A stretch of 64,000 nt of DNA from Tunturiibacter empetritectus (GTDB lineage: Bacteria; Acidobacteriota; Terriglobia; Terriglobales; Acidobacteriaceae), in the NCBI RefSeq assembly GCF_013410875.1, contig NZ_JACCCU010000001.1:1922001-1986000 (forward strand), given 5' to 3'. The notes under the pieces are model-generated. The model did no database searches, was not told the DNA's origin, and saw only the letters and a program-made list of their open reading frames with translations. The position numbers and the translations under genes are program-made. This document shows, piece by piece, positions 1 through 64,000 of this stretch (position 1 is the first letter of the stretch; each line of letters starts with the position of its first letter).

Positions 1-1676
1 AGCTGATGGGATGGTCGAAGGATCATCCAGTGCTGGTGAAGGCTCGTGAGTGGGTGCTTGCACATGGTGGAGTCGTCGAGTGCAACACTTTTACGAAGAT
101 CTATCTGTGTGCTCTAGGGCAGTACGACTACGACGCCGTGCCCGCGATTCCGCCGGAGATTGTTCTCTTTCCAAACTGGTGCTACTTCAATATCTATGAG
201 ATCTCTTCGTGGTCGCGCGGCATTCTTGTTCCGCTGTCGATCATCTATGCGAAGAAACCGTTCAAAAAGCTCGCGCCGGAGCAGGGGATCGAGGAGCTTT
301 TTGTTGGCGGGCGCGAGAATGCCAATCTGCATCTTCGCTGGGATAAGAAAAAGCCGTTTGGCTGGCGCAACTTCTTTCTTGCCGTAGATCGGGTGATGCA
401 TTTGGCCGAGCGGGTTCACATTCGGCCATTGCGTAAGGTGGCACTGAAGCGGGCCGAGGCCTGGATGCTGGAGCGGTTTGAGAAGTCTGATGGACTGGGC
501 GCGATATATCCTGCCATGTTGAATTCGATCGTGGCTCTGCGGTGCCTGGGGCGCTCAGTAGATGATCCTCAGTTGATTCGTGCGCTCGATGAGTTTGAGA
601 AGCTTGGTATCGATTGTCCTGATGGCACGGACGACTATTCGACGCCTACATTTCGCATGCAGCCCTGTTTTCCGCCCGTGTGGGACACAGCTCAGGCTAT
701 GTATGCGCTTGGTGAAGCGGGCGTTCGCAGAGACGATTCGCGCATGTTAAAGGCTGCGGATTGGATCCTGTCGAAGGAAGTGCGTCAAAAAGGCGACTGG
801 GCGGAGAAGGTCAAGAATGTTGAGCCGGGCGGTTGGTACTTCGAGTTTAACAACGAGTTTTATCCGGATGTGGATGATACGGGGCAGGTTCTTCTTGCGC
901 TCAATTGCGTGGATAATCCGCGGGAACGATATCAGTATGATGCCTGCCAGCGCGCCCTGAACTGGATTTGGGCGATGCAGTGTAAGAACGGTGGCTGGGC
1001 AAGTTTTGATCGCGACAACACCAAGATGATCTTTCAGTACATCCCGTTTGCGGACCATAACGCGATGCTTGATCCGCCGACAGTCGACATTACCGGTCGC
1101 ATGTTGGAGATGCTGGCGCTGTATGGAGTTAATAGAAGCGATCCTCGTGTAGAGAAAGCTATTCAGTTCATTCTGAAGGAGCAGGAGTCTGATGGCAGCT
1201 GGTTTGGGCGTTGGGGCGTCAACTATCTCTACGGGACGTTCCTGGTGCTGCGCGGACTTGAGGCGATGGGCTTCTGGAATCACGAGCCAGCTGTGCAGCA
1301 GGCGGCCGAATGGATTCGCATGGTGCAGAATGCGGATGGCGGCTGGGGAGAGACCTGCGGCACCTACGACGATCCGAACCAGCGTGGCATTGGACCGAGT
1401 ACACCCTCGCAGACGGCGTGGGCTGTGCTTGGATTGCTCGCTGCCGGAGATACGCGTTCTGATTCTGTGGCGAAGGGTATTCGCTGGCTGGTAGATCGCC
1501 AGCATGAAGATGGAAGCTGGGATGAGCTTGTTCCCGGACGCAATGGTGAGAGCTACTACACAGGCACGGGGTTCCCGCGTGTGTTTTATCTTGGATACCA
1601 CCTTTACAAACAGTACTTCCCGCTGCTGGCGTTGACGACCTACGAACGTGCTATGCAGAGCGGTACGGCTCACTAA
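1..1676 (+). CDS. shc: Squalene-hopene cyclase, C-terminal part (5' end outside window)
   Basis: Cyclises squalene to hopene/hopanol at the membrane, the first committed step of hopanoid synthesis. The reading frame is open to the left edge, so the visible 556 or so residues are the C-terminal part of a protein normally around 630-720 aa; the ATG at 6 is internal. The catalytic DxDD motif (YPDVDDTG) is encoded at about 861-884. QW-type repeats are seen: GGWASFDRDN, DGSWFGRWG, GGWGET, DGSWDE. The stop is TAA at 1674-1676. hpnH follows after 56 bp on the same strand, so this is the first visible gene of a hopanoid operon. The family assignment is firm; the true start is not visible. Confidence 0.95.
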   Translation, partial: LMGWSKDHPVLVKAREWVLAHGGVVECNTFTKIYLCALGQYDYDAVPAIPPEIVLFPNWCYFNIYEISSWSRGILVPLSIIYAKKPFKKLAPEQGIEELFVGGRENANLHLRWDKKKPFGWRNFFLAVDRVMHLAERVHIRPLRKVALKRAEAWMLERFEKSDGLGAIYPAMLNSIVALRCLGRSVDDPQLIRALDEFEKLGIDCPDGTDDYSTPTFRMQPCFPPVWDTAQAMYALGEAGVRRDDSRMLKAADWILSKEVRQKGDWAEKVKNVEPGGWYFEFNNEFYPDVDDTGQVLLALNCVDNPRERYQYDACQRALNWIWAMQCKNGGWASFDRDNTKMIFQYIPFADHNAMLDPPTVDITGRMLEMLALYGVNRSDPRVEKAIQFILKEQESDGSWFGRWGVNYLYGTFLVLRGLEAMGFWNHEPAVQQAAEWIRMVQNADGGWGETCGTYDDPNQRGIGPSTPSQTAWAVLGLLAAGDTRSDSVAKGIRWLVDRQHEDGSWDELVPGRNGESYYTGTGFPRVFYLGYHLYKQYFPLLALTTYERAMQSGTAH

Positions 1677-1732
1677 ACTCAGTAAGCCGCGCGTAAAGAA
1701 TTTATTCGGAAGTTTATCTGGAGGAGACATCG

Positions 1733-2872
1733 ATGGCAGTGCCAGTCTCGCAAGCCTGGACGGTTGCAACTTATGTTTTGAAGCAGAAGCTGATGGGCCG
1801 GAAGAAGTATCCGCTCGTGCTAATGCTGGAGCCGCTGTTTCGCTGCAACCTGGCGTGCGCCGGCTGCGGAAAGATTCAGTATCCGGCGCACATTCTAAAG
1901 TCGGAGCTTTCGCCAGAGGATTGCTTCAAGGCTGTGGAAGAGTGCGGGACGCCGATGGTTTCGATTCCCGGTGGGGAACCGTTGCTGCATCCTCAGATGC
2001 CCGAGATCGTTGCCGGATTGGTAGCGCGCAAGAAGTACGTTTATATGTGCACCAATGCTCTGCTTTTGAAAGAGAAGCTGCACTTGTTCAAGCCAAGCAA
2101 GTATCTTTCTTTTTCAGTTCATGTGGATGGTCAGCGCGAGCATCACGACTTTTCGGTTTGCCGCGAAGGTGGATACGATATTGCGATGGAGGGCGTAAGG
2201 GCTGCGGTTGCGGCTGGTTTCCGCGTTACGACCAACACCACCTTGTTCGACGGGGCAGATCCGAATAGTGTTCGTGCCCACTTCGACGAGATGATGGCAG
2301 CCGGCGTTGAAAGCATGATGGTATCGCCTGGCTACACCTACGATAAGGCGCCGGATCAGAATCACTTTCTCGGCAAGGCGAAGTCTCGCAGAATGTTTCG
2401 CGCCATACTCTCCAATCGTAAGAAAGAGTGGGAGTTCAATACTCACCCCCTCTTTTCCGAATTTTTGATGGGGAAGCAGAACTTTGAATGCACTCCGTGG
2501 GGAATGCCGACTTTCAGCATCTTCGGCTGGCAAAAGCCATGCTACCTGCTGCAGGATGGCTATGCGGATACCTTTCAAGAGCTGCTGGACTCCACAAAGT
2601 GGGAGAACTACGGCGCAAAGAGCGGTAATCCCCAGTGCGCGAACTGCATGGTGCACTCCGGACACGAAGCTTCTGCGGTGGACTATAACTTTGGCTCTCT
2701 GAAGGGCTTTCTGACCACGGCCAAGAGGTATATGTTTTCGTCTCTCTACCCTGATGAGGGCGCACAAAAGCTGCTTAACGAGTGGCGGCCGGAGCATGCG
2801 AGTCCGCTGATTCAGATTCAAGCTCCAGTCGGGACAACGAAGACAGAACTGCAATCGATCTCAGGAGACTAG
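1733..2872 (+). CDS. hpnH: Adenosyl hopene transferase HpnH (radical SAM)
   Basis: Radical SAM enzyme that adds a 5'-deoxyadenosyl group to hopene, giving adenosylhopane, the precursor of all extended (C35) hopanoids. The product is 379 aa, a usual length. The cluster motif CxxxCxxC is present (CNLACAGC, Cys38, Cys42, Cys45), followed by a glycine-rich PGGEPLLHP segment typical of SAM binding. A strong Shine-Dalgarno (GGAGGAG) lies 7-8 bases before the ATG. It sits between the cyclase and a small conserved gene that begins 5 bp after its stop, so it is clearly in an operon. Confidence 0.95.
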   Translation: MAVPVSQAWTVATYVLKQKLMGRKKYPLVLMLEPLFRCNLACAGCGKIQYPAHILKSELSPEDCFKAVEECGTPMVSIPGGEPLLHPQMPEIVAGLVARKKYVYMCTNALLLKEKLHLFKPSKYLSFSVHVDGQREHHDFSVCREGGYDIAMEGVRAAVAAGFRVTTNTTLFDGADPNSVRAHFDEMMAAGVESMMVSPGYTYDKAPDQNHFLGKAKSRRMFRAILSNRKKEWEFNTHPLFSEFLMGKQNFECTPWGMPTFSIFGWQKPCYLLQDGYADTFQELLDSTKWENYGAKSGNPQCANCMVHSGHEASAVDYNFGSLKGFLTTAKRYMFSSLYPDEGAQKLLNEWRPEHASPLIQIQAPVGTTKTELQSISGD

Positions 2873-2877
2873 GTGTC

Positions 2878-3324
2878 ATGGCAACAGAACAACAGGAACA
2901 TCTGAAGATCGAACAGTTGCGGCATCAGAGTGCGGACGAACTCGAGCACATTGCGGGTCGCGACCGTGAACAACTTGAAGGCTGGATTCCGACGCTTGCG
3001 ACCGATCAAGAGATCACCGAGGCGTTGGAGAAGGCATTTGACTATCGCGGCGATATTACAGTTACTCGTAAAGATGGGTCTCAAGTGATTGGCTATCTTT
3101 TCGATCGACGGACAGGTGCCTCCCTCGCTGATTCGTTTGTACGAATTCTTCCAGTGAATGAGAAGACGAAGGTAAGTATCACTTACGCGGACATTGCGGC
3201 GATTGCGTTCAGTGGCCGCGATACGGCGGCGGGCAAGACCTTCGAAGCGTGGGTGAAGAAGTACTGGGAGAAGAAGGCAGCCGGCGAACAGAACATCCAG
3301 ATCGAGCCGGAGAAGCTGGACTAA
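2878..3324 (+). CDS. Small conserved hopanoid-cluster protein of unknown function
   Basis: The product is 148 aa from the ATG at 2878, five bases after the hpnH stop; the Shine-Dalgarno AGGAG lies in the end of hpnH. I do not recognise a named family. It is soluble, with no signal peptide or membrane segment. An acidic helical N-terminal third is followed by a beta-rich core (DITVTRKDGSQVIGYLF, then VRILP and KVSITYADIAAIAFSG) that looks like a small Sm/SH3-type barrel, and a lysine-rich C-terminal helix (AWVKKYWEKKAAGE). The tight position between hpnH and hpnA argues for a role in hopanoid synthesis or in holding the enzymes together. That role is inference only. Confidence 0.75.
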   Translation: MATEQQEHLKIEQLRHQSADELEHIAGRDREQLEGWIPTLATDQEITEALEKAFDYRGDITVTRKDGSQVIGYLFDRRTGASLADSFVRILPVNEKTKVSITYADIAAIAFSGRDTAAGKTFEAWVKKYWEKKAAGEQNIQIEPEKLD

Positions 3325-3405
3325 GACCGCAGTCGGGCGTAGAGTTTGCCGGGTAGCAGGTTGATGTTCCAGGGTTACCTGCCAGTTTGGCTGGAAAGAG
3401 CGAGA

Positions 3406-4416
3406 GTGCGCGTATTTATTACGGGAGCGACGGGCTTCGTTGGAAGCCATGTGGCCAGAAGTTATGCGGCAGAGGGCGCCAGCCTTCGGCTGCTGACTCG
3501 GCAGACGAGCCGGTTGGACTCTCTTGCTGACCTTGATGCCGAGATGGTGACCGGAGACCTTCGCGAGCCTGAGAAGCTCCGCTCGGCTTTGGTGGGTTGC
3601 GATGCTCTGGTTCATGTTGCCGCGGATTATCGTCTGTGGGTGCGTGACCCGGACCAGATGTACGCAGCCAATGTGACTGGCACGCGGGAGCTGCTGAGGC
3701 TCGCTTGCCAGGCTGGGGTCGAGCGTGTGGTTTATACGTCAAGCGTGGCGACGATGGGCTTCAAGAAAGATGGGACGATCGTGGATGAAGAGTCGCCGGT
3801 CTCGTTGCAGGAGATGATCGGCCACTACAAGCGGTCCAAGTTTCTTGGCGAACTTGAGGCTATCAAAGCGGCGAAGGCCGGTCAGCATGTGATGATCCTG
3901 AATCCTACAACGCCGATTGGCCCTGGCGATTCGAAGCCAACGCCGACGGGGAGGATCATTGTCGACTTCCTGAATAGAAATTTTCCTGCATATGTGGATA
4001 CCGGGCTGAACCTGGTGGATGTGGTCGAGGTGGCGCGGATGCATGTCGTCGCGCTCGAGCGTGGAACTCCTGGGGAGCGATACATCCTTGGTGGAGAGAA
4101 CCTTACGCTGAAGCAGATTCTGGATCGTATGTCGGCGATTACGGGGCTTCCTTCTCCGACGATGAAGGTGCCGCATGCGGTGGCGATGGCCTTTGCCTTC
4201 TTTGATGAAAACGTTGCTGGCAAGTTGAGGGGCAAGGAGCCTCGTGCGACCGTCGAGGCTGTTCGAATGGGAAAGAAGATGATGTTTGCCTCTTCGGCGA
4301 AGGCAGAGCGGGATCTGGGATTTCAGGTGCTGCCTGTTTATAGTGCGTTGCGAGCGGCGATTGAGTGGTTCGTCGCCCATGGATATGCGCCGCCACTGGA
4401 TGGACAGGCGGCATGA
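3406..4416 (+). CDS. hpnA: Hopanoid-associated NAD-dependent epimerase/dehydratase HpnA
   Basis: Extended SDR of the hopanoid-associated sugar epimerase family. I place the start at GTG 3406 because the Rossmann strand begins at once (MRVFITGATGFVGSHV) and GGAAAGAG lies 5 bases upstream. The in-frame ATG at 3346 would add 20 non-homologous-looking residues. From the GTG the product is 336 aa, the usual family length. Visible motifs are GATGFVG (about residues 6-12), the active-site Ser region YTSSVAT and the catalytic YKRSK. Its stop codon overlaps the hpnG start (ATGA at 4413-4416), indicating translational coupling. The exact substrate is not known. Confidence 0.9.
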   Translation: MRVFITGATGFVGSHVARSYAAEGASLRLLTRQTSRLDSLADLDAEMVTGDLREPEKLRSALVGCDALVHVAADYRLWVRDPDQMYAANVTGTRELLRLACQAGVERVVYTSSVATMGFKKDGTIVDEESPVSLQEMIGHYKRSKFLGELEAIKAAKAGQHVMILNPTTPIGPGDSKPTPTGRIIVDFLNRNFPAYVDTGLNLVDVVEVARMHVVALERGTPGERYILGGENLTLKQILDRMSAITGLPSPTMKVPHAVAMAFAFFDENVAGKLRGKEPRATVEAVRMGKKMMFASSAKAERDLGFQVLPVYSALRAAIEWFVAHGYAPPLDGQAA

Positions 4417-5162
4417 AGGGAAACATCGCGATTATTGCTGCGCTTGAAGGGGAACTGAAGCCGCTGGTTCGCGGTCGAGGTGCAGGGAGTTGGAAGCGGA
4501 GAGATTCGGGTAAAGGATGTTCGGTGTGGGAGTACCGCCATGCGAATGGGTGCTGGATTGCCGCGTGCGCGGGCATGGGGGAAGTGAGGGCTGCTGTGGC
4601 CTTTGCTGAAGCGGAGAAGGTTGCTGCGGTTGACGCTGTTTGCTCGGTGGGATGGGCGGGTGCTCTGAATGGAGCTACTGCGGCGGAATCCGTTTCAGGC
4701 GTCTCTTTAGTTATCGATACAAAGACCGGAGAACGGTTTCGGCCGACGGATTTTCAGCCATCTTGGCCAGTGTTGGCAACTACGACGCAAGTAGCTGATG
4801 AGCGCGAGAAGAAGCGGTTAGCTGCAAGCTACGGAGCGGGGCTTGTGGATATGGAAGCAGCGACGATTGCCCGGACTGCTTTGAGAAAAGGCATTCCGTT
4901 CTATTGCTTTAAGGCCGTATCGGATGATGCCAATGCGCGGTTGCCAGACTTGAATCCGTTTGTCGCAGAGAATGGGCGGTTAAAGATGCCTGCGTTTTTG
5001 GCGCATGTTGCGATGCGGCCTGGATCGTGGTCGGCTTTGATGAAGTTGGGAAGACATAGTTCTGCCGCGGCTAAGAATTTGGCAGAGGCGCTCTATGAAT
5101 GGTTGGATGAGAGTGGTTCGGTGCGCAGATCGAGCGGCGACTACACTGAGAAGCAGAGATAA
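4413..5162 (+). CDS. hpnG: Hopanoid-associated nucleoside phosphorylase HpnG
   Basis: In characterised bacteria HpnG removes adenine from adenosylhopane to give (phospho)ribosylhopane, the step after HpnH. The ORF is open further upstream, but ATG 4413 overlaps the hpnA stop by 4 bases and starts directly on the first strand (MKGNIAIIAALEGELKPL), giving 249 aa. Family features are the early EGELKPL segment, the GLVDMEAATIA motif that binds the ribose in nucleoside phosphorylases, and the catalytic-loop SDDANARLPDLNPF. The dehydrogenase gene follows after 10 bp. Confidence 0.9.
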   Translation: MKGNIAIIAALEGELKPLVRGRGAGSWKRRDSGKGCSVWEYRHANGCWIAACAGMGEVRAAVAFAEAEKVAAVDAVCSVGWAGALNGATAAESVSGVSLVIDTKTGERFRPTDFQPSWPVLATTTQVADEREKKRLAASYGAGLVDMEAATIARTALRKGIPFYCFKAVSDDANARLPDLNPFVAENGRLKMPAFLAHVAMRPGSWSALMKLGRHSSAAAKNLAEALYEWLDESGSVRRSSGDYTEKQR

Positions 5163-5172
5163 GGATCGGTTG

Positions 5173-6249
5173 ATGTCACACATTATTCCTGAGACGATGC
5201 GTGCTGCGGTCTATCGCGGTGTAGATGATGTTCGGATTGAGACGATCGCGGTACCTGAGATTGGTGACGGGGAGGTGTTAGTCAAGATCCATACCTGCGG
5301 AATCTGTGGGACGGATTTGAAGAAGATTCATAGCGGTTCGCATGATGCGCCGCGTGTCTTTGGGCACGAGATGGCGGGGACGATTGTGCGAGTGGGCGCC
5401 GGGGTTGAGAGGTTCGCTGTCGACGATCGGGTGATGGCTTACCATCACATTCCTTGTGGCGAGTGCTATTACTGTCGCAAACAGACGTTTGCGCAGTGTG
5501 AGGTTTATAAGAGGGTTGGATGTACGGCGGGTTTTGCGCCCTCTGGCGGCGGCTTTGCCGAGTACATTCGCGTGATGGACTGGATTGTGCGGCGTGGGTT
5601 GGTGAAGATTCCCGACAATATTCCGTTTGAGCAGGCGGCGTTTCTGGAGCCGGTGAACACCTGCTATAAGGCGATTCAGTTGCTCGATTTGAAGGCGGAT
5701 GAGACAGTGCTGGTGATTGGCCAAGGACCGATTGGGATTTTGCTGGCTGCGCTAGCACGGCGGACGGGAGCTAATGTTCTGACCAGTGATCTGTATAAAG
5801 AGCGGCACGCCGTGGCAGCGAAGTTCGGGCTTGATCATCCTGTTGATGCTCGTGAAAATGTGGTTGCAGCGGCGAAGAAGGCTACCGAAGGACGCGGTGC
5901 AGATATCGCTCTGCTGGCGGTTGGCAGCGATGCGTTGATCAAGGTTGCCATGGAGGCGATTCGGCCGGGCGGACGAGTGGTGCTGTTTGCTTCGACGCAG
6001 CATGGGGAGGCACCGTTCGATCCTGCGGCTGTGTGTATGGACGAGAAGACGTTGATGGGGTCTTACAGTGCGTCGGTCGCGATACAGGATGAGGTGACGC
6101 GGATGGTGTTCGACGGCTACCGTAGCGGGTTCGATTTGACCAACCTGATCTCGCACCGGTTTTCGCTGGAGGATGCGGTGGCGGCGATCGATCTGGCGTC
6201 GCATCCCCAGGCTGACTCGATGAAGATTGTGATTCAGCCTGGAGGCTAG
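5173..6249 (+). CDS. Zinc-dependent medium-chain alcohol dehydrogenase in the hopanoid operon
   Basis: MDR-superfamily NAD(P)-dependent alcohol/polyol dehydrogenase, 358 aa from ATG 5173. AAGGA lies 7 bases upstream and the hpnG stop 10 bp upstream. Catalytic zinc ligands are visible in TCGICGTD and GHEMAG, the four-Cys structural zinc lobe in CGECYYCRKQTFAQC, and the nucleotide-binding loop in VIGQGPIGILLAAL. The sorbitol/threonine dehydrogenase branch fits best. Co-transcription with hpnG suggests action on a hopanoid intermediate; reduction of the ribosylhopane aldehyde to bacteriohopanetetrol would fit, but that is inference. The stop overlaps that of the convergent response regulator by 4 bp. 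Confidence 0.88.
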   Translation: MSHIIPETMRAAVYRGVDDVRIETIAVPEIGDGEVLVKIHTCGICGTDLKKIHSGSHDAPRVFGHEMAGTIVRVGAGVERFAVDDRVMAYHHIPCGECYYCRKQTFAQCEVYKRVGCTAGFAPSGGGFAEYIRVMDWIVRRGLVKIPDNIPFEQAAFLEPVNTCYKAIQLLDLKADETVLVIGQGPIGILLAALARRTGANVLTSDLYKERHAVAAKFGLDHPVDARENVVAAAKKATEGRGADIALLAVGSDALIKVAMEAIRPGGRVVLFASTQHGEAPFDPAAVCMDEKTLMGSYSASVAIQDEVTRMVFDGYRSGFDLTNLISHRFSLEDAVAAIDLASHPQADSMKIVIQPGG

Positions 6250-7691
6250 TCGCGGGTTCGTTTCTTGACTTCTACGTTAAGGCGCTTGATCTTCTGGTTG
6301 AGAGTCGAGAGCGGAATCTTGAAGTATTCGGCGGCTTCGGTCTGGTTCCAGTGGCAACGTTCGAGGCGGTCGGAGATGATGCGACGCTCGATCTCTTCCA
6401 TCAGGTCGAAGAGACTGGCATTTGGCTGGTGGTCGAGCAGGCTGGCCGAGTAGGTGCTTCCGGTGAGTTGAGTGGGCAGCAGGTCTGGATTGATGCTGCG
6501 GGAGGTGGAGAGGACGACACCGCGCTCCATGGCGTTCTCAAGTTCGCGAACGTTGCCGGGCCACTCGTAGTCCATGATGATGCGCATCGCCTCAGGGGAG
6601 AGGGAGCGCGTCTCCGTACCATTCTCTTCTGCGTAAAATTTGAGGAAGTGTGATGCGAGCAGAGGGATGTCTTCGCGGCGGGAACGAAGCGGCGGGAGTT
6701 CCAGGCTGATGACGTTGAGGCGGTAGAAGAGGTCTTCGCGGAAGCGTCCTGCGCGGACGGCGTCCTGAAGGTTGACGTTGGTGGCGGCGATGATGCGAAC
6801 GTCGACTTGAATCTCCTGTACGCCGCCGAGATGCATGAAGCGGCGGTCTTGAAGGACACGGAGGATCTTGGCTTGCATGTCCATACCCATGGTGCCGATC
6901 TCGTCGAGGAAGAGCGTACCGCCGTTAGCGACTTCGAAGAGACCTTTTTTAGCTGTGACGGCAGAGGTGAAGGCGCCTTTGACGTGGCCGAAGAGAGTGG
7001 ATTCAAGCAGCTCGGATGGCACGGCACCGGTGTTGACCGGCACGAAAGGACGATCCTTGCGAGGGGAGTTGGCGTGGATGGCCTTGGCTATGAGTTCTTT
7101 GCCGGTGCCGCTTTCACCCTGGATGAGAACGGTCGAGCGGCTGGGGGCGACTTGTGCGATGAGGTCGAAGAGGCGGAGCATCGGCTCACTCTTGCCGACG
7201 ATGTTTTCAAAGTTGTAGCGCTGCTTGAGGGTGCGCTTGAGTTGAACGACCTCTTCTTCGGCACGATGGCGAGCGACGGCGGCGCGGATGTCGGCAAGCA
7301 GCTTCTCGTTGTCCCACGGCTTCTGGACGAAGTTTTCTGCTCCGGCGCGGATTGCGTCGACGACGTTGCCGACCGTGCCGTAGGCCGTGATCATGATGAC
7401 GGGAAGGTTGGGCTGCATCTCGACGATACGGGGGAGGAGATCCAATCCGCTTTCACCAGGCAGGGCGAGGTCGAGGAGGAGCAGGTCGTACTCGTTGCGT
7501 GAGAGCAGCTCGAGGCCGGAGGGGCCATCGCTTGCGGCACTGACGGTGAAGCCTTCGAGGGTGAGCAGGGTGTCGAGCGACTCGCGGATGGCTGCTTCGT
7601 CATCGATGATGAGGATGCGGGGATCGCCGACGACTCGGGCGGTGCGTTGGAGATGGAGGGTTTCGGCGGCGAGCTCGGTGATCTCAGACAT
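6246..7691 (-). CDS. Sigma-54-dependent NtrC-family response regulator
   Basis: The product is 481 aa. An N-terminal receiver domain (RILIIDDEAAIRES, phospho-acceptor Asp in LLLDLALPGES) is followed by an AAA+ domain with Walker A GESGTGKE and a Walker B-like LFLDEIG, and a C-terminal Fis-type helix-turn-helix (NQTEAAEYFKIPLSTLNQKI). It activates sigma-54 promoters after phosphorylation, presumably by the adjacent kinase, whose 3' end overlaps this start by 8 bp. The loop that contacts sigma-54 reads GAFTSA instead of the consensus GAFTGA (6960-6977). No sigma-54 -24/-12 site was found by eye nearby, so its targets are unknown. Confidence 0.93.
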   Translation of the reverse strand: MSEITELAAETLHLQRTARVVGDPRILIIDDEAAIRESLDTLLTLEGFTVSAASDGPSGLELLSRNEYDLLLLDLALPGESGLDLLPRIVEMQPNLPVIMITAYGTVGNVVDAIRAGAENFVQKPWDNEKLLADIRAAVARHRAEEEVVQLKRTLKQRYNFENIVGKSEPMLRLFDLIAQVAPSRSTVLIQGESGTGKELIAKAIHANSPRKDRPFVPVNTGAVPSELLESTLFGHVKGAFTSAVTAKKGLFEVANGGTLFLDEIGTMGMDMQAKILRVLQDRRFMHLGGVQEIQVDVRIIAATNVNLQDAVRAGRFREDLFYRLNVISLELPPLRSRREDIPLLASHFLKFYAEENGTETRSLSPEAMRIIMDYEWPGNVRELENAMERGVVLSTSRSINPDLLPTQLTGSTYSASLLDHQPNASLFDLMEEIERRIISDRLERCHWNQTEAAEYFKIPLSTLNQKIKRLNVEVKKRTRD

Positions 7692-10600
7692 GCATCGCCT
7701 TCCTGTCGATCGTTACTGCTTCGGTCTTCACCGCTTCGGCCTTTACTGCTTCGGCCTTCGGAGGTCCATCCGCGATGACGGGAGGGCGAGCGGCTGAGGT
7801 GGGGAACTCCAACTGGAAGGCGGTGCCGACGCCGATCTCGCTCTCAACGTGGATCTTTCCGGCGTGCTCCTGCATGATGCCGTAACTGACGGCGAGGCCG
7901 AGGCCGGTGCCCTTGTGTTCGCCCTCCTGGGGCTTGGTCTTGGTGGTGAAGAAGGGATCGTAGATGCGGTGGAGGTGCTCTTTTTCGATACCGTTGCCGG
8001 AGTCCTGAATGCGGACGATGACGCGGCCAGCGCCGTTGAAGGTTGCGATCTTGAGCGTCGCGTTGGCGGTTCCAAACATCGCGTCCTTCGCGTTCAACAT
8101 GAGGTTGAGAACGACCTGTTGCAGCTTGCCCTGGTTGCCGTGAATGCGGGCGAGGTGTGGATCGAAGTTGGTTTCGACGCGGATCTGCGCGGTTTTGAAC
8201 TGATGCTCGAGCAGAGTGACGGTGTCGCGGAGAAGCTCGTTGAGGTTGAGGGGGGCGAACTCGGCGCCGCTGGTGCGGGAGAAGTTGAGCAGGCCGTTGA
8301 CGATCTCGGAGGCGCGGAAGGTCTGCTGCGTGATCTTTTCGAGCACGGGGGCGAGGCGCTCATCGTCGCGCATGTGCTTGGTGAGCATCTGGGTGTAACT
8401 GGAGATGACGGCGAGGGGAGTGTTGACCTCGTGGGCGACGCCGGCGGCGAGCAGGCCGATGGAGGAGAGCTTTTCAGCCTGGGTGAGCTGGGCTTCGAGC
8501 TGAATGCGGTCGGTGATGTCGTCGACGAGAATGATGCGGCCTACGGCGACGAAGTTACGCGTGACCAGTGGGGCGATGGCGATGTTAGCGATGCGGACCT
8601 TTCCGTCGGGTAGGACGAGGCGGAACTTGTAGAGGGTGTGGGTGCCGTGTTCCTCGCGCACGCTGTTGAAACGGGCTACGAAGTCCGGCGGCAGGATGGC
8701 CGAGAGGGGCTGGCGGAGGACTTCACTGCGCGACTTCGAGTACATGCCCTCCATCTGGGTGTTCCAGCTTTCGATGCGGTCGTCGAGGTCGACGGCGAAG
8801 ACGCCGATGTTGATGGACTCGACGATGTTCTCGTGGAACTCCTTGAGGCTTTCGAACTCGGTGATCTTCTGTTCGAGGCGGCGGTAGAGTTGCGCGTTTT
8901 GAATGGCGATGCCGATGTAGCCGGCGAGGGATTCGAGCAGCTCCATGTCTTCGCTGGAGAGGAAGTCTCCGTCGTCGGTGCGGCCGAGACCGATGACCGC
9001 GACGGTGCGGGTTCCACCGCCTTCGCGATTGGCGACGCGGCAGGGAAGGTAGTAGTTGAGGTCGAGGCGGCCTGCGCTCTGGCGCTGGGCTTCGGGGAGG
9101 CGGAGGATCTGCTGGGGGTTTTCGAGGAAGATGTGGTTATTGGCTCCGGGGCGGTCGAAGTCCAGGAAGCGAACATCGAGGCTGCGGAGTTCGGCGGTGT
9201 GGAGGTTGGTGAGGCCGTGGGAGGCGGCTAGATCGAAGTGTCGCGGGGTGTAGATGCCCTCGCTCTCCGAGGCGAGAAAGACGGCGACGCGAGTGACGAG
9301 GAGAGTCTGGGGAAGGCGCTCGACGATGGAGTCCAGCAGGGCACGAAGATCGGTTTGGGCGTTGATGCCGCGGCCAAATTCGACGAGGGTTTCGCGGTAG
9401 TCGAAGCGCTTTTGATCGAAGACGCGATCGACTCGCGCCTGAATCATGCGCTTAAGCGGATCGAAGACGATCCCGGCGATGATGATGGCGGCGAGAAGGC
9501 CCCAGACGCCGAGGCTGGAGAGCCGGGTGTGGACGATCTCGCCGGTGAGGGCGATGATGCCGAAGTAAAGGCCGACGAGCGATGCGGTGGCCAGGGTGTA
9601 GGTGACGCCGCGTTTGAAGATGAGGTCGACGTCCATGAGCCGGTAGCGGACGATGGCCCAGCTGAAGGTGAGGGGAAGGACGACGAGAGAGAGACCGGCG
9701 ATCTTGGCGATCTGGCTGTTGACCGACCAGTCAGCTAGGTAGGGGATGACGTAGAGCAGGGTAAACGGCGTGACCGCGATGAGGGTGCCACGGGTGAGCC
9801 ACTTGAGTTGTTGGCGTTCGAGTGCGGACTCGGCCCAGCGATAACGGAGGCGGAAGACGATGGCGGCGATGACGTAGTAGAGGGCCAGGTAGCCAAGGGC
9901 GATCTGGTCGAGGCGGTGGAGAAGGACCTCGGTCGCGGACCAGAAGCGTATGGCCGTGTACTGCAGACCGATGAGAAATATTCCTGGGAGATAGAGCAGC
10001 GCACAGCCGATGCGTCGGCGCAGACGGTTGCGTTGGTCGGAGGCGAAGTTGTCGGAGAAGCTGACTGCGAAGTGAAGGAAGAGGGCTGGCTGGAGCGCCT
10101 GCGCGGCCATGTTGCCCCAGTAGATAAACCAGTCAAAGGTGCCGGGTTCGCCGGTAGATCGGAAGCTGTAGAGGACAAACGAGGCGAGACAGAAGACGTA
10201 GAAGTGGACAGACTTTGGAGCGGTCCAGCGCCGGAACAGGACGTAGATGCCGATGCAGAGATAGACCAGCGCGATGAAGCGAAGTCCTTGATTGATGGTG
10301 CGGTCTTTGGGCTCGAGAATGACCTGAATGTCGAGCTTGGTCGCCCCGTGGAGGTCAATGGATTGCGGAACCGGGCGGAGGATGGAGTAGGTGGCATGGG
10401 CCCAGATGCCGCTGCGAAACATCTCGCGGGTGAGTGATGCGACGCGGGGGGTGGGTTGGTCGTCGACACTGACGAGAATGTCGCCGGTACGTATGCCGGC
10501 GCGATGGCCTGGGGATATCGCTGGAACGCGCTCAGCCCGGAGGCCGGTGGCTGCCTCGACCCACCAGATGCCGTCAGTGGGGACGTCGAAACCGCTCTCC

Positions 10601-10692
10601 CGATCGAAGTTCATGGCTGCAAGGACGCAGGCGGCGACAGTCGCCACTGCAAGTACGATAGCCAGAATGCGAGTTTGGGAGGCGTTTTTCAT
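7684..10692 (-). CDS. Multi-domain membrane sensor histidine kinase (PDZ, TM, GAF, PAS, HisKA, HATPase)
   Basis: The product is 1002 aa. An N-terminal membrane anchor is followed by an extracytoplasmic PDZ-like domain (about 45-110: ISPGHRAGIRTGDILVSVDD), then about seven to nine hydrophobic segments (about 130-410), a GAF domain (about 440-600), a PAS domain (about 620-730), HisKA with the phospho-acceptor in GVAHEVNTPLA, and HATPase boxes (N box NLMLNAKDA, DSGNGI, GTGLGLAVSYG). It is transcribed with and overlaps the NtrC-type regulator, so they form a two-component pair. The PDZ domain suggests sensing of a peptide or envelope signal. The extreme C-terminus carries a threefold (K/T)AEAV repeat. 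Confidence 0.92.
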   Translation of the reverse strand: MKNASQTRILAIVLAVATVAACVLAAMNFDRESGFDVPTDGIWWVEAATGLRAERVPAISPGHRAGIRTGDILVSVDDQPTPRVASLTREMFRSGIWAHATYSILRPVPQSIDLHGATKLDIQVILEPKDRTINQGLRFIALVYLCIGIYVLFRRWTAPKSVHFYVFCLASFVLYSFRSTGEPGTFDWFIYWGNMAAQALQPALFLHFAVSFSDNFASDQRNRLRRRIGCALLYLPGIFLIGLQYTAIRFWSATEVLLHRLDQIALGYLALYYVIAAIVFRLRYRWAESALERQQLKWLTRGTLIAVTPFTLLYVIPYLADWSVNSQIAKIAGLSLVVLPLTFSWAIVRYRLMDVDLIFKRGVTYTLATASLVGLYFGIIALTGEIVHTRLSSLGVWGLLAAIIIAGIVFDPLKRMIQARVDRVFDQKRFDYRETLVEFGRGINAQTDLRALLDSIVERLPQTLLVTRVAVFLASESEGIYTPRHFDLAASHGLTNLHTAELRSLDVRFLDFDRPGANNHIFLENPQQILRLPEAQRQSAGRLDLNYYLPCRVANREGGGTRTVAVIGLGRTDDGDFLSSEDMELLESLAGYIGIAIQNAQLYRRLEQKITEFESLKEFHENIVESINIGVFAVDLDDRIESWNTQMEGMYSKSRSEVLRQPLSAILPPDFVARFNSVREEHGTHTLYKFRLVLPDGKVRIANIAIAPLVTRNFVAVGRIILVDDITDRIQLEAQLTQAEKLSSIGLLAAGVAHEVNTPLAVISSYTQMLTKHMRDDERLAPVLEKITQQTFRASEIVNGLLNFSRTSGAEFAPLNLNELLRDTVTLLEHQFKTAQIRVETNFDPHLARIHGNQGKLQQVVLNLMLNAKDAMFGTANATLKIATFNGAGRVIVRIQDSGNGIEKEHLHRIYDPFFTTKTKPQEGEHKGTGLGLAVSYGIMQEHAGKIHVESEIGVGTAFQLEFPTSAARPPVIADGPPKAEAVKAEAVKTEAVTIDRKAMHV
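7715..7759 (-). repeat. Three 15-bp tandem repeats inside the kinase gene
   Basis: Three consecutive 15-bp units (ACTGCTTCGGTCTTC, ACCGCTTCGGCCTTT, ACTGCTTCGGCCTTC on the plus strand) encode a (K)AEAV-type pentapeptide repeat near the C-terminus of the histidine kinase. They keep frame and lie after the last ATPase motif, so copy-number change would only alter the tail length. Confidence 0.85.
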
Positions 10693-11029
10693 GAAAATCT
10701 GGCGGCTTAGAACAACGTGAGCACATTAAGGACCAAACGATATAACGTTCAATGCACCAGCAGGAGGTCACTTGCCATCTTGAAGTCTACAGAAAATCAT
10801 AACCTACTCCGTAATACTCGAAGTTATTTCAAATCTTACGCTGCCGATGAAGAAATTGTTCACATCCTACGCATCTATGTAATTGGAGGAGCCAATTATC
10901 GGATTTGAAACATCTCTGAGGTGATATTGGATTTAGCTAAAATAATCCATAGGAAACAATTAATACTCCTGTAATATTTGAAGGTTGCTTTGGAATGACC
11001 TTCCTTGAGCAAAATGAGGCTGCCGGAAA
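10693..11029. other. AT-rich divergent intergenic region
   Basis: This stretch without a gene separates the histidine kinase (minus) from the hydrolase (plus) and must hold the promoters of both. It is visibly AT-richer than its surroundings from about 10740 to 10990. It contains a perfect 7-bp inverted repeat, TAATTGG / CCAATTA, at 10880-10886 and 10892-10898 with a 5-base spacer, which could be an operator. No clear sigma-54 site or convincing ORF is seen. Confidence 0.5.
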
Positions 11030-11962
11030 GTGACACGAAGAGAGATTAGTCAAATTGGTGAGGGGTTTGTTGTGGTGGACGGGGTGAAGGTCCACTATCA
11101 ACGCGCCGGTTCGGGCAGACCACTGCTGCTTCTGCACGGCCTGGTAGGATCGGCCAAAAATTGGCGGAGAAACATTAGTTTTCTTGCGCAGGACTCTGAC
11201 GTGTACGCGATCGACCTGTTCAATATGGGCGAGTCGGAGCGCGTGCCTGGACTTGATGCCGGACTGGAAGCGACGGCGGACCGGCTGGCAGCTTACATGG
11301 ACGCGCTTGGTCTGGACGAGGCCGATATAGCAGCTCATTCCCATGGTGGGGCCGTGGCTATGATGTTTGCCGCACGGCACTCCGATCGTGTGCGCCGGTT
11401 GATCCTGTTCGCGCCGGCAAATCCGTTCTGCGACCTGGGACACCAGTTGATCCGGTTTTATCAGACACGATTTGGGATCTGGTTCGCACGACAGATTCCT
11501 TCTTTCCCGAGGAGATTGAAGGCGACAGCACTTAGCCGCATGTATGGGGATCCCTCCCGGGTTTCAGCCGGGGCGCTTGAGGGGTATATCGAAGGGCTAC
11601 ACGTTCCCGGAACCATGGACCACGTGTTGCAGATTGTGCAGCGCTGGTTTGTAGATATGGGATTGCTGCGATCTGTGCTGGAGCGGTTGGTGGCGAAGCC
11701 AATGCTGCTGATCTGGGGCGATCGCGACAGGGCGGTGGGCCTGAACTCGGGGCGGGAGCTGCAGCGGATTCTGCCTCAATCGAGTTTGATGGTGCTTCCA
11801 GGCGTCGGACACATCGCGTTTGAGGAGATGCCGGAGATCTGCAATACGGCGATGCGGGAGTGGTTACAGAAACCGTTGCCTTCTGAAGCGCGTGTGACGG
11901 TGAGCCGGCATGCGGAGTCTGCCGCGTTTGCCAACCAGGTGGCTGAACGAGGCGCGGCTTAG
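11030..11962 (+). CDS. Alpha/beta-fold hydrolase
   Basis: Alpha/beta hydrolase of the esterase/haloperoxidase-like type, 310 aa from GTG 11030. Motifs are the oxyanion-hole HGLVGS, the nucleophile elbow AHSHGG, the acid GDRDRAVG and the catalytic His in GVGHIAFEE. The start is uncertain: GTG 11030 has only GGAAA directly before it, whereas GTG 11072 has GAGGGG 6 bases upstream and would still keep the first strand. The substrate cannot be told. The convergent neighbour is another alpha/beta hydrolase, 4 bp away. Confidence 0.82.
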   Translation: MTRREISQIGEGFVVVDGVKVHYQRAGSGRPLLLLHGLVGSAKNWRRNISFLAQDSDVYAIDLFNMGESERVPGLDAGLEATADRLAAYMDALGLDEADIAAHSHGGAVAMMFAARHSDRVRRLILFAPANPFCDLGHQLIRFYQTRFGIWFARQIPSFPRRLKATALSRMYGDPSRVSAGALEGYIEGLHVPGTMDHVLQIVQRWFVDMGLLRSVLERLVAKPMLLIWGDRDRAVGLNSGRELQRILPQSSLMVLPGVGHIAFEEMPEICNTAMREWLQKPLPSEARVTVSRHAESAAFANQVAERGAA

Positions 11963-11966
11963 TTCG

Positions 11967-12671
11967 CTAACTTAAGCTGAATACGCTCTGCAACCAGAGG
12001 CGAATCTCGGCCTGCATCAGATCGAGCTTCGGGTTGGGCGACGCGGTGGTTCCCTGAAAAAAGTGGTCGGCGTCTGAGATCCAGACCAGGCGCTTTGGTT
12101 CAGGCGCTCTTTCAAAGACGCCTTCGAGAATGTCGCGTGGGCCGTATTGGTCGTGGTCGCCGCTGATAAAGAGCTTGGGTTGGGTGCAATTAGGCAGAAA
12201 CTTATAGGTGTAGTCGCGGCCCTCTGCGTGGACGGGAACGCCGAGGCCGACGAGACCCTTCACGCGGGGATCACCACAGCAGGCTCGCAGCCCGACGTTC
12301 GAGCCGAAGGAGAAGCCGGCGAAGAGGATGGGACGGTCGAGATTGTGTTGTAACCAGTCGAGAGCTGCGAGGACGTCGTCCTGTTCTCCGAGCCCGTGAT
12401 CGTGAGCGCCTTCACTGAGGCCTACGCCACGGAAGTTGAAGCGAAGGACGGGAAGGCCGAAGGATAAGAAGGCCTTCATGGCGTGATAGACCACTTTGTT
12501 GTGCATGGTTCCGCCTCCCGAGGGGTGCGGATGGCAGACGAGCGCAGCATACGAGGCATCGTCGCGACCTGTGTTGAGAAGGGCTTCGAGGCGACCGGTG
12601 GGGCCGTGGAGATCGTCGATGGAACGGATCTGTGAGCTAGGGGTCTGGGAGCTGGAAGTTTGCGTCATCAT
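11967..12671 (-). CDS. Alpha/beta hydrolase, short-chain esterase-like
   Basis: The product is 234 aa. Features of the small CHPHP-containing alpha/beta hydrolases are visible: CHPHPSGGGTMHNKVV near the N-terminus, NFRGVGLSEG, the nucleophile elbow GFSFGS, and the acid/His region SGDHDQYGP and SDADHFFQG. It is cytosolic and the substrate is unknown. Two adjacent ATGs (12671, 12668) are possible starts. No Shine-Dalgarno is present; instead TAAACT lies 4 or 7 bases upstream of them, which may be a -10 box of a (nearly) leaderless mRNA. The M20 peptidase is divergent, 50 bp away. Confidence 0.85.
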   Translation of the reverse strand: MMTQTSSSQTPSSQIRSIDDLHGPTGRLEALLNTGRDDASYAALVCHPHPSGGGTMHNKVVYHAMKAFLSFGLPVLRFNFRGVGLSEGAHDHGLGEQDDVLAALDWLQHNLDRPILFAGFSFGSNVGLRACCGDPRVKGLVGLGVPVHAEGRDYTYKFLPNCTQPKLFISGDHDQYGPRDILEGVFERAPEPKRLVWISDADHFFQGTTASPNPKLDLMQAEIRLWLQSVFSLS

Positions 12672-12721
12672 TTTCAGTTTATCGGGTGTGTTCGTTGTCC
12701 GCTCTTTATAGGGGATACCGT

Positions 12722-13771
12722 ATGCTGGAGGGCATGGCGATTGACCCTATCGAACTGACGAAACAGCTAGTAAATATTGAGTCCACTACGTATCACGAGG
12801 GTCTTGCCGGTGCGTTTCTTTATGATTATCTGGGGGCGCAGCATTACGAGGTGGAGCGAACGGCGGTTGAGCAGCCGGACCGTGCCAGTACCCCGGGAGC
12901 AGGCAGTGGGGAGCGGTTCAATGTGTACGCCGCCATGCCTGGGGTCGCGCCGGATGTGGTGCTTTCGACCCACATGGATACGGTTCCTCCCTTCTTTGGC
13001 TGCACGGAGGACGACGAGTTTTTGTATGGCAGGGGAACCTGCGATGCAAAGGGAATTGTTGCGGCACAGGTTGCGGCGGCGGATCGGCTGCGCGATGGCG
13101 GAGTGAAGGTTGGATTGCTTTTTGTGGTGGGGGAGGAGCGGGATTCGGCGGGCGCTGCTGTCGCCAACTTATCTCCGAAGGGTTCGCGGTTTTTGATCAA
13201 TGGAGAGCCGACGGATAACCGGCTGGCGCTGGCATCGAAGGGCGCGTTGCGGGTTGAACTGAGGGCGAAGGGCCGCATGGCGCACTCTGCCTATCCTGAG
13301 CTGGGGGAGTCGGCTATCGATAAGTTGATAGAAGCGCTGCATGATGTTCTGGCGATGCCGTTGCCGGTTGAGCCGGAGATCGGCCCTTCGACGTTGAACA
13401 TCGGATTGATTGAAGGGGGGCGAGCTCCGAATGTAATCGCGGATAAGGCAGAGGCACATATTCTGGTTCGCCTGGTGGGGCCTTCGGAGGAAGTGAGGAG
13501 ATCGATCGTTGCGGCCGTCGGCGACAGGGCGGATGTTGAGTTCAGCCTCGATCTACCATTTGTCAGGATGCGGAAGGTTGGGCAGCTGCCGACGATGATT
13601 GCAAAGTTTACGACGGATATTCCGAAGCTGACGGCCTGGGGTGAGCCGTTCCTGTTGGGGCCCGGGTCGATTCATGTAGCACATACGCCAAATGAAAAGA
13701 TCGCAAAGAAAGAACTGTTGGACTGTGTCGATCTCTATGTGCGGTTGGCGGAGGAGTTGGTTCGGTCGTAG
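12722..13771 (+). CDS. M20-family metallopeptidase / deacylase
   Basis: Zinc metallohydrolase of the M20 family (ArgE/DapE/CPG2 type), 349 aa from ATG 12722, chosen because GGGGA lies 6 bases upstream; ATG 12734 is an alternative with a badly spaced GGAGG. All metal-site segments are recognisable: STHMDTVPP (His and bridging Asp), GRGTCDAKG, GEERDSAGA (general base Glu), the ligand in NGEPTDN, and the last His in VAHTPNEKI. It probably cleaves an N-acyl or peptide bond of an amino-acid substrate. It stands alone with no biosynthetic partner, so the exact substrate is open. Confidence 0.88.
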   Translation: MLEGMAIDPIELTKQLVNIESTTYHEGLAGAFLYDYLGAQHYEVERTAVEQPDRASTPGAGSGERFNVYAAMPGVAPDVVLSTHMDTVPPFFGCTEDDEFLYGRGTCDAKGIVAAQVAAADRLRDGGVKVGLLFVVGEERDSAGAAVANLSPKGSRFLINGEPTDNRLALASKGALRVELRAKGRMAHSAYPELGESAIDKLIEALHDVLAMPLPVEPEIGPSTLNIGLIEGGRAPNVIADKAEAHILVRLVGPSEEVRRSIVAAVGDRADVEFSLDLPFVRMRKVGQLPTMIAKFTTDIPKLTAWGEPFLLGPGSIHVAHTPNEKIAKKELLDCVDLYVRLAEELVRS

Positions 13772-13785
13772 CGTGTCCTCCTATG

Positions 13786-14160
13786 TCAGCCGGAGAGGAT
13801 GCGGAAGGGTAGACTTCCCAGGTTGTCTTCGGCGAGTACGGCCGTCTCGTCTGGATTGGCGGGGTTGTAGCGGATGTTTACCGAGGGGCTGCCGGTCGAC
13901 TTCGACTCGGCTTCATGATGAGTGAGAGCTACGCTGCGAAGATAGCCGCCATAGTATTCCCCGTTGATCTTGAAGTGGAAACCGGCTTCGATCTGGTAGG
14001 TGACCCCAGGTGAGACCACGTCTTCGTCGGCGGAGAGGACTTGCCAGTGGTTGATTTCGGCCTTGGCGACAGGCCATTGAGCGGCGAGGCAAAGTTTCTT
14101 CTCGCGATTTTTGCGCCGGAGCCTGCGGCTGATTGCGTCGATGAAAAAGATGCCGACCAT
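13786..14160 (-). CDS. DUF3592-like protein
   Basis: The product is 124 aa. A short hydrophobic N-terminus (MVGIFFIDAISRRLRR) is followed by a beta-rich domain with the pattern of DUF3592 proteins: WPVAKAEINHWQV, a tyrosine-rich ligand-like strand (YQIEAGFHFKINGEYYGG) and the closing VNIRYNPANPDETAVL. Members are membrane-associated and have no known function. The gene is convergent with the peptidase and divergent from dnaE. Confidence 0.65.
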   Translation of the reverse strand: MVGIFFIDAISRRLRRKNREKKLCLAAQWPVAKAEINHWQVLSADEDVVSPGVTYQIEAGFHFKINGEYYGGYLRSVALTHHEAESKSTGSPSVNIRYNPANPDETAVLAEDNLGSLPFRILSG

Positions 14161-14233
14161 ACTTGGGTAACGATTCTAATACGGCAATTTGGGACGCGTT
14201 TTCCTATGGGTGGGACGGCTCTAAACTATAGAG

Positions 14234-17200
14234 ATGGCAGCAGAGTTTACTCACCTTCATCTTCATACTGACTACTCACTCCTCGATGGCGCCTGCGACG
14301 TAGATAAACTTGCCGGGCATTTGAGCAAGATTGGCCAGACAGCGGCTGCGATGACCGACCACGGAAATATCTATGGCGCGGTGCACTTTTTCGAAGCGAT
14401 GCAGAAGAAGGGAATCAAGCCGATTCTCGGGTGCGAACTTTACATCTGCAAGAACGACGATCATCGTGCCGCGCCGGAGGGAGATAAGTATAACCACCTG
14501 TTGGTGCTGGCAGAGAATCAGGAGGGCTATCGCAATCTGGTTCGGCTGACGAGCGAGGCGGCGCTGCATGGGTTCTATCGAAAGCCGCGCGTGTCGAAGG
14601 ATTTTCTTGCGAAACATTCGGAGGGCTTGATTGGATTCTCGGGCTGTCTTGCGGGTGAGGTGAATCAGTTTTTGATGGAGGACAAGTACGAGGAGGCGAA
14701 GCGTATTGCTGGCTTTTATCAGGATCTTTTCGGTAAAGGCAACTATTTTCTCGAGATTCAGGACCATGGACTGGCGCCGGATAAGGGCGTCTGCGATGCG
14801 TTGTTCAAGATGGAGCGCGAGCTTGATATTCCTCTGATCGCGACCAATGATAGCCACTATGTCGCTTCGGATGATTCGCGAGCGCATGAGATTCTACTCT
14901 GCGTGCAGACGGCCGGCAGCATGAACGACCCGAAGCGATTCAAGTTCGATACGCAGGAGTTTTACATCAAGAGCGCGGAGGAGATGCTGCGGACTTTCTC
15001 GCAGAATCCCGAGGTCTGCACACGGACAATGCAGTTTATTGAACGATGCAACGTAAAGATGTTGAAGGTGGACAATCCGTTTCCGGATTTCAACGTGCCT
15101 GAGGGAGAGACGCTTGATACCTACTTTGAGCAGGTGTGCCGCAAGGGCCTGGAGATGCGCCTCGAAACGGCTGTTGCCCATCTGCGTTCCCGGGGATTGT
15201 TGAAAAAAACGATTCCTGAGTATCACGAGCGGCTGGACCGCGAGCTGAACATCATCAAACAGATGAAGTTTCCTGGTTATTTCATGATTGTCTGGGACTT
15301 TATCAAGTATGCGCGCGAGCAAAGGATTCCAGTGGGACCGGGGCGTGGATCGGCTGCGGGTTCATTGGTGGCTTACGTGATGCAGATTACGGATATCGAT
15401 CCGCTGCAGAATGAACTGTTGTTTGAGCGTTTTCTGAATCCGGAGCGCGTGTCGATGCCGGATATCGATATCGACTTCTGCATGAACCGGCGTGGTGAGG
15501 TGATTGAGTACGTCAACCGAAAGTATGGGCGGGATCAGGTTGCGCAGATTATTACGTTCAACACGATGGCGGCCAAGGCTGCGATCAAGGACGTGGGACG
15601 TGCGCTGGATATGCCGTATGGCGAGGTCGACCGGATCGCGAAGATGATTCCGACTACGATTGGGATCACGATCGATCAGGCTTTGAAGGATTCGCCTTCG
15701 TTGGCAGGGGCGTATGAGGGCGATCCGAAGATTAAGGAGTTGATCGATGCGGCGCTGCGGCTGGAGGGACTTGTTCGCGGCGCGGGCGTGCATGCGGCGG
15801 GTGTCGTGATTGCGCCGAAGCCGCTGACGGAGTTGGTTCCGGTGACGCGTGCGAAGAACGACGATATCGTCACAGCATATGACATGAAGGCTGTCGAGAA
15901 GATGGGGCTTCTGAAGATGGACTTCCTCGGACTGACGACGCTGACGGTGATTGATGATGCGTTGAAGCTGATCAAGTCGACGACGGGTACGGATGTCGAT
16001 ATGGCGATGGTTCCGCTGGATGATGCGAAGACGTATGAGCAGGTGTATCACCGGGCGCTGACCTCGGGTGTGTTTCAGTTTGAGTCGGGCGGGATGCGAG
16101 ATGTGTTGCGGCGATATAAGCCGAACACGGTTGAGGACCTGACTGCTTTGAACGCGCTGTATCGTCCGGGGCCGATTCAGGGTGGCATGATCGACGACTT
16201 CATCGAGCGCAAGTGGGGACGGCGGGCGGTGAGTTATGAGCTGCCTGAACTGGAGATGATTCTTCGCGAGACGCTGGGGGTCATTGTGTACCAGGAGCAG
16301 GTGATGCAGATCTCAAACGTGCTGGCGGGCTACTCACTGGGCGATTCGGACCTGCTGCGGCGGGCGATGGGGAAGAAGGATCCCGCGGAGATGGCGAAGC
16401 AGCGCGATCGCTTCATGAGTGGCGCGGCGGCGAATAAACATCCGAAGGATACGGCAGGGAAGATCTTTGACCTGATGGCGCAGTTTGCCGGATATGGCTT
16501 CAATAAGTCACATTCGGCTGCGTATGCGCTGCTGGCCTATCACACGGCGTGGTTGAAGACGCATTATCCGGTGGAGTTTATGGCGGCTCTGCTCACGAGC
16601 GAAACGTCGAAGCCGGAGAACGTGGTGAAGTACATCTCTGAGTGCCGCGAGATGAATATCTCGGTGGTGCCGCCGAATGTGCAGGTTTCGGATGCGAACT
16701 TTACGCCGATCGAAACACCCGGTGGGGCTGCGATCGGATTTGGGTTGGCTGCGATCAAAAATGTTGGGCACAATGCGATTGAGTCGATCATCGCGGCCCG
16801 GACGGCGTTGCAGGCAGCGGGGAAGAAGGGTTTCTCCAGCCTGTGGGAGTTCTGCGAGAAGGTCGATCTGCGACTGCTGAATAAACGTGTGCTGGAGTCG
16901 CTTATCAAAGCGGGCGCAATGGATGTGTTTGGCGGCCGGGCGGCGTTGTGCGCTGCTCTTGATAAAGCGATGGAGCGGGCACAGAAGTCTCAGCGCGATG
17001 AGGCGGCTGGGCAGCATGGGCTGTTTGGAATCTTCGATGCGGATATCCATTCTCCTTCTTCGACCAATGGGGAGGAGGCACTACCCAGTGTCGCGGAGTG
17101 GGACGAGCACACTCGTTTGCAGAACGAAAAAGAGGTGCTGGGATTCTTTGTGTCAGGGCATCCGATGGATAAGTACCGGGAGAAGCTTCGGAACATGAAG

Positions 17201-17782
17201 GTTGTCGATACAGCGACGGCCTGCGAGATGAAGCCTGAGCCGCAGGTATTTCGACGAGGACGAAGTGAAGAGCCGCAGAATGAGATCTCTATCGCGGGCG
17301 TGATTACAGGCCTGAAGGTCGCGAAGTCGAAGCGCTCGGGGGAGATGTATGCGCAGGCTTCGCTTGAGGATACGGTGGGTAAGATCGAGTTGATCGCGTT
17401 TCCGCAGTCATACGAGAAGCTTGCCGAGAAGTTGAAGATCGATGTGCCCGTGGTGGTTCGGGGGGTGTTGCGCGGCGAAGAGGATTCGGCGCCGAAGCTT
17501 GCGGTTTCGAGTATTCAGGCGCTGGAGGATGTGAAGATCAAGCTGCCGGATTCGTTGCGAATCAAGGTTCCTCTGCATAATCCTGATGCTGCGCTGCTTG
17601 AGAAGCTGCATGCCATCCTGGTTGGCGCTCCGGGCAAAGGAAAGCTTCTGCTCGATCTGGAAGAGCCGGGTGAGTTTTGCGCAGTGCTCGAGCCACACAA
17701 CTGCCTAGTCGCCGCGGATCGGCTTTTCATTGATCAGGTGGAGGAGCTGGTGGGCCGGGGAGGGGTTCGCATCATCGACTAG
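14234..17782 (+). CDS. dnaE: DNA polymerase III subunit alpha
   Basis: Replicative polymerase catalytic subunit, 1182 aa, full length for DnaE1. The N-terminal PHP domain begins FTHLHLHTDYSLLDGA. The polymerase active-site acidic motif is PDIDIDFCMNRRGEV, preceded by GPGRGSAAGSLVAY; later come the fingers and OB-fold (EISIAGVITGLKVAKSK). The start codon has no Shine-Dalgarno, but TAAACT lies at 14222-14227, exactly 6 bases before the ATG, as expected for a leaderless transcript. accA follows 50 bp downstream. Confidence 0.97.
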   Translation: MAAEFTHLHLHTDYSLLDGACDVDKLAGHLSKIGQTAAAMTDHGNIYGAVHFFEAMQKKGIKPILGCELYICKNDDHRAAPEGDKYNHLLVLAENQEGYRNLVRLTSEAALHGFYRKPRVSKDFLAKHSEGLIGFSGCLAGEVNQFLMEDKYEEAKRIAGFYQDLFGKGNYFLEIQDHGLAPDKGVCDALFKMERELDIPLIATNDSHYVASDDSRAHEILLCVQTAGSMNDPKRFKFDTQEFYIKSAEEMLRTFSQNPEVCTRTMQFIERCNVKMLKVDNPFPDFNVPEGETLDTYFEQVCRKGLEMRLETAVAHLRSRGLLKKTIPEYHERLDRELNIIKQMKFPGYFMIVWDFIKYAREQRIPVGPGRGSAAGSLVAYVMQITDIDPLQNELLFERFLNPERVSMPDIDIDFCMNRRGEVIEYVNRKYGRDQVAQIITFNTMAAKAAIKDVGRALDMPYGEVDRIAKMIPTTIGITIDQALKDSPSLAGAYEGDPKIKELIDAALRLEGLVRGAGVHAAGVVIAPKPLTELVPVTRAKNDDIVTAYDMKAVEKMGLLKMDFLGLTTLTVIDDALKLIKSTTGTDVDMAMVPLDDAKTYEQVYHRALTSGVFQFESGGMRDVLRRYKPNTVEDLTALNALYRPGPIQGGMIDDFIERKWGRRAVSYELPELEMILRETLGVIVYQEQVMQISNVLAGYSLGDSDLLRRAMGKKDPAEMAKQRDRFMSGAAANKHPKDTAGKIFDLMAQFAGYGFNKSHSAAYALLAYHTAWLKTHYPVEFMAALLTSETSKPENVVKYISECREMNISVVPPNVQVSDANFTPIETPGGAAIGFGLAAIKNVGHNAIESIIAARTALQAAGKKGFSSLWEFCEKVDLRLLNKRVLESLIKAGAMDVFGGRAALCAALDKAMERAQKSQRDEAAGQHGLFGIFDADIHSPSSTNGEEALPSVAEWDEHTRLQNEKEVLGFFVSGHPMDKYREKLRNMKVVDTATACEMKPEPQVFRRGRSEEPQNEISIAGVITGLKVAKSKRSGEMYAQASLEDTVGKIELIAFPQSYEKLAEKLKIDVPVVVRGVLRGEEDSAPKLAVSSIQALEDVKIKLPDSLRIKVPLHNPDAALLEKLHAILVGAPGKGKLLLDLEEPGEFCAVLEPHNCLVAADRLFIDQVEELVGRGGVRIID

Positions 17783-17832
17783 CCGCCAATGCCATACAAT
17801 CGAGAGAGAAGTTAGTGAAGCACACCTAGACA

Positions 17833-18690
17833 ATGGCAGAACACGAGACCGGAAGAACAGCGCACTCCCAGGCAGTATCCGCACCGACTCCCGAAGCGTG
17901 GATTAAGACGGAGCTGGCGCGGCACCCCCAGCGCCCCTACCCGATGGATTTCATTGCAGCATTGTTTACCGACTTCAGCGAGATCCATGGCGACCGCGCC
18001 TTTGGCGACGATGCTGCGATGAGTTGTGGGATGGCGGTCTTTCACGGCGAACCGGTGATGGTGATCGGGAACCTGAAGGGGAGGACGCTGAAGGAACGGG
18101 TGGCGCGGAAGTTTGGCAGCCCCGATCCAGAAGGGTATCGCAAGGCTCTGCGGGCGATGAAGATTGCTGAGAAGTTTGGCAGGCCTGTGTTTACCTTCCT
18201 CGACCTAGCTGGAGCGAATCCTGGCATCGGGGCGGAGGAGCGCGGGCAGGGGGAGGCAATCGCACGGAATCTGCTGGAGATGTCCCGATTGCGGGTGCCA
18301 ACCATCGCTACGATTACGGGCGAGGGTGGATCCGGCGGTGCACTGGCCCTGGCAGTATCCGATCGTGTGTTGATGCTTGAAAACGCGATCTACTCGGTGA
18401 TCTCTCCTGAGGGATGCGCGTCGATTATGTGGAAGGATGCCAGCAAGAAGCAGCAGGCAGCGACGGCGTTGAAGTACACCGCCGTGGACGTCAAATTACT
18501 TGGCTGTGTCGATGAGGTATTGCCTGAGCCGTGGGGTGGGACGCAGAACAATCCGGAAGAGGCCATGACATTGGTCGACGAAAGACTGCGGGGCAACCTC
18601 GCAGAGCTTCGGGCACTGCCGCTCAAGACCCTGCTTGAGCAGCGCTACGCCAAGTTTCGTAATATCGCGCAGTTTTACACCACCGTTTAG
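17833..18690 (+). CDS. accA: Acetyl-CoA carboxylase carboxyltransferase subunit alpha (divergent)
   Basis: Transfers the carboxyl group from biotin to acetyl-CoA, with AccD, for fatty-acid synthesis. The product is 285 aa, about 30 residues shorter than usual at the N-terminus. Family hallmarks are ARHPQRPYPMDFI, HGDRAFGDDAA, NLKGRTLKERV, GAEERGQGEAIARNL, the oxyanion GEGGSGGALAL, SPEGCASIMWKD and the C-terminal RYAKFRNIAQFY. The normally conserved DTPGAYPG segment reads DLAGANPG here (about 18210-18235). It follows dnaE in the same direction. Confidence 0.93.
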   Translation: MAEHETGRTAHSQAVSAPTPEAWIKTELARHPQRPYPMDFIAALFTDFSEIHGDRAFGDDAAMSCGMAVFHGEPVMVIGNLKGRTLKERVARKFGSPDPEGYRKALRAMKIAEKFGRPVFTFLDLAGANPGIGAEERGQGEAIARNLLEMSRLRVPTIATITGEGGSGGALALAVSDRVLMLENAIYSVISPEGCASIMWKDASKKQQAATALKYTAVDVKLLGCVDEVLPEPWGGTQNNPEEAMTLVDERLRGNLAELRALPLKTLLEQRYAKFRNIAQFYTTV

Positions 18691-18719
18691 CGGAACTACC
18701 GTTTCTGGAGCAGCCAGCG

Positions 18720-19754
18720 TTGCAATCCCTCAATTCGACACACTCAGGCCGCTCTGAGCGCACCTTGCAGCTGGCGCTCTTCGTAACATCTGCGACCTGG
18801 TTTATGGCTTCCGATATTCTGGCGGGACGTTCGGCGCGTGGCCTTTCGGAGCGATTTGGGCTTGACGCGGAGAGACATCTGCTTGCGGCGCTCTTTCTTC
18901 TCTTTTTGCTGGCGGTCGGGTTTTCGATCTTGCAGGCTATTGCCCATCGGCAGTCTTCCATGCGGGAGGTTATGGGTCTCCCGAAGCGGCCGACCTCACG
19001 GAGGGAGTGGTCCCTTGGTGCAGCAGTTGGCTGGGGTTGCGTGGTGCTGGCCGTTCTTCCTATGACTCTGACGGGAAAGCTGGATGTCCAGCTGTGGTTG
19101 CAGCCGCGGGCGATCTGGCTGCTGCTTTTGAATCTTGTAACTCTTGCGGTCGCGGCTCTGGCCGAGGAGGTAGCATTTCGCGGCTATCCCTTTCGGCGCT
19201 TGATTGAAGCGATGGGACCAGTAGCGGCGACAACTGGTATGTCTCTTTTCTTTGGGCTCGGACATGCACTGAATCCGGGGGCTACGTGGACGAGCATTTT
19301 TGTGACGATGCTAGCTGGCCTGCTGCTGTCGGTGGCGTGGCTGCGGACCCACGGATTGTGGCTACCGTGGGGACTTCACTTTGCTTGGAACGCCAGCATC
19401 GGCATCCTGTTTGGCCTTCCAATCAGCGGAATCAGTGACTTCTCGAGCGTGGTGCAGACGCGGTCCTTTGGTCCACTGTGGCTGACGGGAGGGAACTACG
19501 GACCCGAGGGAGCGGTTTTTACGGCTTTCGTTTTGCTGATCGCAGTGGCGGTATTGGTCCGTATTACTCGCGATTATGCATGGGACTACACCCATAAACC
19601 CATTGTTGCGGGCGGCTATGCGATCGAGATTCCGCCACCTCCGGCACATGCGGCGATGGAGCAGGAGGCAAAACCGGCCGCTGTGCCATCCTTGGTTCAG
19701 ATTCTGCCGGCCACTCCCCAATCACGATCGGTTGGCGAGGAACCAAAGCTCTAG
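18720..19754 (+). CDS. CPBP (CAAX-like) intramembrane metalloprotease
   Basis: Polytopic membrane protein of the CPBP/Abi family, 344 aa from TTG 18720 with GGAG 9 bases upstream; the next ATG would cut into the first membrane helix. The three active-site motifs are present: EEVAFRGYPFRR (metal/catalytic Glu pair), FGLGHALNPG (His ligand) and HFAWNASIG (second His). Members process prenylated or peptide substrates or protect against bacteriocins; the role here is unknown. The C-terminal 50 residues are proline/alanine-rich and likely cytosolic. Confidence 0.88.
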   Translation: MQSLNSTHSGRSERTLQLALFVTSATWFMASDILAGRSARGLSERFGLDAERHLLAALFLLFLLAVGFSILQAIAHRQSSMREVMGLPKRPTSRREWSLGAAVGWGCVVLAVLPMTLTGKLDVQLWLQPRAIWLLLLNLVTLAVAALAEEVAFRGYPFRRLIEAMGPVAATTGMSLFFGLGHALNPGATWTSIFVTMLAGLLLSVAWLRTHGLWLPWGLHFAWNASIGILFGLPISGISDFSSVVQTRSFGPLWLTGGNYGPEGAVFTAFVLLIAVAVLVRITRDYAWDYTHKPIVAGGYAIEIPPPPAHAAMEQEAKPAAVPSLVQILPATPQSRSVGEEPKL

Positions 19755-19890
19755 CCGGGTCGGATTGAGGCGCTATTGTTTTGATTTGGGACTTTAACGC
19801 TACTTCTCTGTGGTCTGATCAAAATTCGTGAACCGGCTCTTGTCAAAGGGGAAGAGAAGGCGCAAGCTGTTGTGTATCTGAGGTGCTTCC

Positions 19891-21015
19891 ATGGCACTTT
19901 TTCGCTACAGGTCGGCTCTTTTGCTGGGTAGTCTGGCACTGTCGTCGCTGTCTTTGAAGGCGGCTCATGGTCAGGTCTTTGTGGTTGGGGAAGGTACTGC
20001 GACTGCTGACATCTCTACGGATTTCTCCCCTACACATGTTTCATTGCCTGATACGCCGATGACGGAGCGAGGCCGTCGTGAGTTGGTTCGAAATCTTGAA
20101 GCAGAGCAGGGGTTCGCTCATCGTGCGTTGCCGGTGAGCGCGGGGGTGACGCTGCGAGCGAATGGACCGATTAGTCCCAGTGGGGCGGAGTATAGAAAGA
20201 TGATCTACCAGAAGGGTGAGGCTGCGGCGCTGGGCGACCGAGTCATCATTACGTCTTTGGAGATCAAGCCTGATCGGATTGTGCTGGACCTCAACGGCGG
20301 TCCGTATCTGAAGCATCGGTTTCTAAGTCATATCCAGATCAACGACGCGCCGGTTGCGCAGACGAACCAGGATAGGGCCACAGGTTCGCGAATTACGCTG
20401 ATCTTTGAGGGGCACGTTCCGGAGATCTCCGCGCCGGAGGTAAAGGCGTTGCTGGAGCCAGTGATCGATTTTGGGGTGAAGACCTCCGAGCAGGCTTATG
20501 CGGATACTCTGCCTCCCGCGCTGAAGGAGGCGATTGCGGCGCATGAAGTTCTGGTGGGGATGAACCATCGCATGGTTCTGGCGGCGCTGGGCGCACCAGA
20601 GAACAAGATGCGGGACCAGCCGAGCGGGGATCCGAGTGGTGGGCGATACGAGGAGTGGATCTATGGTCACGTGCCGCAGACGATTCGGTTTGTGCGGTTT
20701 GTAGGGGACCGCGTGACGGTCGTGGAGATTGCGGCGCTGGGCAAACCGATCGAGATTCATGACAAGGATGAGATGGCTGGGTATAACTCAGGCGAGCCAG
20801 CGCGTGAGGTCGCGATGGGAGACAAGGCCCCTGATGGAACCGAGAAGACGAATGCTCCGCCGACGTTGCTAAAGCCGGGTGAGGCGGCGTCCGCGGGCCG
20901 CACCGATGGTAAAGTTCAATTTCCGGATGACAAGAAGGACAGTAAGGGCGGAGCGTCCGCACCGTCGGCACAGCCTCCTTCGAACAATCTTGCGTTGGCT
21001 CAACAGCCACGTTAG
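19891..21015 (+). CDS. Secreted protein of unknown function with a BamE/DUF2845-like segment
   Basis: The product is 374 aa. A typical signal peptide (residues 1-28, MALFRYRSALLLGSLALSSL ending at AHGQ) precedes the mature protein. A central beta-rich part contains KPDRIVLDLNGGPY and HIQINDAPVAQ. A later segment (HRMVLAALGAPENKM followed by GRYEEWIYG and a strand pair) resembles the small BamE/SmpA-like fold. The tail is low-complexity, rich in Pro, Ala and Lys. GAGGTG lies 6 bases before the start. I cannot name a family; it may be a periplasmic or envelope protein. Confidence 0.7.
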   Translation: MALFRYRSALLLGSLALSSLSLKAAHGQVFVVGEGTATADISTDFSPTHVSLPDTPMTERGRRELVRNLEAEQGFAHRALPVSAGVTLRANGPISPSGAEYRKMIYQKGEAAALGDRVIITSLEIKPDRIVLDLNGGPYLKHRFLSHIQINDAPVAQTNQDRATGSRITLIFEGHVPEISAPEVKALLEPVIDFGVKTSEQAYADTLPPALKEAIAAHEVLVGMNHRMVLAALGAPENKMRDQPSGDPSGGRYEEWIYGHVPQTIRFVRFVGDRVTVVEIAALGKPIEIHDKDEMAGYNSGEPAREVAMGDKAPDGTEKTNAPPTLLKPGEAASAGRTDGKVQFPDDKKDSKGGASAPSAQPPSNNLALAQQPR

Positions 21016-21215
21016 GGCTTTGGTCGTGTAGACTTGTAGGAGAGCTTCAATCGCAGTTCTTCTCCTCCGATTCCCGCCGTGGTTCGTCCCGGACAATCTT
21101 TACGAGAAGCACCGGATGATGAGATTCTGCTTGCCCGCGATGGTCATAGTCGATCGAGATATCCAATGCGTGGGCCGAGATATTTGTAACGTTCGTATTA
21201 GGGAGAGCAAGCATT

Positions 21216-21395
21216 ATGGCGAAGATTGCCAAGACCGGCGACCGTAAGAAGGTCATGGATACTAACAAGAGCACGGATTGTCCGAAGTGCTCCAAACCAA
21301 CTCGCATTGTGAAGCGCGTGAAGGACCGCGAGCGCGGTACTCCTGGCGGAGTGTATATCTCCTGCTCAGCGTGCGATTTCTTCGAAAAACTCTAA
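21216..21395 (+). CDS. Small zinc-ribbon protein, 59 aa
   Basis: A short gene starting MAKIAKTGDRKKVM and ending SACDFFEKL, with GGGAGAG about 8 bases upstream. Two Cys pairs, CPKC and CSAC, 25 residues apart make a classic zinc ribbon. The residues between are strongly basic (RIVKRVKDRERG), suggesting nucleic-acid or ribosome binding. A strong terminator follows 28 bp after the stop, so it is a single-gene unit. Codon use and the Shine-Dalgarno support a real gene; function unknown. Confidence 0.8.
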   Translation: MAKIAKTGDRKKVMDTNKSTDCPKCSKPTRIVKRVKDRERGTPGGVYISCSACDFFEKL

Positions 21396-21422
21396 GCGAA
21401 AGATTCAACAAAGATGCAACCG

Positions 21423-21450
21423 ACAAAGGGCCCTGCGTGGGCTCTTTGTT
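21423..21450 (+). terminator. Rho-independent-like terminator of the zinc-ribbon gene
   Basis: CAAAGGGCCC (21424-21433), loop TGCGT, GGGCTCTTTG (21439-21448): a 10-bp stem with one G-U pair, followed by T-rich sequence. Confidence 0.8.
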
Positions 21451-21601
21451 GTGTGCGGACCTTTCTTTTGAGTAGCTTGGATTGAACTTGGTTTCGTTGA
21501 GGATTATGCACCAAAGTTGTACAGATAATTTACCGTGAGAGACTTGACGATCGTTGGTTGAGACGGGCAGACTCGACGCTGGAAAGTAGGAACCCAGTTT
21601 T

Positions 21602-22510
21602 ATGATGAACAGCAGCTCTGCAGTGACCTCTTCTGCTTTTGCGCCTCTTCCGCACTTCACTCGCCCTACATTCCTGATGTGCCCGCCTGAGTTTTATGAC
21701 GTGGACTACGTGATCAACCCGTGGATGGCGGGGAATCTGCATCGACCGTCGCGGGATACTGCGTTTATGCAGTGGAAGAACCTGTACCGGCAGCTGCAGC
21801 GGGTGGCGGATGTTCGCTTGCTGCATGCCCGGGAGGGGTCGCCGGATATGGTGTTTGTGGCGCATGCGGCGGTGGTGCAGCATGGGCTGGCGGCGGTGTC
21901 GAGTTTTGCTCATCCGCAGCGGCAGACCGAAGAGGGGCATCTGCGAAAGTGGTTGCAGGACGCGGGTTTTCTGCTGTGGGAGACGCCGCGTGAGACTTCG
22001 TTCGAGGGTGAGGGGGATGCGCTCTTTGACGCCAATGGCGGGCATCTGTGGGCGGCACACGGGGTTCGGACTTGCCAGCATAGCCATCGACATCTGGGGG
22101 ATGCGTGGCATACGCGAGTGACTTCGCTGCATCTGGTGGACCCACGGTTTTATCATTTGGATCTTTGTTTTGCGCCACTTAGCGGAGGGTACCTGATGTA
22201 CTTTCCGGGCGCCTTCGATGCGGCTTCGCTCGAGAAGATCCATGCTGCCTATGCAGCGGATAAGAGGATTGTTGTCAGCGAGTTAGAGGCTACTCAGTTT
22301 GGCTGCAATGTGATCAATGTGGGGCGCGATGTTTTGATGGGCGCGGTGGAGACGGACCTAGCTAAACGATTGATGGAGCGTGGTTTTGATGTGACCGAGA
22401 TGCCTCTGGGCGAGTTCCAGCGTGGGGGCGGGTCGGCCAAGTCGCTGGCTTTGCGGCTGAGTGATTCGGTGCAGGCTTTGGGGGATCTTCGGATCGATTC
22501 GGCGGTCTAG
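21602..22510 (+). CDS. Amidinotransferase/dimethylargininase-fold protein with Cys-to-Ser active site
   Basis: The product is 302 aa of the arginine deiminase/DDAH superfamily (COG1834-like). Visible family elements are PTFLMCPPEFYDVDYVINPW at the N-terminus, the acidic substrate-binding FEGEGDALF, the catalytic-His-like strand YHLDLCFAPLSGG and the C-terminal nucleophile loop. That loop reads RGGGSAKSLALRL, where related proteins have Cys at the position of the Ser encoded at 22442-22444. The enzyme may be inactive or use another chemistry. A hairpin lies about 40 bp after the stop. The fold call is good; activity is uncertain. Confidence 0.82.
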   Translation: MMNSSSAVTSSAFAPLPHFTRPTFLMCPPEFYDVDYVINPWMAGNLHRPSRDTAFMQWKNLYRQLQRVADVRLLHAREGSPDMVFVAHAAVVQHGLAAVSSFAHPQRQTEEGHLRKWLQDAGFLLWETPRETSFEGEGDALFDANGGHLWAAHGVRTCQHSHRHLGDAWHTRVTSLHLVDPRFYHLDLCFAPLSGGYLMYFPGAFDAASLEKIHAAYAADKRIVVSELEATQFGCNVINVGRDVLMGAVETDLAKRLMERGFDVTEMPLGEFQRGGGSAKSLALRLSDSVQALGDLRIDSAV

Positions 22511-22550
22511 CTTTCCCATTTTTGTGGATGGTTTTTTTTGGCGTGGTGGA

Positions 22551-22590
22551 GAGGCGTTTTTTCGGGGGTTTTTCCGAAAAGCGCCTCTTT
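22551..22590 (+). terminator. Hairpin terminator after the amidinotransferase-like gene
   Basis: GAGGCGTTTTTTCGG (22551-22565) pairs imperfectly with CCGAAAAGCGCCTC (22574-22587) around a T-rich loop and is followed by TTT. It may also terminate transcripts reading on the minus strand. Confidence 0.6.
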
Positions 22591-22591
22591 C

Positions 22592-22690
22592 GCGTGGTGT
22601 TTTGGTGGTGAAGTTGTGGTGTTTTGTGTGGTGGATGTGGTGTTTTAGCAGCGCTCTTTTGGGTGCTAAAAATACGCCAACTTTTTGAAG
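22592..22690. repeat. GT-rich noncoding stretch, probable dispersed repeat
   Basis: A purine/GT-biased run of repeated GTGGTG / GTGGTGTTTT words ends in a segment containing GGGTGCTAAAAATACGCC. It has no credible gene: reading frames give His/Thr/Lys-rich nonsense. It resembles intergenic repeats I recall from Terriglobia genomes, but only one copy lies in this window. Confidence 0.4.
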
Positions 22691-22758
22691 TTTTTTGGGG
22701 TATGCCAGCGGTGGGCGTGACCAGATCGTTCCTCGATTGGGATTATTCTCTGTGGGGA

Positions 22759-22823
22759 AGGTTCGAGCTTTGCTCGAAGGCCCACTCATGCGATGAAGCT
22801 GCATGAATGGGGCACCCGATGGA
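22759..22823. repeat. REP-like palindromic element, copy 1
   Basis: TTCGAGC-TTT-GCTCGAA palindrome followed by GGCCCACTCATGCGATGAA, then GCATGAATGGGGCACCCG. Near-identical to the element at 23608. Confidence 0.75.
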
Positions 22824-22841
22824 ATGGATATATGATGGATT

Positions 22842-22916
22842 GACAAAATGCACCCCACCCTTTGCAAAGGCGCGAAGGATGGGGCACCCGGTTGGATGGG
22901 GCACCCAGTCGTTAAG
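22842..22916. repeat. GGGGCACCC-containing repeat debris
   Basis: GCACCCCACCCTTTGCAAAGGC includes the short inverted repeat TTTGC/GCAAA and is followed by two copies of ATGGGGCACCC. This is the end motif of the REP-like elements, here in a partial or composite form. Confidence 0.55.
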
Positions 22917-22947
22917 GGTGGGGTAGAGGTTTGGGTTGTACCCGGCC

Positions 22948-23523
22948 TTAGCTTGTTATGAATCTGCGGTATCGGAGTGTGGTGATTGCTCCGAGGATTC
23001 CAGTTGCCATCAGGGCGAAGGAGGAGGGTTCGGGAACGGTTGAGTTGGTGAGAGGTTCGATGGTGATGGTGCCGGGGATGTTTGGGATTGGTGCGTCGGG
23101 TACCAACATGCCGTCGAAGGTTCCGGTGAGAACGGTGGGAGCGTCAGCTGGGCCGGCTAAGGGAAGAAGCGATCCAAAGATAACGATATTGGTGAAAGCC
23201 CCGGGAGGGGGGTAAGGGAAGGACAGGGAGTAAGGGGCGTACCCGACGACCATCTCGGTGGGTGATATCTGGGTGAAGTCGATGAGGGAGTAAAATCCGG
23301 ATTCGGCGGGGTTGGTGGCCAAAACGGTGAGGCAATCGAGCGGGGGGCATGCGTGAGAAAAGAAGTAGGGGGTGGAGGCGAAGTCGAGGGTGGTGATGCC
23401 TCCGCGGACTCCGGGAGGGGAGGGGAAGTCGAAGGTGGTCTGGTACATGGTGTCGGCGTGAGCGGTTAGAGGGATGGACAAGGCAGAGGCAAGGAGGGCA
23501 AGGACGAAGAGAGTTTTGCGCAT
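22948..23523 (-). CDS. PEP-CTERM sorting-domain secreted protein
   Basis: The product is 191 aa. A signal peptide (MRKTLFVLALLASALSIPLT..AHA) is followed by a beta-rich body without recognisable catalytic residues. The C-terminus is a complete PEP-CTERM signal: VPEPSSFALMATGILG, a hydrophobic helix, and basic residues RYRRF. Such proteins are handled by exosortase and associate with exopolysaccharide. No exosortase lies in the window. AAGGGA precedes the start. REP-like repeats flank the gene on both sides. Confidence 0.88.
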   Translation of the reverse strand: MRKTLFVLALLASALSIPLTAHADTMYQTTFDFPSPPGVRGGITTLDFASTPYFFSHACPPLDCLTVLATNPAESGFYSLIDFTQISPTEMVVGYAPYSLSFPYPPPGAFTNIVIFGSLLPLAGPADAPTVLTGTFDGMLVPDAPIPNIPGTITIEPLTNSTVPEPSSFALMATGILGAITTLRYRRFITS

Positions 23524-23607
23524 GAGTGGATCCCTTCTCGAGTTTTAAGTGAAATAAGGGTGCGCCTTGGTTTGGGGGGCGTCAAGTGAATTTGTGAGGC
23601 GGTGGAA

Positions 23608-23660
23608 TCGGTTCGAGCTTTGCTCGAAGGCCCACATCATGCGATGAAAGTGCATGAATG
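23608..23660. repeat. REP-like palindromic element, copy 2
   Basis: GGTTCGAGCTTTGCTCGAA, then GGCCCACATCATGCGATGAA and TGCATGAATG. It matches copy 1 over about 50 bp with small indels and lies about 85 bp upstream of the PEP-CTERM start. Confidence 0.75.
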
Positions 23661-23695
23661 TGTATTCGGCGACGAGATTCTGAAGGCGGCGTGTA

Positions 23696-23760
23696 GAGAA
23701 AGCGGTTCGCGCGCGGCGCGAATGCCCACATCTCAGAATCGAGATATGGGGCACCCGGTT
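23696..23760. repeat. REP-like palindromic element, variant core
   Basis: AGAAAGCGGTTCGCGC, GCG, GCGCGAATGCCCACATCTC, then AGAATC, GAGATATGGGGCACCCGG. It has the same architecture as copies 1 and 2 but a different palindrome core (TTCGCGC-GCG-GCGCGAA) and a second small stem, ATCTC/GAGAT. Confidence 0.7.
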
Positions 23761-23775
23761 GTGGCTAAGGTTGAA

Positions 23776-24495
23776 TTATTTTTTGAGTGGGGCTTCGGCT
23801 TTTGCTATCTCGTCGAGGATGGCCCGGGCGGCGGCGGCGGGGTCTGGGGCCTGGGTGATGGGGCGGCCTACGACGAGCATGGAGGCGCCTGCGGCGATGG
23901 CCTGGGCTGGAGTGGCGATGCGTTTCTGGTCGCCGAGGGCCGCGCCTGCGGGGCGGATTCCCGGGATGACGAGGAGGGTGTCAGGGCCGGTGGCTGCGCG
24001 GACGGCGGCGACCTCTTCGGCGGAGCAGACGAAGCCGTCTATGCCTGATTGGGTGGCGAGCTTTGCGAGGCGGAGGACCTGGTCGGCGGGAGAGACGGTG
24101 ATGCCTGTGCCTGTGAGTTGAGCGGCGTCCATGCTGGTGAGGACAGTGACGGCAAGGAGGCGGGGCCCGCCGGGGGCGCGGGCGGCTTCGGCTGCGGCGG
24201 CCATCATGGCAGATCCTCCGCTGGCGTGAATGGTGAGGAGCCCTGCTCCGGCTTGTGTGGCGGAGCGGACGGCACCGGCTACGGTGTTGGGGATGTCGTG
24301 GAGCTTAAGGTCGAGGAAGACGTCGAAGCCACGGTCTCGAAGTTCGCGGACGATGGTGTTGCCGGCTGCGTAGTAGAGCTCCATGCCGATTTTGAACCAT
24401 TGGCAGGTGTGGCCGAGAGTGTCGACTAGTTTGAGGGCTTGCTGGGCGTCTGGATAATCGAGGGCTATTGCCAGGCGAGCTTTTGGGTCGGGCAT
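23776..24495 (-). CDS. pyrF: Orotidine 5'-phosphate decarboxylase
   Basis: Decarboxylates OMP to UMP, the last step of pyrimidine synthesis. The product is 239 aa, usual length. The catalytic DLKLHDIPNTV motif with its Lys and Asp residues is intact. The start region LAIALDYPDAQQAL, the phosphate-loop VIPGIRPAGAALGDQKR and the final VVGRPITQAPDPAAAA are typical. The ATG has no Shine-Dalgarno, but TAAACT (minus strand, 24502-24507) ends exactly 6 bases before it. Confidence 0.95.
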   Translation of the reverse strand: MPDPKARLAIALDYPDAQQALKLVDTLGHTCQWFKIGMELYYAAGNTIVRELRDRGFDVFLDLKLHDIPNTVAGAVRSATQAGAGLLTIHASGGSAMMAAAAEAARAPGGPRLLAVTVLTSMDAAQLTGTGITVSPADQVLRLAKLATQSGIDGFVCSAEEVAAVRAATGPDTLLVIPGIRPAGAALGDQKRIATPAQAIAAGASMLVVGRPITQAPDPAAAARAILDEIAKAEAPLKK

Positions 24496-24574
24496 AAGGT
24501 TAGTTTAACTTTTTTGTGCTGCCGGATGGGAGTGAAGTGTGACGATTTGTACGGGAGTTGCGAGCGTCTACGCC

Positions 24575-24615
24575 CATCTTAGAGAAAGCGGTTCGCGTGC
24601 GACGCGAGTTACTCC
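24575..24615. repeat. REP-like palindromic element, degenerate
   Basis: AGAAAGCGGTTCGCGTGCGA then CGCGAGTTACTCCACCC: core TTCGCGT-GCG-ACGCGA. It matches the 5' half of the element at 23696 but lacks the GCCCAC/GGGGCACCC end. Confidence 0.55.
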
Positions 24616-24669
24616 ACCCAGACCACCTTATGAGGATGATGGTGGCCGTATTTCCATGGCTGCGATCTC

Positions 24670-25755
24670 TTACAAGGAAGCGACGACAGGCAAAGTCGAG
24701 GGCGAGCGGAAGCCGTCGCCACCGCGCCAGTTTATGGGCGAGAGAAGGCGCACCTCTGGAAGACGCTCGACGAGTGCGTAGGTAGCGGCAAGAGCGGCGG
24801 TACGGATAAGAGGTGCTCCGACGCATGCATGCCGCCCAGCGCCAAGACTGACCTGTCCCAGGCCGCGACGCATTACAGAGACGGCGTTTGGATTGGAAAA
24901 GCGTTCAGGGTCTCGGTTGGCTGCGAAGATGCGCAACGTAAGCCGCTCTCCATGGCGAATGCAGATTCCGTTGATCACCGTATCGGCCTGGGCGCGCCGA
25001 TAGACGAATCGCGTTAAGCCGGCGAAGCGCAGCAACTCCTCTACGCCACGCGCAATCAGAGCAGGCTGGCGATGAAGACGACTCCATTCTTCAGGATGAG
25101 TGATGAGCCCGAACCATACATTTGCCAGCAGATGCACCATAGTCTGCGAGAGTGCCACAAAACCAGACTCACGCAAAGGCATTGGACCTGAGGCAAAGTA
25201 AGGACACAGCACGGCAGAGGCTGCCTTCGATCTTGATCGAATCTCAGGATCGAAGGGGTCGGCGGACGAGGCGGATACCTGCCTGGCTAACTGCCTGAGC
25301 GAGTCTATGTCACTACAGGAGGGTTGCGTCACTTCGAGCGCAAGAGCAAGACAGACGGGCTCGGCGTACTCCCTGATTAGATCAACAGGCTGGTCCCAGT
25401 GGAGAGTTGCAAGTTGTGCTCTGGCATCTTCAAACATCTGTCTTCGCACCGAGCGCAACATTTTTGGCGAGAGTGCGTCGCGTGTCTCTAATCGCATGCG
25501 AAGTCTCGCATCTTCATCGACTATCAACTCATCTTTCTTGCGCGAAGGGCCGACCAACGTTAGCTCAGGAGAATAAAGTGCTGCAACGACGTCGGCGTAA
25601 CGGCTCAGAATCCAACAGTCAGCCTTTGAATCGAAATAAGCAGGCTCAACTTGTGGATGACTGCGAGCCCCTAACCAATCATCTTCCGACACGCAGCGTC
25701 TCTCCCGCACTGGAGAGTTGCTAGCTTCGTGCACAACAGTACCCGAGAGACTCAT
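24670..25755 (-). CDS. Cytochrome P450 (atypical, short)
   Basis: The product is 361 aa against about 400 for typical bacterial P450s. The heme-ligand loop LGAGRHACVGAPL holds the axial Cys, the K-helix ExxR is in VEELLRF, and PERF follows. The I-helix region reads ALSQTMVHLLANVWFGLI in place of the usual AGxxTT pattern: Thr is kept, Gly is Leu and the acid is Gln. A strong Shine-Dalgarno (GGAGGA) precedes the ATG. No ferredoxin gene is adjacent. It is divergent from a B12-binding radical SAM gene across about 220 bp, so the two may act in one pathway. Confidence 0.85.
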   Translation of the reverse strand: MSLSGTVVHEASNSPVRERRCVSEDDWLGARSHPQVEPAYFDSKADCWILSRYADVVAALYSPELTLVGPSRKKDELIVDEDARLRMRLETRDALSPKMLRSVRRQMFEDARAQLATLHWDQPVDLIREYAEPVCLALALEVTQPSCSDIDSLRQLARQVSASSADPFDPEIRSRSKAASAVLCPYFASGPMPLRESGFVALSQTMVHLLANVWFGLITHPEEWSRLHRQPALIARGVEELLRFAGLTRFVYRRAQADTVINGICIRHGERLTLRIFAANRDPERFSNPNAVSVMRRGLGQVSLGAGRHACVGAPLIRTAALAATYALVERLPEVRLLSPINWRGGDGFRSPSTLPVVASL

Positions 25756-25976
25756 AACAACGTCCTCCGCGAACAGACTTGCGGCCGATCACATGAGCGC
25801 ATGAGAGGACAGTAAGAACAGCCCTTGAGATACGCGACATGATTCATCATTACAGCCACATGCGCGATGCAAAACACCGATGACAATCTGCTTACAACAC
25901 GATGACACCAGACTGACACACCTCTGCGCGCAGCGATCGATCCTCAGATTGAGAGCGTGGTAACCGATTAGCCGTG

Positions 25977-27476
25977 ATGACACGTGGAAAGGTCGTACTT
26001 TTCTATCCGCCATACGACGGACCACCTCTTGGTGCGCCTCTTTCACTTCTTGCTCTGGCTGGAACTCTTCGAGCGGCGTCCTTCGAAGTTGTCCTGATCG
26101 ATGCGGCGATCGAGCCCAACTATCTGCTGCGTCTTGAAGAAGAATGTCAGTTCGCTCTTTGCATGGGTATCTCTGTGCTGACCGGCCCAATGATTCGCGG
26201 TGCGATTGAGGCAGCCCAACATGTAAAAAAACATACGCCTGATGTCTGCGTCGTATTTGGCGGCTGGCATCCTACTCTCTGTCCGGAGTCGACTCTGCGA
26301 GAAGAGTTCGTCGACGTGGTGGTGCGTGGGCAGGGCGAGATCACAATCGTCGAACTTGCAGGGGCGCTTGCCGATAACAGGGCGCTGGATTTTATTCCGG
26401 GGGTGTCCTGGAAGAAGGACCGGCGCCTGATCGAGAACCTTGAACGGCGCGTTCAACCGATCGATACCTTTCCTCTTCCTGCCTATGAGCTAATCGACTT
26501 TGATGCCTATGAAAAAGCTTCGGGAAAACGAGAGCTGGCCTATGCGACCAGCGTTGGCTGTCCTTATGCATGTAACTACTGCACCGACATGGTCGTGTAT
26601 AAGCGACGCTTCAATGCATATTCCGCTGAACATGTCGTTGGTGAGTTGACTGGGCTCGTCAAGCAGTATGGTATTACCCACGTCGCATTGCTCGATTCCA
26701 ACTTTCCGGTCGATTTGCGGCGTGCGATTGCCATTGCTCAGGGCATTTGTGACTCAGGCGTAAAGTTCACCTGGACCTTTCAGGCTTCTACTGATTTTAT
26801 CTGCCGCATGAGTCAGGAAGAGGTTCAACTACTGGCTGATAGCGGTGTGACTCATATGGGCTTTGGTACAGAGTCCACCTCGAAGGCTGTACTGAAGTTG
26901 ATGAATAAGCGGCACCAGCGCGTCGATGAGATGTACGAGACGGCGCGCAAGACAAGTCTGGCTGGCATTCGCGTGACCTTCAACCTCATCCTTGGCTATC
27001 CTGGCGAGACGGACGAGGATCGGCTGATTACCTTCCGAACCATGAGCGATATCGGTAGAAGGTTCGGGAACATGCGCTTCTCACCCAATATCTTCACCCC
27101 TTATCCTGGAATTCCCATTTGGCCTCAGCTTCGCGAACTGGGGGTGGTAGAACCTAAGACGCTACAGCAGTGGATGGATATGCCACTGGGTGCGAATCTC
27201 TTGCCTTGGCTTCAGGGACCTGAGTTTAGTCACTTCGAGCGGACGCTCTCCTACTTTCTTCTTTTAAATCAGCTGCGCAAGCACTCTGACGAAGCAAACT
27301 TCGCAAAACGAGCACTCGATCTGATACTCGAAACGACGATTCGCTGGCGGCTTCAATTTAGTCTTTTTTCCATTCCTTGGGAGCTGTGGCTCTCAAAGCT
27401 CACAGAGCATCTGGTGAGACGCCGTTCACTCGTCACAGGACAGGAACTCCCAGTGGAAGCCTCGAAGGTGTGTTGA
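25977..27476 (+). CDS. B12-binding-domain radical SAM protein
   Basis: The product is about 499 aa (ATG 25977; GTG 25974 is equally possible; neither has a Shine-Dalgarno). The N-terminal cobalamin-binding-like Rossmann domain begins KVVLFYPPYDGPPLGAPLS, with VVFGGWHPTLCPE and VRGQGE. The radical SAM core has CPYACNYC (CxxxCxxC), GFGTES and FNLILGYPGETDED. The C-terminal about 100 residues are helical and aromatic-rich. Such enzymes do methylations, C-C couplings or ring rearrangements on lipids or cofactors. It is not HpnP or HpnJ by visible motifs. The substrate is unknown; the divergent P450 is the only context clue. Confidence 0.88.
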   Translation: MTRGKVVLFYPPYDGPPLGAPLSLLALAGTLRAASFEVVLIDAAIEPNYLLRLEEECQFALCMGISVLTGPMIRGAIEAAQHVKKHTPDVCVVFGGWHPTLCPESTLREEFVDVVVRGQGEITIVELAGALADNRALDFIPGVSWKKDRRLIENLERRVQPIDTFPLPAYELIDFDAYEKASGKRELAYATSVGCPYACNYCTDMVVYKRRFNAYSAEHVVGELTGLVKQYGITHVALLDSNFPVDLRRAIAIAQGICDSGVKFTWTFQASTDFICRMSQEEVQLLADSGVTHMGFGTESTSKAVLKLMNKRHQRVDEMYETARKTSLAGIRVTFNLILGYPGETDEDRLITFRTMSDIGRRFGNMRFSPNIFTPYPGIPIWPQLRELGVVEPKTLQQWMDMPLGANLLPWLQGPEFSHFERTLSYFLLLNQLRKHSDEANFAKRALDLILETTIRWRLQFSLFSIPWELWLSKLTEHLVRRRSLVTGQELPVEASKVC

Positions 27477-27608
27477 TCTCTGGAGTTGCAGTGGTACGGT
27501 CTTCGGTTCGGCGAACCTGAAATCTATGTCTGGCGGTTAGATGAAAGCGGGCCTTTCGCTCGGTTGCCGCTCTCGTCTTTGGCTTCGTTTTTGGCGATAA
27601 TAGAGGTT

Positions 27609-29474
27609 ATGTCGAAACGTGAATTTCAAACTGAAGTTAGTCAGCTGCTGCAACTGATCATCCACTCGCTTTACTCTCACCCTGAGATCTTTCTTCGTGA
27701 ACTTGTTTCGAACTCGTCGGATGCGCTGGATAAGCTGCGGCATCTGACGCTTACGGACGAGGCTTATAAGGCGCTGCCGTTCAATCCGCGGATCGATCTG
27801 GAGCTTGATGAAGAGAAGAAGACGCTCACGATCAGCGATACCGGCATTGGGATGAATGAGGAGGATCTGACTTCGAACCTGGGAACAATTGCGCGGTCGG
27901 GGACGAAGAACTTTCTGTCGCAGCTTTCGGGAGATGCGAAGAAGGATTCGAATCTGATCGGGCAGTTTGGTGTTGGGTTCTACAGCGTGTTCATGGTGGC
28001 GGATCGGGTTGAAGTCGTGTCGCGCAAGGCTGGGGAGGAGCAGGCGTGGCGGTGGGTGAGCGACGGTAAGACTGGTTTCGATATTGAACCGGCGGAGCGT
28101 GACGTTGCCGGAACTACGGTCGTGATTCACTTCAACGACGAGGGGGCGCAGTACGCGAATAGTTGGCGGCTGCAGGAGATTGTCAAGAAGTACTCGAACC
28201 ATATTGCGTTTCCGATCTTTTTGACCTACGACAAGAGTGAGTGGAATGAGGCGGAGAAGAAGTCAGACAAGGTTCGTACGACGGAGCAGGTGAATGCGGC
28301 GAGTGCGTTGTGGCGTCGACCGAAGAGTGAGTTGACGGACGAGGATTATAAGGAGCTTTATAAGTCGGTGTCGGGTGGTTGGGATGATCCGCTGTTTTGG
28401 TTTCATACGAAGGCAGAGGGAAGTCTGGAGTACACGACGCTGTTTTATATTCCGGCGAAGGCTCCGCTGGATCTGTATAACGCGGAGTACAAGGTTGGGG
28501 TGAAGCTTTATGTGAAGCGCGTCTTCATCATGGATGATGCGAAGGAGCTGCTGCCGCAGTACCTGCGGTTTGTGCGGGGGATTATCGACAGCGAAGATCT
28601 TCCGCTGAATGTTAGCCGCGAGATTCTGCAGCAGAACAAGGTGCTGACGACAATTCGAACGGCCAGCGTGAAGAAGATTCTTTCGGAGCTGAAGAATGTG
28701 GCGGCGAATAAGCCGGAGGAGTACCTGAAGTTTATTGCGGAATACAACCGTCCGCTGAAGGAGGGACTGTACGGGGACTATGCGAATCGCGAGACTCTGC
28801 TGGAGCTGGTGCGGTTCAAGTCGACCAAGGTGGAGGGGTTGACGAGTCTTGCGGATGTGAAGTCGCGGATGAAGGAGGACCAAAAGAGTATCTACTACAT
28901 CACGGGTGGAGCTGAGTCGCTGCTGCGGACCTCGCCGTTGCTGGAGATTTATAAGAAGAAGGATGTTGAGGTTTTGATTCTGGATGATGACTTCGATGAG
29001 GTGATCTTTTCGGGCGTAGAGAAGTATGGCGAGATCGATCTGAAGGCGGTGAATAAATCTTCTACCAGCGAGGATTTGAAGGGCGAGGATGAGCCGGATA
29101 AGGCAGAAGGTCTGAAGCCGCTGATCGAGATGCTGAAGAGGACGCTTGGCGATCGGGTGAAGGATGTACGCGCATCGGTGCGGTTGGCGGATAGTCCTTC
29201 GTGCATTGTGTCGGATGAGGAGGAGCCATCGCTGAAGATGCAGCAGATGATGCGGGCGATGGGGCAGAAGGATCTTCCTGCGCTGAAGCCTACGCTGGAG
29301 ATCAATCCGGATCATGAGATCGTGAAGAAGCTGCTGGCGCGGTCGGATGACTCGGTGGCTCAGGATGCGGCGTGGCTGTTGTTTGATCAGGCTCTGCTGA
29401 TGGAGGGTGTGACGATTCAGGATCCGGCGGCGTTTGTGCAGCGGCTGAATCGTGTGCTGAATCTTTCTGTTTAG
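27609..29474 (+). CDS. htpG: Molecular chaperone HtpG (Hsp90)
   Basis: ATP-dependent Hsp90 chaperone, 621 aa from ATG 27609. The ORF is open upstream to 27486, but those 41 residues are not Hsp90-like and MSKREFQTEVSQLLQLIIHS is the canonical beginning. GHKL motifs are LRELVSNSSDALDKLR, ISDTGIGMNEEDL and GQFGVGFYSVFMVAD; the middle-domain LPLNVSREILQQ is intact. The C-terminal dimerisation region is complete. GATAAT ends 7 bases before the ATG, so the leader may be very short. A strong terminator follows directly. Confidence 0.96.
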   Translation: MSKREFQTEVSQLLQLIIHSLYSHPEIFLRELVSNSSDALDKLRHLTLTDEAYKALPFNPRIDLELDEEKKTLTISDTGIGMNEEDLTSNLGTIARSGTKNFLSQLSGDAKKDSNLIGQFGVGFYSVFMVADRVEVVSRKAGEEQAWRWVSDGKTGFDIEPAERDVAGTTVVIHFNDEGAQYANSWRLQEIVKKYSNHIAFPIFLTYDKSEWNEAEKKSDKVRTTEQVNAASALWRRPKSELTDEDYKELYKSVSGGWDDPLFWFHTKAEGSLEYTTLFYIPAKAPLDLYNAEYKVGVKLYVKRVFIMDDAKELLPQYLRFVRGIIDSEDLPLNVSREILQQNKVLTTIRTASVKKILSELKNVAANKPEEYLKFIAEYNRPLKEGLYGDYANRETLLELVRFKSTKVEGLTSLADVKSRMKEDQKSIYYITGGAESLLRTSPLLEIYKKKDVEVLILDDDFDEVIFSGVEKYGEIDLKAVNKSSTSEDLKGEDEPDKAEGLKPLIEMLKRTLGDRVKDVRASVRLADSPSCIVSDEEEPSLKMQQMMRAMGQKDLPALKPTLEINPDHEIVKKLLARSDDSVAQDAAWLLFDQALLMEGVTIQDPAAFVQRLNRVLNLSV

Positions 29475-29475
29475 A

Positions 29476-29520
29476 GGCTTTCGTGCGGCTGCGGGGAGGA
29501 GCAGCCGCTGTGCCTTTTTT
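29476..29520 (+). terminator. Rho-independent terminator after htpG
   Basis: GCGGCTGC (29485-29492), loop GGGGAGGA, GCAGCCGC (29501-29508), extended by AGGC/GCCT outside, then TTTTTT at 29515-29520. Confidence 0.9.
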
Positions 29521-29608
29521 GCATGGAGATTGGTTGGCGAGTTCCGGCCCGTTGCTGTGCGGATGCAGTGTTGCATCGAATGACCAATGGGGGACATCTG
29601 TTTCGGTT

Positions 29609-29908
29609 ATGAAGAGGAGGGATTCAAGCGCGGAGGTGATGCTGTCGGAGGATCAGTTTCAGGCGATTGCCCGGGCGCTTAGTGATCCGCGCCGGTTTGC
29701 CATTCTGCAACAGGTGGGGGCCAGTGAGGGGATGGAGTGCAGTGCGTTGCAGGAGCATGAGTCGATCAGTCCGGCTACGGTGTCCCACCATATGAAGGAG
29801 TTGAGCGAGGCGGGGTTGATTGAGATAAGACGCGTGGGCCGTGGGGCCAACCTGTATCTGCGCCGCCCGGTGTTTGAGGCTTATGTCAGACGGCTCTCCT
29901 CTATTTAG
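29609..29908 (+). CDS. ArsR/SmtB-family winged-helix regulator
   Basis: The product is 99 aa from ATG 29609 (ATG 29639 is an alternative with a GGAGG spaced only 2 bases away). The winged helix-turn-helix is clear: ARALSDPRRFAILQQV, then the recognition helix SPATVSHHMKELSEAGLIEI and the wing GRGANLYLRRP. The metal-binding ELCVCDL motif of SmtB is absent; MECSALQEH stands there, so it probably senses something other than metal. It lies 88 bp upstream of an SDR on the same strand and probably controls it. Confidence 0.85.
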   Translation: MKRRDSSAEVMLSEDQFQAIARALSDPRRFAILQQVGASEGMECSALQEHESISPATVSHHMKELSEAGLIEIRRVGRGANLYLRRPVFEAYVRRLSSI

Positions 29909-29996
29909 ATCTGGTAAATGACGAATCGGGCTGGACCCTCCCCGCATCTATTCGATAGCTGCACTGTTCGATAGATATCGAAATAAGGAGATTACG

Positions 29997-30746
29997 ATGG
30001 GAAAGCTTGCAGGAAAGATAGCGGTTGTGACAGGAGCGTCGAAGGGTATTGGCGCGGAGATTGCGAAGGAACTGGCGGCGCAGGGTGCGTCGGTGGTGGT
30101 GAACTATGCGTCGAGCAAAGAGGGCGCCGATAAGGTGGTTACAGAGATCGTAAAGGCCGGTGGGAAGGCGATTGCCGTGGGCGGGAGCGTCGCGAAGACT
30201 GCGGAGATTGACGCGATCTTTGCCGAGACGAAGAAGGCCTATGGAAGGGTCGATATCCTGGTGAACAATGCCGGCGTGTATGAGTTCGCTCCGCTGGAGG
30301 GGATTACGGAAGAGTCGATCGACCGGATGCTGGGCATCAATGTGAAGGGACTGTTGCTCGCTACGAAGGCTGGCGTGGCTCTGTTTCCGGGGGAGGGTGG
30401 CAGCGTGATCAATATTGGATCGGTTGCCAGTGACCAGACGCCTCCGATGTCGGCGGTGTACAGCAGCACGAAGGGCGCCGTGGATGCGATTACGCGCGTG
30501 CTTGCGAAGGAGCTGGGCCCGAAGAAGATTCGGGTGAATGCGGTGAACCCTGGTCCTGTCGTAACGGAGGGCTTCAAGTCAGCGGGAGTTGAGGGAAGCG
30601 ACTTCGAAAAGCAGATGCTGCAGAGCACGCCACTCGGCCGAATCGGGCAGCCAGATGATGTGTCCACCGTGGTTGCGTTTCTTGCATCGGACGATGCCAA
30701 GTGGGTGACCGGTTCGCTGCTGCAGGTTGCGGGTGGAATGCGGTAA
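29997..30746 (+). CDS. SDR-family oxidoreductase (FabG-like)
   Basis: NAD(P)-dependent short-chain dehydrogenase, 249 aa, with AAGGAGA 7 bases upstream. The cofactor loop is TGASKGIG, the structural NNAG, the catalytic Ser in INIGSVAS, and YSSTKGA contains YxxxK. The C-terminal GSLLQVAGGMR is typical. The substrate is unknown. It is likely controlled by the ArsR regulator just upstream and ends at a strong terminator. Confidence 0.9.
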   Translation: MGKLAGKIAVVTGASKGIGAEIAKELAAQGASVVVNYASSKEGADKVVTEIVKAGGKAIAVGGSVAKTAEIDAIFAETKKAYGRVDILVNNAGVYEFAPLEGITEESIDRMLGINVKGLLLATKAGVALFPGEGGSVINIGSVASDQTPPMSAVYSSTKGAVDAITRVLAKELGPKKIRVNAVNPGPVVTEGFKSAGVEGSDFEKQMLQSTPLGRIGQPDDVSTVVAFLASDDAKWVTGSLLQVAGGMR

Positions 30747-30764
30747 AGAATTTGCCGAAAGAGC

Positions 30765-30798
30765 GCTCCGGGCTTCGAGATGAAGCTCGGAGCTTTTT
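30765..30798 (+). terminator. Rho-independent terminator after the SDR
   Basis: GCTCCGGGCTTC (30765-30776), loop GAGAT, GAAGCTCGGAGC (30782-30793): a 12-bp stem with one G-U pair, then TTTTT. Confidence 0.92.
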
Positions 30799-30864
30799 GC
30801 TGGAAACGAGGTAATACTTCGGAGTCGCTACGATTGTGGACAACCGGTTTGTCAGTACCAAGAG

Positions 30865-31349
30865 TTAATCTTTTGCGAAGCGGCTGATGCCGTAGGCGAC
30901 CGGTAGTCCGAAGACGACCATGTGGATGAGCAGGCCAAGGCGCATGCCGCGAATGGTGATGGGGTCGTATTGGTGAAGGGCGGAGAGCGGCAGAACGATA
31001 AGCATCATGACGAGGGAACGCCAGCCCCAAAGCAGAGGCCGCAGATGAGCGGATACTCCGTCATGAATCTTAGTTTGCGGCTTACGGCGTAGTAGAAGGT
31101 TGCGAAGATGAGGGAGATGATGACGTGCAGCAGGACACCCAGAGTATAGTTGCCGGGGCCTCCCTTAAGCGCCTTTTCCCCTACCAGGCCGTAGGTAATG
31201 ACGAGGATAATGTCGTGGCCCGCAAGGATCATGGCCTGTAAGAGATCCAGTGTTGCGCCGACGAGACCCGCCACGCCGATTGCCAGTAGAGCGTTTCTTG
31301 TTGTTGTTCGCGTGGGTGCGGACTCTTGAATCGCGGACTCTTGAATCAT
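30865..31349 (-). pseudogene. Frameshifted small membrane protein gene
   Basis: The first frame codes 114 aa with hydrophobic helices (NALLAIGVAGLVGATLDLLQ, LGVLLHVIISLIFATFYYAV) and stops after GLCFGAGVPSS. Another frame continues directly with LVMMLIVLPLSALHQYDP and GLLIHMVVFGLPVAYGISRF to a stop at 30865. Adding one base near the GGGAA at 31014-31018 would restore one protein of about 160 aa with four membrane helices. The N-terminus holds a duplicated IQESA (14-bp tandem repeat, 31321-31348). The family is an unnamed four-helix membrane protein. The defect is a recent deletion or a sequencing error. Confidence 0.8.
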
Positions 31350-31465
31350 TGAGATCTCCTATTTCACTTCTGCTTGGTTTGCAACATCTCTCTTGAGTCA
31401 CTGGACGCCCTGGTTGGCGGGAGTTTTGTGATCGAGGCTAGTAGGGAGGAAAAGACTGAGTCCTT

Positions 31466-32167
31466 CTATGGAGTCGCGGAATTTGCGTCTGCTTCAACGT
31501 CAATCTCGATATCGACATCGGGCACAGTAAAGTCGCCGACTTCTGCTGCGTTGTCTCGCGCGCCCATGCCGAATCCGGCACGCTTCAACCCTGCGGTTCC
31601 ATGGAATGCCACTCTCGATGGCTCGTTCGGCTCAGTATCGGAGAAGGTCCCATTGAACTTGAAGGTGAGCGGCACGACCCTGGTAACACCGTGCATTGTC
31701 AGCGAGCCGTCCATCCTCCACAGATCTGAGGAAATATGGTGAATGCCGCGCCCCTGATAGGTCATCGTCAGAAATTTCTTCACATCAAAGTACGCTTCAC
31801 CGCGAAGATCCTCATCACGTTTGCTGATCTGCGTGCTGATCGTGGAGACGTCGATCGTGACGTCTACGCTGCAGGCAGCTGGGTCCGGCGATACGGTGAT
31901 AGTTCCCGTGACTTTATCGAACCGGCCGCGCACACGCCCGACCAGATGGTGCCACGCACTGAAGTAGGCGAAGCTGTGAGCGGGATCGATCTTGTATGTT
32001 CCCGGAGCCGGAAGGGCCTCGGCTTTGACGCTCTTTTGGATGGGTGCAGGGGGCTCCGCCACCGCAAAGGTCCAGGACATCGCATAAGTTGCCAGAAGCA
32101 GAGCACTGACTCCAAAGAGATCGTGCAATTTCTCTAAAACTGATCTTGTTACTTTCCTGCTGACCAT
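31466..32167 (-). CDS. YceI-family periplasmic protein
   Basis: Lipocalin-like YceI protein thought to bind isoprenoid or other long hydrophobic molecules. The product is 233 aa from ATG 32167, chosen because GGAGG lies exactly 8 bases upstream; a TTG at 32191 would extend it. A signal or anchor helix (LFGVSALLLATYAMSWTFA) is followed by the domain: GTYKIDPAHSFAYFSAWH, VRGRFDKVTGTI, DEDLRGEAYFDV and MHGVTRVVPLTF. It is divergent from a CadC-like regulator across 227 bp. Confidence 0.9.
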   Translation of the reverse strand: MVSRKVTRSVLEKLHDLFGVSALLLATYAMSWTFAVAEPPAPIQKSVKAEALPAPGTYKIDPAHSFAYFSAWHHLVGRVRGRFDKVTGTITVSPDPAACSVDVTIDVSTISTQISKRDEDLRGEAYFDVKKFLTMTYQGRGIHHISSDLWRMDGSLTMHGVTRVVPLTFKFNGTFSDTEPNEPSRVAFHGTAGLKRAGFGMGARDNAAEVGDFTVPDVDIEIDVEADANSATP

Positions 32168-32394
32168 CTCGCTTGCCTCCGGTTGATGCAACTCGCATTG
32201 CGGTTCTTACGCTACGCAGAGGAGCTCGAGGAAGTCCTGAATCCAGTCTGAAATACTCTGAATAGTTCTGAAATAAGGCTGTAAGTGCGGGTTAAGGGTT
32301 GAACTGCGTTCGGATGGTGGGTATCGGTATAATCGGCAGGCGCTGGTTTTTTATTGAAGCTTGATTTAAAGGCAGAAGGTAGTACTGAACCTGT

Positions 32395-33348
32395 ATGGAA
32401 CGCACCCCCACAACAATGCTTCGCATCGGCACCTGGTGCGTCAATCCGACATCCGGCCAGATTTCACGAGATGGAGAGAGCGCACGGCTTGAAGCGCGGA
32501 CGATGCGGCTGCTGGTGTGTCTGGCCGAGCACGCCGGAGAAGTGGTGAGCATCGACGATCTGCTTAGCCAGGTGTGGTCCGGGGTGATCGTGTCTTCCGA
32601 CTCGGTGTATCAGGCAGTGGCGTCGCTGCGGCGGTTGCTTGGCGACGATCCGAAGCAGCCTACTTATATTGCGACGGTACCGCGGCTGGGGTATCGCATG
32701 GTGGCGACGGTGAGTCCATGGGTGGAGGAGCCGATGGTCCAGCCAGTTGCGCCGATGGCATCTTCAGCGGCTTTCGAGAACGAAGCTTCGGTTGCCATTG
32801 CGAGTGCGCCGAGGCTGGGCTCGCGCCGAATAGTCTTGATGGTCAGCGGTGCGGTGATTTGTCTTGTGGTCGCATTTGCGTTCCTGCTGCGCGTCAAAAC
32901 TCCGAAACATCGGACAGTGGAGTCGGCTACGGTCGCTGCTTCACAGACGCAGAAGTCTATTGCAGTGCTACCGTTCCTTGACCTGACCCAGGGGATGCAT
33001 GAGGGGGAGTTCGCGGATGGCATGACGGAAGAGTTGATCGACAAGCTCAGCAAGCTCCCCAAGCTGCAGGTACCGTCTCCGACGGCTTCCTTCTACTACA
33101 GGGATAAAGAGATGCCGGTGGCGGATATCGCGAAGGCTCTGGGTGTGGTGTATGTGCTGGATGGGAGCGTGCGCAAGTCTGGTGCGCGGGTACGGGTGGC
33201 GGCGCGGCTGATTCGGGCGGATAACGGGTATGTGGTGTGGTCGGAGACGTACGATCGTCCGTTCCACGATCTCCTCATGGTGCAGGACGACATCGCAGGT
33301 GAGGTGACAAAGGCGCTGGGGGCGTCGACGGAGTTCAAGGCAAGCTGA
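32395..33348 (+). CDS. CadC-like membrane transcriptional regulator with TolB-like domain
   Basis: The product is 317 aa. An N-terminal OmpR-type winged helix (about 8-105: LEARTMRLLVCLAEHAGEVV, SVYQAVASLRRLLGDDP, RLGYRMVA) is followed by one membrane helix (IVLMVSGAVICLVVAFAFLL, about 145-166) and an extracytoplasmic domain of the FlgO/TolB-like type (KSIAVLPFLDLTQ, FADGMTEELIDKLSKLP, VLDGSVRKSGARVRV). This is the membrane-bound one-component layout known from CadC. A TATAAT at 32328-32333 is a possible -10. Targets may include the divergent yceI. Confidence 0.85.
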   Translation: MERTPTTMLRIGTWCVNPTSGQISRDGESARLEARTMRLLVCLAEHAGEVVSIDDLLSQVWSGVIVSSDSVYQAVASLRRLLGDDPKQPTYIATVPRLGYRMVATVSPWVEEPMVQPVAPMASSAAFENEASVAIASAPRLGSRRIVLMVSGAVICLVVAFAFLLRVKTPKHRTVESATVAASQTQKSIAVLPFLDLTQGMHEGEFADGMTEELIDKLSKLPKLQVPSPTASFYYRDKEMPVADIAKALGVVYVLDGSVRKSGARVRVAARLIRADNGYVVWSETYDRPFHDLLMVQDDIAGEVTKALGASTEFKAS

Positions 33349-33472
33349 AGACTGCAAGCTGATTCGGTTAGCGCGTTCGACACCTGGCTTAATCCAGGGT
33401 GGAACTCTCGGTTTTTCGATGAACAAGAACTGGGCAAGCTTATGACGAATTTTGAAACAGCGCTACGTTTTC

Positions 33473-33501
33473 TTGACAAACCATAACCATACGGTTATGG
33501 T
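33473..33501 (+). promoter_or_regulatory. Sigma-70 promoter of the arsR operon
   Basis: TTGACA (33473-33478), a 17-base spacer, then TATGGT (33496-33501). The GTG start is 6 bases further, so transcription should begin at or next to the start codon. Confidence 0.8.
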
Positions 33502-33503
33502 TT
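33478..33503. promoter_or_regulatory. Perfect 11-bp inverted repeat, likely ArsR operator
   Basis: AAACCATAACC (33478-33488), spacer ATAC, GGTTATGGTTT (33493-33503). It fills the space between the -35 and -10 and covers the -10, so a bound repressor would block polymerase. Confidence 0.85.
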
Positions 33504-33507
33504 TGCT

Positions 33508-33831
33508 GTGAAACCGGCCAATGCAAATCCCGTGTTCCGCGCACTTGCCGACCCGACTCGCAGGGCCATCTTTGAGGAGCTGACCCGGCAGGGGGAACAG
33601 ACCGTCCACGCATTGACTCACTATGCGGGGGTCTCCCAGCCTGCCGTCTCCAAGCATCTGACGGTGCTGAAGCGGGCAAAGCTGGTACGGCATCGCCGTG
33701 CGGGACGCGAGACTCACTATCGGGCGCAGCCTGATGCGCTGGCGCCGATGGTGGACTGGCTCAATCACTACGGCGCCTTCTGGCGCGACCGGTTTGACAA
33801 GCTTGAAGCACTTTTGGAAAGGATGGATTAA
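33508..33831 (+). CDS. ArsR-family repressor of an SRPBCC/DoxX operon
   Basis: The product is 107 aa from GTG 33508. The winged helix is clear: ALADPTRRAIFEELTRQGEQ, AGVSQPAVSKHLTVLKRAKL and the wing HRRAGRETHYRA. It belongs to the ArsR group commonly linked to AHSA1/SRPBCC genes. No Shine-Dalgarno is present and the -10 box ends 6 bases before the GTG, implying a leaderless mRNA. The operator overlapping its promoter suggests autorepression. The stop overlaps the next start by one base (TAATG). Confidence 0.92.
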   Translation: MKPANANPVFRALADPTRRAIFEELTRQGEQTVHALTHYAGVSQPAVSKHLTVLKRAKLVRHRRAGRETHYRAQPDALAPMVDWLNHYGAFWRDRFDKLEALLERMD

Positions 33832-34295
33832 TGACACCAGCCGTTGACACCTCCGCTCGCTCCATCGTCGTCGAACGCCAAATGCCGCATCCACAGGAAA
33901 AAGTCTGGCGTGCGATCACCGAAGGCCCGCTCATCGAGCAATGGCTGATGAAGAACGATTTTCAGCCGATCGTCGGGCACAAGTTCAACTTCCGCGCCAA
34001 ACCCATGGCCGGCTGGAACGGCGTATCTGACTGCGAGGTTCTCCTCGTCGAGCCTCCGCAGCGTCTCTCCTGGAGCCAGAACGCCTCTGGCGAGCAGGCA
34101 GCCGACGGCCTGCGTTCGGTTGTTACCTGGACCCTGACGCCCACTGATGCTGGCACCCACGTTCGGATGGAGCAGTCCGGCTTCCGTGCGCAGGACGAGG
34201 GCGGCTATCAGGCGATGAGCTTCGGCTGGCCACGTGTTCTCGCTAACCTCGAGCGTGTGGCTGGAGATGTGAATGCGGAGGAGGTGGACCAATGA
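33831..34295 (+). CDS. SRPBCC/AHSA1 (START-like) domain protein 1
   Basis: The product is 154 aa of the AHSA1/CalC-like helix-grip fold. The recurring motif set is visible: VERQMPHPQEKVWRAITEGP, LIEQWLMKNDFQPIVGHKFN, CEVLLVEPPQRLSWSQ and GTHVRMEQSGF. Such proteins bind a hydrophobic small molecule in a cavity. It is the second gene of the arsR operon and is followed by a paralogue with a 4-base overlap (ATGA). Confidence 0.9.
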   Translation: MTPAVDTSARSIVVERQMPHPQEKVWRAITEGPLIEQWLMKNDFQPIVGHKFNFRAKPMAGWNGVSDCEVLLVEPPQRLSWSQNASGEQAADGLRSVVTWTLTPTDAGTHVRMEQSGFRAQDEGGYQAMSFGWPRVLANLERVAGDVNAEEVDQ

Positions 34296-34729
34296 CCTCC
34301 CCCAATACCCTTGTCATCGAGCGAGTCTTCCCGCACCCACCAGAGAAGCTGTGGCGCGCACTTACGGAGAGCCCGCTGCTCGCGCAGTGGATGATGAACA
34401 ATGATTTCGCGCCGGTAGTCGGACGGAGGTTCCAGTTCCGTGCCGATCCTATGCCGAACTGGAATGGCATTGTCGACTGCGAGGTGCTGGTCGTCGACCC
34501 GTTGCAACGGCTTTCCTACAACTGGGGTGTTGGAGGAGGCGAAGCTGGACTTCAATGGGTGGTGCTCTTTACGTTGACTCCAGAGGCGGGGGGCACCCAC
34601 CTTCGCATGGAGCAGTCCGGCTTCGGTCCCGATCAACAGGCGGCGTATCAAGGTGCAAACTACGGCTGGCAGAGGTTCTTTGGTGGCCTCGAGCGTGTTC
34701 TCGGGAGGTGCAATGACTGCGAAGACTAA
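34292..34729 (+). CDS. SRPBCC/AHSA1 (START-like) domain protein 2
   Basis: The product is 145 aa, a paralogue of the preceding gene with the same landmarks (IERVFPHPPEKLWRALTESP, LLAQWMMNNDFAPVVGRRF, CEVLVVDPLQRLSYNWG, GTHLRMEQSGF), indicating a local duplication. The start overlaps the upstream stop and its own 3' end overlaps the DoxX-like gene by 17 bases. The ligand is unknown. Confidence 0.9.
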   Translation: MTSPNTLVIERVFPHPPEKLWRALTESPLLAQWMMNNDFAPVVGRRFQFRADPMPNWNGIVDCEVLVVDPLQRLSYNWGVGGGEAGLQWVVLFTLTPEAGGTHLRMEQSGFGPDQQAAYQGANYGWQRFFGGLERVLGRCNDCED

Positions 34730-35132
34730 GAACGTTACGTATTGGACGACCACCGCACTTATAGCGTTTTTTATCGGAAGCGGCGGCGCCGGGCAGCTGG
34801 TACAGTTTCAGCGCAACCCCCACGGCGTCGTGCCCGCGCTTGGCTACCCAATGTACTTCTTCGCCATCCTGGGAGTTTGGAAGATGCTTGGAGCCATCGC
34901 CATTCTTGTGCCGGGTCTTCCGCGGCTCAAGGAATGGGCGTATGCCGGTATCTTCTTCGATCTGACGGGCGCTGCCGCATCGTGCGCTGCAGTCGGCGGC
35001 TATGGTGCTTATGGCTTTCACGTCCTCGCCCCACTCATCCTCACCGTAGTTACAGCGGTGTCGTGGGCACTGCGACCGCAAAGCCGTATTATCGGTGTGC
35101 TCTTTCCTTCGACAGACAGCAGGCCGGTATAG
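34713..35132 (+). CDS. DoxX-like membrane protein
   Basis: The product is 139 aa from ATG 34713, chosen for GGGAGG about 4 bases upstream; the longer ORF start at 34653 lies well inside the previous gene. Four membrane helices are visible (TTALIAFFIGSGGAGQLV, MYFFAILGVWKMLGAIAILV, GIFFDLTGAAASCAAVGGYG, HVLAPLILTVVTAVSW), the DoxX-family layout. It is the last gene of the ArsR-SRPBCC-SRPBCC-DoxX operon. Confidence 0.88.
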   Translation: MTAKTKNVTYWTTTALIAFFIGSGGAGQLVQFQRNPHGVVPALGYPMYFFAILGVWKMLGAIAILVPGLPRLKEWAYAGIFFDLTGAAASCAAVGGYGAYGFHVLAPLILTVVTAVSWALRPQSRIIGVLFPSTDSRPV

Positions 35133-35248
35133 TCACGTGAATAGCGAACAGTTCTGGATAGAAGGGGTGCAGGGAGTCTGCGCGGTTGGCGAAGGTTGCA
35201 GGTTGCGCTGAGTACGGCTAAATTAGGTTGCGAGATTTGGAGATGTCC

Positions 35249-35689
35249 ATGAAGAAGTCCGTTCCGGTGGAGTCTGCTTCTGCGTTGATCGACGCGAAGA
35301 TCAACGAACTTGGCGACTGGCGTGGGAAGATGCTCGCGAAGGTGCGCGAGATCATCCGTAAGGCAGACCCTGAGATCGTCGAAGAGTGGAAGTGGATGGG
35401 AACTCCCGTTTTTTCCCGCGGCGGCATTGTGTGCACGGGAGAGACATACAAGAGCGTCGTCAAGATGACCTTTGCCAAGGGAGCTGCATTGAAGGATCCT
35501 TCAGGTCTGTTCAATTCAAGCCTTGAAGGGAATGTCAGGCGTGCCATCGATATCCAGGAAGGCGACAAGATCAATGAAGCGGCTTTGAAGGATCTCATCA
35601 GGGCTGCGGTGGCGCTCAATCTCGAGGGCAAGGGCAAAGCCAAGAGCCAGCCTAAGCTCCGGCCGGCGCTCAGCGAACGAGGCGGCTAG
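35249..35689 (+). CDS. DUF1801-domain protein
   Basis: The product is 146 aa from ATG 35249 (GGAGA 6 bases upstream; earlier TTG/ATG codons at 35228 and 35243 lack a spaced Shine-Dalgarno). The DUF1801 pattern is clear: WRGKMLAKVREIIRKADPEI, EEWKWMGTPVFSRGGIVC, YKSVVKMTFAKGAAL and LEGNVRRAIDIQEGD. It is a small frataxin-like-fold protein of unknown role, with a Lys-rich tail. It stands alone between the DoxX operon and thiD. Confidence 0.85.
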   Translation: MKKSVPVESASALIDAKINELGDWRGKMLAKVREIIRKADPEIVEEWKWMGTPVFSRGGIVCTGETYKSVVKMTFAKGAALKDPSGLFNSSLEGNVRRAIDIQEGDKINEAALKDLIRAAVALNLEGKGKAKSQPKLRPALSERGG

Positions 35690-35776
35690 CTTCTCGCAGC
35701 TGCTGGAGATATCTCCGCTACTACTTGTCGATCGCGGGCTCATCGAAGGCAGCGCTTCCTTTATGCTTGAGAGGCG

Positions 35777-36583
35777 ATGGCGCAGACAGTTTTGACGATT
35801 GCTGGATTTGATCCCTCATCGGGTGCGGGTGTGACCGCCGACCTGATGGTGTTTGCGGCGCATGGGTTGTTTGGGACCTCGTGCATAACAAGCCTGACGG
35901 TGCAGTCGACGCTGGGGGTGCGGGATAGTCTGCCGGTACCCGCGGAGTTGGTGCGGGCTACGCTCGGTTGTCTGGAGAGCGATCTGCCGGCGGAGGGGAT
36001 CAAGATTGGGATGCTGGGTACAGCAGCGAATGTGGTTGCGGTGGCGGAGTTTCTTGAGGGCCTGCGCGGGCGGGGGTGGCGGGTTCCGGTGGTGCTGGAT
36101 CCGGTGATCCGGTCGAGCTCGGGCAGGGAACTGCTGGATGCGGAGGGAGTAGGGACGCTGCGGGGGAGGCTGCTGCCGCTGGTGGATTGGGTGACGCCGA
36201 ACCTGGAAGAGCTGGGGGTTCTGGCGGGGCGGATTGTGATGCAGCGGGGGGATATGCCAGCGGCGGCCCGGGATCTGCAAGCGATGGGAGCTGGGTTAAA
36301 TGTGGTGGCGACGGGTGGGCACCTGATGCCGCCGGACGATCTACTGGTGCGTGCGACTGGAGAGATGGAGTGGCTGCCGGGGGAGCAGATTGTAAGCCGG
36401 TCGACGCATGGGACGGGGTGTGCGTTTTCAAGTGCGCTGCTGAGCAGAGTGGTGATGGGAGATGCTCCACTGGCTGCGGCGAGGATGGCGAAGCGGTATG
36501 TGGCGGAGGCGATTCGGACGGCCGAGCCGAGGGGTGCGGGGCTGGGGCCGGTGAATCCGCTGTGGCCTCTGCGGGATGAGTAG
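35777..36583 (+). CDS. thiD: Hydroxymethylpyrimidine/phosphomethylpyrimidine kinase
   Basis: Phosphorylates HMP and HMP-P for thiamine synthesis. The product is 268 aa, the usual length. The ribokinase-fold landmarks are LTIAGFDPSSGAGVTADL, KIGMLGTA, VLDPVIRSSSG, TPNLEEL and the anion-hole HGTGCAFSSALLS with the catalytic Cys context. GAGAGG precedes the ATG. No TPP riboswitch motif was recognised upstream. thiS lies about 600 bp downstream, after a gene of unknown function. Confidence 0.95.
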   Translation: MAQTVLTIAGFDPSSGAGVTADLMVFAAHGLFGTSCITSLTVQSTLGVRDSLPVPAELVRATLGCLESDLPAEGIKIGMLGTAANVVAVAEFLEGLRGRGWRVPVVLDPVIRSSSGRELLDAEGVGTLRGRLLPLVDWVTPNLEELGVLAGRIVMQRGDMPAAARDLQAMGAGLNVVATGGHLMPPDDLLVRATGEMEWLPGEQIVSRSTHGTGCAFSSALLSRVVMGDAPLAAARMAKRYVAEAIRTAEPRGAGLGPVNPLWPLRDE

Positions 36584-36812
36584 TTATATGGCACAAGGTG
36601 TGTGCTGAATCGGGAATTGGAGTGGCGGGGCGGTTTTGGGTGGCGAGGCAGGTTCTGAGACGAACAAACTACATCGTTTGGGTCATTGCCGGGCTTTGGC
36701 TGGACTATTTGAATAGCGCTGAGGGTCTGCGTTGAGTTGCCTTAGTCGGAATATTCCGGATAATGCCTTGGAGAGGTTGGCCGATAGGGATTAGGACGGA
36801 GGATTCAGGTCC

Positions 36813-37169
36813 ATGTCCACAGTAGCTTTTCCCGGGGTCTTTCGACCCGAACTCGTAAACCGGAGCGCCTCGAGCGTTCCAACTCTTTCGCCGGGGAACC
36901 CCGCGCCGAAGAACGCAGACCTGACGATTCACAGGATCAGCCAGACACACCATGGCCGCACGCTGCTGACGCTGGGCCATGCGGCCGAGTATCTGGCAAA
37001 CTCGCGGCGTTATTCGATTCAGGCCTTCGACAATAAATCTGACGATGAGGCGATTCACATCCTGATGGGTCTGAGCCGGAGTGTGTTTGAGGACTTTGCT
37101 CAGCCGAAGACGCTGACTCGCAGGTTGTGGAACTGGTTTGTTGAGCGGACGGTGCGGTTGCTGGATTAG
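36813..37169 (+). CDS. Hypothetical protein, 118 aa
   Basis: Not recognised. It is soluble with no signal. The N-terminal third is disordered-looking (Pro, Ser, Asn); the C-terminal two thirds are helical: LLTLGHAAEYLANSRR, DDEAIHILMGLSRSVFEDFA and RRLWNWFVERTVRLLD. GGAGG lies about 10 bases upstream. It sits between thiD and thiS on the same strand, but the gaps make operon membership uncertain. Confidence 0.6.
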   Translation: MSTVAFPGVFRPELVNRSASSVPTLSPGNPAPKNADLTIHRISQTHHGRTLLTLGHAAEYLANSRRYSIQAFDNKSDDEAIHILMGLSRSVFEDFAQPKTLTRRLWNWFVERTVRLLD

Positions 37170-37196
37170 ATGGCGATGCTGCTAGGCTGAATAGGT

Positions 37197-37415
37197 ATGG
37201 CACTTACGGTGATCTTGAACGGCCAGTCCCGCAGCTTTGACGCGCTTGAAGAAGCTGCCAGCCTTGAACAACTTGTCGTGGAGCTGGGATTGAAGAGCGA
37301 CCGCGTGGCGATAGAACACAATGGGGAGATTGCTGCTCGCTCGAACTGGGCACAGACGGCGCTGCGCGCAGGGGACCGGCTGGAGGTGGTTCACTTTGTC
37401 GGGGGTGGGGTTTGA
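37197..37415 (+). CDS. thiS: Sulfur carrier protein ThiS
   Basis: The product is 72 aa of ubiquitin-like fold that carries sulfur as a C-terminal thiocarboxylate for thiazole synthesis. The layout is typical: VILNGQSRSFDALEEAASL, LVVELGLKSDRVAIEHNGEI, LRAGDRLEVVHFVGGG. The frame ends GGGV, so one Val follows the Gly-Gly that normally is the last residue. The 3' end overlaps the convergent glycosyltransferase by 25 bp. No thiG is visible next to it. Confidence 0.9.
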   Translation: MALTVILNGQSRSFDALEEAASLEQLVVELGLKSDRVAIEHNGEIAARSNWAQTALRAGDRLEVVHFVGGGV

Positions 37416-38647
37416 TGGGCCGGTTTGTGCGGTATATCTTTCGCTGTCAGACGTTTTAGAAGAGACTCCCAGCGGTCGCCGTAGTCGTCCCAGCCTCCTA
37501 GTAGCTGGACGCGGCGGAGGGCGGCTTCGCTCATCTGCGATTGGAGGCCGGGGTCGTCGGCGAGTTGCTGCATGCGCTGGGTGAGGGCGGCTGCGTCGCG
37601 AACTGGGACTACGAAGCCTTCTACGCCGTTGGTGAAGAGGTCTTCGCCGCCGGTGTTGGTGGAGCAAAGAACAGGGCAGCCGCAGGCGAGGGCTTGACCC
37701 TGGACCAGCGCCAAACCCTCTTCGATGCTGGGGAGAACCATGACGTGGCTGGTGCTCATGACGGTGGCGAGCTGCTCCTGCGGGAGTGGACCGAGGAACT
37801 CGACTTGCTGCTGAGGAAGGCGATCGAGGACGGTCTTCATGTCGGGGTGGATGGACCCGGCGAGGCGCAGGCGCTTTGCGGGATGCCGGAGTTTGGCGAA
37901 AGCTTCGAGGAGGTAGGGAACTCCCTTGCGTAGGGTGACGGAGCCGGCGAAGAGGACCTCGAAGCGGTCGTTGGAATCGGGAGGCTCGCCGGTGCGGGTG
38001 AAGTTTTCGAGGCGAACGCCGTAGGGGATGACGTGAATCTTTTCAGCTGGCAGGCCCATTTCGATGAAGGAACGGGCGGCGAAGCTTGAGGGGACGGTGA
38101 TGGCGTCCGAGATAGCGTAGATCTTTTCTTCGCGGAGGATGTCGCGAATGTCGGTGACGGGACGGGTCACATTCCAGCGCTGGTACTCGTCGGAGACGAT
38201 GGTCTCCTGATAGCGCTGATGGGAGGAGCCCCGGTCGCAGATGAGGCGGCCACCGCGGGACTGGATCTCGCTGCCGGTTTTGAGGCTTGAGCCGGAGATG
38301 GCGATGACAGCGTCCGGGGTTGTGTTTGGGGTTGCGGCGGCGCGGGTGCGCCGGAGGGTCCACTCATCGAAGGAGAGTGAGTTTGCATAACTTATTTGAT
38401 CCATTAGATATGGATGGTGAATGCCAAAGCGTTGCATGAGAATTTCGGGGGTGTGGACCCAAGGGAAGGTCTCGACCAGTTCGCGGGGAAGGCCTTCGCG
38501 CTTGAGGCGCGTCCAGGGCCAGGTCGAGTAGATGCGCTGGAGATGGCCTCGGCGGTTAAGCTGGCGGGCTAGTTCAAAGTGATGGAAGACACCGAAGACC
38601 GTCTGAACAATTCGCATAGCGCCAGTGGGCGATTGACCTCGGTTCAT
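37391..38647 (-). CDS. Glycosyltransferase, GT4-like
   Basis: The product is 418 aa with a GT-B fold. The N-terminal domain starts MRIVQTVFGVFHHFELARQL (Met11 could be the true start). The C-terminal donor-binding domain shows VLFAGSVTLRKGVPYLLEAF, VMVLPSIEEGLALVQ and ALACGCPVLCSTNTGGEDLF. The usual E-x7-E pair is E-x7-Q here. It is the last gene of a minus-strand set with an acyltransferase and a GT-C-like membrane protein, probably making a surface glycan. Confidence 0.88.
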   Translation of the reverse strand: MNRGQSPTGAMRIVQTVFGVFHHFELARQLNRRGHLQRIYSTWPWTRLKREGLPRELVETFPWVHTPEILMQRFGIHHPYLMDQISYANSLSFDEWTLRRTRAAATPNTTPDAVIAISGSSLKTGSEIQSRGGRLICDRGSSHQRYQETIVSDEYQRWNVTRPVTDIRDILREEKIYAISDAITVPSSFAARSFIEMGLPAEKIHVIPYGVRLENFTRTGEPPDSNDRFEVLFAGSVTLRKGVPYLLEAFAKLRHPAKRLRLAGSIHPDMKTVLDRLPQQQVEFLGPLPQEQLATVMSTSHVMVLPSIEEGLALVQGQALACGCPVLCSTNTGGEDLFTNGVEGFVVPVRDAAALTQRMQQLADDPGLQSQMSEAALRRVQLLGGWDDYGDRWESLLKRLTAKDIPHKPAHQTPPPTK

Positions 38648-38661
38648 CGTAACAAAGGTGG

Positions 38662-39744
38662 TCAGGGGGCGGACTGGACGGCGGGGCGATGATATTTGGC
38701 GGTGAGGAAGCGGGTGACGGGTCGCTCGACGAAGAGATAGCAGAGTGGGCCGATGAGAGCGACCGACAGAAAGGCGAGGACTACGTTTATGTCGGGCCCC
38801 AGGCGCGCGAGATGGGGATAGAGTCGATCGTATCCGTAGAAGACGAGGAGCGTGACGAGGTAGATGGAGTAGGAGGCGTCGCCGAGGAAGACACCGAAAC
38901 GTCCGGTGGTGGAGGTGATCTGCGTAGAGCGGAAGACGAGGCCTGCAGTGATCATGGCAGCGGGGATGCCCCAGAGGAAGACGCGATGCCAGCTGAGGTC
39001 TCCGTTGAGGACATATTTTGCGTTGCCGAGGTCATAGTAGCCGCAGAAGAGCGTGGAGAGAAGCCATAGCGATCCGACGGCGAGCAGCATGGTGCCGACG
39101 GCGTGGCGCTTGCCAAAACGCGCGTAGGCCAAGCCGATGAGACAGCCGAAGGTGAACTCGATGTTGAGGGGATTGGCCAGCAAAATGAGCACAGGCTGAT
39201 GGAAGCCGAGCAGGCCACCCACAACGACGAAGGCGAGGATAGTGAGGATAGTTCGTTCGACTACATGGACGACGCCGAAGAAGAGATTGAGGGTGAGGAG
39301 GTAGTAGAAGAACATCTCGAAGATGAGCGTCCAACCGATGAAGATGAGCGGCGTCGGCATGGGAAAGCGTAGCGAGGGAAGCAGAAGGTAGGAGTTGAGA
39401 AGCCAGGCAAGGGTGAGATGGTGTTGCTTCCACTGCACCAGGACAAAGAAGAAGGAGAGGATCCAGTAGATGGGGAAGATGCGGAGGAAGCGGCGAAGGA
39501 GAAAGTCGATTGCGCCATGGGGCAGGTTGGGATGAGTGGGGCGAACGCTCATGGCGACGGTGGAGAGGATGAATCCGCTGATCGCGAAGAATATGTCGAC
39601 TCCGCAGGCGCCAAAGTTGGTGAGGTTGAAGAAGTGACTTTGGCGGGAGACTGCGTGGCCTGAGACGACAAAGAGGGAATGGACGTAGACGACGAGCAGG
39701 GCCGCGATCGCTCGGAGGATCTGGATCGAGTCGTGTCGTTTCAT
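38662..39744 (-). CDS. Acyltransferase 3 family membrane protein (OafA/YrhL-like)
   Basis: Integral-membrane O-acyltransferase, 360 aa, with about ten hydrophobic segments. The family start is clear: IQILRAIAALLVVYVHS with the conserved His, then GACGVDIFFAISGFILS and FLLRRFLRIFPIYWI. It ends with LCYLFVERPVTRFL. It probably acetylates a cell-surface sugar made by the neighbouring glycosyltransferases. Its start overlaps the upstream gene's stop by 4 bases. Confidence 0.92.
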   Translation of the reverse strand: MKRHDSIQILRAIAALLVVYVHSLFVVSGHAVSRQSHFFNLTNFGACGVDIFFAISGFILSTVAMSVRPTHPNLPHGAIDFLLRRFLRIFPIYWILSFFFVLVQWKQHHLTLAWLLNSYLLLPSLRFPMPTPLIFIGWTLIFEMFFYYLLTLNLFFGVVHVVERTILTILAFVVVGGLLGFHQPVLILLANPLNIEFTFGCLIGLAYARFGKRHAVGTMLLAVGSLWLLSTLFCGYYDLGNAKYVLNGDLSWHRVFLWGIPAAMITAGLVFRSTQITSTTGRFGVFLGDASYSIYLVTLLVFYGYDRLYPHLARLGPDINVVLAFLSVALIGPLCYLFVERPVTRFLTAKYHRPAVQSAP

Positions 39745-41273
39745 CGAGAGAGGGAGGCCGGCTTCAAGGTAAGTGGGGTCGCCGCTGGAGTGTCTCTTCG
39801 AAGGTAGATGCGGTAGCCGCGTTCGTGCTGCGCATCGCCGCCACGTTGTATGGAGAGGATGTAGTTCTGGTTCAGGAGATCAGTGAACTGTGGCCAGAAC
39901 TGCAGCTTGTCGTAGCCACGGGCACCGAAGGTCGGCCATTGTTCATTGGTCAGGATGATGATCCGCGGATTGGATTTCTTTAACTGTGCGAGGAAGTCGT
40001 CTCGCAGGTGTTCTACCCGCGCATCGTTGCGGTCGAGGAAGAAGACGGTGTCGTTGACGTAGCCAGTGGCCATGGTGAGGTTCATGTGGAGCAGGACGTT
40101 GAGACAGCCGCTGGTCACGTCAAGACACTGTACCTCGCCGGGCGCATCCGAAGCGTGCAGGGCCGTCAGGTCACTCTGAAGTGCGCCTTCGTTCCACCTG
40201 TCCCACGTGGCTGGACGTGAGAGACGGGGGTAGATTGCGGAGGAAAACAGGAGCAGGGCGAGAGCCAGCCATCGATAGCTTGCTGTGCTTTGTCTGGCCG
40301 TGGCTACGAGGACCCAGGCGGCCCAGAGAAAGAAGAAGTAATAGAAGGGCAGCCGGTGATAGGTGAAGCCTTTGTGTTGCAGGAAGAAGGATGCGGCGCC
40401 CAGCACTGTGGCGAGGAGTAAGGTCTGCTGGTCGAGGTCGTCTCTGAGGGCCGGTTGCAGCGCGACGAGGAGCAGCGAGCCGATTGCCAGCTCCGGCAAG
40501 ACATGGATTGGTTCGAAGATGGCTGGAAGTATCTCCAGAAAGCTCCTTGAGGCTGTGGTCGCATAGACCGGAACCATGGTCCATTCGAGATTGAGAAAGG
40601 CGCCGACAGCTTTTTCGTAGAGGAGATAGGCAAATATGACTGCGAAACCGGCGGCGAAACCGGCGAGGAGATATCCAAGATAAGAGCGGAGGGGGAGTTG
40701 CCGCTTGCGAAGTGCCAGGATCAACGGCAGAACGAGGAGAATGAAGACAATGGCGGTAGGCTTGATCGTCGAAGCCAGCGCGACTGAGAGTCCGAAGAAG
40801 AGAATGAGGAGCGGGCGTTGGCGATGGAAGGATTCAAGCAGCAATGCGACACCGGCCCCGAGCAGGCAGGTCATGTAGAAATCTCGCTGCCCGAGGTTGA
40901 TGATGCCGGCCCAGGTACCGGTGTGCTCGAGCACGAAGAACGAGATGCCGAAGACGGAGGCGAACCAGAGTCCTCGCCGGCGCGTGATGACTAGCATGGA
41001 GGTAAAAGCTACGGCGAGGCCGAAGAGATCGAAGAGGCGGAATGCGAGGTCGCTGGGGCCGAGAAGGTGTCTTTCGAGGCTGTAAAGAAGAAGCGATCCG
41101 GGAAACTGTACTTCGACGATGTCGCGGTAGAGACGCATTCCATGTTCGCTCAGGTAGACCATGTAGAGCAGGATGGGGCTGTCGTGCACCAGCGGCCAGT
41201 GCATGGAGTGAACGATTGTGATACCTACGGAGACCGCTAGCCAGACGGTAAGAAGGGCGAACAGGATGCGCAA
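39741..41273 (-). CDS. Polytopic membrane glycosyltransferase (GT-C-like)
   Basis: The product is 510 aa with about 10-11 membrane segments in the N-terminal 360 residues and a soluble C-terminal domain. Landmarks of GT-C enzymes are an acidic first loop (HWPLVHDSPILLYMVYL), GQRDFYMTCLLGAG and TIKPTAIVFILLVL. The start is weak: the only in-frame candidate is TTG 41273 with no Shine-Dalgarno. It overlaps the acyltransferase start by 4 bases. It would add a sugar from a polyprenyl donor on the periplasmic side; the sugar is unknown. Confidence 0.72.
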   Translation of the reverse strand: MRILFALLTVWLAVSVGITIVHSMHWPLVHDSPILLYMVYLSEHGMRLYRDIVEVQFPGSLLLYSLERHLLGPSDLAFRLFDLFGLAVAFTSMLVITRRRGLWFASVFGISFFVLEHTGTWAGIINLGQRDFYMTCLLGAGVALLLESFHRQRPLLILFFGLSVALASTIKPTAIVFILLVLPLILALRKRQLPLRSYLGYLLAGFAAGFAVIFAYLLYEKAVGAFLNLEWTMVPVYATTASRSFLEILPAIFEPIHVLPELAIGSLLLVALQPALRDDLDQQTLLLATVLGAASFFLQHKGFTYHRLPFYYFFFLWAAWVLVATARQSTASYRWLALALLLFSSAIYPRLSRPATWDRWNEGALQSDLTALHASDAPGEVQCLDVTSGCLNVLLHMNLTMATGYVNDTVFFLDRNDARVEHLRDDFLAQLKKSNPRIIILTNEQWPTFGARGYDKLQFWPQFTDLLNQNYILSIQRGGDAQHERGYRIYLRRDTPAATPLTLKPASLSR

Positions 41274-41527
41274 GGTCGACGGTTTGAGCGCAGGGGAAGA
41301 GATGCCGATATTGTGTTGCGTCAGGGCCGAGCCTCCGGATTGTGTTTCAGAGAGAAGTATAGAGTCTGGCTCTAGGATTGGCCTAGGTCGCCAGGTCGTC
41401 TGTTGCTGCTCAATTGAAATGACAGGGGGATTCGCCCTTTAGAAATGTCACTCTATACCTCGCCGTAGCCGTGCGGCCTGAAGCAATGAGCGCATTGGCG
41501 ATCATGCACTCACCGAGATCGCTGATA
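41274..41527. other. Intergenic region upstream of the glycan operon
   Basis: It must contain the promoter of the minus-strand glycan operon. I see no gene, strong hairpin or clear promoter. Confidence 0.4.
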
Positions 41528-41690
41528 TCAGATGGCCGAGAAGCCGCCGTCGGCATTCAACTCCACCCCATTCAGGAAGCTCGAATCGTCTGAGCAAGAA
41601 ACAGCGCGACCGTCGCAAATTTCTCAGGACGGCACGCTGTTAAAGGTTCAGAAAGCGTTGTCCCTGTTCAACGTGTTCGTAGACCTTACG
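41528..41690. pseudogene. Scrambled relic of a short-chain dehydrogenase
   Basis: On the minus strand (41528 to about 41630) the DNA encodes an SDR C-terminus, PEKFATVALFLA then, after a frameshift, SSFLNGVELNADGGFSAI and a stop. It is closely similar to the ends of the SDRs at 42997 and 43810. Directly adjacent, on the plus strand (about 41632-41685), GTLLKVQKALSLFN matches the middle of the same proteins (GTLFTVQKALPLFN). Two pieces in opposite orientation meet at about 41630, so a former SDR copy was inverted and decayed. Confidence 0.75.
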
Positions 41691-41720
41691 AATCGGTTCG
41701 CGTGGGATCGGTGCGATGTG

Positions 41721-42137
41721 TCAGGGCTTAGGGCTCGCGTCGATCTCGGCAGCCCGAGCCAGTGCTTGCGTGTCGACATACTCCCGGATGTTCTTCAATT
41801 TGCCATCTCGAACGGTAATGTCGAAGACCCAATGATCCTCAAAGATCTTATTGGTTGGTTTGACTCTCCCCGTGGCGAAGCCGACGACCAGAACCCGGTC
41901 TCCCTGCGCTACGAACTCGGGGGGCTCTGGGTACGAAGTCTCCACCGTTTCGTTAGCCTTCTGAAGTAACTTCTCCAATCCTGCATGCCCGCGGTACGTG
42001 CCGGCCAGCGGCCAGTCCTCGCCTGGAACGGTCCACTCAATATCTTCCGCAGACAACGCCAGCAGGCCATGCTTATCGCGGCTGCCAAGTGCCGCAAGAA
42101 AATTCTTTACAGTCTGGACATTCTTTTCAATGCTCAT
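41721..42137 (-). CDS. SnoaL-like (NTF2-fold) protein
   Basis: The product is 138 aa. The family pattern is clear: VQTVKNFLAALGSRDKHGLL, LSAEDIEWTVPG, YRGHAGLEKLL, FVAQGDRVLVVGFATGR and the closing IREYVDTQAL. AAGGAGA precedes the ATG with good spacing. These small cone-shaped proteins are isomerases, hydrolases or binding proteins. It belongs to the set of minus-strand redox genes next to the AraC regulator. Confidence 0.88.
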   Translation of the reverse strand: MSIEKNVQTVKNFLAALGSRDKHGLLALSAEDIEWTVPGEDWPLAGTYRGHAGLEKLLQKANETVETSYPEPPEFVAQGDRVLVVGFATGRVKPTNKIFEDHWVFDITVRDGKLKNIREYVDTQALARAAEIDASPKP

Positions 42138-42232
42138 CGAAATCTCCTTTTCCCGTACAGGAATGCGTATTCGAGCGAATCAGGCATTTTGCAGTGGTAC
42201 TTCTTGGGCAGCATCACACGCTCGTAGATCGA

Positions 42233-42835
42233 TTACTGCTTCTTTTTGAACAAATCCTGGAAGATGAGTGGACCCCAAATGCGGTCGCGCGCATGCACCA
42301 GCGCGCCACCCTCGTTGAGCTTTCCCAGCTTGACGGGTGCGAACCCGAGTTGTTTGGCCAAATCCGCTACGGGAGCGATCGCGTCTTCGTCGTCGCTCGA
42401 TAGAAAGACGACACGATGTCCGCCCTCGACAATCGGATCAGTGGCCAGGGTGGCCGCACCCAGATGATTGAAGCCTTTCACGAGCTTGGCGCCGGGAAAA
42501 GACTTCGCAACGAAGGCGGAGGACAGCAGGCCTTCCAGATCCTCAGATGGAACTAACGCGTTCGTCGTGTCGATGATTGTCTTGCCCTTCCAGCTTGGCA
42601 GGGCCTTCGCAACCTCGCGATGTTGCTCGAACAGAACCGCCAGGATGATTGTGTCGGCCTCGAGCGCCTCTTGCAGTGATTTGGCGGTGACTGTTGGTCC
42701 AATCGCCCGAGCCTGCGGTGCTAACTCCTCAGGCGGCCGTCGACTCGCGACTGTCACGTTGATGTTGTTGCGGGCGAAGGCGTGGGCGAGGGCCTGGCCT
42801 ATCTTTCCGAATCCTACGATTGCATAGCTCATCAT
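42233..42835 (-). CDS. NADP oxidoreductase, F420-dependent-type (NpdG-like)
   Basis: The product is 200 aa from ATG 42835 (GGGG just upstream); the longer ORF start at 42949 gives a non-homologous leader. The dinucleotide loop is YAIVGFGKIGQALAHAF, followed by VTVASRRPPEEL, DTIILAVLFEQ, KTIIDTTNALVP and VKGFNHLGAATLA. This is the Pfam F420-oxidored type. In bacteria without F420 such proteins act on NADP(H)-linked substrates. It lies between SnoaL and two SDRs, facing the same way. Confidence 0.87.
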   Translation of the reverse strand: MMSYAIVGFGKIGQALAHAFARNNINVTVASRRPPEELAPQARAIGPTVTAKSLQEALEADTIILAVLFEQHREVAKALPSWKGKTIIDTTNALVPSEDLEGLLSSAFVAKSFPGAKLVKGFNHLGAATLATDPIVEGGHRVVFLSSDDEDAIAPVADLAKQLGFAPVKLGKLNEGGALVHARDRIWGPLIFQDLFKKKQ

Positions 42836-42996
42836 GTTTCCCCGATCCTTTTTCTGATCCGTGTTGCTGTTGATTTCCAACCTTCGACGGCGAGGGACAT
42901 CCAGTTTCGTTCTGTGGCGACCTTCCGTAAACGTCCCGCAGTAAATCAAATTTGCGGGCGGCCGGAAGGTCAGCCCCTAGCCGAGGTCTGCAGACG

Positions 42997-43731
42997 TTAG
43001 ATCGCCGTCATGCCGCCGTCGACGAATAACTCCACCCCGTTCACGAAGCTCGAGTCGTTTGAAGCAAGAAAGAGCGCGACCGTCGCGACCTCCTCAGATT
43101 GACCCATCGTTCCCCGCGGGATCAGGGATTCAAAATACTGCCTCGCCTCCTTGGTGAGAACTGCTTCCTGCATTGGTGTGGCAATAGCACCGGGAACCAG
43201 CAGGTTGACCCGAATCTTTCTGTCCTTCAGTTCGTTGAGCCAAGTGCGTGCGAAGGAGCGCAGCGCCAACTTGCTTGCCGCGTACACGCTGAAACCAGGG
43301 AAGCCTTTCGCGGCAGCATTGGACCCAGTCATGAAGATAGATCCACCATCGTTGAACAGTGGCAACGCTTTCTGCACCGTAAAGAGGGTGCCACGCACGT
43401 TCAGGTCGAATGTCTTGTCGAAGTGCTGCTCGGTGATCTCCCCCAGCGGGACGGGCTCGCCTATACCGGCACTCGCAAACAGGACGTCGATCTTGCCCTT
43501 TTCTCGCTTGACTGTGTCGAACAGTCGGTCGAGGTCGTCGAGATTGGCCGCGTCACCCTGGACGCCGGTTACATTCCGGCCTATTACCTTAATCGCCTCG
43601 TCGATCTGCTCCTGTTTTCGGCCCGTGATGAAAACGTAGGCACCCTCTTCCACGAACAGTTTGGCACTCGCCAGCGCCATGCCGCTTGACCCACCTGTGA
43701 TGACTGCAACCTTACCTTCAAGCTTTCCCAT
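42997..43731 (-). CDS. SDR-family oxidoreductase, copy A
   Basis: The product is 244 aa from ATG 43731, chosen because GGGAGT lies 6-7 bases upstream and MGKLEGKVAVITGGSSG is the family start; the open frame upstream reads through tandem repeats. The cofactor loop is TGGSSGMA, the active Ser is in FMTGSNAA and YAASKLALR contains YxxxK. The C-terminus FVNGVELFVDGGMTAI closes the fold. It is closely similar to the next SDR at 43810, so the two are a tandem duplication. Probably controlled by the divergent AraC regulator. Confidence 0.92.
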   Translation of the reverse strand: MGKLEGKVAVITGGSSGMALASAKLFVEEGAYVFITGRKQEQIDEAIKVIGRNVTGVQGDAANLDDLDRLFDTVKREKGKIDVLFASAGIGEPVPLGEITEQHFDKTFDLNVRGTLFTVQKALPLFNDGGSIFMTGSNAAAKGFPGFSVYAASKLALRSFARTWLNELKDRKIRVNLLVPGAIATPMQEAVLTKEARQYFESLIPRGTMGQSEEVATVALFLASNDSSFVNGVELFVDGGMTAI

Positions 43732-43743
43732 AATGACTCCCTT

Positions 43744-43788
43744 GATCGTTGTGTAACTGATAGTTGTGTAGCTGATAGTTGTGTAGCG
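43744..43788. repeat. Three 15-bp tandem repeats upstream of SDR copy A
   Basis: Units GATCGTTGTGTAACT, GATAGTTGTGTAGCT and GATAGTTGTGTAGCG lie head to tail. A single similar unit, GATAGATGTGTAGCA, lies at the same place before SDR copy B (44556-44570). They may be regulator-binding half-sites or just duplication debris. Confidence 0.8.
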
Positions 43789-43809
43789 CACTCACCAACA
43801 GCCCCCGAT

Positions 43810-44541
43810 TCAGATCGCCGAGAAGCCGCCATCGACAGCGAAGTCCACCCCATTCACGTAGCTTGCTTCGTCGGAAGCAAGAAACAACGCGGCCGCTGCG
43901 ATCTCCTCAGGGCGACCCATCTTTCCTCGTGGGATCAGGGACTCGAACATCTGCCTCGTTTGCTCGTCGAGTCGCTGCGAGTCCGCAGTGTCCACCTGCC
44001 CCGGACTTAGCACGTTCACCCGGATCTTCCTGCCCTTCAGTTCGTTGAGCCATGTGCGTGCGAAGGAACGCAATGCCGCCTTGCTCGCCGCATACACGCC
44101 GAAACCAGGGAAGCCTTTCACAGAAGCAACGGACCCGGTCATGATGATCGATGCGCCATCGTTCAACAGCGGCAACGCCTTCTGAACGGTAAACAGCGTT
44201 CCGCGCACAATCAAGTCGAAGCCCGCATCGAAGTGCTGCTCGGTAATCTCGCCCAGTTTGGCGGCTTCGCCCTTGCCGGCGCTCGCGAACACGATGTCGA
44301 TCTTGCCCTTTTCCCGCTTCACTATGTCGAACAGACGGTCGAGGTCGTCGAGATTGGCCGCGTCGCCGCGCACGCCGGTCACGTTCCGGCCAATCAGCTT
44401 GACAGCTTCGTCCAGCGCCTCTTGCCTCCGGCCCGTGATGAAAACGTACGCACCCTCTTCAACGAAGCGCTTGGCGCTTGCTAGCGCCAGGCCGCTCGAT
44501 CCACCCGTGATGACTGCAACCTTACCTTCAAGCTTTCCCAT
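43810..44541 (-). CDS. SDR-family oxidoreductase, copy B
   Basis: The product is 243 aa from ATG 44541 (GGGAGT upstream), a close paralogue of copy A: MGKLEGKVAVITGGSSGLAL, IIMTGSVASVKGFPGFGVYA, YAASKAALRSFARTWLNEL and YVNGVDFAVDGGFSAI. It lacks the triple repeat found before copy A. The divergent AraC-family gene begins 122 bp away. Confidence 0.92.
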   Translation of the reverse strand: MGKLEGKVAVITGGSSGLALASAKRFVEEGAYVFITGRRQEALDEAVKLIGRNVTGVRGDAANLDDLDRLFDIVKREKGKIDIVFASAGKGEAAKLGEITEQHFDAGFDLIVRGTLFTVQKALPLLNDGASIIMTGSVASVKGFPGFGVYAASKAALRSFARTWLNELKGRKIRVNVLSPGQVDTADSQRLDEQTRQMFESLIPRGKMGRPEEIAAAALFLASDEASYVNGVDFAVDGGFSAI

Positions 44542-44663
44542 AATGACTCCCTTTTGATAGATGTGTAGCATTCGGTACAGTAGAGTAGAGTTCTTTGGCA
44601 GTGGACGAGAACTGCTCAGTAGTCCTAATATTTTGTCTATTCGTCCAAAGAAGGGAGGCTAAG

Positions 44664-45644
44664 TTGGACCCGATAACAGACATCTTCAGAACGTTGCACG
44701 TAACCGCTTTCGGCCTGCACAGGCTCGAAGCCACAGCTCCGTGGGGCGTGAAACAGGAAAATCAGACCGAAGAAAAAATCACGCCTTCCGGCAATAAGAT
44801 GCCGCCCACAGATTTGGCGCACTTCGCCATGGTCTCGCGCGGCAACTGCTGGCTGAGTGTGGAAGGGATTGCGGAGCCGATTCCGCTCACCGGTGGTGAT
44901 TGCTTTTTGCTGGCTAAGGGGACTTCGATTGTTTTGCGCGACAGCCCGCGAACACATCCGAGGTGGAGTTTCCGCGAGATTGGGGCCACGGCCAACGGCA
45001 ATGTCGCTCTTTATGGAGGTGGTGGCGCACCGACGACAATCGTCTGTGGGTCCCTGAGTTTCGATCGCGCCAGCCTGAAGCCGGTCACTCAGTTATTGCC
45101 GCGCTTCATTCTGATGAAGGCCGATCAGGCACGCACGCTGGCGCTTCACAGCACGGTGCAGGCGCTGGCGTCAGAGATGGCAGAACAGGCGCCGGGATCT
45201 GAAGTCGTCGCGACTCGACTGGCCGAGGTTCTGTTTATTCAAGTGCTCCGTGCGCATATCGCGTCGGGACCGGAACGTAACAAAGGATGGCTTCGTGCGG
45301 TTTTTGATCCTCAGATGGGCACTGCCCTGAGTGCCATTCACGACAGTGTCAAGACACCCTGGACAGTCGAATCCCTGGCCGCAGCGGCGACCATGTCTCG
45401 CTCCGCATTCGCAGTCCGTTTTAAAGAACTACTCGGACAAACACCACTGGAATATGTAACCGAGTGGCGGATGCAGAAGGCGATGCAGCTGATACAAGAG
45501 CGTGACAAAAAGCTCATAGACGTTGCTCGGTCGGTCGGTTACGAGTCCGACGCTGCGTTCAGTAAAGCGTTCAAACGAGTTGTCGGGGCCAGCCCTGGAG
45601 AATACCTCAAACGTGGTTTTGGAGACCAGGGTAATGCCTTCTGA
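44664..45644 (+). CDS. AraC-family transcriptional regulator
   Basis: The product is 326 aa from TTG 44664, chosen for GGGAGG 5 bases upstream and because the family begins LDPITDIFRTLHV. An N-terminal cupin-like domain (about 15-190, HFAMVSRGNCWLSVEG, LTGGDCFLLAKG) is followed by the double helix-turn-helix (PWTVESLAAAATMSRSAFAV and IDVARSVGYESDAAFSKAFK). It is divergent from the SDR/NADP oxidoreductase/SnoaL set, which it probably activates. Confidence 0.9.
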   Translation: MDPITDIFRTLHVTAFGLHRLEATAPWGVKQENQTEEKITPSGNKMPPTDLAHFAMVSRGNCWLSVEGIAEPIPLTGGDCFLLAKGTSIVLRDSPRTHPRWSFREIGATANGNVALYGGGGAPTTIVCGSLSFDRASLKPVTQLLPRFILMKADQARTLALHSTVQALASEMAEQAPGSEVVATRLAEVLFIQVLRAHIASGPERNKGWLRAVFDPQMGTALSAIHDSVKTPWTVESLAAAATMSRSAFAVRFKELLGQTPLEYVTEWRMQKAMQLIQERDKKLIDVARSVGYESDAAFSKAFKRVVGASPGEYLKRGFGDQGNAF

Positions 45645-45962
45645 AAACGCGGTAGGGAAGCGGGAGACCCAAGGTCAATGGCTTCCAACGTATCGCTACT
45701 CACGATGGCACAAAAGATATGGTCAGCTTTTACACGGGGATGGATTTAGGCCAGTGCAGATCTTCAGGACGTGCAGAAGGTTAGCAAACGCTCATTGAAC
45801 TAGCTCATGAAAGCTGGCAAAAATGCGCTAATGGCTAGAACCATGACACTTCTGTCGACCATCTCCTTCTCACTATACATAATATGTGTTATCAGACGTT
45901 GTGTTTTAGTTCTGTTGCCTCTCAATAACTCCACTTGCGTCGCTATCGACAAAGAACGAGAG
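45645..45962. other. Gene-free stretch between convergent genes
   Basis: It lies between the AraC regulator and the minus-strand sialidase-like gene. I see no gene, repeat or strong hairpin. Confidence 0.4.
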
Positions 45963-47234
45963 TTATCTCTCGCGATTCTTCAAATGAGGCGCGCAGGACT
46001 CTACAAATGGGTTGACCAGGAAGGTGCCTGCGATTCCAGAGATAAGGACGGTTCCATCGGAGTTGAAGTGGGCGGAGCGGAACTCCTCTTCTGGAAGATC
46101 GTTGAGCCTCGTCCAGGTTTCGCCGCTGTCCTGGCTGGTGTAGACGCCGGTGAGTGAGGTGATGACCTCGCGGGTTGGCTTTGAGGGGTCGACCTCAATG
46201 CTGTAGGCCCGGACATTGGAACCGGTCTCGTCGGTGGTTCTGTGCAGCAAAAATCTGGCGTTTGTGACTCGCCGGACGGTGCCTGGACCTGAGGGGTTGT
46301 AGACTCCCCAGCACGCAGCCAGGTGGAGACCGCCGACGACACTCATCCCATGGATCGCCGAGTCAGGGCCGACGCCTTCGATGCGGCTCCACTTCATCGA
46401 GTGGAGGTTGAGCAGGTAGACCTGATCCCCTGTTCCGAGATAGAGGAAGCCTGGGTTGAGTTTTTTGGGATCATCGAACTGAAGGGAGAGCAGGTCCATA
46501 TCGGTTGGGAGATGCGGGATGGGACCATCTTCGATCCATGAGCCGTCACTCTCTTTGTGGTAGCGGAGGAGCTGGGGCTCGAGGTCAAAGTAGCCATAGC
46601 CGATGAGGAGATGTTGTCCGTCGGGTGTGATCTCTACGACGCTGGCTCTCAGGGGGTCGCCCGGCTTCTTCGTGATGGGAGTGCGGGGCGGCGTGTCGGG
46701 AACGCGAGGACCTGCAATGGGTTTGACCAGCGTCTGGTTGGGGTTTGGTTGAGGAGATACTTGAAATGCTCCGCGCTGCGTGGTGATTATAAAGTAGGTT
46801 GCATCGGGAGAGATGATAAAACCGTTGCGTAGACCCTCACCGATTCGAGCATCGAAGTATTTGGAGTCGACTCGAGCGATCTGCGTCCATGTCGCGCCTC
46901 CGTCGGTTGACTTCGAGATGTACATAGCTCGGTCCTGGGACGGAAGCTTGTTGCTGAGATCCGCAGTGAGGCCCCAGATCAAATCAGGATCGGCGTCAGG
47001 GCTGGGGTCGGCAGCTATGGCCTCGATAAAGTCGCTGGCAAATTGATGACTTCCCGGCAGGCCAGTCACTCGATGAACGAAGCAGGTGTTCCTGTCGTTC
47101 GCTGCGTTGCTTTCGGTGCTGACGGCTTGATTCGGAGTGGAAGTCAGAGCCTGCCCCTGCCCTGCTACAGGGAGGGTCATCCAGAGGAGGAGGCTTGTAC
47201 TGAGGAACGTTCGATATGGGAATAGGCGTGGCAT
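45963..47234 (-). CDS. Secreted sialidase-like beta-propeller protein
   Basis: The product is 423 aa. A signal peptide (FLSTSLLLWMTLPVAGQGQA) is followed by a beta-propeller with BNR/Asp-box repeats: SKSTDGGATWTQI near the N-terminus and YTSQDSGETWTRL near the C-terminus. Intervening strands (VVEITPDGQHLLIGYG, LYLGTGDQVYLLNL) fit the fold. No catalytic Arg triad of true sialidases can be pinned down, so it may be a binding or structural propeller. Confidence 0.75.
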   Translation of the reverse strand: MPRLFPYRTFLSTSLLLWMTLPVAGQGQALTSTPNQAVSTESNAANDRNTCFVHRVTGLPGSHQFASDFIEAIAADPSPDADPDLIWGLTADLSNKLPSQDRAMYISKSTDGGATWTQIARVDSKYFDARIGEGLRNGFIISPDATYFIITTQRGAFQVSPQPNPNQTLVKPIAGPRVPDTPPRTPITKKPGDPLRASVVEITPDGQHLLIGYGYFDLEPQLLRYHKESDGSWIEDGPIPHLPTDMDLLSLQFDDPKKLNPGFLYLGTGDQVYLLNLHSMKWSRIEGVGPDSAIHGMSVVGGLHLAACWGVYNPSGPGTVRRVTNARFLLHRTTDETGSNVRAYSIEVDPSKPTREVITSLTGVYTSQDSGETWTRLNDLPEEEFRSAHFNSDGTVLISGIAGTFLVNPFVESCAPHLKNRER

Positions 47235-47393
47235 GGCCAGAACAGTTTCGATGCGCTTGAATCAACACCTCAAATCTACTGCAAGGCGCAGGATCTCATG
47301 AGTTGTGGGTAGCGTCAGGCAAAGTTCACCCGGGGTACTCGGTTCTCACTAATATGGGTGTGAGACGTCTTATTTCTGGCGAGGTGCTGCTTC

Positions 47394-49025
47394 GTGTCCA
47401 TAAACCGAATCGTCTGTCGCCTCCGACGCAGCGATTCGCTGCTTTGCTTTGTGGCTCTGGTCTGTGCCTTGCTGGGGAATGGAGTTCGATCGCCTGCCCA
47501 GGTTGGCGGCAGCGCGGGGGGAGGCCCATCGATTGCAAACCCGGGTATGCCAGACCTGGTCTCGGGACGAGTGATCAATGCCGCCACCGGTCAGCCCGTT
47601 CGTAGAGCGCTGGTTCGGCTCAACACCCGCGCAGTGCTGACCGATAGCGAAGGCAGATTCCGGTTCGAACAGAATAAAGAGAGTAGCGCCAACCTTCTGG
47701 TGACCAAGCCTGGGTTTTATGCGAGTGCAGAGTATGGCGATGCGGGCAATCTGTATCTGCAGTCCGCACAACTTGCGGCGCCGTTGGAGCTTCGCATCTA
47801 CCCTGAGGCGCTGCTTACCGGTGTGGTTCTGGCTCCGGATAGAACACCTCTTCCGGAGATCTCGGTGACCGCGATGAGAAGGGTGTATGACGAGATGGGG
47901 CGACGTTGGGTGCCGGTTGATCAACGTCAGACAGACGTGCATGGGGGCTTTCGAATTCCTGTGCCTGCCGGAGAGTACCGAGTACAGACGGGCTACTTGC
48001 CGCGGAGCTCCGCAATTGGCGAAGCTGTACTTCCTGTTGCATTTCCGAGCGGTAGCGCAAGTAATACTTCACAACTAGTTCGGATTCATAGCGGCGAAGA
48101 GCAGACGTTCGAGCTGCGTCCGGCGGTTAGTGCGATCCACACCGTTGAGATTTCGCAGGTTCGCCCTGATCGCGGCTTCCAGCGCATCTCTGCCCGCGCC
48201 GCCAATGGAGGTACGGTGCAGGTTAGCTCGATGCCGGCAAGCGGAGATGAGACCAAGATACAGCTCCCCCAGGGAACGTATGCGCTGACGGTGCGGACGA
48301 TGGGAGATACCGATGCTCCTGAGCTGGCTGAGACAACGGTTACGGTTCCGGATCACGATATCTCTGGAGTGGCTCTACGATTTTCGCCAGTGCCGTCGAT
48401 TCCGGTGGAGCTGTTGATCGACGAATCTTCCTCCTCCGCCGCGAGTACCACTGTACTGGCGCAACTGGGCCTCAGTCTGCAGAGTGAGCAGGCTGATTCT
48501 GATGGCGGATCGGCCAGTGTCAGGTTGTCACCTCGGAGCAATCAGACCTTCTTCTTCTCGGCTGCGCCTGGAAGTTATCGGCTGGTGGGACGTAATAGCG
48601 GCGCGTGGTATATCAAGTCTGCCAGCTATGGCGACTCCGACCTGTTGGAGCAGGAGCTGCTTGTAGCGCCTGGAGCGTCTGGAACTCCGATACGGGTTGT
48701 GGTGAGCAATCAGACGGCTGCGTTGCAGGGGACGGTACGCCTCAACGGCGATCCTGTGGCGAGTTGGGTATATCTGATCCCGAACAGGCGGAGCGCTCAG
48801 TTGGATTACAGTACCCGCAGCAGTTCGACCGGCAGTTATAGCTTCGATCATCTTCCGCCAGGGAGTTATCAGGCTATCGCCTTTGAGCGACGGCACTCGG
48901 CCGACTACGGTAATTCCGAGAGCCTGACACCGTTTGGTGGTCATGTGCAGTCGGTTACGGTCAACGTCGGCGATAAGCCTACGCTGAACCTTGATGCTGT
49001 GCCGGCAACGGAGGTGATTCCATGA
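47394..49025 (+). CDS. Secreted protein with carboxypeptidase-regulatory-like domains, 1
   Basis: The product is 543 aa from GTG 47394 (GAGGTG 8 bases upstream). The N-terminus is an export signal (DSLLCFVALVCALLGNGV). The Ig-like beta-sandwich pattern G-x-V-(x)n-T-D-x-G-x-F-x-F recurs: VSGRVINAATGQPVRRALVR with DSEGRFRFE, a second at TGVVLAPDRTPLPEI with DVHGGFRIPVPAGEY, and a third at LQGTVRLNGDPVASWVY with STGSYSFDHLPPGSY. Such proteins are abundant in Acidobacteria, usually on the cell surface. Its stop overlaps the next start by 4 bases. Confidence 0.82.
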   Translation: MSINRIVCRLRRSDSLLCFVALVCALLGNGVRSPAQVGGSAGGGPSIANPGMPDLVSGRVINAATGQPVRRALVRLNTRAVLTDSEGRFRFEQNKESSANLLVTKPGFYASAEYGDAGNLYLQSAQLAAPLELRIYPEALLTGVVLAPDRTPLPEISVTAMRRVYDEMGRRWVPVDQRQTDVHGGFRIPVPAGEYRVQTGYLPRSSAIGEAVLPVAFPSGSASNTSQLVRIHSGEEQTFELRPAVSAIHTVEISQVRPDRGFQRISARAANGGTVQVSSMPASGDETKIQLPQGTYALTVRTMGDTDAPELAETTVTVPDHDISGVALRFSPVPSIPVELLIDESSSSAASTTVLAQLGLSLQSEQADSDGGSASVRLSPRSNQTFFFSAAPGSYRLVGRNSGAWYIKSASYGDSDLLEQELLVAPGASGTPIRVVVSNQTAALQGTVRLNGDPVASWVYLIPNRRSAQLDYSTRSSSTGSYSFDHLPPGSYQAIAFERRHSADYGNSESLTPFGGHVQSVTVNVGDKPTLNLDAVPATEVIP

Positions 49026-50800
49026 GATGGAGCCTTGTGGAAGCTTCGTTGCTGCTCTTTGCCGGAGCTCTGTGCGGAGGGATAGCGCACGCACAAATTC
49101 GAGCACAGACGAAGCCGGAGGCGAAGCATACTGCTGTCGGGGCACACTATGAGATCAACGGGGTCGTTGTCAGCAGCATCGATGGGAGCCCGATTCCTCA
49201 TTGCAGGTTGACCCCGACTCTTGTGGCTCAGGGGGTCTTCGGGAGCCGTCGCTTCCCTTCCTCGACTGACGGCTCTGAAGCCGATGAGCATGGCCGCTTT
49301 TCGATTCCGCTGCCTTCAGCTGGTGCATGGAATCTGCGGGCGAGTGCGCGGGGCTATGTGACCCAGTCCTATGAGGAGCACGGCGCCTTCTCGTCTGCGG
49401 TTGTCCTGACCGCTGATTCGCCGGAGATTGATCTGCGTTTCAAAATTAGTCCCGAGGCCAGCATCAAAGGCCTTGTTCTGGATGAAGCCGGGGAGCCGGT
49501 GAGAGACGCGCAGATCTCTCTTTTCATCGTGCCGCCGTCAAGTCCAGGAGGTCCGCCAGCTAACACAGGTTCGCGAACGAGCGCCAGGACCGATGATCGC
49601 GGCATGTATGAGTTGGCGAATCTGTCTCCGGGTGGATATCGCCTGTCGGTGCGGGCGCGTCCCTGGTATGCGGAGGTGTCGCAGCAAAGTGGAATAGCAG
49701 TTGCTGGGTCGCCGGTCGATCCTTCTCTCGACGTTGCATATCCGCCAACCTGGTTTCCTGGAGGCAGTGATGTCGCAACTGCTGAGACGATTGTCCTGCA
49801 TGCGGGCGATACACGTCAGGCAGACTTTCATCTTGTTCCGATCGCTTCGATTCATCTGAAGATCGCTCCGCCATTAGGAGGTGTGGGAGGGGCTAACGTC
49901 CGCCAGGGACAAGCAATTCCCATTGTGGAAGAGATTATGCCCGGTGCAAATGCTCCGCGCCTGGTTTCAGTTGCGACCCATCGCGACCCACAGGGAGAGT
50001 TTGATGTTGGCGGGCTGACGCCGGGGCTCTATCAGGTGAGGATACCGGGCCAGGATGGGCGCTCCACTGTGGTCGACGTAGCGGCGAACTCGGTTCGACC
50101 GCTGGATCTCGATGCGCCCAGGAACGATATTGCCAGAGTTACAGTCCACATCGACGGGTTTGCCGGTGATACGGAAGAGGCCGGTGACAGACGCGGTAGA
50201 GGGCTTCGCGTCAACCTGATCGACACCGATACGCAGCGTGGGACGTTTTCTTCGGCGGGAGAGGAGGGCGGGTTTGCAGGGCGTCGCGGGTCGAGAGCGC
50301 CTTCTGCGGAGTCTAAGGAATCCAAAGACCGGATCATCGAGGTCCCGCCAGGACGTTACGAAGTTGTTCTGCAGGGCGGCTCCAACATCTTTCTGACTGG
50401 ATTGACCGCTAAGGGGGCTGAAGCCTCGGGGCGATATGTGACGGTGCCCGCGGGTGAGACGACCCTTACCGTGCATGTTGCGAATGGCCGGGCCAATGTT
50501 AGTGGAATCGCTGCGCTCGAGGGAAAACCCGCGGTGGGCGCAATGGCCCTGCTGGTTCCAATCACGATTGAAGAGCCTGACTCCATTGATTTTTTGCGGC
50601 AGGACCAGACCAATACAGATGGAAGCTTTGATATCGAGAACGTCATCCCGGGGCAATACATTCTGGTCGTTATCGACAAAGGATGGCAGATCAACTGGGG
50701 AGATCGATCGACGTTGCGCCGCTATCTCACGCAAGGGGTGCCGATGGAGCTGAAGCCCTCTGCAAGCGTGAAGCAGAATGTAGTTGCGCAGGCTCCATAG
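49022..50800 (+). CDS. Secreted protein with carboxypeptidase-regulatory-like domains, 2
   Basis: The product is 592 aa, translationally coupled to the preceding gene (ATGA at 49022-49025). A signal peptide (VEASLLLFAGALCGGIAHAQ) is followed by several beta-sandwich domains: YEINGVVVSSIDGSPIPHCR with DEHGRFSIPLPSAG, IKGLVLDEAGEPVRDAQIS with DDRGMYELANLSPGGY, and VSGIAALEGKPAVGAMALL with NTDGSFDIENVIPGQY. It is the same type as gene 1 but diverged, so an old duplication is likely. Confidence 0.82.
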   Translation: MRWSLVEASLLLFAGALCGGIAHAQIRAQTKPEAKHTAVGAHYEINGVVVSSIDGSPIPHCRLTPTLVAQGVFGSRRFPSSTDGSEADEHGRFSIPLPSAGAWNLRASARGYVTQSYEEHGAFSSAVVLTADSPEIDLRFKISPEASIKGLVLDEAGEPVRDAQISLFIVPPSSPGGPPANTGSRTSARTDDRGMYELANLSPGGYRLSVRARPWYAEVSQQSGIAVAGSPVDPSLDVAYPPTWFPGGSDVATAETIVLHAGDTRQADFHLVPIASIHLKIAPPLGGVGGANVRQGQAIPIVEEIMPGANAPRLVSVATHRDPQGEFDVGGLTPGLYQVRIPGQDGRSTVVDVAANSVRPLDLDAPRNDIARVTVHIDGFAGDTEEAGDRRGRGLRVNLIDTDTQRGTFSSAGEEGGFAGRRGSRAPSAESKESKDRIIEVPPGRYEVVLQGGSNIFLTGLTAKGAEASGRYVTVPAGETTLTVHVANGRANVSGIAALEGKPAVGAMALLVPITIEEPDSIDFLRQDQTNTDGSFDIENVIPGQYILVVIDKGWQINWGDRSTLRRYLTQGVPMELKPSASVKQNVVAQAP

Positions 50801-50870
50801 GATTAGGAGGTGCGCGAAGGCATCGGCGGCCTTCGAATTGTGGTAGATTCAAAAAGGCCCGCAATACTGC

Positions 50871-50958
50871 GGAGAGATGGCCGAGTGGCTGAAGGCGCAC
50901 GCTTGGAAAGCGTGTATACCGCAAGGTATCCAGGGTTCGAATCCCTGTCTCTCCGCCA
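50871..50958 (+). tRNA. tRNA-Ser (anticodon GGA)
   Basis: Acceptor stem GGAGAGA pairs with TCTCTCC before discriminator G (50955), and CCA is encoded. The anticodon stem CACGC/GCGTG holds the loop TTGGAAA, giving GGA. A long type-II variable arm (ATACCGCAAGGTAT) and the T arm CAGGGTTCGAATCCCTG are intact. Confidence 0.97.
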
Positions 50959-51104
50959 TATTTTTAAACTCCCCTTTTCAAATTCAATAAACTATAGCCG
51001 TAAGCCGGGCAAATCAGCATCAAAAGTGCTTCCTCAGGCACTTCCGATGTGCCCTGTTGTGGATCTTTAGCGCGTACCGGTGGCCAATGATAGGCCAATA
51101 AACT

Positions 51105-52184
51105 CTAAGTAAGGAAGGTAGCGGCCAGGAGCAAAATTACGCCGAGGTACGTCACCGGGTAGATCCATTTCCCGTTGGAATGTACCTTCTCTGCCGTAGA
51201 CCTCATTCCACGTTTTTGCATGAGATAGACCGCAGTAATTTCAAAGATACAAAGAAAGCAGAGGGCGAAGCTGGCGAGGAAGACAGCGTCCAGAAACGTC
51301 ACGTAGCCCACTCGCGGAAGGTCGCGCGTAATCGTGAACTCGAAGGCCACCATGGAGAGCAGCATGGTCATTGGAACTTTCAGGAGCCAATCGAACTGCT
51401 CAACGTCGATCCAAAAGACGACCACTGGAACCAGAGTCATCATCGCCAGCGGAACAAAGATCTTCCAGAGATAAAAACCCGATCGCCGTTTGACAGCAAG
51501 TTGGAAGACCGCTTCCTGGGTAGGAGGAAGGAAGCGATCGCGGGCCACCTTCTCCGCAGTGTAGCGAAGATCGTTTATCTCCCAGGCAGCAAGCTGAGTG
51601 TGTTGCTCAGGACTGACGCCGGTGGATTGCAGAGGCTGAGGGGCGAATCGAATCTCGGAGGCGGTTGAGAGAAACGGTTGAACTTCAAACTGAAGGACCT
51701 GAGTATCGAAGGGGAATCTCTTCAAGTCATAGTCGTTGGAAAGAACGGTGTCGAAGCGCTCGATGTACGTGACAAAGCCGTCTCTATCGGCAATTAAAGA
51801 ATACTGGGTCGTCTTATGGGAGATGGAGTTTGCCGCCTCAATCGCGGGAGTCCAAAGGTCTTCCAGACGAAAGGTACGAGTCAGAGTTTGCGCTGTTGCC
51901 TTGTCTGCGATCTGGCCCGGGGGCAAGACAAGACGCGGATCCTGCCATCTGCCAGTAAGGTAGCCACCGACCTCAAAACTTTCACGAGATTCGTCTATCG
52001 CTACAAAGTTTGTGATGTAAAGCCCCAGCGAAACTTCAATTGGCGTCTTGCCGCCGGTGGGATGTTTGCGAAGATCCACACTGGGCTTTGGCGCCGTTTT
52101 CACTGCAGAAGATGCGGGAATAGAGATGGGGGCCATTATCAAAAACATGGCTAGCTTTGCACGGAAGAGGCCGCATTGCTTCAT
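51105..52184 (-). CDS. Pentameric ligand-gated ion channel (Cys-loop superfamily)
   Basis: The product is 359 aa. A signal peptide is followed by an extracellular beta-sandwich (about 40-235) with VSLGLYITNFVAIDESRESF, the conserved WxP (LEDLWTPAIEAANS) and the loop DLKRFPFDTQVLQFEVQPF. The bounding Cys residues of animal channels are absent, as in GLIC/ELIC. Four helices follow: YLWKIFVPLAMMTLVPVV, the pore-lining WLLKVPMTMLLSMVAFEFTI, VFLASFALCFLCIFEITAVY and IYPVTYLGVILLLAATFL. The ligand and ion selectivity are unknown. It stands alone between tRNA-Ser and the Ser/Thr kinase. Confidence 0.88.
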   Translation of the reverse strand: MKQCGLFRAKLAMFLIMAPISIPASSAVKTAPKPSVDLRKHPTGGKTPIEVSLGLYITNFVAIDESRESFEVGGYLTGRWQDPRLVLPPGQIADKATAQTLTRTFRLEDLWTPAIEAANSISHKTTQYSLIADRDGFVTYIERFDTVLSNDYDLKRFPFDTQVLQFEVQPFLSTASEIRFAPQPLQSTGVSPEQHTQLAAWEINDLRYTAEKVARDRFLPPTQEAVFQLAVKRRSGFYLWKIFVPLAMMTLVPVVVFWIDVEQFDWLLKVPMTMLLSMVAFEFTITRDLPRVGYVTFLDAVFLASFALCFLCIFEITAVYLMQKRGMRSTAEKVHSNGKWIYPVTYLGVILLLAATFLT

Positions 52185-52284
52185 AGGAGTTGTCCAGGGT
52201 GTGCGCCCTAATGTATCAGAAATCTTATTCGCGAGGGCGACTCCTATCTCCTTGGGTCACAAGTCTCAGCCAAATGCCACTATA

Positions 52285-55200
52285 TTAGAGGCCACCCCTA
52301 GCCTCCTTCTTTCCATACTTCAATGGTCGATACGTCTCGACTTTTTCCGGTGGAGTGCGACTAGCCTTGTAGTTCCGCGCTACGCTTATCCCTGCCATCG
52401 GATAGAGGTCTCCATCCTGCATCGACGCTTCGCCACGCCGAGCCAACACTTCCTGAAAATCGATGTTTGCCTGAGGCGTCTGTCCCAATGCGGTATGTGC
52501 CATGCCGCGCAGATAGGCCGCGAACAACGTCTGGTTCTCGTTTCCAGAAGCACCCAGATTCGGAATAGCCTTTCCGGGTTCATTGATTCCAATTGACGCT
52601 GCAGCCTTCAACTCCGGCGCGTAATCCTGAACCACTGCTGTATTTCGCGGAAAGTCCTGTTGCAGAATGAGAGCGGTCTTTATCGCGTACGGTTGATCTC
52701 CACAAAGAGCCGCTGCCATTCCCGCGTTGAAGCTTGCAACTGGCCCCTTCGGCAAGCCCTTCCCTTCCTCAACCATCTCAAGCGCGACAGGGCAACTCTC
52801 CGCAAGAGCGTGATCAAGCGCACCTTGTGCCAACAAAGACGCCTGAGTGCCAGAAAGCTTAGCCTCGTCGCCGGCTTTCGCAGCCGCACTCCGCCACAGG
52901 TCGAGAGCCGCGCTCTTCTTCCCCGTGTTATCCAGATAAAGACCGTAGTTATTCAAATCCGCGTAAGTCACCTGCGCGCGATTGCCCATCGTTGGTCCGG
53001 TGAGCGCAGCCTGCAGTTCTTTGTTCTGCTCGGCCACAAGATCTTCTCTTCCGTCCAGGTATGCCGCGGTCAGAACGTTCGTGCCACTCGCAACGCCAAC
53101 ATGACCAGCCTGTGATTCCAATTCAAGAACGCTCCCGTACCGATCCATCCCGATCAAGTCACGTTCTGCCTCGATATAAGCCTCTGCATCGAACGGATTC
53201 GTCTCATACCCCTGCTGCGCAGCCTGCAAAGCCTCCGGGAACAGCCGTTGCACTCGCAGTGCCAGCGCCAGATCCTTTCGCCCGTCGACGCTGAGCGGAT
53301 ACCGCAGCACATACTCACGGATCGTCCTGGTAGCCTGAACCAGATTCCCGCTCCCATTCACCTCGAAGCAAAACTTCGCCAGCAACTTCACCGCTTCGCT
53401 CGAGTGAACGGCAGCATCGCGTGCGAAACCGGCAGCGTTGGCCGATGCCACTTCAGCTCTCTCTTCGCGATAAAGCCACGCAAGACGCATCTGCGCCTGA
53501 ACAAACTTCGGGTCGAAACGAACAGCCTCCTGGTATGCCTTCAACGCATCGGTGACTCGGCCACTCTGCTCCGCCGTCGCGCCCGCGAAGTAAGCGTGCA
53601 GCGCGTCCAGGCTTGCCGATGCCTCATCGGCAAATGGAATATTTCTTCGCAGGTCGGATTTACTGTCTGCGCTGATCTCTCTCCGCACAGCCAGCGCCAG
53701 GCGTCCGATCGCCGCCGGAATTTCTTCCCTGCTTGCGGCAGTCTCATCGAGGCTTGCCACCTTGTCATTCGAGTCTGTCCGCAACACGTCGACACTAATC
53801 GTGTAGGGCGCCTCCGCTCCATTGATCTCGCCATACAAATAGGCTCGCGTGCCAATCTTCTGCGCGACGCTCCACACCGGCACTGCTATAGTCGCGCCTG
53901 TGTTTCCGGGCTCTATCTGGACCAGGCCCGCGTGATACGCCTCACTACCCAGGACATTCAAAGTCCTCGACTGATGAAGCGCAATCTCAAGCCCCTGCAT
54001 CACCGTGCCATCCAGCGTCTTGTCCCCGGTCTTATTTTGGATAAGAGTCAGTAACAAACGATCATTTGGCTTTAGCACCATCGGTCGAAAGAGGCTCATC
54101 CCCATCGTGAGAGAGGCTGCCGCCGCGACGCCGAGAATCATCGTCACCGCGACTACCATCCGCACCCGGGCCTTCTTCCCCTGCTCGGCCACCAACTCCG
54201 ACAGTAAGTCCTCTTCAGAGGCGACCCACTCCCCTGCTTCGTGCTTGGCATCGTCGTCGCGGTCCTCGTCAACAGCAGCCAATCCACTTCGGAATCTTAT
54301 CGAACCCGGTTCGTAAGATCGCGTCTTCGCTGCCGCCGGCGCGCCATAACCAACATGTGGTAGGACAGAGTCTTGAGACGAATCGCCTTGCTCGGCCACG
54401 CCGTATTCGGAGAGCGGTTGCCACTGCGTATCTGTACTCTCAAAGGCGATTGCGCTCGCCTGCGCGGATCGCGAGCCCTCCACATCGCTGCCACGATCCT
54501 GCCTCGGTCTGAGCGCGGGGCGTATCCGTTTATTGCCATGACTCACCCCTTTCGTCTCCGCTACCGAGAGCCGCCGTCCCGCCGTATCGCCCTTGTCTGG
54601 CTCAGACCTGCGCTTCGGCCCCTTATGCAAAGCCACCGGATCATAAGCGCGAACGAGCGGAACCGCTGCCAAAGATCCCTTATGGAGCCATCCGCCTCGA
54701 CCCAGTTTCCCACCAACCCTGACCAGCGCCTCCTGCAACTCCTGCGTCGTCTGGAATCGCTCACCTCGGCTCTTCGCCATCAGCTTCAAAATAATTCGCT
54801 CCAGGTCACGTGGAATCGATTCATTCCAGTTACGCACCGAGTCAGGCGTATGACTAAGAAGCTGTACAAACATTAGCGCGCTCGTCGTTCCTTCAAACGG
54901 CACCCGTCGCGTCGCCATCTCATACATCACGACACCCAGCGAGAACATGTCCGACCGCGTATCCAGCGACTCGCCCCGTGCCTGCTCCGGCGACATATAC
55001 GCCACCGTTCCGACCGTCGCTCCCGACAGTGACATATCCAGCGTCCGCGACTCCCACCCGCCGCGTACTTCGATCCCAATCTTCGCCAGGCCAAAGTCCA
55101 GCACCTTCGCCTGGCTCTTTCCATTTGGCAACTTCACCAGAAAGATATTTGCCGGCTTGATATCGCGATGCACAATCCCTTTGGTGTGTGCTGCCGCCAG

Positions 55201-55560
55201 CGCGTCCGATATCTCCAGTGCATAGCGAACAATCTCCTCTGGCGAAAGCGCACCGTGTTCGATTCGAGACTTTACCGTCTCGCCCTCCAGCAACTCCATC
55301 ACTAGATATGGAGTACCGTTCTGTTCGCCGATGTCGAACACCGTACAGATATTTTGGTGATTCAATGCAGACGCCGCCCGAGCCTCTTGCAGAAAGCGCT
55401 CCCGCATACCGGGCATCTTGTAGCTCTCGTGCAGAAGCTTTACCGCAACCTCGCGATGCAGCCTTTCATCCCAGGCGCGAAAGACCAGGCCCATGCCTCC
55501 GCCGCCCAGTGTGCCCAGGATCTCGTACGGGCCGAATCTCTGGCCAGCCTCTGGAATCAT
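52285..55560 (-). CDS. Membrane Ser/Thr protein kinase with C-terminal TPR-like domain
   Basis: The product is 1091 aa from ATG 55560 (AAGGAA 7 bases upstream; an in-frame start at 55602 would add 14 residues). The Hanks-type kinase domain covers about 12-275: LGGGGMGLVFRA, VAVKLL, catalytic loop IVHRDIKPANIFL, DFGLAKIG and AYMSPEQARGES. A long, charged linker leads to one membrane helix (MVVAVTMILGVAAAASLTMG, about 472-492). The extracytoplasmic half has a TolB-like part and helical TPR-type repeats (ALKAYQEAVRFDPKFVQAQM). This layout is common in Acidobacteria; the substrate is unknown. Confidence 0.92.
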   Translation of the reverse strand: MIPEAGQRFGPYEILGTLGGGGMGLVFRAWDERLHREVAVKLLHESYKMPGMRERFLQEARAASALNHQNICTVFDIGEQNGTPYLVMELLEGETVKSRIEHGALSPEEIVRYALEISDALAAAHTKGIVHRDIKPANIFLVKLPNGKSQAKVLDFGLAKIGIEVRGGWESRTLDMSLSGATVGTVAYMSPEQARGESLDTRSDMFSLGVVMYEMATRRVPFEGTTSALMFVQLLSHTPDSVRNWNESIPRDLERIILKLMAKSRGERFQTTQELQEALVRVGGKLGRGGWLHKGSLAAVPLVRAYDPVALHKGPKRRSEPDKGDTAGRRLSVAETKGVSHGNKRIRPALRPRQDRGSDVEGSRSAQASAIAFESTDTQWQPLSEYGVAEQGDSSQDSVLPHVGYGAPAAAKTRSYEPGSIRFRSGLAAVDEDRDDDAKHEAGEWVASEEDLLSELVAEQGKKARVRMVVAVTMILGVAAAASLTMGMSLFRPMVLKPNDRLLLTLIQNKTGDKTLDGTVMQGLEIALHQSRTLNVLGSEAYHAGLVQIEPGNTGATIAVPVWSVAQKIGTRAYLYGEINGAEAPYTISVDVLRTDSNDKVASLDETAASREEIPAAIGRLALAVRREISADSKSDLRRNIPFADEASASLDALHAYFAGATAEQSGRVTDALKAYQEAVRFDPKFVQAQMRLAWLYREERAEVASANAAGFARDAAVHSSEAVKLLAKFCFEVNGSGNLVQATRTIREYVLRYPLSVDGRKDLALALRVQRLFPEALQAAQQGYETNPFDAEAYIEAERDLIGMDRYGSVLELESQAGHVGVASGTNVLTAAYLDGREDLVAEQNKELQAALTGPTMGNRAQVTYADLNNYGLYLDNTGKKSAALDLWRSAAAKAGDEAKLSGTQASLLAQGALDHALAESCPVALEMVEEGKGLPKGPVASFNAGMAAALCGDQPYAIKTALILQQDFPRNTAVVQDYAPELKAAASIGINEPGKAIPNLGASGNENQTLFAAYLRGMAHTALGQTPQANIDFQEVLARRGEASMQDGDLYPMAGISVARNYKASRTPPEKVETYRPLKYGKKEARGGL

Positions 55561-55731
55561 GCCTCGGTTCCTTCTATTCTCCCCAGCCCCGGTCAGAACC
55601 AATATCTTCGCTTGGTGATCGCTTCCAACTCTCGCATAACCAGTTCAGGGAATATATCCCCCAAGCGTGGCATGTCGTTCAGTCTCCATCCTCTCCATCA
55701 AGCGCCGCCTCCTCGACCTTATAATCAGTCT

Positions 55732-56454
55732 GTGAACTCTCCCACCCAAATCGACCGTCGCCCACTCCACCAGACCCTCCTGATCGACGCCGACGACACG
55801 CTCTGGGAGAACAATATCTACTTCGAGCGTGCCATCACCAGCTTCATCTCCTACCTCGATCACCGGGTTCACACCGCCGAAGAGGTTCGCAGCCACCTCA
55901 ACCAGGTCGAGCACGATACCATCCGCGCCCACGGTTACGGACTCCACAGCTTCCGCCGATCGCTGGTCACCTGCTTCGAGCAGCTTAGCGACGCCCCCAT
56001 GACCGACGAAAAGCATCACCGCATTGAAAGCTTCGCCCAGTCCATAGCGAATCAGGAGATCGAACTTCTCCCCAACGTCGCCCCCACGCTCAGCGAACTC
56101 GCCACGCGTCACCGCCTCATTCTGGTTACCAAGGGAGACCATGACGAGCAAACCGGCAAGCTGCATCGCTCCGGCCTGGCTCCTCACTTCACTGCCGTCG
56201 AGGTGCTGTCTGAAAAACATCCTCAGGCCTACGAGTCTCTCGTCTCCCACCACGCCTGCGACTCTTGTAACACCTGGATGATCGGCAACAGCCCACGCTC
56301 CGACGTCAACCCTGCGCTCTCCGCTGGACTGAACGCCATCTTCATCCCTCACGACTTCACATGGGTGCTGGAGCACGAGGCCGTCAATCAGCCCCCTGCT
56401 GGCCAGCAGTTACTCGAGCTAGCCAGCTTTGCCGAACTTACCCAGCACTTCTAA
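55732..56454 (+). CDS. HAD-family hydrolase (YjjG-like)
   Basis: The product is 240 aa from GTG 55732. Motif I is LLIDADDTLWENN, motif II Thr is in LILVTKGD, motif III Lys is in VLSEKHP and motif IV is GNSPRSDVNPALSAGL. It is probably a phosphatase for nucleotides or small phosphate esters. No Shine-Dalgarno is seen; TATAAT (55720-55725) ends 6 bases before the GTG, suggesting a leaderless mRNA. It is divergent from the kinase and convergent (4-bp overlap) with the oxidase-like gene. Confidence 0.88.
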   Translation: MNSPTQIDRRPLHQTLLIDADDTLWENNIYFERAITSFISYLDHRVHTAEEVRSHLNQVEHDTIRAHGYGLHSFRRSLVTCFEQLSDAPMTDEKHHRIESFAQSIANQEIELLPNVAPTLSELATRHRLILVTKGDHDEQTGKLHRSGLAPHFTAVEVLSEKHPQAYESLVSHHACDSCNTWMIGNSPRSDVNPALSAGLNAIFIPHDFTWVLEHEAVNQPPAGQQLLELASFAELTQHF

Positions 56455-57623
56455 GCAAGCGCCGGGCTCTTGCAATCCCGCATCCCGTTAAATAACTTCG
56501 CCTGCTTCGCCAGAATCGCAGCCTTTGTCGCCAGGTCAGGCTGCAGGTTCCAATCGCCCATCTCATGGGTTCCACCCAGCACCACTCCATCTCGCCGCGA
56601 GAACATGTAGGTGTCCTCATAGACCGTGGCATAAGTCACCTCGGGCTGAGGCAGCAGGATCGTCAGTTGTCCCCGAACCGGCGTCATCTCTTCATCGCCG
56701 AACAGTGCCTTTGCCCCGAGGCCCGTGCAATTGAAGACGAGTTTCTCCGGCAACGCGCGCACCTCGTCGAGACTCTTCATCTCGCGAACGACCACTCTGC
56801 CACCTGCGATGCGAACCTCAGTCAGCATCGCAGGCAGATAGATCGGAGGCTCAACAATCATCCCGTCAAACTGTCGTGCGTACTTGCCTGTAAACGGATG
56901 CGCTCCCGCCGGCAGGGTCTTGATCTCCGGCCTTAGTCCCTTAAGCATCCCCTCATCTGTTTGCGACGGCCACGGCTCATCCGACAAAACATAGTTACGC
57001 ATCCACCGAATCCCATACTTCGGGTCCATCATAATCTGGTAACGCCGGTACGCATACTGTGCCGCTGCCACGAACTGCGCCGTAAACTCCGGGGTCAAAG
57101 TCCTGTCCGAGTCATATACGGTGGCCGGTAGCCACTGCCCACCCGCAATATTCGAGGTAGTCTCCGGCGGGAGAGCCTTTGCGTAGATCGTCACATCGAA
57201 TCCTACCTCCTGCACCAGCCGGGCCGTAGCCAATCCCACTGCACCACACCCCAACACTGCAACTGGCCCGACATGCCCCGGCAAACCAAGGTCAGTCGCC
57301 AACTTTGAAGTTCCCCAACTCAACGTAATCCCGCCGCCACCGTGACCATAGTTATGGACAACGATCGTCTCGCCCACCATCTCTCTGGCAACGCGAAATC
57401 CAGAGTGCCGAAACGGCCGCAACCCCACAACCGTCCGTATCTCACGTTCCGCAGACACCCTCACCCTAGGCAGCGAACAAGCCGTCTCCGGCAGATTCAC
57501 CGGCAAAGCCCCCGCTGCGATTGCCGCGCCAATCGGCCTCCTGACGCACCCAAACAATCCACCACCAGCGGCCAGCGACACCGCAGTCATATTCGCATGC
57601 TGCAAAAACGTCCGTCGATTCAT
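56451..57623 (-). CDS. Tat-exported D-amino-acid-oxidase-like FAD protein with permuted motif order
   Basis: The product is 390 aa from ATG 57623, chosen because it gives MNRRTFLQHANMTAVSLAAG, a twin-arginine signal, followed by a lipobox-like LFGC. Residues about 64-105 (VVGLRPFRHSGFRVAR, HNYGHGGGGITLSWG) match the segment that is C-terminal in D-amino-acid oxidases. The FAD-binding VAVLGCGAVGLATARLV and NIAGGQWLP, normally N-terminal, come after it (about 121-166). VFNCTGLGAKALFGD and VVLGGTHEMGDW end the protein. FAD-linked oxidation is likely; the substrate is unknown. Confidence 0.85.
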   Translation of the reverse strand: MNRRTFLQHANMTAVSLAAGGGLFGCVRRPIGAAIAAGALPVNLPETACSLPRVRVSAEREIRTVVGLRPFRHSGFRVAREMVGETIVVHNYGHGGGGITLSWGTSKLATDLGLPGHVGPVAVLGCGAVGLATARLVQEVGFDVTIYAKALPPETTSNIAGGQWLPATVYDSDRTLTPEFTAQFVAAAQYAYRRYQIMMDPKYGIRWMRNYVLSDEPWPSQTDEGMLKGLRPEIKTLPAGAHPFTGKYARQFDGMIVEPPIYLPAMLTEVRIAGGRVVVREMKSLDEVRALPEKLVFNCTGLGAKALFGDEEMTPVRGQLTILLPQPEVTYATVYEDTYMFSRRDGVVLGGTHEMGDWNLQPDLATKAAILAKQAKLFNGMRDCKSPALA

Positions 57624-57853
57624 CAGCTCTCTACCAATCAAATATCGTTAGTTTCTCTGCTCAGAATAAGCTCGCATCTTCACTTCAAACCGAATTCTCG
57701 CACTCAAATCAGGCCCCGACACCGTTTGAATACCTTACCGTTCGTCATTCTTGTTGGTCTGAGACCGCACATAGAGTGAGAGCGGGCATCCGGCTCCACC
57801 TTCTTTAGCGTCTATGGTCGGTGAAGAGTAGAAAAACACTATGGGAGAGATCG

Positions 57854-58714
57854 ATGAAGGTTTTGATGGTAGGCGCAACAGGAACATATGCCAGCCTGGT
57901 CGTACCAGAGCTGACGAGGCGTGGTGTCACGGTACGTGCGCTGGTGCAAGACGAGAGCAAGATAGCGGATGCCCTGCAGCGGGGAGCTCGGGAGACTGCG
58001 ATAGGCGACCTGCAAAAACCGGAGACTCTCCTGACGGCAGCGAATGGAGTCGATGGTGTCTTCCACATCAATCCTGCTTTTGCACCCCACGAAGCCGATA
58101 TGGGCGTGGCCATGGTCGAAGCGGCAAAGTCTGCCGGCGTTCGAAAGTTTGTCTTTTCGAGCGCCATACACCCATCCATATCAAAGATGTCAAACCATGC
58201 ATCGAAGCGCCCAGTTGAAGAGGCTATGTACGAGTCGGGAATGGATTTCACTGTGCTTCAACCCACTATGTTTATGCAGACGCTCGACGGTGGATGGAGT
58301 CAGATCGTGAAATCAGGTCGACTTTCGCTTCCCTACTCGACTAAGGCGATGGTCTGCTACGTCGACTATCGCGATGTTGCCGAAGCTGCAGCCTTGGCTC
58401 TGACGACTGACAGGTTAGCGTACGGAACCTTCGAGCTGTGTGCTTCAGGAATGGTCAACCGGGTCGAGGTCGCGGCCATGATGAGTAAAGCGCTCGGACG
58501 GACAATCGTAGCGGCAGAGACGCCCTTCGAGGAGTGGGCTCAACAATCCAAAGTACCGGAAGGCCCAGTCTACGAAGGTCTGAAGCGAATGTATGAAGAC
58601 TACGATCATTACGGATTTCCCGGAGGAAACGCTCTGGTCCTGCGAGCCATTCTCGAAAGGGAGCCGCGCGCTCTCCCCGATTACCTGCAGGAACGCGCCA
58701 GCGGTGAAAGCTAG
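57854..58714 (+). CDS. NmrA-like NAD(P)-binding protein (atypical SDR)
   Basis: The product is 286 aa from ATG 57854 (GGGAGAG upstream; ORF open earlier to 57821). The cofactor loop is MKVLMVGATGTYASLVVPEL, an NmrA-type GxxGxxx. RALVQDESKIADAL, DGVFHINPAF, KFVFSSAIHPS and FTVLQPTMFMQTL follow the family. It lacks a clear YxxxK, as many NmrA proteins do. It may be a quinone or redox-sensing reductase. It is followed by the amino-acid decarboxylase on the same strand, 124 bp on. Confidence 0.85.
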   Translation: MKVLMVGATGTYASLVVPELTRRGVTVRALVQDESKIADALQRGARETAIGDLQKPETLLTAANGVDGVFHINPAFAPHEADMGVAMVEAAKSAGVRKFVFSSAIHPSISKMSNHASKRPVEEAMYESGMDFTVLQPTMFMQTLDGGWSQIVKSGRLSLPYSTKAMVCYVDYRDVAEAAALALTTDRLAYGTFELCASGMVNRVEVAAMMSKALGRTIVAAETPFEEWAQQSKVPEGPVYEGLKRMYEDYDHYGFPGGNALVLRAILEREPRALPDYLQERASGES

Positions 58715-58838
58715 CGCTCACTTCGCTCGTTGAACTGTGCCATCCGTTCAACAATTTGCCTAACATTCACCTGCGAGAAACACCTCACAAAACTTCCCTG
58801 TAACATCTAAGAGGATAAGAACAAGAAGTGAGAGGTGT

Positions 58839-61271
58839 ATGAGCGAAGGCCGTTGGGTTTTATTGATTGCGAGTGAAGTTGGCGGTACGGATTCAGTCTC
58901 AGACCGCGCCATGGAGCGTCTGGTTGAGGCGATTCGCCTTGAAGGATATGAGGTGGTACGCACCTCCACGCCGGAGGACGGTTTGTCCCTGGTCACATCC
59001 GATCCGTCCTACAGTGCAATCCTCCTGGACTGGGACCTCGAGGGCGAGAACCAGTTCGCTGAAGGCGCAGCGCTGGCGATCCTTCGCGCTGTACGCCGCC
59101 GCAACAAAAAAATCCCCATCTTCCTCATCGCCGACCGCACCCTCGTCAGTGAACTCCCCCTCGAAGTCGTCAAACAGGTCCACGAGTACATCCACCTCTT
59201 CGGCGACACCCCCGCCTTCATCGCCAATCGCGTCGACTTCGCCGTAGAGCGCTACCACGAGCAACTCCTCCCGCCCTACTTCCGCGAACTCAAAAAATAC
59301 AACGACCAGGGAGCGTACTCCTGGGACGCACCCGGACACATGGGCGGCGTCGCCTACCTCAAGCATCCCGTCGGCATGGAGTTCCACAAGTTCTTCGGCG
59401 AAAACATCATGCGTTCCGACCTCGGCATCTCCACCGCGCCGCTCGGCTCCTGGCTCGACCATCTTGGGCCTCCCGGCGAGTCTGAACGCAACGCCGCCCG
59501 CATCTTCGGTGCCGACTGGACCTTCTACGTCCTCGGCGGCTCCAGCACCTCCAACCAGATCGTCGGCCACGGCGTCATCGCGCAGGACGACATCGTCCTC
59601 GCCGACGCCAACTGCCACAAGTCCATCTGCCACTCCCTCACCGTTACCGGCGCGCGTCCGGTCTACATGAAGCCCACGCGCAACGGCTACGGCATGATCG
59701 GCCTCGTCCCCCTCAAGCGCTTCAGCCCAGAGTTCGTCCGCGGCATTATCGACAAGAGCCCGCTCACCACCGGCGTCGCCAACCAGAACCCCACCTACGC
59801 CGTCGTCACCAACTCCACCTACGACGGCCTCTGCTACGACGTCAACCGGGTCGTCACCGAGCTCTCGAAGTCCGTCCCACGCATTCACTTCGACGAGGCA
59901 TGGTACGCCTACGCCAAGTTCCACGAGATCTATCAGGGTCGCTTCGCGATGGGCGTCCCAGACGACATGCCCGATCGCCCCACCATCTTCGCCGTCCAGT
60001 CCACGCACAAGATGCTAGCCGCCTTCTCGATGGGCTCCATGATCCACGTCAAGCTAAGCCCTCGCGCCAACCTCGACTTCGATCAGTTCAACGAGTCCTT
60101 CATGATGCACGGAACCACCTCGCCCTTCTATCCTTTGATCGCCTCGCTGGACGTAGCGGCCGCCATGATGGACGAGCCCGCAGGCCCCACTCTTATGAGC
60201 GAGACCCTGCAGGACGCCATCAGCTTCCGCAAGGCCATGTCCTCCATCGGCCACCGTCTGCGCGAAGCCGAGCAAGGCTGGTTCTTCCGTCTCTATCAAC
60301 CTGAGTACGTCTTCGATCCGCTCGATGGAAAGACCTACCTCCTCGAAGAGGCAGCTGACGGTCTTCTTACCAACCGCTCCAGCGCCTGGACCCTCAAGCC
60401 CGGCGAAGAGTGGCACGGCTTCCAGGACGAAGACATCGCCGAAGACTACTGCATGCTCGACCCCACCAAAGTCACGATCCTCACCCCAGGCGTCAACGCG
60501 CAAGGGAAGGTCAGTGAGTCGGGCATCCCCGCAGCCATCGTCACCGAGTTCCTCGACGGACGCCGCGTCGAAATCGCCCGCACTGGCGACTACACGGTCC
60601 TCGTTCTCTTTTCCGTCGGCACCTCCAAAGGGAAGTGGGGCGCCCTGCTCGAAAACCTCTTCGAGTTCAAACGCCTCTACGACTCCGAAGCCTCCCTCGA
60701 AGAGGCTCTGCCCGAGCTGGTCTCCCGCTTTCCTCATCGTTATCGCAACGTCAGCCTCAAAGAGCTCTCTGACGAGATGCACACAGCGATGGTTCAGCTC
60801 AACCTCTCCGGCCTCGTCAACGACGCCTGCGACGAAGACTTTGATCCCGTCCTCACTCCGGCCCAGACCTACCAGAAGCTTCTCCGCCACGAGACGGAGA
60901 AGATCCGCTTCTCAGAGATGGCCGGCAGAATCGCTGCCGTCATGCTGGTTCCCTACCCTCCCGGCATCCCCATGTCCATGCCCGGCGAACGCCTCGGCGG
61001 CACCGAAAGCCCGGTCATCAAGCTCATCCTCGCCATGGAAGAGTTCGGCAAGCGCTTTCCCGGCTTCGAGCGTGAGGTCCACGGCATCGAGACCGATGCG
61101 GAAGGAAACTACTGGATGCGCGCCGTCATCGAGACCAACGGCAAAAAGAAGAACGGCAATGGCCACGGAAAGCAGCGTCCACCAAACGCCGCCCCGCCGG
61201 TCCAGAAGAAGAAGCGCGTCTCTGCCACCTCGCCTATCGTCCCGGGAAGCGGCCTCGCAACCGAAAGATAA
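58839..61271 (+). CDS. Orn/Lys/Arg decarboxylase, PLP-dependent, with response-receiver-like N-domain
   Basis: The product is 810 aa of fold type I, the inducible Lys/Arg decarboxylase class. The N-terminal wing domain is flavodoxin/receiver-like (WVLLIASEVGG, SAILLDWDLEGE). The catalytic core shows SWDAPGHMGGVAYLKHPVG, GGSSTSNQIV, ADANCHKSICHSLTVTGA, HFDEAWYAYAKFH and the PLP-Lys in QSTHKMLAAFSMG. It makes a polyamine or agmatine/cadaverine; which amino acid cannot be told. The C-terminal 45 residues are a Lys/Gly/Pro-rich tail. GAGAGG precedes the start. Confidence 0.93.
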   Translation: MSEGRWVLLIASEVGGTDSVSDRAMERLVEAIRLEGYEVVRTSTPEDGLSLVTSDPSYSAILLDWDLEGENQFAEGAALAILRAVRRRNKKIPIFLIADRTLVSELPLEVVKQVHEYIHLFGDTPAFIANRVDFAVERYHEQLLPPYFRELKKYNDQGAYSWDAPGHMGGVAYLKHPVGMEFHKFFGENIMRSDLGISTAPLGSWLDHLGPPGESERNAARIFGADWTFYVLGGSSTSNQIVGHGVIAQDDIVLADANCHKSICHSLTVTGARPVYMKPTRNGYGMIGLVPLKRFSPEFVRGIIDKSPLTTGVANQNPTYAVVTNSTYDGLCYDVNRVVTELSKSVPRIHFDEAWYAYAKFHEIYQGRFAMGVPDDMPDRPTIFAVQSTHKMLAAFSMGSMIHVKLSPRANLDFDQFNESFMMHGTTSPFYPLIASLDVAAAMMDEPAGPTLMSETLQDAISFRKAMSSIGHRLREAEQGWFFRLYQPEYVFDPLDGKTYLLEEAADGLLTNRSSAWTLKPGEEWHGFQDEDIAEDYCMLDPTKVTILTPGVNAQGKVSESGIPAAIVTEFLDGRRVEIARTGDYTVLVLFSVGTSKGKWGALLENLFEFKRLYDSEASLEEALPELVSRFPHRYRNVSLKELSDEMHTAMVQLNLSGLVNDACDEDFDPVLTPAQTYQKLLRHETEKIRFSEMAGRIAAVMLVPYPPGIPMSMPGERLGGTESPVIKLILAMEEFGKRFPGFEREVHGIETDAEGNYWMRAVIETNGKKKNGNGHGKQRPPNAAPPVQKKKRVSATSPIVPGSGLATER

Positions 61272-61313
61272 TCTCGATACAGTGCTTATCGGCACATGCA
61301 AGGCAATTGGAAC

Positions 61314-61339
61314 GGCCTCTTCTACCTGACAAAGAGGCC
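61314..61339 (+). terminator. Hairpin after the decarboxylase gene
   Basis: GGCCTCTT (61314-61321), a 10-base loop, AAGAGGCC (61332-61339). Perfect 8-bp stem but no T-run, so a weak terminator or a processing site. Confidence 0.45.
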
Positions 61340-61498
61340 GTGCGGCTCTTGAGCGACCTCTGTCCTTGAGCTTGGAACACTCTACGCACTCAGCCGAGAA
61401 ACCTTATCCACACCCACTCCCGCTCAACCCGTCGCAGATGCTATACTTACCTTCGGATTGCTTACCGCACCTCGCGCTCCCCAGCGTCGAGTCAAAGC

Positions 61499-61583
61499 GC
61501 GGAGGTGGCGAAATTGGCAGACGCACTAGCTTGAGGTGCTAGCGCCGCAAGGCATAGGGGTTCAAGTCCCCTCCTCCGCACCA
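61499..61583 (+). tRNA. tRNA-Leu (anticodon GAG)
   Basis: Acceptor GCGGAGG pairs with CCTCCGC, discriminator A at 61580, CCA encoded. Anticodon stem CTAGC/GCTAG holds TTGAGGT, anticodon GAG. The type-II variable arm CGCCGCAAGGCA and T arm GGGGTTCAAGTCCCC are intact. A TATACT at 61442-61447 may be the -10. Confidence 0.97.
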
Positions 61584-61611
61584 ATCCAACCTTTTTGAAG
61601 GATTTATTCAG

Positions 61612-61636
61612 GGTCGACCAGAGCGGTCGGCCTTTT
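61612..61636 (+). terminator. Terminator after tRNA-Leu
   Basis: GGTCGACC (61612-61619), loop AGAGC, GGTCGGCC (61625-61632) with one G-U pair, then TTTT. Confidence 0.75.
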
Positions 61637-61748
61637 CTGTGCTCGCCGCCATCCAACGCACAGACTCTAAATAGCGTCACCTTCGCGGAATCAACCGAGA
61701 CTGACCTCAAGCTGTCTGCACGATATAACCAAACATGAGGAATTCGCT

Positions 61749-62496
61749 ATGAATATCTCCTTCGAAAATAAAGTTGCAGTCGTTACAGGCGCGGCGTCCG
61801 GCTTGGGGCTTGCCACAGCCAGGGCTTTTGCTGAGTCAGGTGCATCCGTGGTCTTGGCGGACTGGAGCGAGAAAGCGGTCCAGTCCGCAGCCGAAGAACT
61901 GGCTGCGAAAGGTCACAAGACGCTGGCGATCCAATGTGACGTGGCTGATGACGCTCAGGTAGAAGCAATGGTTCAGCAGACGGTCGCCACCTTCGGACGA
62001 CTCGATGCAGCCTACAACAATGCCGGCGTTCAAAATGTCCTTGCCGAGACTGCCGACTCTCCCCGCGACGACTACGACCGGATCATGGGGATCAACCTGC
62101 GTGGTGTGTGGAGCTGCATGAAGTTCGAGCTGCAGCAGATGCGCAAGCAAGGCAGCGGAGCCATCGTTAACTGCTCTTCGCTTGGAGGTCTTATCGGTGG
62201 TCCCCGGCGTGGCACTTACCATGCCGCGAAACACGGTGTTCTTGGATTCACGAAAAGTGCGGCTCTGGAATATGCTACGCGCGGCATTCGCGTCAACGCC
62301 ATATGCCCAGGATGATAAGATGATCGCCGAAGGTCAGGGGGAAGAGCTCGATGTGATGATGAAGACCTACGTGCCGATGGGACGGTTGGGTCGGCCTGAA
62401 GAGATCGCCGATGCCGTCCTATGGCTCTGCAGTTCAGCCGCGAGCTACGTTACTGGCCAGTCGATCTCGGTCGACGGTGGCTTCGTCATGCGCTAA
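61749..62496 (+). pseudogene. SDR-family oxidoreductase broken by an internal deletion
   Basis: The first frame (61749-62315) codes a normal SDR N-terminal part: [35 protein letters not shown] and [11 protein letters not shown] (YxxxK), then stops just after RVNAICPG. The rest continues in another frame from about 62311: [31 protein letters not shown] and [14 protein letters not shown] to 62496. The few residues expected between CPG and DKM are missing, so a short deletion not divisible by three removed them. GAGGA precedes the start. Probably inactive unless the window has a sequencing error here. Confidence 0.82.
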
Positions 62497-62523
62497 AGAG
62501 TAACGAACATCAGGAGATCTGTA

Positions 62524-63975
62524 CTACACAGCACCAGACCCGCGGAACACCGCAGGAATCGTCTGAAAAAGAATCTTGATATCCAGCCACACCGACCACT
62601 GGTCGATATACCGCATATCCAAAGCCATCCATTCGTCAAATCCAATGGAACTCCTGCCCATAATCTGCCACAGGCATGTGATTCCAGGCTTCACGCTGAA
62701 CCGCCGTCTATGCCAGTCCTGCGAAAATCCCTCGTAGTCGCGCAGCGGAAGCGGTCGCGGACCCACAAGGCTCATGTGCCCGACTAGCACATTGATCAGC
62801 TGCGGAATCTCATCCAGACTCGTCTTGCGAAGAAACTTGCCCGCTGAGGTGATCCGCGGATCATTCTTCAGCTTGAATGTCGGCCCCTGGGTCTCATTCA
62901 AGTGCTCCACCTGCGACATAAGACGTTCCGCATTTTGCACCATCGTGCGAAACTTCAGAATCTCAAAAGGACGCTTGCCGTACCCCATCCTGATCTGTCT
63001 AAAAAAGACAGGACCGGGATCAGTCAGTTTGATCAACAACGCGATCATCAGGAAGAGTGGTGCGAGCGCCAGCAGCAACAGCAGCGAAACTGTGATATCG
63101 GTCGCACGTTTGATTAGGAACGCCCAGGCATCCCAGGACTCATCATGCAGTGTGATGGTGCCAATGGTTCCACGCAGAAAATCGCTTCGCTTCGACTCGT
63201 CCTGATCGAAGAACGTGCCCAGAAACCGGACCGCGATACCGTGATCGCGGCAGGAGGAGATAATGCCCGCAATCTGCTGGTAGAACGAAGCCAGAGGCAG
63301 AGCAACAATGACCTCATCCACAGGCAGTGTCCTCAATAGTTCAGGAACGGAATCCAAACCACCGACTATGGTTCCCAGCTGAGAGTCCGCTGTCTGCTTG
63401 CTCCACCATTGATCGTCCACAAAACCCTGGATACAGTACCCCCACTCCGGGTGGCTGGCCAGCTCTTGCACGAAGCTGTTGGCACGGCGATTGGTGCCCA
63501 CGATCAGCACATGCCTGCGGTTGTGTCCACGGGCTCGAAAAACCTGCATCGTCGCGCGAGCGACGAGACGGGTCGTAAGAAACGCCGCAAAGCTCATAAT
63601 GCCGAGGAGCGCCGCGACAACGGCCAGATCCATCGTGTTACGCATGGAACGCGATGCGATCAGCCACAGCCAGACGCAACTCAACAGTGCACACAGCGAA
63701 CTGGCAGTGCAGACATCGAGTACTTCTCTCACTGAGCCGGCCAATCGGCGGGAACGATAAAAACCATTGGACCTGAGTATGACGTGCCATCCCAGAACCA
63801 GCACCAGAGTCGCCGCAAAAACCTGGATAGGATAGTGGGTCTCCAGTGAGTTGAAGACGTCAGATGCCCGCTGATGAACCGCAGTGATGTAAGAGAGTCC
63901 AAGACAGCAAAGCAAAAGCCCGATATCGCCGATTGGGGCCAGCCCTAAAATGGTTATTCGATTGGACGGTGTCAT
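62524..63975 (-). CDS. Exopolysaccharide-initiating polyprenyl glycosylphosphotransferase
   Basis: The product is 483 aa of the WbaP/EpsL type. An N-terminal half with several membrane helices and a CoA-binding-like Rossmann part (HVLIVGTNRRANSFVQELAS) is followed by the conserved sugar-phosphate transferase domain (about 290-483): DITVSLLLLLALAPLFLMIA, DPGPVFFRQIRMGYGKRPFE, ILKFRTM, RKTSLDEIPQLINVLVG, MSLVGPRPLPLRDY and KPGITCLWQIMGRS. It attaches the first sugar phosphate to undecaprenyl phosphate. AAGGGG precedes the ATG. The partner genes would lie outside the window. Confidence 0.93.
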   Translation of the reverse strand: MTPSNRITILGLAPIGDIGLLLCCLGLSYITAVHQRASDVFNSLETHYPIQVFAATLVLVLGWHVILRSNGFYRSRRLAGSVREVLDVCTASSLCALLSCVWLWLIASRSMRNTMDLAVVAALLGIMSFAAFLTTRLVARATMQVFRARGHNRRHVLIVGTNRRANSFVQELASHPEWGYCIQGFVDDQWWSKQTADSQLGTIVGGLDSVPELLRTLPVDEVIVALPLASFYQQIAGIISSCRDHGIAVRFLGTFFDQDESKRSDFLRGTIGTITLHDESWDAWAFLIKRATDITVSLLLLLALAPLFLMIALLIKLTDPGPVFFRQIRMGYGKRPFEILKFRTMVQNAERLMSQVEHLNETQGPTFKLKNDPRITSAGKFLRKTSLDEIPQLINVLVGHMSLVGPRPLPLRDYEGFSQDWHRRRFSVKPGITCLWQIMGRSSIGFDEWMALDMRYIDQWSVWLDIKILFQTIPAVFRGSGAV

Positions 63976-64000
63976 TCGGGAAGCCCCTTCTGAAAAGTGT

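Follow-up and report, generated by a model that had tools for sequence, protein, structure and literature searches.

An open reading frame in Tunturiibacter empetritectus raises the question of whether a protein bearing the marks of a D-amino-acid oxidase (DAAO) carries them in a genuinely rearranged chain, and what such an enzyme would do at the cell envelope. The window analyzed is a stretch of 64,000 nucleotides, for which an earlier note had proposed a circularly permuted DAAO-like protein exported by the twin-arginine (Tat) pathway. The frame starts with an ATG at 57623 and ends with a stop codon at 56451–56453, and the motifs lie where that note placed them, with GLRPFR (residues 67–72) and NYGHGGGGIT (91–100) preceding GCGAVG (125–130; Table 1). 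Ordinary DAAOs have the FAD fingerprint at the N-terminus and GxRPxR and YGHGG at the C-terminus; the window protein does not have this order, and is thus a permuted relative of the DAAOs rather than an ordinary member.

Table 1. Positions of the permuted gene and of the parts of its product in the window
Feature	Window positions	Strand	Basis or remark
Permuted DAAO-like gene	56451..57623	minus	390 amino acids plus stop; one uninterrupted frame
Residues 1–26, putative twin-arginine signal, MNRRTFLQ... to lipobox-like LFGC (Cys26)	57546..57623	minus	motif reading
Residues 61–113, moved segment, the counterpart of the C-terminus in ordinary DAAO	57285..57443	minus	PDB matches, rotated match, model
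Residues 114–120, linker from old C-terminal helix to old N-terminal strand	57264..57284	minus	NYGHGG-GxGxxG spacing
Residues 121–380, domain for FAD and substrate, the counterpart of pig DAAO 1–269	56484..57263	minus	VIA-align, PDB alignment

A phmmer search of the PDB matched the best chains in two stretches whose order is swapped. With human D-aspartate oxidase (DASPO, 6rkf), query residues 120–375 align to chain residues 14–268 and residues 60–109 to 278–330; with pig DAAO, residues 121–364 align to 3–253 and residues 62–106 to 276–323. The protein belongs to Pfam DAO (PF01266; 107.8 bits against a curated cut-off of 27.9, E 1.1e-30), its best stretch, residues 121–382, falling on profile positions 2–301 of 353, and all 68 members of a 68-row alignment match this profile at E 0.001 or better. 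A genome-wide search with Pfam DAO recovered the window gene in two pieces, profile positions 2–302 on its downstream part and 302–353 on its upstream part, the latter in the same frame at contig positions 1979288–1979446; among the 27 DAO matches in the genome, it alone is listed as two swapped pieces.

Returning the first piece to the end of the chain gave a single run on DASPO (7–341 to 14–329), the whole-sequence score barely shifting from 113.6 to 114 bits; 14 of 17 listed chains were then matched in one stretch, and pig DAAO (1an9, 1dao) and a human variant (6kbp) still in two. The rotation was also applied to 142 unique permuted open reading frames, scored against a profile built on seven DAAOs of ordinary order, all from genomes in the window's phylum. 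The best single-domain score rose in 125 of the 142, with the median moving from 123.1 to 166.55 and model coverage from 0.78 to 0.97. Random rotations gave a median of 98.6 and a coverage of 0.56, and scored above the native order in 26/142. By this comparison chance is rejected as the source of the swapped order. In the remaining 17 frames rotation brought no gain; five of these were inspected, and they suggest to us that HMMER splits the match anew because of surplus terminal residues where the pieces meet.

The concern in the earlier note that homologues in ordinary order might expose a local assembly error here proved unfounded: an assembly or gene-model error is a negligible explanation, with nothing found in its support, since the same order occurs in another genome of the same species (G202, locus L125), in the 82%-identical L021 and L022 and throughout the best named loci described below, and since the gene is one uninterrupted frame in which differences fall mostly at third codon positions. 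The differences at the three codon positions number 5/7/23 relative to L125 and 61/37/166 relative to L021, a concentration at the third position that indicates a gene under selection as protein.

Structure prediction, which the earlier note had put forward as a check, yielded a confident model in which residues 117–380 adopt the DAAO fold. AlphaFold2 with 68 aligned sequences gave a pLDDT of 90 and a pTM of 0.88 (pLDDT 32 on the lone sequence), the weak parts being the first 40 residues, dips at about 221–230 and the last ten residues. The best Foldseek match to the model is human DASPO (E 5.5e-18). In VIA-align, over residues 117–380, Z scores were 23.4 for DASPO, 23.0 for pig DAAO (1kif; rmsd 1.8 over 246 residues) and about 18 for glycine oxidases, with a core identity to known DAAO of about 26% in the structure alignment; no fold in the VIA-align list is better than DAAO, a ranking that applies to the folds in that list. 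The span reported by the aligners is the core, 117–381, with the moved segment outside it. This segment is modeled as three strands and a helix (strands 61–72, 77–83 and 86–92; helix 102–113) that together hold both GLRPFR and NYGHGGGGIT, and its pLDDT of 95–98 as a block speaks for a fixed place in the predicted structure. The domain that follows the linker begins at the GCGAVG fingerprint strand. At the other end, the modeled chain finishes in a helix (364–379) at the point where pig DAAO enters the moved strand, around residue 276, which agrees with the earlier proposal that the protein stops where the permuted segment would normally begin.

The rearranged order is a property of a large family. 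A scan of named contigs found at least 595 pattern stretches, 584 of which encode a relative; in the best 80 of these 584, NYGHGG precedes GxGxxG without exception (80/80, with L025–L028 counted as permuted under a wider motif pattern), so the survey of relatives that the earlier note had suggested returned the same order. Named permuted loci come from Acidobacteriota, Alpha- and Gammaproteobacteria, Verrucomicrobiota, Gemmatimonadota, a Zixiibacteriota bin and Mycobacterium montefiorense. Of 399 genomes in the window's class, 56 have near-full-length permuted-order matches (E 1e-80 or better), as do 35 of 396 in a sample of its phylum; the two samples overlap and both contain the window's own genome. 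In the class of a Sphingopyxis genome (G841, Alphaproteobacteria), 11 of 190 genomes have a split permuted match; the four further matches in that listing are weak (E 3e-16 to 8e-11), unsplit and in ordinary order. In Actinomycetes, the class of M. montefiorense (G840), 28 of 148 genomes match strongly in ordinary order (E 1e-60 or better), and M. montefiorense alone has the permuted form as well. Its permuted copy (L095), which has an ordinary DAAO beside it in the genome, clusters with Sphingomonadaceae copies, a placement that hints at acquisition by transfer. Ten genomes or records were checked for DAAO-like genes, and in nine of them no strong match other than the permuted gene is present.

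The permuted set comprises 190 loci that reduce to 156 unique rows and, after thinning at 72% identity, to 81; a masked stretch (L010) and a fragment (L018) were left out. Of the 29 loci L195–L223 considered for the ordinary-order set, 13 passed the motif script and the pattern excluded the rest. The spacing of NYGHGG and GxGxxG is 34 residues in 115 of the 156 permuted members and wider in some, the counts including a few low values (20, 23) where the pattern took another glycine-rich stretch. Longer join linkers, with spacings of about 44 to 70 residues, occur in L138, L139 and L168. An ordinary-order DAAO domain in another genome (L154, G628) is followed in the same frame by about 330 further residues.

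Phylogenetic analysis places the two orders in separate clades. In an unrooted tree of 104 rows (81 permuted, 23 ordinary) a single branch with an SH-aLRT of 100 divides them. A rooted tree was built from 36 permuted rows (13 hand-picked plus every third of the others), the 23 ordinary rows and five ThiO-like proteins (L013–L017) as outgroup; here the permuted clade (support 98/92) and the ordinary clade (96/87) are sisters. As the outgroup is in ordinary order, the permuted order is derived and one event suffices. We consider it very unlikely that the two orders arose repeatedly or that the permuted order is ancestral: such a history could draw on the eukaryotic DAAOs, which lie outside the tree, and on the rotation of the permuted sequences by script before alignment, but each order forms one supported clade, the outgroup is ordinary and the larger tree splits the orders cleanly. 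One ancient permutation likely lies behind the permuted clade, and the earlier proposal of a true circular permutation is borne out by the motif order, the rotation test with its random control, the model, the many genomes and the tree.

Circular permutations usually arise by duplication and fusion, followed by a new start and a new stop. In the permuted proteins the old C-terminal piece, comprising the GxRPxR strand with the carboxylate-binding arginine, the YGHGGxG loop and the last helix, now comes first and runs through a short linker into what was the N-terminal FAD-binding strand. The chain now begins and ends within the loop that precedes the GxRPxR strand, and the three-dimensional core of the oxidase is retained in the predicted fold. 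No intermediate in which the moved segment is doubled was seen, a second YGHGG being absent from the 156 open reading frames; three late RPxR matches among them lie elsewhere in the chain and look like chance. Taken together, we are confident, short of certainty, that the window protein is a member of a DAAO-type bacterial family born of one circular permutation, with a putative D-amino-acid chemistry carried out after export.

By motif, the N-terminus of the window protein is that of a Tat-exported lipoprotein, with RRxF/L, a hydrophobic stretch and a cysteine. Met1, Arg3, Arg4, Gly25 and Cys26 are each conserved at 90% or more in a 10-row alignment. A strict twin-arginine pattern is found in 132 of 142 permuted open reading frames, 113 of which also have a lipobox-like cysteine, and a looser pattern in 147 of the 156 permuted proteins. 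Of the nine that miss the looser pattern, L041, L063, L099 and L233 do have an arginine pair with other following residues, and L009, L163, L095, L177 and L182 have none in the stretch inspected; L178 matches merely through letters upstream of its annotated start. We therefore read the pair as present in 150 of 156 permuted proteins. An RRx[FLW]L signal is found in none of the 23 ordinary-order proteins. L009 and L163 are paralogues of the permuted enzyme, without the export signal, in two relatives. The protein would fold in the cytoplasm with its FAD and then leave by Tat, and a lipid at Cys26 would anchor it on the outer face of a membrane.

This conservation across the family supports the signal and lipobox-like cysteine that the earlier note had reported. 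Its further suggestion, that Tat use fits the export of a folded FAD enzyme, holds for most members and does not extend to the earliest-branching permuted proteins: the first branch to leave, uniting L177 (Bradyrhizobium), L178 (Rhizobium) and L182 (Nonomuraea) with a support of 100/99, lacks the signal, so that export is probably later than the permutation. For the same reason Tat export is an unlikely cause of the permutation, although the fork that sets the remaining permuted rows apart has a support of only 91/81.

The readable marks of the active site resemble those of DAAO, from which we predict oxidase activity on D-amino acids. The three glycines of the GxGxxG fingerprint are invariant in the 156 permuted proteins, as is His94, and [YF]GHG[GS]xG is found in 156/156, in a set that was chosen by a looser form of this motif (NYGHGGGG, residues 91–98, in the window protein). 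Arg69 aligns with pig Arg283, which we take to be the arginine that binds the substrate carboxylate, and the position is arginine in all 156 permuted and all 23 ordinary proteins. Tyr339, at the position of pig Tyr228, is a tyrosine in 108 of 156 permuted and 16 of 23 ordinary proteins; since 48 permuted proteins have another residue there, members of the family need not all share one substrate. In human DASPO, Arg216 and Arg237 are presumably the arginines for the side-chain carboxylate of acidic substrates. The window protein has Ala332 and His353 at these positions, and across the family arginine is outside the six commonest residues at either of them. With these two replacements neutral D-amino acids would be the expected substrates. 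The protein also scores 47.5 bits against the NCBIfam ThiO equivalog model, below its cut-off of 250.8.

In the proposed reaction the enzyme would bind FAD and remove a hydride from neutral D-amino acids, or from close imino acids, giving a 2-oxo acid and ammonia; Arg69 would hold the carboxylate and Tyr339 would line the site. According to the text of PMC9844085, GxRPxR and YGHGGxG are conserved among bacterial DAAOs and the Arg-Pro pair is named for substrate carboxylate binding; the same text finds the FAD fingerprint and the Arg-Pro pair also in glycine oxidases, some with the other two motifs, and the motifs alone thus do not fix the substrate. The permuted fold might instead act on glycine, sarcosine, cyclic imino acids, opines or a modified amino acid, a possibility that we regard as rather unlikely. 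It would be in keeping with the low identity of the core to known DAAOs, with the variability of the Tyr224 and Tyr228 positions in the permuted family and with the gene context of the basal L177 and L178, which is unlike amino-acid breakdown; against it, DAAO and DASPO match best among solved structures, with glycine oxidase behind them (Z 23 vs 18), and the window protein retains tyrosine at both positions as well as the Arg-Pro pair.

The electrons would pass to oxygen or to a respiratory acceptor. That the permuted fold works as a dehydrogenase feeding a c-type cytochrome or quinone, instead of as an oxygen-using oxidase, is a substantial possibility, somewhat short of an even chance. The predicted export to the cell envelope would suit such a role. 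In Kozakia baliensis a c-type cytochrome gene follows six bases after the permuted gene, and 15 of 85 loci (Kozakia and 14 others) have a secreted-looking CxxCH frame no more than 2.5 kb away on the strand of the permuted gene, the 14 others being all downstream, visibly alike and on contigs labeled Gammaproteobacteria, Pseudomonadales or Proteobacteria. However, 70 of the 85 loci have no such neighbor (in 17/85 a flank is shorter than 2.5 kb), as do 29 of 30 further loci (mostly with flanks of about 1.4 kb; the one match looks unrelated), the window gene stands alone, and the CxxCH protein of the 14 loci, encoded at distances of 48 to 2208 bases, may have no connection with the permuted enzyme. 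This downstream protein has about 455 residues (e.g. L058:7150-8514 and L067:3999-5363); two of the 14 were scanned, and both gave below-cut-off matches to cytochrome and Cu2_monoox_C profiles.

No operon conserved across the family was found in 86 loci, whose genes were called by a rough procedure that overlooked even the permuted gene in about 20 cases. Gene clusters common within lineages were observed, for example an HslU/ClpX-like neighbor, named by eye, in 13 loci. On plasmids of Bradyrhizobium (L177) and Rhizobium (L178), an FAD-binding oxidoreductase, of the berberine-bridge type in L177, the permuted enzyme and a thiamine-diphosphate enzyme are consecutive, and the row looks like a biosynthetic or breakdown cluster. 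In the window, no neighboring gene points to D-amino-acid use. The window's minus strand also encodes a bacterial homologue of the pentameric ligand-gated ion channels (51105–52184; Neur_chan_LBD 3.3e-19, Neur_chan_memb 7.9e-7) and a serine/threonine protein kinase of 1105 residues with a tetratricopeptide match and a TTG start (52285–55602).

Comparison with known relatives sets out what is new. The window protein is like pig DAAO (1kif/1dao) and yeast DAAO (1c0k) in the FAD fingerprint, the GxRPxR arginine, the YGHGGxG loop and the Tyr228 position, and like the pig enzyme in its predicted core fold; it differs from both in having the C-terminal piece of about 50 residues at the N-terminus, behind an export signal. 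Human DASPO is the best match in sequence (E 9.7e-32) and, tied with pig DAAO, in structure, yet the window protein is permuted and its Ala332/His353 pair does not favor acidic substrates. The ordinary-order bacterial DAAOs (Actinomycetes, and Acidobacteriota L149–L156) form the sister clade, sharing GxRPxR and YGHGGxG and differing in chain order and in the lack of the signal, and glycine oxidase ThiO is more distant, with the Pfam family and FAD fingerprint in common.

In the literature searched, from which most subscription papers and bioRxiv preprints are absent, we found no description of a circularly permuted DAAO or flavoprotein family, and the term “permut” is absent from the main text of PMC9844085 (2022). 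That text counts just over ten bacterial DAAO genes identified, all in “Acinetobacteria” as printed, which we take to mean Actinobacteria. Sequence searches mostly reveal the core, and three annotated plasmid copies that were examined are labeled merely “FAD-dependent oxidoreductase”. DAAO is among the classic flavoenzymes, yet a whole bacterial branch of it with a rearranged chain seems undescribed in this literature.

The permuted and ordinary enzymes form a natural pair in which the effect of chain order on flavin loading, folding and Tat export could be tested, and the permuted branch would bring several phyla, and the cell envelope, into the range of DAAO-like enzymes. More tentatively, and with doubt on our part, the ancient permutation may have founded a separate class of DAAOs in which an N-terminus freed from the buried FAD strand later took on a Tat signal and a lipid anchor; this class might account for a widespread scavenging of D-amino acids at the Gram-negative envelope, or a recycling of those of peptidoglycan, with electrons passing to the respiratory chain in some lineages.
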